Source of the DNA: Clostridia bacterium DTU084
Lineage (GTDB): Bacteria; Bacillota; DTU084
DNA length: 35,498 nucleotides
Direction: 5' to 3'
Assembly: GCA_001512905.1 (NCBI GenBank)
Contig: LFTB01000066.1
Span: 1 to 35,498, forward strand
This document shows, in pieces, positions 1-35,498 of the stretch; within the stretch, counting starts at the first letter, position 1; each line of letters starts with the position of its first letter. A program made the position numbers and the translations under genes. The notes beneath the pieces were generated by a model. That model worked only from the letters and a program-made list of their open reading frames with translations, was not told the origin of the DNA and made no database searches.

Positions 1-426
1 AACCGTATGTAAGCCAATGGATGCTCCACCCATAACGACAGTTTGGGTGGTGAGGTTCACGCATCCAGTCTAAGTAAAGAAGCCTTAGAGCGGTACAGCA
101 GGGTTATTGCTCTCCACAAAAAGTACAGAGACGCTATTTTTTTCGGCCACATTCTGCCCATTGGCATGAGGCCGGATGGGTATTCCTGGACCGGTTTTCA
201 ATCTTTTGTTCCAGGGGAAAAAGAGGGATTTATTATCGTGTATCGCGAATACTCTCCGGAAGACAACTACACATTCAAGCTGTTTGGAGCCCAAGGCAGC
301 AGGATCACCCTCAATAGCCTCAGCGATGATAGCCCCCAAGAGAACAAAGAACTTAAAGATGGCTTTCTGGCCGTTCATCTGCCGGATCAAAACAGCTTTC
401 GCCTTTACAAATACAACATCGATTAG
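1..426 (+). pseudogene. 3' fragment of a broken gene at the window edge, possibly glycosidase-like
   Basis: The frame ending at 424-426 is open only from base 13, because a TAA at 10-12 interrupts it; the longest start-bounded reading begins at TTG 43. Just upstream, another frame reads PYVSQWMLHP and stops at 33-35. It joins naturally onto HNDSLGGEVHASS in the main frame, which suggests a one-base frameshift near 28-34 in a gene that begins left of the window. The visible roughly 130 residues have no signal peptide or membrane segment. Patterns such as GHILPIG and SWTGFQSF, followed by a beta-rich tail, remind me of the end of a glycoside hydrolase, but I cannot assign a family. The DUF4886 gene 14 bases downstream and the sugar-isomerase remnant after it fit a carbohydrate cluster. 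Confidence 0.45.
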
Positions 427-440
427 GAGTGGAGTTTGCC

Positions 441-1163
441 TTGAAGATTCTTTCTATCGGCAACAGTTTTTCACGGGATGCCACCTGCTACGTCCATCAG
501 ATTGCCAAGTCCTCCGGCGTTGACTTGCTGTCAGTGAACCTTTACATCGGCGGCTGTTCTTTAGAGCAGCACTGGCAGAATGTGCTTCAAAACGCCCCAG
601 CTTATCAGGTAGATATTAACGGTGAGGAAACTGAAAAACACTCTTCCATAGAATCAGCTCTCAAGAGCCAAAAGTGGGACTACGTTACACTTCAGCAGGT
701 GAGCAATCTCAGCACAGATTACAGTACATATCAGCCCTATCTTGGGAACCTCGTAGAGTTTGTCAAAAAGCACGCCCCTGGGGCAGAGATCGTGATCCAC
801 CAAACCTGGGCTTACGAAGAAGGCAGCGAAAGATTGTACGAGATAGCTGGCTACAAAAAGCAAGAGTTGATGTTCAGGGACTTGGAAGCAGCTTACCTGA
901 AAGCTGCAGAGTTTTTAGGAGGCGCAAGGATCATCCCCTGCGGCTGGGTTTTTCAGCAGTTTCTCAAACGGGGTTTTCGAAATCTGCATCGGGATACGTT
1001 CCACGCCTCTATTCCGCAGGGAAGGTATATTTTAGCTGCGGTGTGGTATGAATTCTTCACTGGCAAAAACGTTTCAGAAACAACGTTCTGCCCAGAAGGG
1101 CTGGCAGAAGAAGAATGGAACTATTTGAAAGAGCAAGTACACAGCATCTTCAATGGCGCCTGA
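441..1163 (+). CDS. DUF4886 family protein (SGNH-hydrolase-like)
   Basis: A protein of about 240 residues that starts MKILSIGNSFS. The GNSFS motif is the block-I nucleophile motif of the SGNH/GDSL hydrolase fold in DUF4886 proteins. A C-terminal DTFHAS segment is a plausible place for the Asp/His of the triad, and a GGCSLEQHW motif follows block I. The frame is open from GTG 429, but TTG 441 gives the usual family N-terminus and has GGAG at 431-434 with a 6-base spacer, so I prefer it. No signal peptide is visible, so a cytoplasmic location is likely. Members are often found beside glycan-degradation genes and are presumed carbohydrate esterases; that role is inference. It sits between two broken genes and may itself be a survivor of a decaying locus. 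Confidence 0.75.
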   Translation: MKILSIGNSFSRDATCYVHQIAKSSGVDLLSVNLYIGGCSLEQHWQNVLQNAPAYQVDINGEETEKHSSIESALKSQKWDYVTLQQVSNLSTDYSTYQPYLGNLVEFVKKHAPGAEIVIHQTWAYEEGSERLYEIAGYKKQELMFRDLEAAYLKAAEFLGGARIIPCGWVFQQFLKRGFRNLHRDTFHASIPQGRYILAAVWYEFFTGKNVSETTFCPEGLAEEEWNYLKEQVHSIFNGA

Positions 1164-1184
1164 TAATTTAGAAGTGCATGGAAC

Positions 1185-1983
1185 ATGGAAACAACCACAA
1201 CCAAACTAATAATCGGAATCAGCAGCCTGCACTATGAGTGGAAGACAATAGCGGAGATATCGAGCAGGCTAAAGAATTTGGGTTTGATCATTTAGAGCTT
1301 TCAACTACTCGAATTTCCTCAAGCGATTATCTAGAAATTAAGGAAAGTGCCTTTGAACTCGGAATCAATTTAGGTTTGCACGCCTGGGAGGACTTAGCCC
1401 AATTGGGACCCGATGAGGGAATCGCTGCGACCACTGCTTTAATAAGCGATGCAGCCCAATGGGAGTGAGGGAAATAGTTCTCCACTTTGGGACTCACCAA
1501 AACAGGGAACAAGGAATTGAGTTCACGGCTGAGATTCGAAAACACGCCTCCCCTCAATTGGAAGCTTCAAATATAAAGATACTCCTGGAAAACCACTATA
1601 GCTACGACTACAAAGGATTAAACGAATTAGGCGGGGAGCCTGCTGATTTTTTGAAATAGTTCGAGATTGTTGACAGCAAAAACATAGGCTTCTGCTTAGA
1701 TTACGGCCGCGCCAATATGACAAAAAACGTAGACGCATTTATTGAAGAACTAAAGCCATGGCTCTCATATATCCATATAGCAGACAATATGGGAGAACAT
1801 GATGATCACCTCGCCTTTGGAGATGGGACTGTGGACTGGCCCAGGGTTCTTGAGCTGACCGCAAAATCAGGCTTTAACGGACCTTATGTAATCGAGTTCC
1901 CAGAAAAGTTTGGATTGGCTAAGTTTGCCGCTTTTCAGAACCTGCTGACAAAGATTTATGAAAAAAACAAACAAACCCTGTAG
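1185..1983 (+). pseudogene. Sugar phosphate isomerase/epimerase (AP-endonuclease-2-like TIM barrel), broken in three places
   Basis: Three frames together reconstruct one xylose-isomerase-like TIM-barrel protein of about 265 residues. It starts at ATG 1185 (TKLIIGISSLHYEW), shifts frame near 1230-1240 into EFGFDHLELSTTR, and shifts again near 1455-1465 into MGVREIVLHFGTH. It then meets an in-frame TAG at 1657-1659 and continues in the same frame through GFCLDYGRAN, SYIHIADNMGEHDDH and GPYVIEFP to the stop at 1981-1983. Segments such as LLENHY, DYGRAN, HIADN and the DDH with downstream GDGTVDW are typical of the metal-binding strands of this family. Two frameshifts plus a nonsense codon make a functional product unlikely. 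The intact gene would have isomerised or epimerised a sugar or sugar phosphate, substrate unknown. It fits the carbohydrate context to its left. Confidence 0.85.
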
Positions 1984-2035
1984 CATGAACGTGAGCCCAT
2001 TAAAATGCTTCGAATGGGATAATTCAAAGAACTGA

Positions 2036-2074
2036 GCAGTATTTTGGACAGCCCTCCAAAATACTGCTTTTTTT
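2036..2074 (+). terminator. Rho-independent terminator after the carbohydrate locus
   Basis: A perfect 12-bp stem (2036-2047 with 2056-2067) closes an 8-base loop and is followed by seven T residues (2068-2074). It separates the decaying sugar cluster from the sporulation pair. Confidence 0.93.
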
Positions 2075-2090
2075 ATCGGAGGCTGCCTCG

Positions 2091-2125
2091 TTATATTAGG
2101 ACATGTTTTCCTAATATACTATACT
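2091..2125 (+). promoter_or_regulatory. Putative promoter region with 10-bp inverted repeat upstream of the M23/spoIVFB pair
   Basis: TTATATT (2091-2097), a 15-base spacer and AATATACT (2113-2120) resemble a sigma-E -35/-10 pair (ATATT and xATAxAxT). A second TATACT lies at 2120-2125. The region also holds a 10-bp inverted repeat (2092-2101 with 2109-2118, 7-base gap) that overlaps these elements and could be an operator or simply coincide with them. A mother-cell sigma-E promoter would fit a spoIVF operon. The assignment is by eye. Confidence 0.45.
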
Positions 2126-2146
2126 AACAGAGATCGGGAGGAAAGT

Positions 2147-2746
2147 ATGAAAAAGCAAATTATCCTTTCCTTGCTCATTCTGGTCTTGTCAATAGCTGCA
2201 AAAGCAGCAGGCTGGACAAAAAGCGCCAGTGCTCAGATGTGGTTTCGCGCCATTCTGAAAGCAGACTACGACTACCAAGGCGCATTCACAGAAGCAAGGA
2301 AATTTTTTGATGAGCTTAGAAAACAGGGCGGCTGGCAGATCCTGGAGCAGGAAGAGAAGCTGCCTGGACTTGTGCGGCCTGTTATGGGGAGTGTTAGCTC
2401 GGGCTTTGGAATGAGAGAGCACCCTGTTTTAGGCGGCAAGCGCCAGCATCAGGGAATAGACCTGGAAGCGCCCAAAGGCAGCCCTATCCTGGCAGCCATG
2501 GCAGGTGAGGTAGAGGCTGTAGAGCGGGACAGCACCTATGGGCTTAAAATTGTCCTCAGGCACGCTAATGAATACAGAACAGTTTATGCACACTGCGATG
2601 AAGCTTTGGTAAAAGCCGGGGACCAGGTAAAGGCAGGGCAAGTGATCGGAAGAGTGGGAGACAGCGGCCTTGCCACAGGACCGCATCTGCATTTTGAACT
2701 CCGCATTGGAGACAGAGCCATCGATCCAGGGCAATTGATCAAATAG
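2147..2746 (+). CDS. M23-family peptidase, SpoIVFA-like
   Basis: A 199-residue protein with an N-terminal hydrophobic signal or anchor (about residues 5-20), then a spacer and a C-terminal LytM/M23 domain (about 76-199). The zinc-site motifs look complete: H101 and D105 in HQGID, H149 in YAHC, and H180/H182 in HLHFEL. M23 enzymes cleave peptidoglycan cross-bridges outside the membrane. The gene ends 13 bases before a SpoIVFB-type protease; in Bacillus the partner at this place is SpoIVFA, a LytM-domain protein that holds SpoIVFB inactive during sporulation. By position I infer a SpoIVFA-like role. The intact catalytic residues leave open a real peptidase or a SpoIIQ-like function. A strong GGGAGG site precedes ATG 2147. 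Confidence 0.8.
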   Translation: MKKQIILSLLILVLSIAAKAAGWTKSASAQMWFRAILKADYDYQGAFTEARKFFDELRKQGGWQILEQEEKLPGLVRPVMGSVSSGFGMREHPVLGGKRQHQGIDLEAPKGSPILAAMAGEVEAVERDSTYGLKIVLRHANEYRTVYAHCDEALVKAGDQVKAGQVIGRVGDSGLATGPHLHFELRIGDRAIDPGQLIK

Positions 2747-2759
2747 GTGGTGAGGAGAG

Positions 2760-3635
2760 ATGTGGATCGGGCGGATTTTCGGGATCCAGATCCTCCTGCA
2801 CGCCTCTTTTCTAATTGCCCTCTGCTTCTTTGCCCTGGCAGGACTCCTCCCTCAAGCCCTGATCCTTTTTTCCTTGGTTTTTCTTCACGAGCTTGCCCAC
2901 GCAGCAGTGGCCGTGCTTTTGCGCTTTCCAGTGGAAAAAATCGAGCTTTTCCCTTTCGGCGGCAGAGCCCAGGTTTCCTTCCCGCTGCTTTTTCGCCCTA
3001 AAGCAGAGATCCTCGTTGCCATAGCCGGCCCCCTTTGGAGTTTGAGCCTGGCTGGACTTTTTGCGTACCTGAGATCTAATGGCATTCTCGGTTCGGGGCA
3101 GTGGACACAGCTGATGATTGCCGGCAATCTCAGCCTGGGCCTCTTCAATTTTCTCCCTATCTTGCCCTTGGATGGAGGGAGGGTTCTGCGGGCTGCCCTC
3201 AGCCGCAGGCTCGGCTTTCGCCCCGCAACAGCCGGGGTGGCCCGGGCAAGCCGCCTGGCAGCTATTTTGGCAGCAGCTCTTTCCCTTGTGCTTTGGCAGC
3301 TTAAGGGCACATCTCCCGGCTTTTTGCCCATCTGCCTCTATCTTTTTTTTGCAGCCAAACAAGAGGGTGAGTTTGCCTCTTATTCCCACCTGCGGTATCT
3401 TCTCCACAAGCAAGAGGAATTACGGCAAGAAAAAGTTCTCCTTGCAAGGCACCTGGTGGCAGAAGAAGCCACCCCCCTAGAGAAGATTATCACCCAGTTT
3501 GCGCCAGGTTCCTATCATTTAGTCACGGTTGTCAGCGAAAGCTTAAAAATCCAGGGGGTAGTGGGCGAAGCCCAGATTATCGAGGCCCTTTTTCAAGGTG
3601 GTGCCCAGATGAAGGTTTTAGAACTTTTATCATGA
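2760..3635 (+). CDS. spoIVFB: Stage IV sporulation intramembrane metalloprotease SpoIVFB (M50 family)
   Basis: A 291-residue, multi-pass membrane zinc protease of the site-2 protease family. The HExxH motif HELAH lies at residues 43-47 in the second hydrophobic segment. The third ligand motif, N130 followed by LPLDGGRV with D138, lies in a later membrane segment. Both positions agree closely with Bacillus SpoIVFB. After about residue 205 comes a soluble region of about 85 residues that looks like a single CBS-type domain. In sporulating cells SpoIVFB cleaves pro-sigma-K in the outer forespore membrane; that role is taken from the family and from the adjacent M23 gene. The start has AGGTGG and GAGGAGA upstream, and a strong terminator follows the stop. 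Confidence 0.9.
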   Translation: MWIGRIFGIQILLHASFLIALCFFALAGLLPQALILFSLVFLHELAHAAVAVLLRFPVEKIELFPFGGRAQVSFPLLFRPKAEILVAIAGPLWSLSLAGLFAYLRSNGILGSGQWTQLMIAGNLSLGLFNFLPILPLDGGRVLRAALSRRLGFRPATAGVARASRLAAILAAALSLVLWQLKGTSPGFLPICLYLFFAAKQEGEFASYSHLRYLLHKQEELRQEKVLLARHLVAEEATPLEKIITQFAPGSYHLVTVVSESLKIQGVVGEAQIIEALFQGGAQMKVLELLS

Positions 3636-3664
3636 TGGTTTTTCTCTGTCCTGGCAACAATAAT

Positions 3665-3693
3665 AACCCTTCCGACAGCGGGAAGGGTTTTTT
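3665..3693 (+). terminator. Rho-independent terminator after spoIVFB
   Basis: A 9-bp stem (3665-3673 with 3681-3689), a 7-base loop and a T run reaching 3693. Confidence 0.9.
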
Positions 3694-3719
3694 CACGTGT
3701 ATGCAAGTACAATAAAATG

Positions 3720-3728
3720 TGGTATAAT
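3720..3728 (+). promoter_or_regulatory. Extended -10 promoter for the radical SAM/RNase G/C1 operon
   Basis: TGG directly followed by TATAAT (3723-3728) is an extended -10 element, 31 bases before the first start codon. No good -35 box is visible. The same nonamer precedes the MNT gene at 11988. Confidence 0.6.
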
Positions 3729-3759
3729 TTTAGAATAGAGAAACTTTCCCAGAGGTGGA

Positions 3760-5604
3760 ATGATTTTGTTAGACAAAAAACAGTGGGACGCGATTTTAGC
3801 CAGGGTAGAGAAACCGGCAAGATACATAGGCGGCGAGTGGAATCAGCCTCCAAAAGAAGGAAAGCTTGCTGTTTGTTTGGCCTTTCCAGATGTCTACGAG
3901 GTGGGAATGAGCCACCTGGGGCTGAAGATCCTCTACCACGTCCTGACGCAGAAAGAAAACGTGGTTGTGGAACGTGCCTTCTGCCCGTGGATCGATATGG
4001 AAGAAGAAATGAAAAAGGCAAAGATCCCATTGCTGAGCGTGGAAAGCCACAGGCCTTTATCTGAATTTCAGATCGTAGGCTTCACCCTCCAGTACGAGCT
4101 CTCCTATACCAACGTCCTTCAGATGCTGGCTTTGGGAGAAATCCCCCTTTACAGCGCAGAGCGGACAGAAAAACATCCGCTGGTGATTGCAGGCGGACCA
4201 TGCGCTTTCAACCCTGAGCCCTTAGCCCCTTTTCTCGATGCTGTGGTGTTGGGAGAAGGGGAAGAGGTGATGGGAGAGATCGTAGACTGCTATGAAAGCT
4301 GGCAGAATAAAGGAGCTTCCAGGGACAATTTGCTGCGCTCTCTTGCTGAAATCCCAGGGGTCTATGTGCCGTCCTTGTATAAAGTGAGCTACAATACAGA
4401 CGGTACCATCAGGGCAGTCGAACCTGAAGAAGGAGTGCCAGGGACTGTCACCAAAAGGCTCGTGGATTTGGCAGGAGCCCCCTATCCAGAAAACTGGCTT
4501 GTCCCTTACACAGAAATCGTCCACGACAGGGTAATGCTGGAGATCATGCGGGGCTGCACCCGGGGCTGCAGGTTCTGCCAGGCAGGGACAATTTACAGAC
4601 CTCTGCGGGAGAAATCCCAGAAGGAAATCATGGCCTTGGCTGATAAACTCCTCAAAAACACCGGCTATGATGAGCTGAGCCTGACATCCTTGAGCAGCTC
4701 AGACTACAGCAGGATCGCAGAGCTCCTTGCGGCCCTTGTGGACAAGTACGGCGAGATGGGCGTGTCTGTTTCCCTGCCCTCGCTGCGCACGGACAAATTT
4801 GCCATCGAGCTCGCCCAAACCATCGAGAAAGTTCGCAAAACCGGCCTCACCTTTGCCCCTGAAGCTGGCAGCCAAAGGCTGCGGGACGTGATCAACAAAG
4901 GCGTGACAGAGGAAGATCTCATCTCCACCGCCCAGGCTGCTTTCAGCACAGGCTGGCGGAGAATAAAGCTATATTTTATGATCGGCCTTCCCACAGAAAC
5001 AGACGACGACGTTTTGGCAATTGCCCAGCTGGCCAAAAAAGTTCTGGCTGTGGGAAGAGAATGCGCAGGCAAAGGAAAGGGGGGAATACAAGTTTCAGTG
5101 AGCGTCTCCTCATTTGTCCCCAAACCCCACACCCCTTTTCAGTGGGAAGCCCAGGACACTATGGAAGAGCTTGCCAGAAAGCAGGAGCTCCTCAAAGGGG
5201 CATTGGCAGGGACCAGGGCCATAAACCTCGCCTGGCACCAGCCGGAGGGCAGCCTCTTGGAGGCGGTTTTGTCGAGAGGCGATCGGAGGCTGGCAGAAGT
5301 TATTATGTATGCCTGGCAGGCAGGCTGTCATTTCGACAGCTGGCAGGAGCAGTTTTCCTTTGACAGCTGGCAAAAAGCCTTTCGGAAAGCCGGTTTGGAT
5401 CCTGCCTTTTACGCAAACCGCAAGCGTTCCAAGGAAGAGATTTTGCCCTGGGACCATCTGCACAGCGGTGTAAACAAGAGTTTTCTGTGGCGGGAAAGGC
5501 AAAGGGCTTATTCCGGCCAAAGGACAGAGGACTGCAGGCTGGGCTGCACAGGCTGCGGGGTCTGTCCAGGGCTTGGTGTGTCTAACTCTTTTGCCCAAGA
5601 ATAA
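3760..5604 (+). CDS. B12-binding-type radical SAM protein, TIGR03960 family
   Basis: A 614-residue protein. The N-terminal 200 residues resemble the cobalamin-binding (Rossmann-like) domain of B12-type radical SAM enzymes (FPDVYEVGMSHLG, AGGPCAFNPEP, GEGEE). The radical SAM core follows with CTRGCRFC, cluster ligands C266, C270 and C273. The C-terminus carries a further cysteine array, C592, C596, C599 and C602, which could bind an extra cluster. The family is regularly encoded just ahead of a DUF2344 partner and RNase G, as here. Its substrate is not known to me; a role in tRNA or rRNA modification is often guessed from context. ATG 3760 lies only one base after AGAGGTGG, so TTG 3766 (spacer 7) may be the true start. 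It is the first gene of a seven-gene operon. Confidence 0.9.
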   Translation: MILLDKKQWDAILARVEKPARYIGGEWNQPPKEGKLAVCLAFPDVYEVGMSHLGLKILYHVLTQKENVVVERAFCPWIDMEEEMKKAKIPLLSVESHRPLSEFQIVGFTLQYELSYTNVLQMLALGEIPLYSAERTEKHPLVIAGGPCAFNPEPLAPFLDAVVLGEGEEVMGEIVDCYESWQNKGASRDNLLRSLAEIPGVYVPSLYKVSYNTDGTIRAVEPEEGVPGTVTKRLVDLAGAPYPENWLVPYTEIVHDRVMLEIMRGCTRGCRFCQAGTIYRPLREKSQKEIMALADKLLKNTGYDELSLTSLSSSDYSRIAELLAALVDKYGEMGVSVSLPSLRTDKFAIELAQTIEKVRKTGLTFAPEAGSQRLRDVINKGVTEEDLISTAQAAFSTGWRRIKLYFMIGLPTETDDDVLAIAQLAKKVLAVGRECAGKGKGGIQVSVSVSSFVPKPHTPFQWEAQDTMEELARKQELLKGALAGTRAINLAWHQPEGSLLEAVLSRGDRRLAEVIMYAWQAGCHFDSWQEQFSFDSWQKAFRKAGLDPAFYANRKRSKEEILPWDHLHSGVNKSFLWRERQRAYSGQRTEDCRLGCTGCGVCPGLGVSNSFAQE

Positions 5605-5621
5605 ACTGAAGAGGTGGAACC

Positions 5622-6284
5622 GTGGAGAGGGGAACGAGAATTCGGGTCAAGTTTGTAAAAAGAGGAGAGCTGAAGTACATTTCCCACTTGGATTTGCTCC
5701 GTACCATGGAGCGGGCTGTGAGGCGCAGCGGCCTTCCCATCGCCTACACCGAGGGTTTCCATCCCCATGCCAAAATCCAATTTGCCTCGGCGCTGCCTGT
5801 GGGGGTTGAAAGCACGGGCGAGCTCATGGATATAGAGCTCAAGGAAGAGTTTTCAGCCTCAGAGGTGGTTCAGAGGCTTAAAGAGCAGCTGCCAAAAGCT
5901 TTAGCGCCGCATGAAGGCGCTGTGGTCCCTGAAGGAGAGGGGAAGCTGACCAGCCTCGTGCAGGGGGCTGGGTATCTGGTGCGTGTGGAGCCGGTGGCTG
6001 ATTTGGCGGGGCGTGTAGAGGCGTGGCTCGGGAAAGACACTGTTTTGTGGCCGAGGCAGCGAAAAGGCAAAGTGAGGCATTTGGATTTGCGCAAGGCCAC
6101 AACCAAACTCGCCGCCTGCGGCACAGACCAGCTGGAACTTTTTTTATCTTTTTCACCAGAAGCGACTAATGTGCGGCCCCAGGAGGTCATCCTTTCCCTG
6201 GAGCTAGAGCCGCTTTTTGTTGTGCGGACGGCAATCTTTGGGGAAGGGGTGTTATTGGCGCCGCTGAAGAAGGGAAAGAATTGA
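5622..6284 (+). CDS. DUF2344 / TIGR03936 radical-SAM-linked protein
   Basis: A 220-residue protein that begins MERGTRIRVKFVKRGELKYI and continues SHLDLLRTMERAVRRSGLP, then YTEGFHPHAKIQFASALPVG. This is the conserved N-terminal signature of the DUF2344 family. In some bacteria this domain is fused to the C-terminus of the TIGR03960 radical SAM protein, so the two very probably act together. The biochemical role is not established to my knowledge. The GTG start has GAGGTGG four bases upstream, and the stop overlaps the start of the RNase G gene by four bases (TTGA), which implies translational coupling. Confidence 0.88.
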   Translation: MERGTRIRVKFVKRGELKYISHLDLLRTMERAVRRSGLPIAYTEGFHPHAKIQFASALPVGVESTGELMDIELKEEFSASEVVQRLKEQLPKALAPHEGAVVPEGEGKLTSLVQGAGYLVRVEPVADLAGRVEAWLGKDTVLWPRQRKGKVRHLDLRKATTKLAACGTDQLELFLSFSPEATNVRPQEVILSLELEPLFVVRTAIFGEGVLLAPLKKGKN

Positions 6285-8002
6285 GTAAGCGAAAAAAGAA
6301 GAAAGAAGCGAAGAAAAAGGAGATTTTGGTTTCAGTAGAGAACCTGCAGACCCGAGCAGCCGTAATTGAAGACGGAAAGCTGGTAGAGATGTACGTAGAG
6401 CGTACTCTTCACCAGCAGGTCGCAGGAGGAATCTACAAAGGAATCGTGAAAAACGTGCTGCCTGGCATGCAAGCAGCTTTTGTTGACATCGGTTTGGAAC
6501 GCAACGCATTTCTCTATGTTGACGATATCCAGACCCAAAATAAGACCAAGGGCAAAGCCCGGATTTCTGAGATGCTCAAACCTGGCCAGCAGTTGATCGT
6601 TCAGGCTTTGAAGGAGCCTATGGGTACTAAAGGGGCAAAGATCACAAGCCAGCTGAGCATCCCCGGACGCTATCTCGTATACATGCCTGATGCAGGATAC
6701 ACAGGCATCTCCCGCCGGATCGAAAGCGATGCTGAGCGGGAGAGGCTCCGGGAAATAGCTGAGCGCTTGCGGAAGCCCCATGAGGGCCTCATTGTCCGCA
6801 CTGCAGCCGAAGGGCAGAAGGAACGGGAACTGAAGCGGGATTTGGTTTTTCTGCGGAAGCTGTACAACAAGATCAAGAAAAAAGCCAAGAAGACCAAAGC
6901 GCCAGCTCTCCTCTACAGGGATCACGATCTCGTCTACAGGTTAATGCGGGATACTTTATCTGAAGATATTGCCTCCATTCAAATCGACAGCGAAGCAGTC
7001 TACAAAAAAATAGTGGAGGCAGCCCGCACCCTCTCTCCCCGGCTGCGGAAGCAGGTCAGCCTTTATACTGGCAAAGGGCCTCTCTTTGAAAAGTACGGCA
7101 TCGAACAGGAACTTGCCAAGGCCCTCAAAAGAAGAGTGTGGCTTGACTGCGGCGGTTATCTGGTTGTGGACCAGACTGAAGCCCTGACTGTAATCGATGT
7201 GAATACAGGCAAATTTGTGGGCAGCACAGACCTTGCATCAACAGTTTTGAAGACCAATTTACAAGCGGCGGAAGAGATCGCCAGGCAATTGCGTTTGCGC
7301 AATCTTACTGGTATTATTATCGTGGACTTCATAGATATGGATACAGATGAAGACCGCAAGCTGGTGCTCAAGAAACTGGAAGAGCTTGTCGAGGCAGACC
7401 GGGTGAAAACCAATATCTTGGGCTTCACAAGGCTGGGACTTGTGGAAATAACCAGGAAAAAGGTTCAGGAAGGTTTAGGCGAGGTCTTTCAGAAGTCCTG
7501 CCCCTATTGCGAAGGGACTGGGAGGATCCTCTCTGAAGAGTCCATGGCCATCCAGGTGGAAAGGCAGCTCCGCCAGTTTTTAGCCCACAGCACCATGGAG
7601 GCAGTGCTCATTGGCGTGCATCCCCAAGTTGCAGCCATGCTCATCGGCTCCGGTGGCAGCAACCTGGCCCGCTTGGAGGAGGAGCTGAACAAAAAGATCT
7701 ACATTAAAGGCTGCGACGCCTTTCACGCTGAAGAGATGAAAATTATTTCAGCAGGCACAAGGAAAGAAGTTGAAAAGGCAGCGCTGCCTGTGGAAGTTGG
7801 GGAAAAACTTGAAGTTACCATCGAGCAGCCGCACCTTGCAAACAAACAGAACGGCATCGCGCGGCTGGAAGGCTACATCATCGATGTGGAGGGAGCAGGC
7901 AAAAAGCTGGGACAAACTTTGACAGTAGAGATTGTCAAAAGAACCCGCACCTACGCTCGAGCAAAAATTTGCAGTAAAGAAGTCGGAGGGCAAAAACAAT
8001 GA
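6281..8002 (+). CDS. rng: Ribonuclease G/E family protein
   Basis: A 573-residue endoribonuclease of the RNase E/G family, the length of RNase G without the long degradosome scaffold of RNase E. After a lysine-rich N-terminus comes an S1 domain (about 47-125). The catalytic DNase-I-like domain carries the metal-binding aspartates D306 (in VIDVNTGKFVG) and D349 (in IIIVDFIDMD). The zinc-link motif CPYC with EGTGR (C407 and C410) would join subunits into the active dimer or tetramer. It processes single-stranded AU-rich RNA, including rRNA precursors. It starts at TTG 6281 inside the preceding stop and ends with an ATGA overlap onto fhs, so it appears to share a transcript with the folate genes, an unusual pairing. 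Confidence 0.95.
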   Translation: MSKRKKKKEAKKKEILVSVENLQTRAAVIEDGKLVEMYVERTLHQQVAGGIYKGIVKNVLPGMQAAFVDIGLERNAFLYVDDIQTQNKTKGKARISEMLKPGQQLIVQALKEPMGTKGAKITSQLSIPGRYLVYMPDAGYTGISRRIESDAERERLREIAERLRKPHEGLIVRTAAEGQKERELKRDLVFLRKLYNKIKKKAKKTKAPALLYRDHDLVYRLMRDTLSEDIASIQIDSEAVYKKIVEAARTLSPRLRKQVSLYTGKGPLFEKYGIEQELAKALKRRVWLDCGGYLVVDQTEALTVIDVNTGKFVGSTDLASTVLKTNLQAAEEIARQLRLRNLTGIIIVDFIDMDTDEDRKLVLKKLEELVEADRVKTNILGFTRLGLVEITRKKVQEGLGEVFQKSCPYCEGTGRILSEESMAIQVERQLRQFLAHSTMEAVLIGVHPQVAAMLIGSGGSNLARLEEELNKKIYIKGCDAFHAEEMKIISAGTRKEVEKAALPVEVGEKLEVTIEQPHLANKQNGIARLEGYIIDVEGAGKKLGQTLTVEIVKRTRTYARAKICSKEVGGQKQ

Positions 8003-9636
8003 ATGACTTAGAGATCCTGCAGAACAGGCAGCCTCTTCCCATAGGTGAGATCGCGGCACAGCTGGGCTTAGGAGAAGAGGATCTGGAGTATTACGGCAAA
8101 TACAAGGCCAAAGTTCACCTGGACGTGTTGGCCAAACCTGCAAAGGGAAAATTAATCTACGTTACCGCCATCAACCCCACCCCTGCAGGAGAAGGGAAGA
8201 CCTGTACAGCCATCGGCCTTACCCAAGCTTTAGGGAAACTGGGAAAAAAAGCAACTTGTTCTTTGCGAGAACCTTCCTTGGGCCCCACCTTCGGCATGAA
8301 GGGTGGAGCCACAGGTGGAGGTTACGCCCAGCTGGTTCCCATGGAGGATATCAACCTCCACTTCACAGGGGACATGCACGCAGTGGCTGCAGCCCATAAC
8401 CTCCTTGCAGCACTGGTGGACAACCACCTCTTCAGAGGCAACAAGCTGGGCTTGGATCCCAGAACCATCACCTGGCGGCGGGTTCTGGACATGAACGACC
8501 GAAGCCTCAGGGAGATCATCACAGGCGTGGGCAGCATGGTCCGGGAAAGCGGCTTTGACATCACAGCTGCGTCAGAAGTGATGGCCATCTTGTGCCGTGC
8601 GCAGAGCTTGGAAGACCTCAAAGAGAGGCTGGGGAAGATCTTTATCGGCATGGCTAGTGGCGGCCCGGTCTGGGCTAAAGATTTAGGTGCTGCAGGTTCC
8701 ATGGCGGCGCTTTTGGTAGATGCCATTATGCCGAACCTCGTGCAGACTTTGGAAGGGCAGCCTGCTTTTGTCCACGGCGGTCCCTTTGCCAACATCGCCC
8801 ACGGCAACAGCAGCGTGCTCGCCACCAAGATAGGCTTGCGCCTTGCAGACTACGTAGTTACAGAAGGCGGCTTTGGCGCAGATTTGGGCGCTGAGAAATT
8901 CTTCGACATCATCTGCCGCGACGAGCTGAAGCCGCAAGTTGCGGTGGTTGTGGCTTCAGTCCGGGCTTTGAAGATGCACGGGGGACTCGAGAAAGCTGCC
9001 CTCGGAGAGCCGGACCTCGAAGCCTTAAGACGGGGAACTGCCAATCTGGACCGGCACCTTGAGAATTTGAAAAAGTTCGGTCTGCCCACAGTTGTGGCCA
9101 TCAACCGCTTCCCAACAGACAGCGAGCAGGAGCTGGACTGGCTCTTGAAGCACTGCCAGAGCCGAGGCGCAAGGGCTGCCATCTCCGAAGTTGTTTCAAG
9201 GGGCGGCGCAGGGGGAGTGGAGCTGGCTGAGGAAGTGCTGGCTGCCTGCGAAGAGCCGAACCATTTCCAGCCCCTCTATTCCTTGGATCTGCCCATTGAG
9301 GAGAAGCTGGAGATTCTGGCCCGGGAGATCTACAGGGCAGAGAAGGTGGAATACACTAAAGCCGCGAAAAAGCAGCTGGCCCGCTGGAAAGATTTGGGAG
9401 GAGACAAACTTCCTTTGTGTGTGGCCAAAACCCAGTATTCTTTCTCAGACAATCCCAAGCTCCTTGGAGCGCCAACTGGCTGGACCCTCACTGTCCGGGA
9501 GGTGCGGGCAGCTTTCGGTGCAGGCTTTATCATCCCTCTGACAGGCGAGATCATGACCATGCCTGGCCTTCCGAAACAGCCAGCTGCAGAGAACATAGAC
9601 ATCACACCAACTGGCCGAATCACAGGCCTGAAGTAG
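7999..9636 (+). CDS. fhs: Formate--tetrahydrofolate ligase
   Basis: A 545-residue cytoplasmic enzyme that joins formate to tetrahydrofolate with ATP, giving 10-formyl-THF; this is the entry of formate into the methyl branch of the Wood-Ljungdahl pathway. The phosphate-binding loop TPAGEGKT is at residues 61-68. Other family signatures are SLREPSLGPTFGMKGGATGG, the following MEDINLHFTGD and the C-terminal TGEIMTMPGLP. The length is close to the usual 555-560. The ATG overlaps the rng stop by four bases. The next two enzymes in the operon (folD and the pterin methyltransferase) act on later folate intermediates, so the order reflects a pathway. Confident call. Confidence 0.97.
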   Translation: MNDLEILQNRQPLPIGEIAAQLGLGEEDLEYYGKYKAKVHLDVLAKPAKGKLIYVTAINPTPAGEGKTCTAIGLTQALGKLGKKATCSLREPSLGPTFGMKGGATGGGYAQLVPMEDINLHFTGDMHAVAAAHNLLAALVDNHLFRGNKLGLDPRTITWRRVLDMNDRSLREIITGVGSMVRESGFDITAASEVMAILCRAQSLEDLKERLGKIFIGMASGGPVWAKDLGAAGSMAALLVDAIMPNLVQTLEGQPAFVHGGPFANIAHGNSSVLATKIGLRLADYVVTEGGFGADLGAEKFFDIICRDELKPQVAVVVASVRALKMHGGLEKAALGEPDLEALRRGTANLDRHLENLKKFGLPTVVAINRFPTDSEQELDWLLKHCQSRGARAAISEVVSRGGAGGVELAEEVLAACEEPNHFQPLYSLDLPIEEKLEILAREIYRAEKVEYTKAAKKQLARWKDLGGDKLPLCVAKTQYSFSDNPKLLGAPTGWTLTVREVRAAFGAGFIIPLTGEIMTMPGLPKQPAAENIDITPTGRITGLK

Positions 9637-9649
9637 GAGGGGGACAGGC

Positions 9650-10444
9650 ATGATAATTGTAGGAGAGTTAATCAACACCAGCCGCAAAGCTATGGCTGAT
9701 GCGGTAAACAGGCGGGATGAAGGTGAAATCTGCGCTGTAGCCCAGAGGCAGGCAGATTCCGGCGCCGCCTACATAGATGTGAATTGCGGCACTTTTTTGG
9801 AAGAAGAGGAGGAACTGCTTCCCTGGCTGGTCCGCATTATCCAAGAGCAGGTGGACCTGCCCCTTTGCCTTGACAGTCCTAATCCCAAGGCCCTTGCCAA
9901 GGCCTTGGAAGTGCACAGAGGCAAAGCCCTCATCAACTCCATCAGCGGCGAAGAAGAGCGCTTTGCACAAGTTTTGCCCTTGGTGAGAGAGTCAGGGGCT
10001 TCAGTAATTGCCCTCTGTATGGACGATGAGGGAATAGGCGAGGACGCTGCTTCCCGCCTCGAAGCAGGAAAAAAGCTGGGAGAGAGGCTCCTGAACGCAG
10101 GTATAGAATCTGAGCGGATTTTCTTCGATCCCCTTCTGCGGCCTGTGTCCACAGAAAGCGAAGCAGGACAGGTTGCCTTGGAAACCATCGCAAGGCTAAA
10201 ACTAGCTTTTCCTCAAAGCCACATCATCTGCGGCCTGAGCAATATCTCTTTTGGACTGCCCAAGCGCAGGCTCCTCAACCGCACATTCCTCTCCATGGCA
10301 GTGGCAAGGGGCCTGGACAGCGCCATTTTGGATCCCACAGATCCTGAGATCCGCCTCACCCTTTTGGCAGCAGAGGCGCTCTTGGGCAAGGACGAGTTCT
10401 GCCTGAACTATTTGAACAACATTAGGGAGCAGGAGGAAAACTAG
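9650..10444 (+). CDS. Methyltetrahydrofolate:corrinoid methyltransferase (pterin-binding, AcsE/MtgA-like)
   Basis: A 264-residue TIM-barrel protein of the pterin-binding family. It starts MIIVGELINTSRK, and the motifs AAYIDVNCGT, LCLDSPNPKAL, ALINSISGE, FFDPLLRPVS and GLSNISFGLP are those of methyl-THF methyltransferases. It has no cobalamin or homocysteine domain. Such enzymes move the methyl group of methyl-THF to a corrinoid protein: AcsE to the corrinoid iron-sulfur protein in acetogens, MtgA-type enzymes to a small corrinoid protein, and the central part of MetH to its own cobalamin domain. A small corrinoid protein follows two genes downstream and is the likely partner. GGAGGGGG precedes the ATG. 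I cannot tell an acetyl-CoA from a methionine or demethylation role by sequence alone. Confidence 0.88.
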   Translation: MIIVGELINTSRKAMADAVNRRDEGEICAVAQRQADSGAAYIDVNCGTFLEEEEELLPWLVRIIQEQVDLPLCLDSPNPKALAKALEVHRGKALINSISGEEERFAQVLPLVRESGASVIALCMDDEGIGEDAASRLEAGKKLGERLLNAGIESERIFFDPLLRPVSTESEAGQVALETIARLKLAFPQSHIICGLSNISFGLPKRRLLNRTFLSMAVARGLDSAILDPTDPEIRLTLLAAEALLGKDEFCLNYLNNIREQEEN

Positions 10445-11290
10445 ATGCAAATTTTGGACGGGAAAGCAACAGCCAAACAAATCCAAGGAGAGCTGTCAGC
10501 AGAGGTTCAAGCCTTGAAAGACAAGGGAATCCATCCCTCCCTGACAGTCATTCTGGTGGGCGACGATCCTGCAAGCCAGGTTTACGTGCGCAATAAAGAG
10601 CGCGCCTGTCAAAAGGTGGGAATAGAGTCCCGCACCATCCGCCTGCCGAAAGAAACCCAAGAGGCAGAACTTTTAAGCCTGATTGAAAAGTTGAACCGGG
10701 ACCCGGATGTACACGGGATTTTGGTTCAGCTTCCCCTGCCGGAAGGCATTTCCGAGGAGAAGGTAATCTGCACCATCTCGCCAGAGAAAGATGTGGACGG
10801 CTTCCATCCTGTCAGCATGGGCAGGCTCCTCCTCGGCCAGGATGGCTTCCGCTCCTGCACGCCCTACGGCATTATGGAGCTCCTCCGCCGCTATCAGCTA
10901 CCTATTGCGGGCCAGGAAGCTGTGGTTGTAGGGAGGAGCAATATTGTCGGCAAGCCCATGGCAGCCCTCCTTTTGGCAGAGAACGCAACTGTCACTGTCT
11001 GCCATTCCAGAACCCGGAACCTGGGAGAGGTAACCAGGCGCGCTGATCTTTTAGTTGTGGCAGTGGGCAAAGAAAACTTTGTGGGCAGGGAGATGGTAAA
11101 ACCTGGTGCTGTGGTCATAGACGTGGGAATAAACCGCACAGAAGCTGGCATCTGCGGTGATGTGAATTTCTCAGAGGTGAAAGAAGTAGCTTCTGCCATC
11201 ACCCCTGTGCCAGGCGGCGTCGGCCCCATGACCATCACCATGCTGTTGGCCAATACAATTCGTGCAGCGAGGAGGGCTTGCAGTGTCTGA
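10445..11290 (+). CDS. folD: Bifunctional methylene-THF dehydrogenase / methenyl-THF cyclohydrolase FolD
   Basis: A 281-residue enzyme that interconverts 10-formyl-THF, methenyl-THF and methylene-THF, linking Fhs to the methyl branch. The folate site has the Tyr/Lys pair Y47 and K51 in [15 protein letters not shown]. The Rossmann domain carries [17 protein letters not shown], and the C-terminal signature [18 protein letters not shown] is intact. The length is normal (about 280-290). The ATG follows the stop of the methyltransferase gene immediately, with GGAGG upstream, and the end overlaps the corrinoid-protein gene by eight bases. The cofactor (NAD or NADP) cannot be read with certainty. 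Confidence 0.97.
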
Positions 11291-11918
11291 TTTCAGTGCT
11301 ATAACCAAGGCGGTGATTGCAGGCAGGGCCAATGAAGTGAAAGAGTTCATCTCAGCTGCCCTGACCCAGGGAGCAGATCCTGGTCTGCTCATCAGCGAAG
11401 CTCTGATTCCCGGCATGAACACAGTCGGCGAGCGCTTTCGCAACAACCAGATGTATATTCCAGAGGTTCTGATTGCTGCCCGGGCAATGCAGAGCGGCCT
11501 AGCTGTGCTGAAGCCCCACCTGGTGGAACAAAATGTTCAGCCTGTTGGCAAAATCGTGCTTGGGACAGTAAAAGGAGACCTTCACGATATAGGCAAGAAC
11601 CTTGTGGGGATGATGTTCGAAGGGGCAGGTTTTGAGGTTATAGATTTAGGTGTGAATGTAGATGCGGAAAAGTTTGCTGCAGCAGTGGAGGAGCACGGGG
11701 CACAGCTCTTGGGCCTTTCCGCACTCCTTACAACCACCATGCCTCAAATGCAGAAAACCATCGCCGCATTGGAAGAAGCAGGCCTTCGCAAGAAGGTGTA
11801 CGTCTTAATCGGCGGTGCGCCTGTGACCCAGGAGTATGCTGAAAAAATCGGGGCAGACGGCTATGCGCCAGATGCAGCCTCAGCAGTTGTTAAAGCCAGG
11901 GAACTTTTGGGGATTTAG
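11283..11918 (+). CDS. Small corrinoid (B12-binding) methyl-carrier protein
   Basis: About 211 residues in the two-domain layout of MtbC/MtgC-type corrinoid proteins: a helical cap (about 5-85, with [12 protein letters not shown] and [12 protein letters not shown]) and a Rossmann-like cobalamin domain. The lower-ligand motif DLHDIGKN has its histidine near residue 101, and [13 protein letters not shown] and LIGGAPVT follow. It would carry a methyl group on cobalt between methyltransferases. The likely donor enzyme is the pterin methyltransferase two genes upstream. The frame is open from GTG 11262, but GTG 11283 has GAGGAGG at 11269-11275 with a 7-base spacer, so I use it. A homocysteine methyltransferase domain that lacks its own cobalamin domain lies at 33961 and is a candidate acceptor. 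A terminator follows at once. Confidence 0.9.
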
Positions 11919-11936
11919 GGTGCAGCGCACCCTTTT
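11918..11936 (+). terminator. Short terminator after the C1 operon
   Basis: A 6-bp GC-rich stem (11918-11923 with 11927-11932), a 3-base loop and four T residues. It begins on the last base of the stop codon. The T run is short, so efficiency is uncertain. Confidence 0.6.
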
Positions 11937-11987
11937 ATTAACAAAATGCAGAAAATTCATGCTTTAAAGGCTGAGGCTGTGGTTTTT

Positions 11988-11996
11988 TGGTATAAT
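11988..11996 (+). promoter_or_regulatory. Extended -10 promoter of the MNT/HEPN pair
   Basis: TGG followed by TATAAT (11991-11996), 31 bases before the GTG start. No convincing -35 box is visible. Confidence 0.6.
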
Positions 11997-12026
11997 AATG
12001 TTAGCAGGCCAATCCTTTGGTGAGAG

Positions 12027-12356
12027 GTGAAAAAGACTTTGGATCTTGAGCCCATCCTAAAGAAGCTTGTGGATAAAATCGTTGCTGTGGCAAATCCTGA
12101 GCGGATCATTCTGTTCGGCTCTGCTGCCCGGGGAGAGAGGGGGCCTGATAGCGATTTGGATGTTTTGGTAGTAAAAGATGGAGATTATAAAAAGAATAGA
12201 AGAGCAGCAAAAGATATTTATAGGAATTTATTTGGGATCGGCCTTCCTGTGGACGTGATTGTGGTCACTCCTGCTGAAATAGAAGAATATAGGGATTGCC
12301 CGTATAGTATAATCTCACCTGCCCTGCGCGAGGGGAGGGAAATCTATCATGCTTGA
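12027..12356 (+). CDS. MNT-type nucleotidyltransferase (antitoxin of a HEPN/MNT module)
   Basis: A 109-residue minimal nucleotidyltransferase. The signature GSAARGERGPDSDLDVLV gives G31-S32 and the metal-binding D43 and D45, with the third acidic residue at D76 in LPVDVIVV. In HEPN/MNT toxin-antitoxin pairs such proteins neutralise the HEPN ribonuclease, in studied cases by adding AMP to it. All catalytic residues are present. It begins at GTG 12027 with GGTGAG just upstream, and its stop overlaps the HEPN start by eight bases. The partner is frameshifted, which may leave this gene without a target. A second, unrelated copy of such a pair lies at the right end of the window. Confidence 0.87.
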   Translation: MKKTLDLEPILKKLVDKIVAVANPERIILFGSAARGERGPDSDLDVLVVKDGDYKKNRRAAKDIYRNLFGIGLPVDVIVVTPAEIEEYRDCPYSIISPALREGREIYHA

Positions 12357-12740
12357 AAATGACGTACGAAATCCTTTCGAGTGGCTGAGAAGAGCGCGGA
12401 GCGATCTTGCAATTGCAAAAAGCCTGATTTGGACGATTTGTGTTTTCACGCTCAGCAGGCAGCTGAAAAAGCGCTCAAGGGTGTTCTTGTGGCGCATGGT
12501 GCAGTTTTTCCGAGGAGCCATTCTATTGGACTACTGTTTGAATTAATTTCTAAAATACAAATCAAGGTACCTCAGGAATTAATGGAGGAAGCTAGTGAAT
12601 TGACAATTTACGCAGTACAAGCTCGCTATCCAGGTGACCATGTAGTAGACTTTGATGAATATCGGGAGGCTGCAGCAACAGCTGAAAAAGTTGTCCGGTG
12701 GGCGGAGGAACATGTGAAGAGATTCTCAGACAACCAATGA
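12349..12740 (+). pseudogene. HEPN-domain protein, frameshifted (toxin partner of the MNT gene)
   Basis: Two frames make up one HEPN protein of about 130 residues. ATG 12349, with GAGGGGAGGGA upstream, gives NPFEWLRRARSDLAIAK. The rest (KPDLDDLCFHAQQAAEKAL and onward) lies in the -1 frame and runs to the stop at 12738-12740. The junction is the five-A run at 12417-12421; one extra A would restore a continuous frame. The C-terminal half keeps an R-x4-H motif (RYPGDH), the active-site pattern of HEPN ribonucleases. As written, the first frame stops at 12546. Possible explanations are loss of one A (inactivation), an assembly error in a homopolymer, or ribosomal slippage. I favour inactivation because the partner module at the other end is also frameshifted. 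Confidence 0.83.
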
Positions 12741-12779
12741 TTAAAATATCCCCTGTGGGGAATAGTTATACCATAGCAG

Positions 12780-12809
12780 GCTGCCTTAACCACAAAGGCG
12801 GCTTTTTTT
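12780..12809 (+). terminator. Rho-independent terminator after the HEPN gene
   Basis: An 8-bp stem with one G-T wobble (12780-12787 with 12795-12802), a 7-base loop and seven T residues. Confidence 0.88.
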
Positions 12810-12903
12810 AACGAAAACATAACATTTAGCTGGGAGGGTTTGGATCTTTTTGGTCGAATATATGAATGTAGACAACCCTCAGAAGGAGTGAACGAAAGCC
12901 GGC

Positions 12904-14568
12904 ATGTGGAAAGAAATAATCTTCGGCTTGCTGGGAGGGCTGGGCCTTTTTCTCTACGGCATGCAGCTGATGAGCGATGGACTCGAGAAAGCTGCAGGAG
13001 ACCGCATGCGAAAGATCCTCGGAGCGCTGACAAGCAGCACAGTTAAAGGTGTTTTGGTTGGTACGGTGGTCACAGCTGTCATTCAAAGCAGCAGCGCCAC
13101 CACAGTGATGCTGGTTTCCTTTGTCAATGCAGGCCTTATGACCCTCAAGCAAGCAGTTGGCGTGATCATGGGTGCCAATATCGGTACCACGATTACAGCG
13201 CAGCTTATCGCCTTTGATCTTGCTGCCTACGCCCTACCAGCCGTCGGACTTGGTTTTCTTTTGTTTTTCTTTGCCAAAAAGGAAGCTTGGAAAAATACAG
13301 GAGAAATCATTTTAGGCTTTGGAATTTTATTTTTGGGAATGACAGTCCTCACTGGAGCAGTCAAACCCCTGCGCACTTCACCAGTCTTTGTGCACTGGAT
13401 GACAAGTTTTGCAGCTCAACCATTGCTAGGCGTAGCAGTTGGTGCAGTTATAACCATGATCATTCAAAGCAGCAGCGCCAGCACAGGCATTCTTTTGGCA
13501 GTGGCATCCCAGGGTTTAATTAGTCTAGATGCAGCTTTATATGTATTATTTGGCTGCAACATAGGTACCTGTATCACTGCCATGCTCGCCAGCATCGGCA
13601 CCAACATAACAGCCAAGCGGACAGCCCTGGCCCATGTACTGTTCAATCTTTTTGGGGCTGTGATTTTTATGCTGCTCTTTCCCTGGTTTAAGCAGCTTGT
13701 CCTTTTCACCACCCACACTTTGATGCGGACAACGGAATTGACTAGAACCGTCGCAAATGCTCATACATTATTTAACGTTACAAACACCTTAATCTGGATC
13801 CCTTTGGCAGGTGCCTTGGTGGCTATGGCAACCAAAATTTTCCCAGGAAAAGAAGAGGAAGAAGCAGAAGGACCCAAGTATCTGGACCGCCGCATGCTGG
13901 GCACACCATCGGTAGCCTTGGATTTAGCCCTTAAGGAGATCGTCCGCACCTCGAGGATTGCAAGAGAGATGATCGAAAAAAGCCAGCTGGTTTTCCTTGA
14001 GGGAGAAGATTTGGGCAAGGAGATAGACAAGCTTGAAGATCAAGTGGACGAGCTGCAGCGTGAGATCACAATTTACCTTTCCATGATCCTCTCCCAAAAT
14101 GTTCTTGCAGAACACCACTCAACGCTTCTGGCAGGCCTCATGCACGTAATTGGGGATATCGAGCGGATCGGCGATCACGCAGAAAACATCTCCAAATACG
14201 GCCAGGAGCGGAAAGCAAAAGGGGTTGACTTTTCTGATGCAGCCAAAGCCGAGCTGGAAGACTATTTCCAGCGGATTCTCACCATTTTCGCCCAGTCTGT
14301 ACAGGCTTTAGCAGATACTGATCGGGAGCTGGCTGACGAAGTCTGGCGTGAAGAGGAAGAAATCGACGCACTGCAGGAGTCTCTCCGCCGCAATCACCTG
14401 GACAGGCTCTGCGAAGGCCACTGCGAGCCTTTAGCTGGGATCATTTTTGTGGAGGTAGTAAATAACCTGGAGAGAATCGCAGACCACGCCACAAACATCG
14501 CTGAGGTGGTGGTGGAGAAAAGCAGCGTCCTCAACAACCTCCTCTTGGAAGTGGCCGCAGAAAATTAA
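12904..14568 (+). CDS. Na+/phosphate cotransporter family protein with C-terminal PhoU-like domain
   Basis: A 554-residue membrane protein of the NptA/YjbB (PF02690) family. It has the two inverted repeats typical of the family, each with a QSSSA motif: QSSSATT at 61-67, followed by GANIGTTITA, and QSSSAST at 188-194, followed by GCNIGTCITA. Around eight to ten hydrophobic segments fill residues 5-320. From about 340 to 540 a helical region resembles PhoU, with two IGDHAENI/IADHATNI motifs. Such proteins move phosphate with sodium, often outward, and the PhoU part may sense or regulate phosphate. AAGGAG lies 15 bases from the ATG, rather far, so initiation may be weak, but no better start is in frame. 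It is a single-gene unit between two terminators. Confidence 0.93.
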   Translation: MWKEIIFGLLGGLGLFLYGMQLMSDGLEKAAGDRMRKILGALTSSTVKGVLVGTVVTAVIQSSSATTVMLVSFVNAGLMTLKQAVGVIMGANIGTTITAQLIAFDLAAYALPAVGLGFLLFFFAKKEAWKNTGEIILGFGILFLGMTVLTGAVKPLRTSPVFVHWMTSFAAQPLLGVAVGAVITMIIQSSSASTGILLAVASQGLISLDAALYVLFGCNIGTCITAMLASIGTNITAKRTALAHVLFNLFGAVIFMLLFPWFKQLVLFTTHTLMRTTELTRTVANAHTLFNVTNTLIWIPLAGALVAMATKIFPGKEEEEAEGPKYLDRRMLGTPSVALDLALKEIVRTSRIAREMIEKSQLVFLEGEDLGKEIDKLEDQVDELQREITIYLSMILSQNVLAEHHSTLLAGLMHVIGDIERIGDHAENISKYGQERKAKGVDFSDAAKAELEDYFQRILTIFAQSVQALADTDRELADEVWREEEEIDALQESLRRNHLDRLCEGHCEPLAGIIFVEVVNNLERIADHATNIAEVVVEKSSVLNNLLLEVAAEN

Positions 14569-14584
14569 AGCGAGATTGTCAAAG

Positions 14585-14611
14585 CCTTCCTGGCAGCAGG
14601 AAGGTTTTTTT
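14585..14611 (+). terminator. Rho-independent terminator after the Na/Pi transporter
   Basis: A perfect 8-bp stem (14585-14592 with 14597-14604), a 4-base loop and seven T residues (14605-14611). Confidence 0.93.
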
Positions 14612-14669
14612 GTATAAGGGGCAAGTAGTGAGGATAAACTACGGACAAAGCCTAATGGAGGTGAGAGTG

Positions 14670-15734
14670 GTGCCCGTTGGCGTAATTTTGCTTTTTGTAG
14701 CTAGTGTCCTGGTTTTCTTCGGCCTTGCCCAGCGTGTTTTAGACCATCTCCGCTTGTCCGATCTGGGTGCGGTGCTTTTTTTAATAGCCATGATCGCAGG
14801 CAGCTTCATCAATATTCCCATTCTCAGAGGAAGGGTGCTTTTCAGTCTCAACGTTGGAGGAGGGCTCCTGCCCATAGCTTTAGGAATTTATATCCTCATG
14901 AAAGCTGGCTCTGCCATGGAATGGGGCAGAGCTCTCGCAGGCACTCTGATCACAGGCGGAATCATCTGGGGCATAACCCACATTGTCTCTTTTGAGCCTG
15001 GCCATACTTTCCTGGACCCCATGCTGATCTTCGGCATTGTCGCTGGAATTGTGGGGTATGTAGCAGGCCGCAGCCGCCGCGGCTCTTTTGTGGCTGCAAC
15101 CTGGGGACTGCTGCTCACAGATTTGGGAAACCTCGGCTACCTGCTGGCCACAGGCAAAAGCGGGAGAGTGATCGTAGGCGGCGCAGGCGTCTTTGACAAC
15201 ATAGTCCTTGCAGGCCTTTTGGCTGTGATTATAGCAGAGCTTGTAGGGGAGACCAGGGAACACATGGCAGGGGGGCCTGAAACTGGTCCGGCGAGGCCCC
15301 GGGGACTGCACGATCCCGATATGGAAATGAGTTGGGAAGAGGACAGCAGGACGGAGTTTGCTGAGGAGCTATCTCCTGTCCCGCTTGAAAACAGAGAAGA
15401 ACTTTTCAAGACCCTGTTCGCAGATGGCCAGGAAGAGGATGCTTCCCAAATCGACGATCTCGAAGCTGAAGCAGATCCCTTGAAAAGCGCAGGTGAAGAA
15501 GGCTATCCCAGCCAAAAGGGTGAGCTGGAAGCAGTCCGGGACATCTACGGCGATTATGATCTGCAAGAGGAAGATGAAAAGAGCCTGGAGGCTTGTGAGA
15601 ACCTTGAAGAAGACCTATTAGAAGCTGTTGTCGAGCTTGCAGGAGAACGGGTGGAAGCCGCTGGGAGGTCCACTATTTCCCTGCCTGGGGGAGTGGAACT
15701 GGCCATCGAGGAGGAACAAGACCATGAAGCTTAG
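14670..15734 (+). CDS. DUF1614 membrane protein with long acidic tail
   Basis: About 354 residues. The first 200 or so hold around seven hydrophobic segments and match the DUF1614 pattern (FFGLAQRVLD, GAVLFLIAMIAGSFINIPI, SLNVGGGLLPIALGIYIL). From about residue 205 to the end the protein is soluble and strongly acidic, rich in Glu and Asp with few hydrophobic stretches; I do not know this tail in other family members. The frame opens at TTG 14610, but that codon lies inside the T run of the terminator. GTG 14670 has GGAGGTGA at 14657-14664 and gives the usual family start MPVGVILL. The function is unknown. Its stop overlaps spoIIP by 11 bases, which suggests co-expression and perhaps a sporulation link. 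Confidence 0.82.
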   Translation: MPVGVILLFVASVLVFFGLAQRVLDHLRLSDLGAVLFLIAMIAGSFINIPILRGRVLFSLNVGGGLLPIALGIYILMKAGSAMEWGRALAGTLITGGIIWGITHIVSFEPGHTFLDPMLIFGIVAGIVGYVAGRSRRGSFVAATWGLLLTDLGNLGYLLATGKSGRVIVGGAGVFDNIVLAGLLAVIIAELVGETREHMAGGPETGPARPRGLHDPDMEMSWEEDSRTEFAEELSPVPLENREELFKTLFADGQEEDASQIDDLEAEADPLKSAGEEGYPSQKGELEAVRDIYGDYDLQEEDEKSLEACENLEEDLLEAVVELAGERVEAAGRSTISLPGGVELAIEEEQDHEA

Positions 15735-16803
15735 GCTTCTAGCTGTAATTATGCTTTTTGCAAGCTCTGTTTTCGCTGCTGAAAACGAACTTGCAGAGGG
15801 CTTCATGAATATCATAGATGAAACAAATAAGGTGATCCACCAAACTGCCCACAAGCTGACTGTGGGCGATGAATTTATTGATGAGAACAATCAGCGCTGG
15901 CGTTTGGAAAGCATTAGAGGAGATAAAGCTGTAGCGAAGCGAGTGGGGCAGGTGAAGCTGCCAGCTGCAGTCTTTCCTCTGGAGTTGTCAGGTGTAGGGA
16001 GAGATAGAAGGCCCATTGCCATCTACCACACCCACAGCGACGAATCATACCTCCCCTCAAGCGGTACTACAAGCAAACACTGGGGCGACGTATACAGGGT
16101 AGGGGAGGACCTGAAGAATGCCCTTGAAAAGCGCGGCTTTCAGGTGATTTGGTCCCAAAACAACCACAATCCCCATGATGGTCTGGCCTATAAACGCTCC
16201 CGGACAACTGCCATGGAAATCTTGAAAAAAGAACCGGCAGTGTTGATCGATATCCACAGAGATGCTGTGCCTCTGGAGGCCTATGAAACAGAGATCAAAG
16301 GCGATCCAGCTGCCAAAGTGATGATTGTAGTGGGCAACCAGAACCAAAACCGGGAAGCAAACTTGGAATTCGCCAAGGCCATTAAGGCCAACGCTGATGC
16401 CAGGCATAAAGGACTTGTCAAGGGCATCCTCTTTGCCAACGGCAGCTACAACCAGGATCTGGGTCCCCGAACAATTCTTCTGGAGTTTGGCACCTATGAA
16501 AACTCCCTGGAGGCTGCACAGCGCTCAGCTGCAGAGTGGGCAGAGATCATAGCCGCTGCAGCCTATGGCGAAGCTGGAGGCGCCTCGCCGCAGCAGGCCA
16601 GGGAGCAAAGTGTGGGGCAGACCCGAAGCTCTGTCCGCAGCATCCTCTGGATTTTGGGGATCGTTTTGGTTGGAGGATTATTGTACCTCTGGCTCAGTTC
16701 AGGCAGCTGGGGCAAAGCCATCAGCAGGGTGAAGAACATCGGCACAGAATTCAGCAGCGCCTTCTTTGACCGGAAAGAGCCGCCAGATGACGAGAAAAAA
16801 TGA
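15724..16803 (+). CDS. spoIIP: Stage II sporulation protein P (peptidoglycan amidase/endopeptidase)
   Basis: About 359 residues. A signal peptide (1-18, ending SSVFA) is followed by the SpoIIP domain with YHTHSDESYLPSS (H102, H104, E108), DIHRDAVP (H178) and ILLEFGTYENS (catalytic-type Glu). SpoIIP, with SpoIID and SpoIIM, degrades septal peptidoglycan and drives engulfment of the forespore. ATG 15724 is preferred over the longer open frame because GAGGAGGAA precedes it and it creates the signal peptide. Unusually, a second hydrophobic helix (about 304-323) near the C-terminus could anchor the protein there, with about 35 residues inside the cell. It overlaps DUF1614 upstream and the YIEGIA gene downstream (ATGA). 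Confidence 0.92.
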   Translation: MKLRLLAVIMLFASSVFAAENELAEGFMNIIDETNKVIHQTAHKLTVGDEFIDENNQRWRLESIRGDKAVAKRVGQVKLPAAVFPLELSGVGRDRRPIAIYHTHSDESYLPSSGTTSKHWGDVYRVGEDLKNALEKRGFQVIWSQNNHNPHDGLAYKRSRTTAMEILKKEPAVLIDIHRDAVPLEAYETEIKGDPAAKVMIVVGNQNQNREANLEFAKAIKANADARHKGLVKGILFANGSYNQDLGPRTILLEFGTYENSLEAAQRSAAEWAEIIAAAAYGEAGGASPQQAREQSVGQTRSSVRSILWILGIVLVGGLLYLWLSSGSWGKAISRVKNIGTEFSSAFFDRKEPPDDEKK

Positions 16804-17696
16804 GAGAGCTGGCTGCGATTCTCGCAGGAACCTTGGCAGGATCTATCGCAAGGCTCATCATGCTCCGCTCTGACTACAGACAATACCCGAGTTTTCCCCA
16901 CGGCTATGTAATCCACATGTCTTTAGGGGTGATTGCAGCTTTTATCGGCGCTGTTGCTCTGCCGGCACTCCTCGCCCGCAGATACGATGCAGCCACCTTT
17001 TTGGCCATTGCAGCCCAGCAGTTTCGTGAAATCCGCAACATGGAGCGGAGGAGCCTTGAGGCCATGGAAGAGACAGAGCTTGTGAGGAGGGGCTCGGCAT
17101 ATATAGAAGGAATTTCCAGAGTATTTGAGGCCCGCAATTATCTTGCGATGACAGTGGCTTTAGCTGCGAGCAGCATCTCCTTGCTCCCCTTTTCCCACAG
17201 CGTCCATTTGGGAATGGCCGTAGGTTTGGCTGCAGCTTTCCTAATGAACAAGTTCATCTACTGGCGCAGCGTGGGGGATCTGGCCGTAGTGAGGCCTGCG
17301 AAAATCAATTTTGACGGCCCCACCATGGAGGTGGAGGGAATTGTCATCTCCAATGTAGGGGGAGAGAAAACCAGGGAGCTTTTGAAGAAGCGAGCCCTGG
17401 CTGTGATCATCGAGCCTAAAGACGACAATGCCAGTGCCACCTTGGCCAACATAGGCCAAAGACAAGCCATCGCCCACGATGCAGCAGCCGTGTTGGGCGT
17501 GACCAAAGACGTTGGCGATCCCGAATTTACGCCCCTTGTCAGGCGGAACATCGAAACAGGCAGGGTGGCTTTGGTGATCACTGCAGTAGAGCCTGACATG
17601 GAGAGCTTGCTTGCTGCAGTGAGAAGGGTGCCCATCATCGAGAACGTAGTCCGCAAGCCCCTGGACACCAAAGCAGGGCGCAAAGCTTCAGATTAA
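16800..17696 (+). CDS. YIEGIA family membrane protein
   Basis: A 298-residue protein with hydrophobic segments near 5-21, 38-58, 118-135 and 139-155 and a soluble C-terminal half. The family signature appears as SAYIEGISRVFEARNYL at about 99-115. The gene overlaps the spoIIP stop by four bases. Families with this signature are, as far as I know, found in spore-forming Firmicutes next to the small protein that follows here, and the setting among spoIIP and spoIVA supports a sporulation role. The biochemical function is not known to me. Confidence 0.85.
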   Translation: MRELAAILAGTLAGSIARLIMLRSDYRQYPSFPHGYVIHMSLGVIAAFIGAVALPALLARRYDAATFLAIAAQQFREIRNMERRSLEAMEETELVRRGSAYIEGISRVFEARNYLAMTVALAASSISLLPFSHSVHLGMAVGLAAAFLMNKFIYWRSVGDLAVVRPAKINFDGPTMEVEGIVISNVGGEKTRELLKKRALAVIIEPKDDNASATLANIGQRQAIAHDAAAVLGVTKDVGDPEFTPLVRRNIETGRVALVITAVEPDMESLLAAVRRVPIIENVVRKPLDTKAGRKASD

Positions 17697-17709
17697 TGGA
17701 GGGAGAAAG

Positions 17710-17895
17710 GTGCACAGCGCGATCTTGGCCATCGTCACCCTTAATCCGGAAAAAGTCGTCGAAGGGGGCTCAGCCCCCGTTTTTTATGCCTCGGATCATG
17801 CGGAGCAGGAACGGGTAAGCACAGTGCTGAGCGAGATTCTGCTGGGGATGGTGCACGATCTGGAAAACGGTGTTTATCTAATTGTTCGCCACTAG
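17710..17895 (+). CDS. Small partner protein of YIEGIA (capping complex subunit)
   Basis: A 61-residue protein starting at GTG 17710 after GGAGGGAG. It has no membrane segment and reads as one small alpha/beta domain (SAILAIVTLNPEKVVEGG, then FYASDHAEQERV). Position immediately after the YIEGIA gene and size match the protein that databases call the capping complex subunit for YIEGIA. That name comes from memory of the gene pair; direct evidence here is length and position. Confidence 0.75.
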   Translation: MHSAILAIVTLNPEKVVEGGSAPVFYASDHAEQERVSTVLSEILLGMVHDLENGVYLIVRH

Positions 17896-17904
17896 GAGGA
17901 AAAG

Positions 17905-18405
17905 GTGAAAAGAATTGTGATTTACCACTGCTTCGGCGGAACTCATTCTTCCATTATCGCTGCCAACCTACATTTAGGGAGGCTCCCCTGGCAGAATAAC
18001 GTTTCTGCTTCCCAACTGTTTTCCCTGCCGTATTTTGACCAGTTGGACAGCAAGCAGGCAGGCTTGATTTACGCCCACGGTACAGATGAAGGGGGCAACT
18101 TGGTTTGCTCTCTTGGGAGAAGAGGCGAGGCAGAGCTTGCTGAAAACATTCTGCTGTCGTTCAGCAGGCTGGTGGAACAGGAAATTATGCTGGTCAATGC
18201 CCTGGCTCCTTTAGGCTCTGTGGCCAGGGTGGGAGGTTTTTTATCCCGGCGCTGGGGAGCTGTAGGCATCGGCAGGATCCTCTTGGCCAAAGACTGCCTG
18301 CGGGTCTATCCCCGTTTTTTAGAGCTTGTCGGGGAAGCTCGCTCGAAACTCGGGCTTCCTCCTGTGCCAAAAGGAGGAAAACCTGGCTTGATGACGAAAT
18401 TATAG
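17905..18405 (+). CDS. DUF3189 family protein
   Basis: A 166-residue soluble protein. It starts MKRIVIYHCFGGTHSSIIAA after AGGAGGAAAA, and continues with a LPYFDQ segment and GLIYAHGTDEGGN. These features match DUF3189, a family of unknown function found in sporulating Clostridia, commonly in the stretch between spoIIP and der/spoIVA. The CFGG-T-HSS loop could bind a phosphate or nucleotide, but that is a guess. Spacing to its neighbours is 9 and 2 bases, so it is part of the operon. Confidence 0.8.
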   Translation: MKRIVIYHCFGGTHSSIIAANLHLGRLPWQNNVSASQLFSLPYFDQLDSKQAGLIYAHGTDEGGNLVCSLGRRGEAELAENILLSFSRLVEQEIMLVNALAPLGSVARVGGFLSRRWGAVGIGRILLAKDCLRVYPRFLELVGEARSKLGLPPVPKGGKPGLMTKL

Positions 18406-18407
18406 GC

Positions 18408-19721
18408 GTGATGAAATTAGAAAAAAAATACGGCCTTACAATTGACCAGGTGCTGCCTGGAAGCATTGCCCAGGAGGTTGGCCTGAAAAGTGGAGATGTC
18501 ATTCTCCAGGTAAACGGCGAGCCCCTGACAGATCTCATTAGCCTACAGCTTGCTTTGGCATCTGGCGAGGCTGAGCTGCTTATTCAAAGTGCAGCCGAAG
18601 TTTGGGAGCTCGCTATAGAGCTTGAAGAGGATGAAACTTTGGGCGCTACCTTTCAAAGCGCTGTGAGCAGAGTCAGGGTGTGCCAAAACAATTGCTCCTT
18701 TTGCTTTGTCCGGCAGATGCCGCCTGGCCTGCGTCCAGCCCTCTACCTGCGTGACGATGACTGGCGCCTGTCCTTCCTCCAGGGCAATTACATCACCCTC
18801 ACCAATCTCTTGTCCGAAGACTGGCAGCGAATCATCTCGCTCAGCACAAGCCCCCTTTACATCTCCATCCACACCACCAATCCACAGCTCCGCAGGCAGA
18901 TGTTAGGACACCCCAAAGCAGGAGAAATCATGGAGCAGTTGAAGCGATTGGCAAACGCTGGGATTCACTTTCACGGACAGCTTGTGCTTGTGCCGGGGCT
19001 GAACGACGGAGAGGAGCTTGTGCGCAGCCTCTGGGATTTGGCTCAGTTTAGAGAAAGCCTTGATTCTCTGGCAGTGGTGCCAGTAGGGCTCACTTCTTTC
19101 AGAGAGGGTCTGCCGAAGTTGCGGCCTTTTTCAAAAAATGAGGCTGCCTTTGTCATCGCTGAGGTGGACAAATGGCAGAGGAAATTCCGCACCTGCGGGC
19201 CCGGGACCTATTATGCTTCTGACGAGTTTTTCCTCCTGGCAGAACAGCCCCTGCCTGAGGCTGAATATTACGATGACTATCCCCAGCTGGAAAACGGGGT
19301 GGGGATGGTGCGCTTGTTTTTGGATGAGATAGATCAAAACATCCACCGCCTCGCTGAGACCGGATCCGGGCTGGACTGCCAGCTTGCCACAGGCAGGCTC
19401 GCCCTGCCCATTATGCAGGAGGTCTCTGAGAGGATATTGCAAGCAAGCAGCGGAAGGGTTAAAATTGAGCCTGTGGCAGCAGAGAGCTTCTTGGGGGATC
19501 GGGTTACAGTAGCGGGCCTCATCTCTGGCGAGGATCTTCTGAAGCTGCCTTCTGATCCGAGGCCACTCCTTTTGCCGGATCTCTGCCTCAACGCAGATGG
19601 CATTTTTCTCGACGACCTGACGCCAGAGGAGCTGGAGAGAAAGATGGGCAGACGAATCTGCGTTGTGCCGGCTACAGGAGAGGGGCTTGTGGAATTTTTA
19701 TTAAAGGAGCTAGATAGATGA
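18408..19721 (+). CDS. Radical SAM protein with PDZ and DUF512 domains (TIGR03279 family)
   Basis: A 437-residue protein. It has an N-terminal PDZ-like domain (about 10-75, PGSIAQEVGLKSGDVILQVNG), a radical SAM core with CQNNCSFCF (C92, C96, C99), and a C-terminal DUF512 domain (from about 230, including TYYASDEFF). This order is diagnostic of the family, which is almost universal in Clostridia and Cyanobacteria and usually lies just upstream of der. The substrate is unknown. Initiation is at GTG 18408 or ATG 18411, two to five bases after the previous stop; no clear ribosome-binding site is visible, so coupling to the upstream gene is likely. The stop overlaps der (ATGA). Confidence 0.92.
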   Translation: MMKLEKKYGLTIDQVLPGSIAQEVGLKSGDVILQVNGEPLTDLISLQLALASGEAELLIQSAAEVWELAIELEEDETLGATFQSAVSRVRVCQNNCSFCFVRQMPPGLRPALYLRDDDWRLSFLQGNYITLTNLLSEDWQRIISLSTSPLYISIHTTNPQLRRQMLGHPKAGEIMEQLKRLANAGIHFHGQLVLVPGLNDGEELVRSLWDLAQFRESLDSLAVVPVGLTSFREGLPKLRPFSKNEAAFVIAEVDKWQRKFRTCGPGTYYASDEFFLLAEQPLPEAEYYDDYPQLENGVGMVRLFLDEIDQNIHRLAETGSGLDCQLATGRLALPIMQEVSERILQASSGRVKIEPVAAESFLGDRVTVAGLISGEDLLKLPSDPRPLLLPDLCLNADGIFLDDLTPEELERKMGRRICVVPATGEGLVEFLLKELDR

Positions 19722-21040
19722 AAGCAACTGTCGCCCTTGTAGGACGACCTAATGTGGGAAAATCCACCCTTTTCAACCGACTGGTCCAGGAAAGACGGGC
19801 AATCGTGGAAAACCGGCCAGGCGTGACCAGAGACCGCTTGTACGGCGAGGTTACCTGGCAGGAAAGAAGCTTTTCCCTCATCGATACCGGAGGGCTCATC
19901 ATCAGCGGTAGGGACCTTGAAGCCAGCCCCAAAGAGCTGTCGCTGCAGATGCGGGAACAAGCAGAGGTTGCAATCGAAGAGGCGGATTTGATTGTCTTCG
20001 TTCTGGACGGAAAGGTTGGACCAACTGCAGAAGATCACGAAATTGCCCAGCTTTTGCGCAAGTCTGGCAAAGAGGTTTTGCCTGTGGTCAACAAGCTGGA
20101 GGCAGATCCGGTAGGGGGAGCTTTCCCTTTTTGGGAGCTCGGCCTGGGAGAGCCTTTGGCTGTTTCTGCTGAACACGGCATGGGCACAGGCGAGCTTTTA
20201 GAAGAGATTGTAAAAAGGCTGCCACCAGATGCAGAGGTTGAAGAACCTGATCAAATCAAGGTTGCCATTTTGGGCAGGCCAAATGTGGGAAAAAGCTCTC
20301 TGGTCAATGCTTTGGTGGGCAGCCCTCGCTCCATTGTCAGCGATATTCCAGGCACAACCCGCGATGCCATCGATACCCACCTGGAATACCAAGGAGAGCA
20401 CTTTCTCCTCATCGACACAGCGGGCCTGAGGCGGCGCAGCAAGCTGAACGATTCCCTAGAGTTTTACAGCAGCCTCCGCACTCAGCGGGCTTTAGCCAGG
20501 GCTGATGTAGCTGTGGTCTTGTTAGACCCAATGGAAGGGGTTACAGAGCAGGACGAACGGATTGTGGGCCTTGCCCACGAGGCAGGCAGAGGAATTGTCT
20601 TGGCCTTTAACAAATGGGATCTTGCAGGTGGGGAAGAGTATGCCTCCCACTGCAGAAAATCCGTGGCCCAGCGGCTGTCTTTTGCAAGCTACGCGCCGCA
20701 CCTGTTCATCTCTGCGAAAACCGGACGGAATTTGGAAAAACTATTGGAAAAAGTCCTGCAAGTGACTGCCATGCACCGCCTGCGGGTGAAAACCAGCCAG
20801 CTTAACGAGGTGATCTCCGAGGCAGTGCTGATGGTGGAGCCCCCTTCCAGAAGCGGAAAGCGGCTGAAGATTTACTACGCATCGCAGGTGGGGATCTCGC
20901 CTCCGCAGTTCGTTTTCTTTGTTAACCAACCGGAACTATTACATTTTTCATACCAGCGTTATTTGGAGAACAGGCTTCGCGAAGCTTTCGGCTTCGAGGG
21001 CACGCCTCTGATTCTTTTCGCTAGGGGGAGGAAGGATTAA
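19718..21040 (+). CDS. der: Ribosome biogenesis GTPase Der (EngA)
   Basis: A 440-residue protein with two consecutive GTPase domains and a C-terminal KH-like domain, needed for maturation of the 50S subunit. The first domain has GRPNVGKST (9-17) and DTGG; the second has GRPNVGKSS, DTAGLRRRSK and the G4 motif FNKWD. The G4 motif of the first domain reads NKLE (125-128), with Glu in place of the usual Asp, which could change its guanine preference or affinity. The KH-like domain contains a segment KIYYASQVGISPPQFVFFVN. Length and domain order are normal. Translationally coupled to the radical SAM gene upstream; plsY starts two bases after its stop. Confidence 0.97.
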   Translation: MKATVALVGRPNVGKSTLFNRLVQERRAIVENRPGVTRDRLYGEVTWQERSFSLIDTGGLIISGRDLEASPKELSLQMREQAEVAIEEADLIVFVLDGKVGPTAEDHEIAQLLRKSGKEVLPVVNKLEADPVGGAFPFWELGLGEPLAVSAEHGMGTGELLEEIVKRLPPDAEVEEPDQIKVAILGRPNVGKSSLVNALVGSPRSIVSDIPGTTRDAIDTHLEYQGEHFLLIDTAGLRRRSKLNDSLEFYSSLRTQRALARADVAVVLLDPMEGVTEQDERIVGLAHEAGRGIVLAFNKWDLAGGEEYASHCRKSVAQRLSFASYAPHLFISAKTGRNLEKLLEKVLQVTAMHRLRVKTSQLNEVISEAVLMVEPPSRSGKRLKIYYASQVGISPPQFVFFVNQPELLHFSYQRYLENRLREAFGFEGTPLILFARGRKD

Positions 21041-21042
21041 CC

Positions 21043-21627
21043 ATGAATTGGATTTGGTTCGTCGCAAGTTACCTGCTCGGCTCCCTTTCGCCAGGTACAT
21101 ACCTGGCAAAGGCAGCAGGAGTGGATATCCAAAAAAGCGGCAGCGGCAACCCCGGAGCCACAAACGCTCTCCGCACAGCTGGCTGGAAGGTTGGTTTGTC
21201 GGTTTTGTTTCTGGACGCTTTCAAAGGCTTCCTGCCTGTATTTCTCTGCCTGCGCTGGGGTCCGGCCTCCTTCAGTCCCTGGGTGGGCTTGGCTGCAATT
21301 TTGGGTCATAATTGGTCTGCCCTCCTGAAGCTGAGAGGGGGCAAGGGCATGGCCACAAGTTTGGGAGTTATGATCGCCCTCTCTCCCCTTACTGCTCTGA
21401 TATTATTTGGCATATGGCTTTTAATTCTGCTTTTGAGCCGCTATGTATCTTTGGCCTCAATTGTGGCAGGGCTCTTTGCAGGGCCTGTGCTTTATTGGGC
21501 AGGCAAGCCTAAGGGCTATGTGATTATGGGCGTGATCGCAAGTCTTCTGATCGTTTACAGACACCGCTCTAATATTTCTCGGCTCATAGCAGGGACGGAA
21601 TATCGTTTTGGAGAGAAAGCTAAATGA
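21043..21627 (+). CDS. plsY: Glycerol-3-phosphate acyltransferase PlsY
   Basis: A 194-residue integral membrane enzyme that transfers the acyl group of acyl-phosphate to glycerol-3-phosphate, the first step of phospholipid synthesis. The active-site loops are present: GSGNPGATNALR near residues 33-44 and GGKGMATSLG near 99-108. About five hydrophobic helices are visible. It ends with an ATGA overlap onto gpsA, whose product supplies its substrate glycerol-3-phosphate, so the pair forms a functional unit. Length is normal. Confidence 0.96.
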   Translation: MNWIWFVASYLLGSLSPGTYLAKAAGVDIQKSGSGNPGATNALRTAGWKVGLSVLFLDAFKGFLPVFLCLRWGPASFSPWVGLAAILGHNWSALLKLRGGKGMATSLGVMIALSPLTALILFGIWLLILLLSRYVSLASIVAGLFAGPVLYWAGKPKGYVIMGVIASLLIVYRHRSNISRLIAGTEYRFGEKAK

Positions 21628-22652
21628 GGGCAGCGGTTTTAGGCGCTGGCGGCTGGGGCACTGCACTGGCAGTTCATCTGGCCCGCTTAGGCTGGGAGGT
21701 TGCATTGTGGGCCAGGCGGGAAAGCTTTGCCAGAGAGCTGCAGAAAACCAGGGAAAACCGAGTTTACCTACCGGGGATTAAGCTCCCTGATGAAATTACC
21801 CCTCTCTGCCAGCTTGACGAGGCCCTATCCCATAAAGACCTTGTCATCCTTGCCATACCCAGTCAGGTGCTGCGGGCTTCCCTTGAACAAATTCCGTCTT
21901 TTTATTGGCAAGGGGAGCCTCTGATTTTGCAGGCTGCCAAGGGGCTTGAGCTCAGCACACTGCAGCGCCTCTCTCAGGTAGCTGCATCCTGCATTCCCCA
22001 AAGGCTTGCCTCGCGAATTGTGGTGCTCTCAGGGCCCAATCACGCAGAGGAGATTGCCCGGGGCGCTCCTGCTGCGTCTGTGGTGGCAAGCGAAGTGGAT
22101 GAGGCTGCCCACGAAGCCCAAAGGTATCTGATGGGCAAAACCTTGCGGATTTATGTCAATCAGGATCTGGTGGGAGTGGAGCTGGGAGGCGCGCTGAAGA
22201 ACATTATCGCCATAGCGGCGGGGATCTGTGACGGCCTGGAGCTGGGGGACAACACCAAGGCTACGGTCATCACAAGGGGTTTGGCTGAGATCGTCCGCCT
22301 GGGCGTAAAGCTGGGAGGAAAACCATCAACCTTTGCCGGCTTATCTGGCATGGGGGATCTCATTGCCACAGCCTGCAGCACTCACAGCCGAAACTGGCGG
22401 GCTGGCTACGAAATCGGGCAGGGAAAAGATCCAGCTGTGGTTCTTCAGGGGCCGCAGGTGGTGGAGGGAGCACCTACCGCCCGCTCTGCTTTGGCTCTGG
22501 CAGAGAAGCTTGGTGTGCCTATGCCTATCACAGAGGGGGTCTGTGAGGTCCTAGCTGGTAAGTCGCCATTAGAGGTTGTGCACAGCTTGATGGAAAGGGA
22601 ACCTAAAATAGAGGTGGACCACAGCGGTATGTGGTCCCAGGGAGAAGTTTAA
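21624..22652 (+). CDS. gpsA: NAD(P)+-dependent glycerol-3-phosphate dehydrogenase GpsA
   Basis: A 342-residue cytoplasmic enzyme that reduces dihydroxyacetone phosphate to glycerol-3-phosphate. The Rossmann motif GAGGWGTALA is at residues 7-16. SGPNHAEEIARG and VELGGALKNIIAIAAGICDG contain the substrate-binding and catalytic lysine region, and GLSGMGDLIATACS follows. Length is normal (330-345). In related Clostridia spoIVA normally follows directly; here about 3.3 kb of intron and toxin-like genes intervene. Confidence 0.97.
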   Translation: MRAAVLGAGGWGTALAVHLARLGWEVALWARRESFARELQKTRENRVYLPGIKLPDEITPLCQLDEALSHKDLVILAIPSQVLRASLEQIPSFYWQGEPLILQAAKGLELSTLQRLSQVAASCIPQRLASRIVVLSGPNHAEEIARGAPAASVVASEVDEAAHEAQRYLMGKTLRIYVNQDLVGVELGGALKNIIAIAAGICDGLELGDNTKATVITRGLAEIVRLGVKLGGKPSTFAGLSGMGDLIATACSTHSRNWRAGYEIGQGKDPAVVLQGPQVVEGAPTARSALALAEKLGVPMPITEGVCEVLAGKSPLEVVHSLMEREPKIEVDHSGMWSQGEV

Positions 22653-22677
22653 TTCCGGAGAATTTTCCCGCTTTTAG

Positions 22678-22703
22678 ACACGGAGGGATCAACCTCCGTG
22701 TTT
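22678..22703 (+). terminator. gpsA terminator, T run interrupted by the group II intron
   Basis: A 9-bp stem (22678-22686 with 22693-22701) with a 6-base loop, then only a short T run before the intron-like sequence starts. Six T residues occur right after the intron's apparent 3' end (23203-23208), so excision would rebuild a normal U-tract. Confidence 0.75.
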
Positions 22704-23203
22704 GCATTTGCGACAGGCAATCGCACGAGGGGCTGTCTGAAGGAGATGCGGGAGGTGAGAGGCCGCAAGCTGACGAACAGACCCAAATGCGTAATGCGTG
22801 AATCACGAAACGTCCAGTCAGGTCGGCGACTGCGCGAAGATAACGGGAAGGAAGCCAAAACCTGCTGCTCTAATGAACCGCCAGGGTAGCAGGGGCCTGT
22901 TAGGTGTCGGGTATGTTCGGAAGGCGGATGCGAGACCGGGTGAGGCAACCTTCTTACCTACAATGTAGGGTGCCAGCATATATGGAATGCTGAAATTGCT
23001 ATCATTGATGGAGGAGTCGCAGGGAAGTACAAAGGTGACCAGAGCTACTCTTGGAACCGAAAGAAGTGCGACTGCATGGCTTAGCAGGGATAAATGCTGT
23101 AAATGATAACAGTTACGCTAATGCGGTAACAACGTGCCGTATGCCTCAATAGGGCACGAACGGTTTGATGAGGGGGGAGCCATGCATATGGTTCTCCTAC
23201 TCT
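22704..23203 (+). ncRNA. Group II intron RNA without an encoded reverse transcriptase
   Basis: About 500 bases of highly structured, non-coding sequence. The 3' part reads as domains V and VI of a bacterial group II intron: GTGCCGTATGCC with GGCACGAACGGTTT (23134-23166), then GATGAGGGGGGAGCC and its pairing partner GGTTCTCCTACTC ending near 23203. Upstream, paired and purine-rich stretches such as GGAGATGCGGGAGGTGAGAG fit domain I. No reverse transcriptase or maturase frame lies in or near it, so domain IV is empty and splicing or mobility would need a maturase from elsewhere. The boundaries are estimates: the 5' end could be anywhere from 22700 to 22710. It lies directly after the gpsA terminator stem. 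Confidence 0.8.
23134..23203 (+). other. Group II intron domains V and VI
   Basis: Domain V (23134-23166) is a 33-base hairpin with the outer GTGCCGT/ACGGTTT arms and inner GCC/GGC pairs around a short loop. Domain VI follows as a GGGGGGAGCCAT/ATGGTTCTCC hairpin (about 23173-23197) and would carry the branch-point A. Confidence 0.75.
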
Positions 23204-23297
23204 TTTTTAAATTATTATTCTAAAACAGATAATAAGCAATAGACGTTGTTACTTAAAATTTCATTTTTTGAATCTTTACGTTATATTTATTTGATAG

Positions 23298-23326
23298 TTG
23301 ACCTCTTTTGTTAATTTTAGTATCAT
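23298..23326 (+). promoter_or_regulatory. Sigma-A promoter of the XRE/ImmA/PIN island
   Basis: TTGACC (23298-23303), a 17-base spacer and TATCAT (23321-23326), 45 bases upstream of the XRE start, in AT-rich sequence. This is the cleanest housekeeping promoter in the window. Confidence 0.8.
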
Positions 23327-23350
23327 ATAGTTAGCTATGGGCATACTATA
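23326..23350 (+). promoter_or_regulatory. Possible XRE operator
   Basis: TATAGT and ACTATA form an inverted repeat (23326-23331 with 23345-23350), and a shorter ATAG/CTAT repeat lies at 23327-23338. The site sits just downstream of the -10 box, where binding by the XRE product would repress its own operon. Confidence 0.45.
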
Positions 23351-23370
23351 AGAGTGAAAGGAGGTTAATT

Positions 23371-23736
23371 ATGAAAAAATTTTCTGCTTCTAAACTAGCT
23401 AAAACTGTAAGAGCGAAAAGAAAAGAAAAAGGGTTAACCCAAGAACAATTAAGTGAGCTTACCGGTATAAATAGAGTAATGATCGGTCGCATTGAAAGAG
23501 AGGCTTTTATTCCTTCTATCGCTCAGTATGAATCTTTGGCTAAGGTACTTGAATTTGATCTTACTGATATGTTTGTTGAAAATCCAAAGAAGAATTCTTT
23601 TGTGGCCCTGCGCAGCCAAGCTTTAAGTGAGTCCGAAAAAGAAGGCGTAGACAAGCTTTTTGCCATGATGTTGGCTCTCAGGGAACAAATACTTTTAAGG
23701 AGCAAATTTGAAAATGAATCATTTAGTCGCTCTTAA
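23371..23736 (+). CDS. XRE-family HTH transcriptional regulator
   Basis: A 121-residue protein. Residues 8-62 form a helix-turn-helix of the Cro/CI (XRE) type (TVRAKRKEKGLTQEQLSELT, then INRVMIGRIEREAFIPS). The C-terminal half is helical and without a recognisable domain. It begins at ATG 23371 after a strong AGGAGG site (6-base spacer) and overlaps the ImmA gene. XRE regulators paired with an ImmA/IrrE protease are usually repressors cut by that protease under stress or in mobile elements. The operon has lower GC than its surroundings, a sign of transfer. Confidence 0.9.
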   Translation: MKKFSASKLAKTVRAKRKEKGLTQEQLSELTGINRVMIGRIEREAFIPSIAQYESLAKVLEFDLTDMFVENPKKNSFVALRSQALSESEKEGVDKLFAMMLALREQILLRSKFENESFSRS

Positions 23737-24592
23737 TGAAGTGCAGCTTGGAGAGATACGCAAGCTAGCTGAAGAAAAACGCCGTTTTTTAGGTTTTATA
23801 GGTGAAACGCCTATAGCCAATGATATCTTCACTATTCTTGATAATATTGGAATTTCATTGTTAGAATATCCGATAAGATCAGATGGAAAAAGATCAGCTT
23901 TTTCTGCAGCGCTTATGTATTCTACAGAAGGTAATAAAGAACTTGCTTTTATTGGGTTAAATACAGCCGACTATTTTGATAATCAAATTTTTGCTCTTGC
24001 TCATGAGCTGTATCATTTTTACACTAAGACCGGTTCTCACTTTAGCCGTTCTTCTGAAGAAGGGGATAATTTAATTGAAATAAAGGCAAATAGATTTGCT
24101 GCAGAGTTCTTGTTGCCAGAAAACACTTTGAAGAACATCGTTCTAACTGAATTTAAAACAACTTCCCTTGAGAACAAGCAATTCAAAACATTACTTCGCT
24201 TCATTGCGAGGTTGCATTGCACCTGGTGGCTTCCATACCGCTCGCTTGTTAGAAGATTAAAAGAAATTAATGGAATTTCTGACGAACAATATAGTAAATT
24301 GTACATGATTGATGAGCGAGATCAGGCTGGCGAATATTGGCGTACAGGTATGGCCATTAATGAAGAAGTATTTTCAAAGCTTAACAAGCCAACAAATAAC
24401 ATCGGTACTTCGCCAAAGAATATTGAAATAATTATTCGAAACTTTGAGGACCATCTAATCGACGAAGATAATTTCATGAAAACACTAGCCCTTTTTAATA
24501 AGAAACCTGATGATTTTGGCTATGAATTTGAAGTTTCTGCTGAAGATATAGATGAATTTGAAAGATATTTTAATAAGGGAGGTTGGCGATGA
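23714..24592 (+). CDS. ImmA/IrrE family metallo-endopeptidase
   Basis: About 292 residues. The zinc-protease motif HELYH (H99-H103 counted from TTG 23708) and a downstream EIKANRFAAEFLLP helix, which supplies the third ligand, are the family hallmark. The C-terminal 130 residues are less conserved and helical. Its likely role is cleavage of the cognate XRE repressor, switching on the operon. ATG 23714 or TTG 23708 could start it; AAGGAG at 23697-23702 serves either (spacers 11 and 5). It overlaps the XRE gene by about 23 bases and the next gene by four (ATGA), so all three are one transcript. Confidence 0.9.
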   Translation: MNHLVALNEVQLGEIRKLAEEKRRFLGFIGETPIANDIFTILDNIGISLLEYPIRSDGKRSAFSAALMYSTEGNKELAFIGLNTADYFDNQIFALAHELYHFYTKTGSHFSRSSEEGDNLIEIKANRFAAEFLLPENTLKNIVLTEFKTTSLENKQFKTLLRFIARLHCTWWLPYRSLVRRLKEINGISDEQYSKLYMIDERDQAGEYWRTGMAINEEVFSKLNKPTNNIGTSPKNIEIIIRNFEDHLIDEDNFMKTLALFNKKPDDFGYEFEVSAEDIDEFERYFNKGGWR

Positions 24593-25294
24593 AAGTTGAC
24601 ATAACCTCCCCAAACCCGGCTTTGGAAAGCATCTTCAGCAATCCTAAATCAGCTTATTACCTTAGATGCTAATTTCCTTATTCCTCCAGATAGAAGCAAA
24701 TATGCGAAAAGAGCTTTTGATTTTTCAACATTCAAAAGGATATGGTTAGATCCTATTTTTAAAACATTTCCGAACTTAGCGATTCATGAAGCTGTATATA
24801 GTGAATTCTGTTCGACATCGGTGAAGGATTATGTGGACAAAAATATTAATTCTGTTCCTCCTCGGCTATTGGTTCATAGGGACTCTTCTTTATGCCCGGC
24901 AGAACGGATGCTTAGGGAATTAATAGAGGAAAAAATATATCCGTTAACAAGCTACGATCCAACTTTAGATAACAGGGAAGACCGAGGCGAAGTTAAATCT
25001 CTAGCCTACATAGCTGTAAAAGGTCTACTGTATTTTGCAGCCCACGATTCCAAAGCTATCCAGTTAATAGAAAAAGCCAAGGAGTGGGAGACTGGCTTAG
25101 ATAACGTTTGTGTTGTTAAAATGTATGAACTAATCTTTTATCTTTATAAAAACAATGTCAGTGATAAAAAGGATCTTAGAATGCTGTACAAGTATCAGTA
25201 TTATCTGACTAGATTTGAAAAGGAAACAAACCCAGAATGGTGCCAGTTTATAGAAGCTATGGAGGCACTATATCCTGGGTTTAACAAAGTATGA
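24589..25294 (+). pseudogene. PIN-like nuclease gene, frameshifted, third gene of the XRE/ImmA operon
   Basis: ATG 24589 overlaps the ImmA stop and gives MKVDITSPNPALESIF before a stop at 24670. The rest continues in another frame from about 24625-24655: ILNQLITLDANFLIPP, then FPNLAIHEAVYSEF, DNREDRGEVKSLAYIAV and LLYFAAHDSKAI, to the stop at 25292-25294. LDAN, the conserved Glu in IHEAVYSEF, and RGEV with AAHD have the order of the acidic residues of PIN-domain nucleases. Repaired, the protein would be about 235 residues, larger than most PIN toxins. A start at 24821 leaves a 157-residue product lacking the first acidic residues. I infer a regulated toxin or effector nuclease that has lost function by a single frameshift. 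Confidence 0.7.
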
Positions 25295-25385
25295 TGAACC
25301 CCAATCCTATCTTCACTAATTGTTTTAAATTACCTTTCATTTTTCCCGCACACCCCTCCGAAGGAAAAATAACGCATACATTACA

Positions 25386-25672
25386 GCAAACTCTATCACA
25401 GATATCTATTCTCTTCTTCACAAGCACCTTCACGACAAGGAACGTTCTAGACAGGAAATATCCAAAATAGTAAAAACTTTCAACACCATTGACATAAGAG
25501 GTTCTGATTGCGCAAAGGCTCCAGACTTGCACATGCCAGATTATGAGGATGCCTTGCTTGTTGCATGTGCTGAGCGTGGCAAGATGGAATGGATCATCAT
25601 CAGGAACGTAAAGGATTTGGCTGGCTCGCGGTGAAGGCTGTACTGCCCGGCAATTTTCTAAAAAACAAATAG
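25386..25672 (+). pseudogene. Remnant of a second PIN-domain protein
   Basis: One frame reads ANSITDIYSLLHKH, then FNTIDIRGSDCAKAPDLHMP and DYEDALLVACAERGKMEWII, then IRNVKDLAGSR, stopping at 25632-25634. A different frame continues VKAVLPGNFLKNK to a stop at 25670-25672. This is the C-terminal two thirds of a PIN_3-type PIN domain (DYEDAL and the final RNxKDL region), lacking the N-terminal LDTN part and carrying a frameshift near its end. No start codon with a ribosome-binding site is apparent. The rest of 25295-25860 shows no gene. Confidence 0.72.
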
Positions 25673-25790
25673 GACCTGAACCATCCGTCAGCATGCTTTT
25701 TGAGCAATGTTTTAACAAAATGGCTTTCACAAGTCTGTTTGTTTAGATACAGGTAACTGCCGTGTGAAGTTTTAAAGGGACTTTATGTCC

Positions 25791-25809
25791 GCAGATGGTG
25801 ACCGTCTGC
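25791..25809 (+). repeat. Near-perfect palindrome upstream of spoIVA
   Basis: GCAGATGG and CCGTCTGC form an 8-bp stem with one wobble pair around TGA. There is no T run after it, so it is not a typical terminator; it lies about 55 bases before the sigma-E-like -35 box. Confidence 0.4.
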
Positions 25810-25864
25810 CCGCACGAGATTACAAACAATAGAAAATTCTCTTTTAGATTTTGGCGTCCCGGTT

Positions 25865-25894
25865 GGTATATTGTCCGATGCTGTCCCATATATA
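25865..25894 (+). promoter_or_regulatory. Putative sigma-E promoter of spoIVA
   Basis: GGTATATT (25865-25872), a 14-base spacer and CATATATA (25887-25894) match the mother-cell sigma-E consensus (kmATATT, 13-15, CATACANT) well. The start codon is 46 bases downstream. spoIVA is a sigma-E gene in Bacillus. Confidence 0.65.
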
Positions 25895-25939
25895 TGTAAT
25901 GGACTGTGATGGGCGGGTGTGGAGGAGGGACGCTAGCAG

Positions 25940-27418
25940 ATGGAGAAATTTGATTTATTTCGGGACTTGGCCGAGCGGACCGGTGGCGATGTTTATTTGG
26001 GCATTGTGGGACCTGTACGCACCGGCAAATCGACCTTTATCAAGCGGTTCATGGAACTGTTGGTTTTGCCGTTGATGGAAGATCCTCACGAAAAAGAAAG
26101 GGCCCGTGACGAGCTGCCCCAAAGCGGCGCTGGCAGGACCATCATGACCACCGAGCCGAAGTTCGTGCCGGACGAGGCACAGAGCATCCAGTTGGAAGAT
26201 AACCTTCAGGTACGCATTCGCCTGGTGGATTGTGTAGGTTATACAGTTGAGGGTGCTTTAGGCTACATGGAAGCTGAAGGGCCGAGGATGGTGGTAACAC
26301 CGTGGTTTGCTGAACCTATCCCTTTCCAGCAGGCAGCTGAAGCTGGCACTCGGAAGGTTATCTCAGAACACTCAACAGTAGGTTTGGTGGTTACCACAGA
26401 CGGCACTGTCACCGATCTACCCCGCGAAGCCTATGTCCAGGCGGAAGAGCGGGTGATTCGGGAATTGGAAGAGCTAGGGAAGCCATATTTGATCCTGCTG
26501 AATTCCACCCGCCCCCATAGCGAGCAGGCACAGGATTTGGCTCAGGAGCTCTCCAGCCGCTACGGTGTCGCAGTAATTCCAGTGGATGTGATGAATATCG
26601 GCCAGAGGGATATTCTCAGCATCCTCGATCAGCTGTTATATGAATTTCCAGTGCGGGAAGTGCGGATTCGTTCTCCTCGCTGGCTGGAGTGCCTGCCAGA
26701 AGATCATTCATTGAAACAGCAATTTATGGAAGCTGTGCAGAAAACAGTGGCCGGCATCCATAAGCTGCGGGATATAGAAACAGCAGTCGATAATTTCGCA
26801 GCTTGTGATTTTCTGGAAACAGCCTCTTTAGATAACATGGAGTTGGGCACCGGTACTGCAACTATTAGCCTCGTTGCCAAACGGGAATTGTTCTTCTCCA
26901 CCTTAAGCGAACTCACCGAGCTGGAGGTGCGGGACGATCACGACCTCTTCCAGCTAATGCGGGATCTGAGCCGCGTCAGGCGCGAGTACGAGAAAGTGGC
27001 AGAGGCCCTGGAGCAGGTGCAGGAGAAGGGATACGGCATAGTCACACCACAATTGGAAGACATTACTTTCAACGAGCCCGAAGTGATTCGGCAGGGAGGC
27101 CGCTTCGGCGTGCGTCTTGAGGCCAGCGCTCCTTCCATCCATATGATTCGGGCGGATATAAAGACCGAAGTTACGCCTTTTGTGGGTACAGAGAAGCAGG
27201 GCGAGGAGTTTGTGCGCCGGCTTACAGAAGAGTTCGAGCTGGATCCGGCCAGAATCTGGCAGACAGACTTTTTGGGCATGAGCTTATACGATCTGATAAA
27301 AGACGGCCTGAGCAGCAAGCTCTACCGGATGCCAGAGAACGCACAGGAAAAGCTCAGAGAGACCCTGACCAAGATCATCAACGAGGGCAGCGGCGGCTTA
27401 ATTTGTATCATTCTGTGA
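25940..27418 (+). CDS. spoIVA: Stage IV sporulation protein A (spore coat morphogenetic ATPase)
   Basis: A 492-residue protein, the same length as Bacillus SpoIVA, and closely similar throughout. It starts MEKFDLFRDLAERTGGDVYL and has the Walker A motif GPVRTGKS (24-31), the LVDCVGYT motif, DELPQSGAGRTIMTTEPKF and the conserved end EGSGGLICIIL. SpoIVA hydrolyses ATP to polymerise on the outer forespore membrane and form the coat basement layer, anchored through SpoVM. GGAGGAGGG lies about 10 bases from the ATG. It would normally be next to gpsA; the insertion upstream has left its own promoter region intact. Confidence 0.98.
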   Translation: MEKFDLFRDLAERTGGDVYLGIVGPVRTGKSTFIKRFMELLVLPLMEDPHEKERARDELPQSGAGRTIMTTEPKFVPDEAQSIQLEDNLQVRIRLVDCVGYTVEGALGYMEAEGPRMVVTPWFAEPIPFQQAAEAGTRKVISEHSTVGLVVTTDGTVTDLPREAYVQAEERVIRELEELGKPYLILLNSTRPHSEQAQDLAQELSSRYGVAVIPVDVMNIGQRDILSILDQLLYEFPVREVRIRSPRWLECLPEDHSLKQQFMEAVQKTVAGIHKLRDIETAVDNFAACDFLETASLDNMELGTGTATISLVAKRELFFSTLSELTELEVRDDHDLFQLMRDLSRVRREYEKVAEALEQVQEKGYGIVTPQLEDITFNEPEVIRQGGRFGVRLEASAPSIHMIRADIKTEVTPFVGTEKQGEEFVRRLTEEFELDPARIWQTDFLGMSLYDLIKDGLSSKLYRMPENAQEKLRETLTKIINEGSGGLICIIL

Positions 27419-27447
27419 AAAAAGTCCCCCCAGGGGGCTTTTTTTTT
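27418..27447 (+). terminator. Rho-independent terminator after spoIVA
   Basis: A-rich, C-rich arm, then G-rich arm and nine T residues (27439-27447), giving a short GC stem extended by A-T pairs. It begins at the last base of the stop codon. Confidence 0.85.
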
Positions 27448-27487
27448 GCCTTTTAGCGTTGAAAAATAAAAAAATGGGGAACTCTAA

Positions 27488-27516
27488 GCAGGAATATTTC
27501 CTGTAGAAGCGAATAA
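27488..27516 (+). promoter_or_regulatory. Putative sigma-H promoter of hup
   Basis: GCAGGAATA (27488-27496), an 11-base spacer and AGCGAATAA (27508-27516) match the sigma-H consensus RNAGGAWWW-N11-RNNGAATWW at every constrained position. A 7-bp inverted repeat (TAGAAGC 27504-27510 with GCTTCTA 27532-27538) overlaps the -10 element. Confidence 0.7.
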
Positions 27517-27542
27517 TTAGAATAATATTGTGCTTCTAGCTT

Positions 27543-27577
27543 CCCCAAGGCGGACAAGCCCTCTCGCCGAAATGGGG
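27543..27577 (+). other. Possible structured leader of hup
   Basis: Nested pairings CCCC/GGGG (27543-27546 with 27574-27577) and GGCG/CGCC (27549-27552 with 27565-27568) could fold in the mRNA leader between the promoter and the HU ribosome-binding site. No known riboswitch pattern is recognised. Confidence 0.3.
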
Positions 27578-27615
27578 TAAGAGTAAAACGGAGAAGAGAA
27601 GGAGGTGACAGGCAC

Positions 27616-27888
27616 ATGACAAAAAGCGAATTAATCGATTCTATTGCGCAGATTTCCGGATTTACAAAAAAGGATGCAGGCAAAGCTCTGGACGCAGTAA
27701 TCGAGGCCATTAAGCAGAGTTTGATGCGCGGCGAAAAGGTACAGGTTGTAGGTTTTGGAACCTTCGAGGTGCGGGAGAGGGCTGAACGCATCGGGCGTAA
27801 CCCCAGAACAAAAGCTGAGGTTGTGATCCCAGCGCGTAAGGTACCGGTTTTCAAGGCTGGTAAAGCTTTGAAGGATGTAGTGAAGTAA
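27616..27888 (+). CDS. hup: HU-family DNA-binding protein
   Basis: A 90-residue histone-like protein, the standard HU length. [20 protein letters not shown] forms the N-terminal helices, [20 protein letters not shown] with NPRT leads into the DNA-binding beta arm, and [15 protein letters not shown] ends it. It bends and compacts DNA as a homodimer. A consensus AGGAGGTGA precedes the ATG. Its location after spoIVA is common in Bacillus and Clostridia, and the sigma-H-like promoter upstream suggests increased expression at the onset of sporulation. Confidence 0.96.
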
Positions 27889-27900
27889 AGTTTTTTTATC

Positions 27901-27938
27901 AAGGAGGAAGGGGGTTCTGCCCTCTTTCTTCTTAATTT
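27901..27938 (+). terminator. Weak terminator-like hairpin after hup
   Basis: A 14-base purine arm (27901-27914) pairs, with several G-T wobbles and one mismatch or so, with a pyrimidine arm (27920-27933). Only a few T residues follow. It is acceptable as the hup terminator but not strong. Confidence 0.5.
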
Positions 27939-28078
27939 AAATGAGAATGGGGTATCCTGGAAAGAGATCTGTGACACGCAGAGTATACATGCCCTTTCTT
28001 AATGCTGAAGCGCTGTTCTATCAAACGGAACTAGGGCATATAAATTGATCTAAAAAGAGAAATGGAGACGACGAAAAG
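27939..28078 (+). other. Leader region of the ilvE-hom-thrB-homocysteine operon
   Basis: Non-coding leader of about 140 bases. It holds a 7-bp inverted repeat ATGCCCT/AGGGCAT (27989-27995 with 28033-28039) that encloses 37 bases. No T-box, SAM or B12 riboswitch signature is present and no strong promoter is seen, so the control of this operon is not evident. Confidence 0.3.
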
Positions 28079-28951
28079 ATGATCATCTATCTTGACGGCA
28101 AATTTGTTCCCGAAGAGGAGGCTAAGGTATCGGTCTTCGACCACGGCCTGCTTTACGGAGATGGCGTTTTTGAAGGCATCCGCGCTTACAACGGCAGGGT
28201 CTTTCGCCTTACAGAGCACTTGGTGAGACTTTATAACTCTGCAAAAGCAATTCTTTTAGAGATCCCCATGTCCCTAGAAGAGATGGAAGAGGCGGTACTG
28301 GAAACTCTCAGACGCAACAAGTTAAAGGATGCCTATATCAGGCTGGTTGTCACAAGGGGCAAGGGAGATTTGGGGCTGGATCCCAAAAAATGCTGCAAAC
28401 CTACTGTCTTCATCATTACAGATGCCATTTCCCTCTACCCTGAAGAAATGTATAAAAACGGTTTGAAAATAGTCACTGTTCCCACGAGGCGCAATGCCCC
28501 TGAGGCAGTGAATCCTAATATAAAGTCCCTGAACTACCTCAACAATATTTTGGCCAAGATCGAGGCTGCCAACGCTGGAGCCCAAGAAGCTATTATGCTG
28601 AACAACGAGGGTTATGTGGCAGAGTGCACAGGGGACAACATTTTCATCATCAAAGACGGCAAGATTTACACGCCCAGCACAGCTTTAGGAGGACTGCCTG
28701 GCATAACCCGCAGTGCAGTTATTGAACTGGCAAGGAAAATGGGTTATACTGTAGAGGAAACTTTCTTCACTCGCTATGACATATACACAGCAGACGAAGC
28801 TTTCCTCACCGGCACTGCTGCCGAGGCCATTCCTGTAGTGGAGTTGGATGGCAGAGCCATTGGCAACGGCAAGCCTGGGCCCATTACACAGGAGCTCATC
28901 GCAGCTTACAGGGAACTTGTCAACAGCGAAGGAACACCAATAGGAGAGTAA
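28079..28951 (+). CDS. ilvE: Branched-chain amino acid aminotransferase (class IV)
   Basis: A 290-residue PLP enzyme that transfers the amino group between glutamate and the keto acids of valine, leucine and isoleucine. It has [20 protein letters not shown] (20-39), the PLP lysine K149 in [34 protein letters not shown] and [12 protein letters not shown]-amino-acid aminotransferases share the fold, but the motif set favours IlvE. It is the first gene of an operon with hom and thrB; its stop overlaps the hom start by one base (TAATG). Confidence 0.92.
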
Positions 28952-30258
28952 TGCCTATGAAGCAGATCGGTCTTGGACTATTAGGGTTAGGGACAGTTGG
29001 CACAGGTTTGTGCAAACTGGTCATGGAGAACAAAGAGCTGATTGAAAAGCGTATGGGGATTAGCCTCGAGCTCAAAAAGGCCCTGGTGCGGGATCTGAAT
29101 CGCGAGCGGATCCTGTCCCAGGGCCAACTTACAACAGATCCCAATGAGATCCTAAAGGACCCCTCAATTCAGATTGTGGTTGAGGTGATGGGCGGAGTTG
29201 AGCCAGCCAAGACATACATCACCGAAGCCCTCAAGGCAGGGAAGGCTGTGGTCACAGCCAACAAGGAGCTCATCGCCAAAGAAGGCCACGAGCTTCTCAC
29301 TTTGGCCACAGAAGTGGGCCAGGATCTTTATTTTGAAGCCAGCGTGGCCGGAGGCATTCCCATTATCAGGACTCTCAAGGAGTCCCTCATTGGGAACCGC
29401 ATTACCGGCATTTTTGGGATCATCAACGGCACCACCAATTACATTCTCACCAAAATGAGCCAGGAAGGGAGCTCCTTGGAATCTGCACTGGCAGCTGCTC
29501 AAAGAAAAGGCTATGCAGAAGCAGATCCTTCCTCTGACGTTGAAGGCTGGGATGCAGCATATAAGCTGGCCATTCTCGCCTCCATCGCCTTTGGCAGCAG
29601 GGTGGAGATCGACAAGGTCCATGTAGAGGGGATCTGTAAAATCGAGCCTGAGGATCTCAAATATTCACAAGAGTTGGGATACACCTTGAAACTTCTTGCC
29701 ATCGGCAAGAACAGTCCAGAGGGCATCCAGGTGCGGGTTCATCCCACCCTCATTCCGCAGCAGCACCCCCTGGCAACTGTAAGCGGCGTCTATAACGCCG
29801 TCTTTCTCGAAGATGACTCCTTTGGAGAGCTGATGTTCTACGGCCGGGGAGCAGGGGAATTGCCCACAGGCAGCGCTGTGCTGTCTGATGTGATCGCCTG
29901 CGGTCGGGATCTGGTTTTAGGCAAGGCGGGAAGCCTCAATTGCACTTGCTTTGAGGAACGGCCTGTTCTGCCCATGGATGATGTCCAGTGCAAATATTAC
30001 GTCAGGCTGGTTGTGGACGACAGGCCTGGGGTTTTAGCGAAAATTGCAGATTGTTTCGGCTCCAATGGTGTGAGCCTTGCCCAGGTGATCCAAAAAGGTT
30101 ACGAGGAGCCAGTTGATTTGGTATTCGTCAGCCACAGGGTGCAGGAGGGGCAGATGAAAAAGGCTTTGGCTCAAATTGAAGCCCTTCCGTTTGTGCATAA
30201 GGTGGCTAATTTGATTCGCGTTGAAGGGGAAGAGCAATTTGGAACAGCAGCGCGTTAG
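28951..30258 (+). CDS. hom: Homoserine dehydrogenase with C-terminal ACT domain
   Basis: A 435-residue enzyme that reduces aspartate semialdehyde to homoserine. The Rossmann motif GLGTVGTGL is at about residues 11-19, ANKELIAKEG is the NAD(P)/substrate lysine region, and GIINGTTNYILTKM and the following GYAEADPSSDVEGWDAAYKL form the substrate site. From about 350 an ACT domain (YYVRLVVDDRPGVLAKIAD) provides the feedback-control module, probably for threonine. Start could be ATG 28951 or ATG 28957. In this operon the same aspartate semialdehyde would also feed the homocysteine route encoded downstream, so Hom stands at a branch point. Confidence 0.96.
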   Translation: MPMKQIGLGLLGLGTVGTGLCKLVMENKELIEKRMGISLELKKALVRDLNRERILSQGQLTTDPNEILKDPSIQIVVEVMGGVEPAKTYITEALKAGKAVVTANKELIAKEGHELLTLATEVGQDLYFEASVAGGIPIIRTLKESLIGNRITGIFGIINGTTNYILTKMSQEGSSLESALAAAQRKGYAEADPSSDVEGWDAAYKLAILASIAFGSRVEIDKVHVEGICKIEPEDLKYSQELGYTLKLLAIGKNSPEGIQVRVHPTLIPQQHPLATVSGVYNAVFLEDDSFGELMFYGRGAGELPTGSAVLSDVIACGRDLVLGKAGSLNCTCFEERPVLPMDDVQCKYYVRLVVDDRPGVLAKIADCFGSNGVSLAQVIQKGYEEPVDLVFVSHRVQEGQMKKALAQIEALPFVHKVANLIRVEGEEQFGTAAR

Positions 30259-31153
30259 GGTAATTGTTCCGGCCACTACAGCAAACATGGGGCCGGGCTT
30301 CGACACTTTAGGAATGGCCTTAGGGCTGTACAATATCGTGGAGCTGGAAAGCACCACCGATGGCAGGATTACAGTATCTGTGGAAGGGGAAGGAGCTGGC
30401 GAGCTGCCTTGCGATGAGAGCAATTTGGTCTGCCGGGCTGCCTCCAGGCTCTGGGAGCAAGTGGATTTTCCCGTAGAAGGATTTAAGGTGCACCTTATCA
30501 ACAACATCCCCCTTGCCCGGGGGCTGGGCTCCAGCGCAGCCGCTATTGTGGGGAGTCTTGTGGCAGCCAATCTCCTGTCTGGGGGGAGACTTTCTGCAGA
30601 TGAAATACTGGCTTTGGCCACTGAATTTGAGGGGCATCCAGATAACGCAGCACCTGCTCTGCTTGGAGGCTTTGTGGTTTCTGTAAAGGACGGGGATCAG
30701 GTGAGGGCGATGCAGCTGCCTGTTCCGCCAAGGCTGCGGGCTGTTGTGGCCATTCCCGATTTTGAATTGTCCACAGAAGCTGCCCGCAATGCACTGCCCA
30801 AAGAGGTTAGCATGCAGGATGCCACCTTCAACATCAGCCGCACAGCCATGCTGGTGGGAGCTTTAGCTACAGGGCAAATGCGCTACCTCCGGCATGCTTT
30901 TCAAGACAGGCTGCACCAGCCGTATCGCGCTTCTTTAATTCCAGGCTTTGAAAAGGTTGTAGCTGCCGGGCAGGCAGCAGGCGCAAGAGGCGTGGTGCTC
31001 AGCGGGGCAGGACCAACTGTGATCGCCTTCTACACAAATCGGGAGCAGGGCGGCCTAATCGGTGCTGCTATGAAAAAAGCCTTTGCCGAGGCAGGGGTAA
31101 AGTGTGAAACACTTTTGACATCTTTGGTATCCCATGGAGCCAGGGTGGCCTGA
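30239..31153 (+). CDS. thrB: Homoserine kinase
   Basis: About 304 residues of the GHMP kinase family; phosphorylates homoserine for threonine synthesis. Motifs are VPATTANMGPGFDTLG near the N-terminus, the ATP loop PLARGLGSSAAAIVGS, and a late GARGVVLSGAGPTVIAF. TTG 30221 opens the frame, but TTG 30239 has GGGGA with an 8-base spacer and gives the usual short N-terminus. It overlaps hom by 20 bases. No threonine synthase (thrC) follows; the next genes belong to homocysteine synthesis. Confidence 0.95.
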   Translation: MEQQRVRVIVPATTANMGPGFDTLGMALGLYNIVELESTTDGRITVSVEGEGAGELPCDESNLVCRAASRLWEQVDFPVEGFKVHLINNIPLARGLGSSAAAIVGSLVAANLLSGGRLSADEILALATEFEGHPDNAAPALLGGFVVSVKDGDQVRAMQLPVPPRLRAVVAIPDFELSTEAARNALPKEVSMQDATFNISRTAMLVGALATGQMRYLRHAFQDRLHQPYRASLIPGFEKVVAAGQAAGARGVVLSGAGPTVIAFYTNREQGGLIGAAMKKAFAEAGVKCETLLTSLVSHGARVA

Positions 31154-31168
31154 GGGGGAGGGTTTAGC

Positions 31169-32359
31169 ATGAAGACAATTGCACAGATTAATGAACGGAT
31201 AAAAAAAGGTGAAGCAGTAGTACTGACGGCAGACGAGGTTGTAGAATTCGCCGAGAAAAATGGCGTGGAGGCAGTGGCAAAAGAGGTGGATGTGGTAACC
31301 ACAGCCACTTTCGGTGCCATGTGCTCTTCCGGCGCTTTTTTAAACTTTGGCCATGCTGATCCGCCGATCCGGATGACGAAGATTTTGCTCAACGATGTGC
31401 CGGCCTATGGCGGCTTGGCTGCAGTGGATACTTATATTGGCGCTACAGAGTGCTCCCTCTCTGAGGGCATCAAATATGGCGGGGCTCACGTGATTGAGGA
31501 CCTTGTGGCAGGAAAGCCCATAAAGCTTGAAGCCACATCGCCTGGTACAGACTGCTATCCCCGCAGGGAGATTACCACTTATCTGACCTTGGACAGCATT
31601 AATCAGGCTTATTTGTACAATCCTAGAAATGCTTACCAAAATTACAGCTGTGCTGTGAATACTTCAGATAAGGTAATTCACACTTATATGGGCACTCTGC
31701 TGCCGAGAATGGGCAATGCTACTTACGCAACAAGTGGGCAGCTCAGCCCCCTTCTCAACGATCCTTACTACCGAACCATCGGTATGGGAACGAGGATCTT
31801 TTTAGGCGGTGGAATCGGTTATGTGGCCTGGGAAGGGACCCAGCATAATCCTCTAGCCAACCGGACGGAAAATGGTGTGCCCACAGCCGGCGCCGGTACC
31901 ATGGCGGTAATTGGCAATCTCAGAGGGATGAGCACGGAATTTCTCCGGGCTGCCACTTTCACAAATTACGGCACAACCCTTTACGTGGGCATTGGCGTTC
32001 CCATTCCTGTTTTAGATGAGGAGATGGCCCGCTTCGTCTGCGTGCGGGATGAGGAGATTGTAACAAACGTCTACGACTACAGCGTGGGCCGCCGCTCAAG
32101 GCCCTCTCTTGCACAGGTAAACTACAAGGAACTCCGCAGCGGTCAAATAGAAATCCAGGGCAAGAAGGTCCGCACAGCGCCCCTATCGAGTCTTGCCAAG
32201 GCGCAGAAAATTGCAGATCTGCTCAAAGGATGGATCGTGGACGGCAAGTTCACTTTGACAGAGCCCATAATGGGCCTACCCAAAAGCAGGGTGAACACAC
32301 CCCTTGACATAATCGGTCCGGATGAGATTCCTGTTGAGGAGGAAGAAGAAATTGGCTAA
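31169..32359 (+). CDS. Homocysteine biosynthesis protein (COG1900/DUF39, L-aspartate semialdehyde sulfurtransferase)
   Basis: A 396-residue protein of the DUF39/COG1900 family. Conserved cysteines are C52 in FGAMCSSGAFLNFGH and C129 in SPGTDCYPRRE, with a third at C95. In Methanosarcina acetivorans, genetic and biochemical work (Perona laboratory, from memory) showed that this family, with a NIL-ferredoxin partner, makes homocysteine directly from aspartate semialdehyde and sulfide through cysteine persulfide chemistry, without O-acyl- or O-phosphohomoserine. Both partners known from that system follow here. GGGGGAGGG lies upstream of the ATG, and the stop overlaps the next gene by eight bases. 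Length is normal. Confidence 0.93.
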   Translation: MKTIAQINERIKKGEAVVLTADEVVEFAEKNGVEAVAKEVDVVTTATFGAMCSSGAFLNFGHADPPIRMTKILLNDVPAYGGLAAVDTYIGATECSLSEGIKYGGAHVIEDLVAGKPIKLEATSPGTDCYPRREITTYLTLDSINQAYLYNPRNAYQNYSCAVNTSDKVIHTYMGTLLPRMGNATYATSGQLSPLLNDPYYRTIGMGTRIFLGGGIGYVAWEGTQHNPLANRTENGVPTAGAGTMAVIGNLRGMSTEFLRAATFTNYGTTLYVGIGVPIPVLDEEMARFVCVRDEEIVTNVYDYSVGRRSRPSLAQVNYKELRSGQIEIQGKKVRTAPLSSLAKAQKIADLLKGWIVDGKFTLTEPIMGLPKSRVNTPLDIIGPDEIPVEEEEEIG

Positions 32360-32762
32360 AAAGAGGGTTATCCTGATTTTCCCTGCCGCCTTGACTGAAG
32401 AAGCTCTAGTCTATAAATTGGTTAGGGATTATCAGCTTGCCATCAACATTTTGCGGGCAAAAATCACCCCTGGAGAAGAGGGCAGGCTGGTGATGGAAAT
32501 TTCCAACTCCACAGAAAAAGCAATAGAGCGGGGTTTGGATTATTTGCGCAGCCACGGCGTCTTGGTGGAGGAGCTGGGCCACGAGATCCGCATCGACCAG
32601 GACAGCTGCATCGACTGCGGTGCCTGTACGGGAGTCTGTCTTTCAGATGCCCTTAGCATCTCTGCCCCGGACTGGAAATTGAAGTTTGATAAAGAAAAAT
32701 GCATTCTCTGTGAGCTTTGTGTAAGTGCCTGTCCCACCAGGTCCATCAAGGTGGTTTTCTAA
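32352..32762 (+). CDS. NIL-domain ferredoxin (electron donor for homocysteine synthesis)
   Basis: About 136 residues. A NIL domain (about 5-75, RVILIFPAALTEEALVYKL) is joined to a two-cluster ferredoxin part with CIDCGACTGVC and CILCELCVSACP, enough for two [4Fe-4S] clusters. The pair COG1900 plus NIL-ferredoxin is the core of the anaerobic homocysteine pathway; the ferredoxin is thought to supply electrons that reduce the thio intermediate. The frame opens at 32322, but TTG 32352 follows AGGAGG (32336-32341, 10-base spacer) and gives MAKKRVILIF. It overlaps the previous stop. Confidence 0.92.
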   Translation: MAKKRVILIFPAALTEEALVYKLVRDYQLAINILRAKITPGEEGRLVMEISNSTEKAIERGLDYLRSHGVLVEELGHEIRIDQDSCIDCGACTGVCLSDALSISAPDWKLKFDKEKCILCELCVSACPTRSIKVVF

Positions 32763-32763
32763 A

Positions 32764-33483
32764 GTGGGCTACACTCAGCGTACGTACAGACAGATCACCA
32801 ATCCCCTTGGTTTGCATGCCTATCAGGTACAGGTAGGGGAAAGCGATCTCGCCATTTTAAGCACGTACCCTGAGCAGGCAGAAGCCAAAAGGCTGCTCTT
32901 GAAAGCTAGGAGGATTTTGAAAGCATATATGGCGCGCTGCTCTGAGTTTGAGGGCGCGCTTTCTCCATTGTCCCCTGATCCTGCAGCTCCCAGCCTGGTG
33001 CAGCAGATGCTCAGAGCTGGACAAGCTGCAAACGTGGGCCCCATGGCAGCAGTTGCCGGCGCTATTGCAGAATTTGTGGGAGAAGCGCTAGCTTCGCCTG
33101 AGGTGATCATAGAAAACGGCGGCGATCTTTATTTGCGCACCCAAAGGTCCAGAAACATAGCTCTCTTTGCAGGGAAAAACTCACCTTTCAGCTATAAGTT
33201 GGCTCTTGCCATAGACCCTGAAGAAACTCCTTTAGGAATTTCCACCTCATCTGGTACAGTGGGGCATTCTCTGAGTTTCGGCAGGGCTGACGCAGTAACT
33301 GTCGTCAGCTCCAACTGTGCTCTCAGCGACGCTGCAGCTACAGCTGTGGCCAATCTAGTGCAGGGGCCGAAGTCTATAGAGAATGCAATTGAAGCAGCCC
33401 AAAATATCCCTGAAGTTACTGGTGTGGTAATCGCTTGCGGTGAAAAACTGGGAGTTTGGGGAAAGATAAAATTAGTAAGGTAG
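32764..33483 (+). CDS. UPF0280 (COG2122) family protein
   Basis: About 239 residues. LGLHAYQVQVGESDLAI, AAVAGAIAEFVGEA, ENGGDLYLR and SSGTVGHSLSFGRADAVTVV are the signatures of UPF0280, a family related to ApbE flavin transferases. In methanogens a COG2122 protein assists sulfide assimilation into homocysteine and is encoded near the COG1900 gene; the exact reaction is not settled to my knowledge. The frame opens at GTG 32725, inside the ferredoxin gene, but GTG 32764 has AAGGTGG with a 9-base spacer and leaves one base between the genes. Confidence 0.9.
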   Translation: MGYTQRTYRQITNPLGLHAYQVQVGESDLAILSTYPEQAEAKRLLLKARRILKAYMARCSEFEGALSPLSPDPAAPSLVQQMLRAGQAANVGPMAAVAGAIAEFVGEALASPEVIIENGGDLYLRTQRSRNIALFAGKNSPFSYKLALAIDPEETPLGISTSSGTVGHSLSFGRADAVTVVSSNCALSDAAATAVANLVQGPKSIENAIEAAQNIPEVTGVVIACGEKLGVWGKIKLVR

Positions 33484-33495
33484 GAGGAGTTAACC

Positions 33496-33948
33496 GTGAT
33501 CAGACCATCCAGACTTGAAGATCGTGAGCGGATAATCGAGATCTGCCTCGCGTCCTTTTACGGTGTGAGCATAGATCACAACATTGAGGAAAAATTCGGT
33601 TTGCCTAAGGACAGCTGGCAGGAGAAAAAGCGCCGCAGTATAGAAAAGGAACTGGAAAAGCCCGAGTTGGTGTTTGTGGCAGAAGAGGATGGGCAGGTAG
33701 TTGGCTTTATCACCACGCAAATTGACGGCGACACAGGCAGGATTCCCAATCTCGGCGTAGACAGCGCCTATCGCGGCCGTGGCCTTGGCAAGGCACTGAT
33801 TGCCCATGCCCTGGATTTTTTCCGCCAACAAGGTTTGAAGCTTGCCCGCATCGAAACCTTAGATCAAAATGAAGTGGGAAAAAACCTGTATCCCAAAATG
33901 GGCTTTCAACAAGTTGCCCTGCAAATTCATTATGCTATGGAGCTGTAG
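33496..33948 (+). CDS. GNAT family N-acetyltransferase
   Basis: A 150-residue acetyltransferase with the acetyl-CoA-binding motif A region NLGVDSAYRGRGLGKALI, preceded by the beta strands VFVAEEDGQVVGFITTQ, and the C-terminal LYPKMGFQQVA. It begins at GTG 33496 after GGAGGAG. The acceptor is unknown. The gene lies between UPF0280 and the homocysteine methyltransferase with 12-base gaps on both sides, so it is co-transcribed with the sulfur amino-acid genes; whether it shares their pathway is not evident from sequence. Confidence 0.9.
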   Translation: MIRPSRLEDRERIIEICLASFYGVSIDHNIEEKFGLPKDSWQEKKRRSIEKELEKPELVFVAEEDGQVVGFITTQIDGDTGRIPNLGVDSAYRGRGLGKALIAHALDFFRQQGLKLARIETLDQNEVGKNLYPKMGFQQVALQIHYAMEL

Positions 33949-33960
33949 TGGAGGGAGAAC

Positions 33961-34830
33961 ATGAGCTGGCAGGACTTGATGGCAAAGAAAAAGCATCTCT
34001 TAGGGGACGGGGCTATGGGCACCATGCTGCAGCAGGCTGGGCTGGAGATAGGGGCTGCCCCTGAGTCCATGAACATAGAACAACCTGAAGTTGTGAAAAA
34101 AATTCACCTTGCTTATCTCGAGGCAGGAAGCGACATCATCCAGACCAACTCCTTCGGCGGCTCGGTTTTGAAACTTTCCCGCTACGGGCTCGCCGACCAG
34201 ATGGAAGCCTTCAATATGGCTGCTGCAAAACTCGCAAAAGAAGCGATCCACGAGGCCGGAAGAAAAGCCCTTGTGGCAGGCTCCATAGGACCGACAGGAG
34301 AGCTTATAAGCCCCTTTGGAACCCTTGAGCCCCAAGAGGCTGAAGAGGCTTTTGCCCTTCAGGCTCAGGCACTGGCCCGGGGAGGAGCGGATCTGATTCT
34401 CGTGGAGACCATGACTGACCTGGTTGAGGCAAAAGCAGCCCTCTCTGGCGCTTTGCGCACAGGTTTGCCAGTCTGGGTTACCATGACCTTTGAAGCCAAT
34501 GGCCGTACCAACTGGGGGGTATCAGCAAAGGAAGCAGTCGAAGCTTTGAAAGCTTCCGGTGCTAGTGCAGTGGGCGCAAACTGTTCCGTAGGTCCAAAAG
34601 AGATGCTGGCCACCGCCCAGGAACTTGCAAAGGGAGGCCTGCCGGTTATCCTGCAGCCAAACGCTGGCTTGCCCCAGCTGATTGGCGATGAGACGGTCTT
34701 CCCTCTAGGGCCTGAAGAGTTTGCCCAATGCATGAAACCTCTCTTGGAATATGCCAAGATTGTGGGCGGCTGCTGCGGCACCACACCTAGACACATTGCA
34801 AAACTCCGGGATCTTTTAGCTGCACACTAG
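33961..34830 (+). CDS. Homocysteine S-methyltransferase domain protein (MetH N-terminal module)
   Basis: A 289-residue (beta/alpha)8 protein equal to the first module of MetH. LLGDGAMGTMLQ opens it, and the zinc-binding cysteines are C208 in GANCSVGP and C271/C272 in GGCCGTTPRHI; all three are present. It would activate homocysteine as a zinc thiolate and methylate it to methionine. It has no methyl-THF, cobalamin or reactivation domain, so the methyl donor must come from another protein: the corrinoid protein and pterin methyltransferase at 11283 and 9650 are candidates, or S-methylmethionine/betaine-type donors could be used instead. GGAGGGAG precedes the ATG. It is the last gene of the operon. 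Confidence 0.93.
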   Translation: MSWQDLMAKKKHLLGDGAMGTMLQQAGLEIGAAPESMNIEQPEVVKKIHLAYLEAGSDIIQTNSFGGSVLKLSRYGLADQMEAFNMAAAKLAKEAIHEAGRKALVAGSIGPTGELISPFGTLEPQEAEEAFALQAQALARGGADLILVETMTDLVEAKAALSGALRTGLPVWVTMTFEANGRTNWGVSAKEAVEALKASGASAVGANCSVGPKEMLATAQELAKGGLPVILQPNAGLPQLIGDETVFPLGPEEFAQCMKPLLEYAKIVGGCCGTTPRHIAKLRDLLAAH

Positions 34831-34844
34831 TAGACCTTTAATAA

Positions 34845-34870
34845 AAGAGGCAGGCCTTAGCCTGCCTCTT
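34845..34870. terminator. Bidirectional terminator between the homocysteine operon and the minus-strand MNT gene
   Basis: A perfect 11-bp stem (34845-34855 with 34860-34870) and a 4-base loop. On the minus strand it is followed by TTTTATT, a good terminator tail; on the plus strand only a short T stretch follows. It touches the minus-strand stop codon. Confidence 0.85.
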
Positions 34871-35189
34871 AGACAATCTTGATGCCGGTGCGGATGATTT
34901 CGCTTGCAAAGGGATGGTCTTCAGAAAACTCTGAAGGCAGAAAAGGATGGGGCTCGATCCGTAAATCTACCTTACGGCGAAGCTTCAACAGGGAGAAGGT
35001 ATCGTCAATTGAATCACCACTGAAGTCTTTTGCCACTACAGCGATGTCTATATCGCTGTCTTCATGGGCTGTACCTTTCGCGTAAGAACCAAAAAGGTAG
35101 AGGTCTGTTAATTGGAACTTTTGCTGTACTGCAGCCGCATATTTCCGAGCAATATCTAAGATGATGTTTGGAGTTTTTGGATTAACCAT
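34869..35189 (-). CDS. MNT-type nucleotidyltransferase (second HEPN/MNT pair)
   Basis: A 106-residue minimal nucleotidyltransferase. The motif LFGSYAKGTAHEDSDIDIAVV gives G34-S35 and the metal ligands D46 and D48; VDLRIEPH supplies the third acid, D75. The start has GAGGAG nine bases upstream. It overlaps the HEPN gene before it by 34 bases, in the order HEPN then MNT. It resembles the gene at 12027 in fold but belongs to a different subgroup by sequence, so the two are not recent copies. Confidence 0.87.
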   Translation of the reverse strand: MVNPKTPNIILDIARKYAAAVQQKFQLTDLYLFGSYAKGTAHEDSDIDIAVVAKDFSGDSIDDTFSLLKLRRKVDLRIEPHPFLPSEFSEDHPFASEIIRTGIKIV

Positions 35190-35498
35190 TTTCTCAACTC
35201 CTCTATGTTACGGATTTGTTCTTCAGCATATTTTTTGGTGCATTTTTGATAAAAATCCAGTTTATAATCAGGGTATCTAGCCCTTATATTGAAACTGGTT
35301 ATCAAGTCTAGTAAATCTTCTTGACCTTCATCAAGTTCAACATTTGCCATTTCTGCTAGTTTCAGTAGGTTATGTGAAAAAGGTGGTTGAGTATTATTGA
35401 CTTGCACGAAATGTGCTTTTAGTAGTTTTTCAATTATTGATTCCACTGCACAAATCCCTTGTAAATCCATATTTTAGAAGGATTTTAGCCCCTCGATG
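35156..35498 (-). pseudogene. HEPN-domain protein, frameshifted and cut by the window edge
   Basis: From the right edge one minus-strand frame reads AKILLKYGFTRDLCSG and stops at 35430. Another frame then gives IIEKLLKAHFVQVNN, PPFSHNLLKLAEMANV and IRARYPDYKLDFYQKCTKKY to the stop at 35156-35158. Joined, they form a normal HEPN protein whose first residues lie outside the window; the shift lies near 35433-35450. ATG 35470 could start a 104-residue product, but it would lack the first helix. The usual R-x4-H motif reads RYPDYK, a variant without the histidine that I believe occurs in this subgroup. Confidence 0.78.

Follow-up and report, generated by a model that had tools for sequence, protein, structure and literature searches.

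In the window analysed here, namely the whole 35,498-nt stretch of DNA from Clostridia bacterium DTU084, a decayed and inert copy of a mobile group II intron very probably lies inserted behind the terminator of gpsA, and the intron belongs to a non-class-C lineage that targets terminators. Read from its sequence, the copy is a molecular fossil with nothing unusual about it, left by a mobile element of a known kind. The original prediction had placed it at 22678-23208, which gives its location properly, while the limits had to be redrawn: the stretch is now resolved into the gpsA hairpin, the tail of the terminator, the intron remains and the start of the 3' exon, as listed in Table 1.

Table 1. 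Features of the invaded gpsA terminator and of the intron remains behind it
Feature	Positions	Strand	Basis
gpsA, NAD-dependent glycerol-3-phosphate dehydrogenase, owner of the invaded terminator	21624-22652	+	Pfam PF01210 and PF07479
gpsA terminator hairpin, ACACGGAGG-GATCAA-CCTCCGTGT	22678-22701	+	folding; similar hairpins at the same place, 17/17 family sites
T-rich terminator tail, TTGCATTT, end of the 5' exon	22702-22709	+	sequence; alignment with relatives starting GTGCGAC
Remains of ORF-less group II intron, 496 nt	22710-23205	+	DNA match to C63 copy; RT-bearing relatives
Relic of the intron 5' end, GCGACAGGCAATCGCAC where relatives have GTGCGACAGGCAGTCGCAC	22710-22726	+	comparison with L068/L070
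Domains I (3' part) to III	22727-23110	+	alignment to RT-bearing relatives
Domain V, triad AGC changed to TGC, two stem mismatches	23131-23166	+	alignment, family model
Domain VI, hairpin intact, bulged A 23199, end CTCTTT for CTCTAT	23170-23205	+	alignment, family model
Start of the 3' exon, TTT	23206-23208	+	sequence

At the Rfam gathering thresholds there is no match anywhere in the window, and only with relaxed thresholds is the copy hit by RF00029 (domains V-VI, 18.5 bits against a cut-off of 40) and by RF02001 (domains I-IV, 12.4 bits against 32); as model scores, these two matches point to a group II intron. Other low-threshold matches in the window, such as the L25 leader and HOTAIR, are mostly due to chance and were discarded. 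A family covariance model for domains V-VI was then built from 15 relatives outside the own genome, with the window left out. In its alignment 99.5% of the cells are paired and five pairs are changed on both sides; columns 40 and 73, for example, hold A-U in eight relatives and G-C in seven. With this model, domains V-VI of the window (23131-23205) reach 69.4 bits with an E-value of about 7e-16, whereas with Rfam itself, the check proposed in the original prediction, the copy stays below threshold. Together with the homology to another copy on contig C63 of the same genome (DNA matches of 77% across 430 aligned positions and of 91% across 53), this score bears out the claim that a group II RNA without reverse transcriptase (RT) sits directly behind the gpsA terminator; no RT ORF is in fact present within the remains. 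The intron region as a whole also folds better than 100 of 100 shuffles (z -4.8). In the own genome the family model gives 89 bits for a copy on C124 and 45.8 bits for that on C63, and exposes further relics on C43, C15, C123 and C104. Since the family-specific model detects copies missed by the general one, genome counts of such introns are likely too low; as the window copy shows, group II introns inserted at terminators can decay below the reach of the Rfam thresholds.

The relatives in other genomes disclose what the intact element looks like. DNA matches occur in 12 of 398 genomes of the phylum (own genome included), and one of these genomes has two RT-bearing copies. With their RT as a lead, 17 loci were found in named genomes, mostly of the window's lineage. 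The hosts of this lineage include Desulforamulus aeronauticus, Pelotomaculum, Ruminiclostridium, Cytobacillus gottheilii, Neobacillus, Jeotgalibacillus, Gottfriedia and Lederbergia, among others. The original prediction had proposed to look for full-length relatives with a maturase within the own genome; none was found in its 86.5% complete assembly, and it is in Cytobacillus gottheilii that the intron (L072:3377-5551, 2175 nt) looks intact, encoding a protein of 477 aa with RVT_1 and group II maturase domains. No relative of the lineage RT was found in viral contigs, and the group II RTs in plasmids and phages are only distantly related to it, with about 40% identity or below among the matches listed. 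The RT-bearing introns inserted at terminators (loci L066-L080; Cytobacillus gottheilii, Neobacillus, Pelotomaculum, Desulforamulus and others) are of the same RNA lineage as the window copy and share a 5' end GTGCGAC(G/A)GGCAGT, a domain V GGTAAGCCGTATGCCTTAATAGGGCACGT(A/G)CGGTTTGAT and the insertion behind terminators. They carry an RT, and those of Cytobacillus, at least, are intact, whereas the window copy has no ORF and shows internal deletions and mutations.

Pairs of copies within one genome fix the boundaries. The two Cytobacillus gottheilii copies are 99.9% alike, and their likeness begins with six bases ahead of GTGCGAC, of which five form a common T run, and ends right after TTTAT, which sets the 3' boundary; for two Desulforamulus aeronauticus copies the likeness starts three bases before GTGCGAC. 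From both pairs the 5' boundary falls between the T run and GTGCGAC. Moreover, all 17 readable 5' ends, that of the window included, are located directly 3' of a terminator-like hairpin: at each of these sites a hairpin of -12.5 to -21.8 kcal/mol folds from the preceding 36 bases, the last ten of which include 4-8 T, a pattern that is rare in control windows taken from the same loci. The boundary pairs and the 17 hairpins together identify the terminator tail as the insertion point, so that the relatives agree with the boundaries at the terminator given in the original prediction.

Insertion directly behind terminator hairpins is shared with group IIC introns (B.h.I1, GsI-IIC, and here those on C50, C102 and C101), yet the lineage differs from them in several respects. 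Its domain V is TAAGCCGTAT, with the triad AGC in 14 of the 15 aligned relatives (AAC in G074), while the IIC introns of the own genome and of its relatives have the domain V ACCGCCGTAT with the triad CGC, as well as a different 5' end, GTGCGCCCGGC. In a maximum-likelihood tree of 26 RTs, which is a small sample without labelled reference RTs, the 11 RTs of the lineage and the five IIC RTs form two groups with 100/100 support, and thus the lineage RTs fall outside the class C group of that tree. The domain I of both is matched by RF02001. It had already been noted that domain V does not look like the IIC type, and rightly so. The possible mismatch between class and targeting raised at the same time, with a non-IIC domain V going together with terminator insertion, has a partial precedent. 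Although homing was described as the specificity of all lineages except class C in a 2015 review (PMC4424553), a 2022 survey (PMC8919778) listed the types g6, U1 and U2, with non-class-C IEPs, as also inserting behind terminators; terminator insertion by non-C types is therefore already on record, and the g6 RNA is said to resemble class C (PMC4244168). Compared by description, the three types are like the present lineage in being non-class-C and inserting at terminators, and the lineage may be U1 or U2. In any case it shows clearly that introns with a non-IIC domain V and an RT clade of their own can target terminators, and could thus help to trace terminator recognition to a part of the RNA or of the protein; a terminator-targeting lineage with an AGC triad and a separate RT merits a line in a survey.

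The window copy has departed far from this family. Its 5' end reads GCGAC where nearly all relatives have GTGCGAC, so the GUGYG start of group II introns is gone, and its 3' end reads CTCTTT where nearly all relatives have CT(C/T)TAT, which leaves no AY/AU end. Compared with the relatives, domain I is incomplete, its 5' half having lost about 165 nt at the junction of 22726 and 22727, and most of domain IV is gone too. Of 221 columns invariant among the RT-bearing members, 52 are lost and 21 substituted in the window; in leave-one-out controls the RT-bearing members themselves differ at between 1 and 12 columns, or at 43 in the case of the most distant member, and none has lost more than one. 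Domain V departs at positions invariant in the relatives: their GGTAAGCC has become AACGTGCC, which turns the catalytic triad AGC into TGC, and two of 13 pairs are broken, though the family model still recognises the domain. Domain VI, on the other hand, keeps 13 of 13 pairs and the bulged branch A, as a group II domain VI should. The degree of decay is nevertheless relative, because the C63 copy is also changed at 16 of the invariant columns. As far as such comparison goes, the window copy is a relic of the intron and not an intact one. That the shortened form might have a conserved function was also weighed but not retained, as no second searched genome carries it.

Other copies in the own genome, whose assembly is 86.5% complete in 144 contigs, tell a similar story. 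The DNA search turned up the C63 copy, which matches at 77% over 423 nt, as well as fragments on C124, C21 and C122, and altogether at least nine copies of the window's type, the window included, are present, each damaged or cut by a contig end. The sequences on C63, C124, C21 and C122 show an intron with the start GTGCGAC and the end CTCTAT; the C124 copy, like the IIC copy on C102, lies at a contig end. The copies on C63, C21 and C122 adjoin terminator hairpins on their 5' side; half of domain V is lost from the first, the 3' part from the second, and the third retains nearly nothing except domain VI. On C15, a relic still includes what looks like the end of an RT. The RT of the window's lineage was not found in this 86.5% complete genome of 144 contigs, an assembly in which an intact copy may have escaped, and the sole substantial RT is a broken one of IIC type on C101. 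Moreover, the copies on C63 and C124 have a common short ORF-less domain IV (91% over 225 nt) and unrelated 3' flanks, which means that they occupy different sites. Because of this combination, their sequences are best explained by an ORF-less intron that would have been copied with a maturase supplied in trans. The copies on C123 and C104 (C123:1279-1352 in L123 and C104:859-925 in L124) are strongly decayed and have T runs after domain VI, as the window copy has. As for group IIC, C50 has a complete-looking ORF-less intron at 366-1010 (L029) directly 3' of a terminator, the 3' part of which recurs at another site on C102, so this ORF-less form seems to have moved too; the IIC intron of C101 (2300-4190, L028) lies behind a terminator-like hairpin, with its RT broken by several frameshifts and stops.

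Accordingly for the history of the window copy, a scenario may be proposed. A mobile intron of the non-class-C lineage, with the 5' end GTGCGAC, the AGC triad and, in intact members, an RT/maturase in domain IV, would have reverse spliced into the T-rich tail behind the gpsA hairpin. The copy was probably ORF-less at insertion or became so later, and would have depended in trans on the maturase of another copy; subsequent deletions and point mutations would then have left it an inert fossil, presumably unable to splice or to move any more. At the insertion point, the gpsA hairpin with its tail (34 nt) folds with -19.2 kcal/mol (z -6.2), and TTTGCATTT, which is the tail plus the last stem base, remains with the hairpin on the 5' side of the intron. 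Exact removal, joining 22709 to 23206, gives the hairpin followed by TTTGCATTTTTTAAA. The original prediction that the missing T run of the terminator reappears at the 3' end was thus partly correct: six T are present there (23203-23208), but TTTGCATTT stays behind on the 5' side, and three of the six align with the intron's own last bases and only the other three are 3' exon. Relatives were searched for an empty gpsA site without success, the nearest gpsA being about 50% identical and gpsA not being found in a genome of the same family.

That the element still works, as an ORF-less group II intron which splices with a trans maturase and so restores the gpsA terminator, is highly improbable. 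Domains V-VI are recognisable and domain VI retains its hairpin and bulged A; besides, ORF-less group II introns in bacteria usually accompany related IEPs (PMC4424553), and the window copy is like them in lacking an IEP and in having related introns in the same genome. Those introns, however, are taken to splice, for which an intact ribozyme and a related IEP in the genome would be needed, while the window copy has lost parts that splicing needs: the GTGCG 5' splice site is damaged, half of domain I is deleted, the triad and the 3' end are altered, and no RT of the lineage accompanies it, the broken IIC one aside. From what is generally known of group II ribozymes, an RNA damaged in this way would not splice. 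The damaged 5' splice site, triad and 3' end with the losses in domains I and IV argue for a fossil, which from its sequence we expect not to be able to splice, and the suggestion that splicing restores the terminator is not supported. A structured non-coding RNA without relation to group II introns can be practically dismissed, for the scores below the Rfam gathering thresholds, which would suit it, stand against the family-model score and against DNA homology, extending through domains I-VI, to introns with an RT which themselves exceed the Rfam thresholds for both RF00029 and RF02001.

It is also unlikely, although less so, that the relic has been co-opted as a second terminator, in which the domain VI hairpin and the six T would stop readthrough of the split gpsA terminator. 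In a pattern scan this is the only terminator-like site on the + strand in the region, its fold reaches -19.1 kcal/mol (z -4.2), no pair of domain VI is broken against two in domain V, and the T run is lengthened by an A to T substitution among the final intron bases. But an average of 0.9 such sites arises when the region is shuffled, all relatives have a long hairpin as domain VI, a T-rich target can explain the trailing T without selection, and the gpsA hairpin still has TTTGCATTT. It is just as doubtful that such a recruited fossil would end gpsA transcription and shield the gene pair downstream. The inert fossil is thus preferred.

The pair just downstream of the relic (23371-24592) consists of an HTH regulator (PF01381) and, after it and with an overlap, a gene whose product has an IrrE-like M78 peptidase domain (PF06114). 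Elsewhere in the window, ORF translations at 12027-12740 and 34869-35470 read like two pairs of nucleotidyltransferase (MNT) and HEPN genes, a pairing that is a common toxin-antitoxin-like arrangement. Finally, the translations at 7999-11918 suggest the methyl branch of the Wood-Ljungdahl pathway, with consecutive genes for formate-THF ligase, methyltransferase, FolD and a corrinoid protein.

What the first reader, a model, noticed from the sequence alone, without database searches (positions are those of the whole stretch)
31169..33483. Anaerobic homocysteine synthesis set in a sporulating Firmicute, attached to the hom-thrB branch point
COG1900/DUF39, NIL-ferredoxin and UPF0280 genes follow each other with overlaps of 8 bases and a gap of 1 base, and are fused to an operon that starts ilvE-hom-thrB. 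The set is best known from methanogens, where it makes homocysteine directly from aspartate semialdehyde and sulfide. Here the gene that removes the same aspartate semialdehyde (hom) is co-transcribed, so threonine and methionine branches would be set together. No metA, metB, metC or metY-like gene is in the window. All expected cysteines of the three proteins are visible.
Basis: partly seen in the sequence, partly recalled or inferred. Interest (0 to 1): 0.7.

Follow-up and report, generated by a model that had tools for sequence, protein, structure and literature searches.

The report
Known anaerobic homocysteine operon, with backup
A bacterial operon carries the known anaerobic gene set that makes homocysteine, the precursor of methionine, straight from aspartate semialdehyde and sulfide; the same genome also encodes the ordinary O-acetylhomoserine route, so this is a common arrangement for the phylum rather than a sole or new pathway.

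Summary
The gene set is real and correctly placed: HcyBio/DUF39 (31169-32359), NIL-ferredoxin (32352-32762) and UPF0280/COG2122 (32764-33483), behind ilvE-hom-thrB. The operon runs on through a GNAT protein into a stand-alone homocysteine S-methyltransferase (to 34830). The set matches the characterised L-aspartate-semialdehyde sulfurtransferase system. DUF39 keeps both family cysteines (C52, C129) and the ferredoxin all eight.

(1) The genome holds a complete metY-metX O-acetylhomoserine operon on another contig, so the set is not the only route to homocysteine; half of the DUF39-bearing relatives also have an acyl-homoserine route. (2) The set is ordinary in this phylum: UPF0280 is in 137 of 399 sampled genomes, almost always beside DUF39. 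(3) The only near-invariant cysteine of UPF0280 (126/130) is serine here.

Missed: the only MetH-like pieces found in the genome are three separate genes, all in this window, and no MetE was found, so methionine synthase is probably split, as in Phaeobacter. The same modules sit next to DUF39 in many relatives.

Verdict: new member of a known pathway. The hom-thrB fusion is uncommon but recurs. The C160S change is a useful test of what COG2122 does.

The parts
28079..28951 (+). ilvE, branched-chain aminotransferase (class IV), first gene of the operon
   Evidence: PF01063 229 bits; NF006185 497 bits
28951..30258 (+). hom, homoserine dehydrogenase with C-terminal ACT domain; removes aspartate semialdehyde to homoserine
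   Evidence: NF004976 558 bits; PF00742, PF03447, PF01842
30239..31153 (+). thrB, homoserine kinase (GHMP); start chosen at TTG 30239, overlaps hom by 20 bases
   Evidence: TIGR00191 289.5 bits; start and spacing
31169..32359 (+). DUF39/COG1900a/HcyBio, L-aspartate-semialdehyde sulfurtransferase catalytic subunit; C52 and C129 intact; no CBS domain
   Evidence: PF01837 520 bits; cysteine conservation 98/98; AlphaFold2 model pLDDT 93.5
32352..32762 (+). NIL-ferredoxin, 2x[4Fe-4S], proposed electron donor/regulatory subunit; TTG start
   Evidence: PF09383 55.5 bits, PF00037; eight Cys invariant in 79
32764..33483 (+). UPF0280/COG2122, ApbE-like accessory protein; family cysteine replaced by Ser160 (codon 33241-33243)
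   Evidence: NF003323 272.5 bits; PDB 2o34 by sequence and fold; Ser160
33496..33948 (+). GNAT acetyltransferase of unknown substrate, conserved at this place in the same-family genome G001
   Evidence: PF00583 72 bits; L051 71% identity
33961..34830 (+). HMT: stand-alone homocysteine S-methyltransferase, equals the N-terminal module of MetH; conserved C208, C271, C272 (presumed zinc ligands)
   Evidence: PF02574 257 bits; metH positions 2-311; Cys 18/18
9650..10444 (+). MeTr: methyltetrahydrofolate:corrinoid methyltransferase, equals the folate module of MetH
   Evidence: PF00809; NF005719 328.7 bits; metH positions 339-588
11262..11918 (+). Corrinoid protein, equals the B12 module of MetH; D-x-H-x-x-G at 106-111
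   Evidence: PF02607 + PF02310; metH positions 650-838; D106/H108/G111 conserved
7999..9636 (+). fhs, formate-tetrahydrofolate ligase, start of the one-carbon cluster that may supply methyl-THF
   Evidence: PF01268 830 bits
10445..11290 (+). folD, methylene-THF dehydrogenase/cyclohydrolase
   Evidence: PF02882 + PF00763

Best explanation
The operon encodes the known anaerobic homocysteine synthase (L-aspartate-semialdehyde sulfurtransferase) together with the homoserine/threonine branch enzymes and the homocysteine-methylating module of a split methionine synthase. Proposed working: Asd makes aspartate semialdehyde. Part is reduced by Hom to homoserine for ThrB and MetX. Part is taken by DUF39, whose persulfidated Cys52 (equivalent to M. 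acetivorans Cys54) delivers sulfur to the aldehyde. The resulting thioaldehyde is reduced to homocysteine with electrons from the NIL-ferredoxin, whose NIL domain may sense methionine. UPF0280 assists by an unknown, ApbE-like action that here cannot depend on the usual cysteine. The HMT protein then methylates homocysteine using methyl-corrinoid from the corrinoid protein and MeTr encoded upstream, fed by fhs/folD. The same cell also has MetX-MetY, so homocysteine has two routes, plausibly used under different sulfide or redox conditions. Shown here: gene content, order, conserved residues and presence of both routes. Inferred from published work: all catalytic steps. Inferred only: division of labour and joint regulation.
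For: Family assignments far above cut-offs for DUF39, NIL-ferredoxin, hom, thrB and HMT. Conserved catalytic cysteines, with C52/C129 spacing identical to Cys54/Cys131 of MA1821 (PMC12068725). UPF0280 present in 18/18 DUF39-bearing relatives and strongly in only 1/43 others, Fisher p = 1.4e-14. Same gene order across the phylum. Genetics in D. vulgaris shows that DUF39, NIL/ferredoxin and COG2122 are all needed for homocysteine while homoserine is not an intermediate (PMC5764234). Asd-LysC-DapA genes present. The only MetH modules found are HMT, MeTr and corrinoid in this window, with no MetE, plus an AcsV/RamA-like corrinoid reactivase. HMT/MeTr/corrinoid recur on the same strand beside DUF39 in 36/30/28 of 129 phylum regions, while fhs, folD, metX, metY, asd and spoIVA recur in none.
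Against: A complete metY-metX route exists, so need for the set is unproven. Ser160 replaces the near-invariant UPF0280 cysteine, which could mean relaxed function. The genome is a fragmented 86.5%-complete assembly, so absences (metE, full metH, metA) are weak. No expression or enzyme data exist. MeTr and corrinoid lie 22 kb away beside fhs/folD and could serve acetogenesis or methylotrophy instead.
Confidence: 0.8

Rival explanations
1. The set is largely redundant or in decline here: MetX-MetY makes most homocysteine, and the loss of the UPF0280 cysteine is an early sign of relaxed selection.
For: Complete metY-metX. Ser160 shared by window and G001, both of which have metY-metX.
Against: DUF39 and NIL-ferredoxin show no loss at catalytic positions. 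Ser160 is the only position of at least 90% conservation where UPF0280 deviates. All eight operon genes are intact, with GC3 of 0.48-0.60. Eight other relatives with both routes keep the cysteine.
Confidence: 0.15
2. One reading: the set is the organism's sole homocysteine route, in place of acyl-homoserine pathways, and is balanced against threonine by co-transcription with hom.
For: Close spacing with hom-thrB; nine of 18 DUF39-bearing relatives lack any acyl-homoserine route.
Against: metY-metX operon in this genome, on a contig with matching composition and conserved in G001.
Confidence: 0.04
3. The COG1900 protein transfers sulfur to another aldehyde, as the COG1900d protein MMP16 does for coenzyme M, and not to aspartate semialdehyde.
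For: COG1900 members differ in substrate (PMC12068725).
Against: Scores only 129 bits against a 364-bit cut-off for TIGR03287/MMP16. Carries the COG1900a cysteines and a separate NIL-ferredoxin. Neighbours are hom, thrB and homocysteine methyltransferase.
Confidence: 0.03

Closest known systems
L-aspartate-semialdehyde sulfurtransferase of Methanosarcina acetivorans (MA1821-MA1822) with MA1715 (COG2122)
   Same: Same three protein families, same pair of DUF39 cysteines at the same spacing, NIL plus two-cluster ferredoxin.
   Different: MA1821 carries a C-terminal CBS domain (PMC12068725); the window protein has only HcyBio. Here the three genes are one operon with hom-thrB and HMT. UPF0280 has Ser at the family cysteine.
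DUF39 / NIL-ferredoxin / COG2122 set of Desulfovibrio vulgaris (DvMF_1464, DvMF_0262, DvMF_0044)
   Same: Same families; genetic proof of homocysteine synthesis without homoserine (PMC5764234).
   Different: D. [quoted passage not shown] The D. vulgaris locus numbers show its three genes to be scattered.
Split (three-part) methionine synthase of Phaeobacter inhibens / MtgC-MtgD-MtgE of Ruegeria pomeroyi
   Same: PF02574, PF00809 and PF02607+PF02310 modules as three proteins; RamA-like reactivase in place of the MetH C-terminal domain (PMC5764234, PMC12478193).
   Different: Marine alphaproteobacteria there; here a sporulating, anaerobic-type genome with HMT joined to the homocysteine operon and MeTr/corrinoid inside an fhs-folD cluster. 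The corrinoid protein scores best against MtgC models but below their cut-offs.
O-acetylhomoserine sulfhydrylation (MetX-MetY)
   Same: Both genes present in this genome in one operon.
   Different: Unlinked to the window; a separate route from homoserine.

Membership tests
L-aspartate-semialdehyde sulfurtransferase (DUF39/COG1900a set) | HcyBio domain over its full length | tested here: met
   PF01837 positions 1-349 of 349, 520 bits
L-aspartate-semialdehyde sulfurtransferase (DUF39/COG1900a set) | Two conserved cysteines (Cys54 essential, Cys131 helpful, M. acetivorans numbering) | tested here: met
   C52 and C129, 98/98 aligned; numbering from PMC12068725
L-aspartate-semialdehyde sulfurtransferase (DUF39/COG1900a set) | Partner with NIL domain and 2x[4Fe-4S] ferredoxin | tested here: met
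L-aspartate-semialdehyde sulfurtransferase (DUF39/COG1900a set) | COG2122/UPF0280 partner | tested here: met
   fold match to DVU1097 2o34, E 9e-21
L-aspartate-semialdehyde sulfurtransferase (DUF39/COG1900a set) | Near-invariant cysteine of UPF0280 (conserved, but not known to be required, so not treated as disqualifying) | tested here: not met
   Ser160; 126/130 have Cys
L-aspartate-semialdehyde sulfurtransferase (DUF39/COG1900a set) | Homocysteine formation from aspartate semialdehyde and sulfide | not testable with these tools
   needs enzyme assay or genetics
Methanogenesis marker 16 / coenzyme M synthase (COG1900d) | TIGR03287 cut-off and ferredoxin inserted in the COG1900 domain | tested here: not met
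   129 of 364 bits; no Fer4 in the DUF39 protein
Split MetH | Separate homocysteine, folate and B12 modules and no full-length MetH or MetE | tested here: met
   Three separate metH-matching genes, no full-length MetH and no MetE found; genome 86.5% complete
Split MetH | Dedicated use of the three modules for methionine | not testable with these tools
   MeTr and corrinoid could serve other methyl transfers

The most novel reading that the evidence does not exclude
In this family COG2122 works without its one near-invariant cysteine (C160S, also in G001 and twice elsewhere in the phylum), so its role in homocysteine synthesis is not cysteine persulfide relay but an ApbE-like reaction, in a lineage that has kept both homocysteine routes and tied the sulfide-dependent one to the threonine branch and to a split methionine synthase.
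Probability: 0.3. Interest if true: 0.45.

Novelty: new member of a known kind. Interest (0 to 1): 0.3.

Why it matters
The pathway is known, but what COG2122 does and how the enzyme takes up sulfur are open. A lineage with a natural Cys-to-Ser change in COG2122, and a compact operon holding much of the branch from aspartate semialdehyde to methionine, gives a convenient test system. It also shows that having DUF39 does not imply lacking the acyl-homoserine route: half of the DUF39 carriers checked have both. Auxotrophy and pathway predictions should not treat the two as alternatives.

Tried and rejected
Riboswitch or T-box control of the operon or of metY: no Rfam hit in window or L001. Contamination as the source of metY-metX: rejected on composition and on G001 having the same pair. 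MMP16-like function: below cut-off. Negative association of DUF39 with acyl-homoserine routes: not seen, 9/18 against 27/43, Fisher p = 0.40. hom in G001 as a test of the hom-thrB link: no hom and no DUF39 found in that 72%-complete genome, whose relevant contig starts inside NIL-ferredoxin, so uninformative. Fold relatives of DUF39 in the PDB: none, while the UPF0280 control found 2o34 and ApbE. Promoter and terminator scans gave counts no higher than shuffles. The papers on MA1715 and on D. alaskensis are not held.

Full report
Observation. DUF39 (31169-32359) covers the whole PF01837 'Homocysteine biosynthesis enzyme, sulfur-incorporation' model at 520 bits. The next gene starts at TTG 32352 and has a NIL domain and two Fer4 domains. 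The third, from GTG 32764, passes the UPF0280 model NF003323. Gaps along ilvE-hom-thrB-DUF39-NILfer-UPF0280-GNAT-HMT are -1, -20, +15, -8, +1, +12 and +12. The same-family genome G001 has NILfer-UPF0280-GNAT-HMT in the same order at 68-80% identity.

Known pathway. [quoted passage not shown] PMC12068725 names MA1821-MA1822 L-aspartate semialdehyde sulfurtransferase and states that Cys54 is essential and Cys131 is not. The window protein has C52 and C129, the same spacing, invariant in 98 aligned proteins; the ferredoxin's eight cysteines are invariant in 79. The window DUF39 lacks the CBS domain of MA1821.

The genome has a second route. Contig C117 carries metY (432 aa, TIGR01326 650 bits against a 495 cut-off) and metX (370 aa, NF001209 457 against 331) whose ends overlap. 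Composition (r = 0.978 with the window, against at most 0.87 for regions of other genomes) and the matching pair in G001 argue against misbinning. No metA was found. Among 61 relatives, 18 have DUF39; nine of these also have metX or metA together with metY, and nine have neither. Presence of DUF39 is not associated with absence of the acyl route (p = 0.40). M. acetivorans also tolerates loss of the set without a methionine phenotype (PMC12068725).

How common. UPF0280 occurs in 137 of 399 genomes sampled from the phylum. In 129 regions examined, 127 have DUF39 and 114 NIL-ferredoxin on the same strand (tblastn with the window protein, so NIL is undercounted).

Link to threonine genes. hom lies on the same strand in 2 of the 129 phylum regions (L193, L199), downstream with thrB. 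ilvE-thrB-DUF39-NILfer-UPF0280-HMT without hom occurs in three genomes of another family (L243, L258, L273), and ilvE-DUF39 in three more. A Marinimicrobia genome (L082) has DUF39-NILfer-UPF0280 followed, by reading the ORFs, by an aspartokinase, a second aspartokinase fused to homoserine dehydrogenase, an aspartate-semialdehyde dehydrogenase, thrB and threonine synthase. The linkage is uncommon but has arisen or persisted in several lineages. Joint regulation is a reasonable inference; no riboswitch or T-box was found.

Methionine synthase. A whole-genome search with the metH model found only three strong matches, all in this window and each a separate gene: HMT (model 2-311), MeTr (339-588, at 9650-10444) and corrinoid (650-838, at 11262-11918). 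MetE was not found. An AcsV/RamA-like reactivase is on C71. This fits the split synthase described in Phaeobacter (PMC5764234) and Ruegeria (PMC12478193). The three modules recur next to DUF39 in about a quarter of phylum regions, whereas fhs, folD, metX, metY and spoIVA recur in none, so the association is specific. I found no paper in the held library that describes it.

UPF0280 cysteine. The motif P-L-G-I-C-T-S-S-G-T-x-G-H-S has Cys in 126 of 130 phylum proteins; the four exceptions, all Ser, are the window, G001, L207 and L242. D. vulgaris DVU1097 (2o34) has Cys. In the 61-protein alignment it is the only position of at least 90% conservation where the window protein differs. As two genera share it, sequencing error is unlikely. 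A published suggestion, reported in PMC5764234, is that COG2122 takes part in persulfide modification; if it acts here, it does so without this cysteine. The fold is ApbE-like.

DUF39 fold. AlphaFold2 gives a confident model (pLDDT 93.5, pTM 0.90). Foldseek finds nothing convincing in the PDB (best E 0.04, TM 0.09), and sequence search finds nothing either. The UPF0280 control found its relatives at E 9e-21. This is a property of the family, not of this locus.

Verdict. A correctly spotted member of a known pathway. The surprising part of the claim (replacement of the classical route) does not hold; the hom-thrB link is uncommon but not unique.

Noticed in passing
window 33241-33243 (UPF0280 residue 160): The single near-invariant cysteine of UPF0280 is serine here and in G001, L207 and L242; 126 of 130 phylum proteins have Cys.
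   Followed up: partly
window 31169-32359: The confident AlphaFold2 model of DUF39/COG1900 has no match in the PDB by Foldseek, with a working control: apparently an unsolved fold for an enzyme family of a known pathway.
   Followed up: partly
window 7999-11918: fhs - methyltransferase - folD - corrinoid protein cluster, resembling the methyl branch of the Wood-Ljungdahl pathway.
   Followed up: partly
L099:2104-6320: metX, DUF39, NIL-ferredoxin and a metY/metB-like gene in one cluster (Bacillota isolate Ch109): both homocysteine routes side by side.
   Followed up: no
L082:9989-19347: Marinimicrobia operon apparently holding the route from aspartate to threonine plus the homocysteine set; genes past UPF0280 other than hom and thrB named by reading.
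   Followed up: no
window 34869-35470 and 12381-12740: Nucleotidyltransferase (PF01909) and HEPN (PF05168) pair on the minus strand just after the operon, and another HEPN gene further upstream.
   Followed up: no
window 23371-24592: HTH_3 regulator followed by an IrrE/M78 peptidase-like protein, a pair often seen in mobile elements or stress regulators.
   Followed up: no
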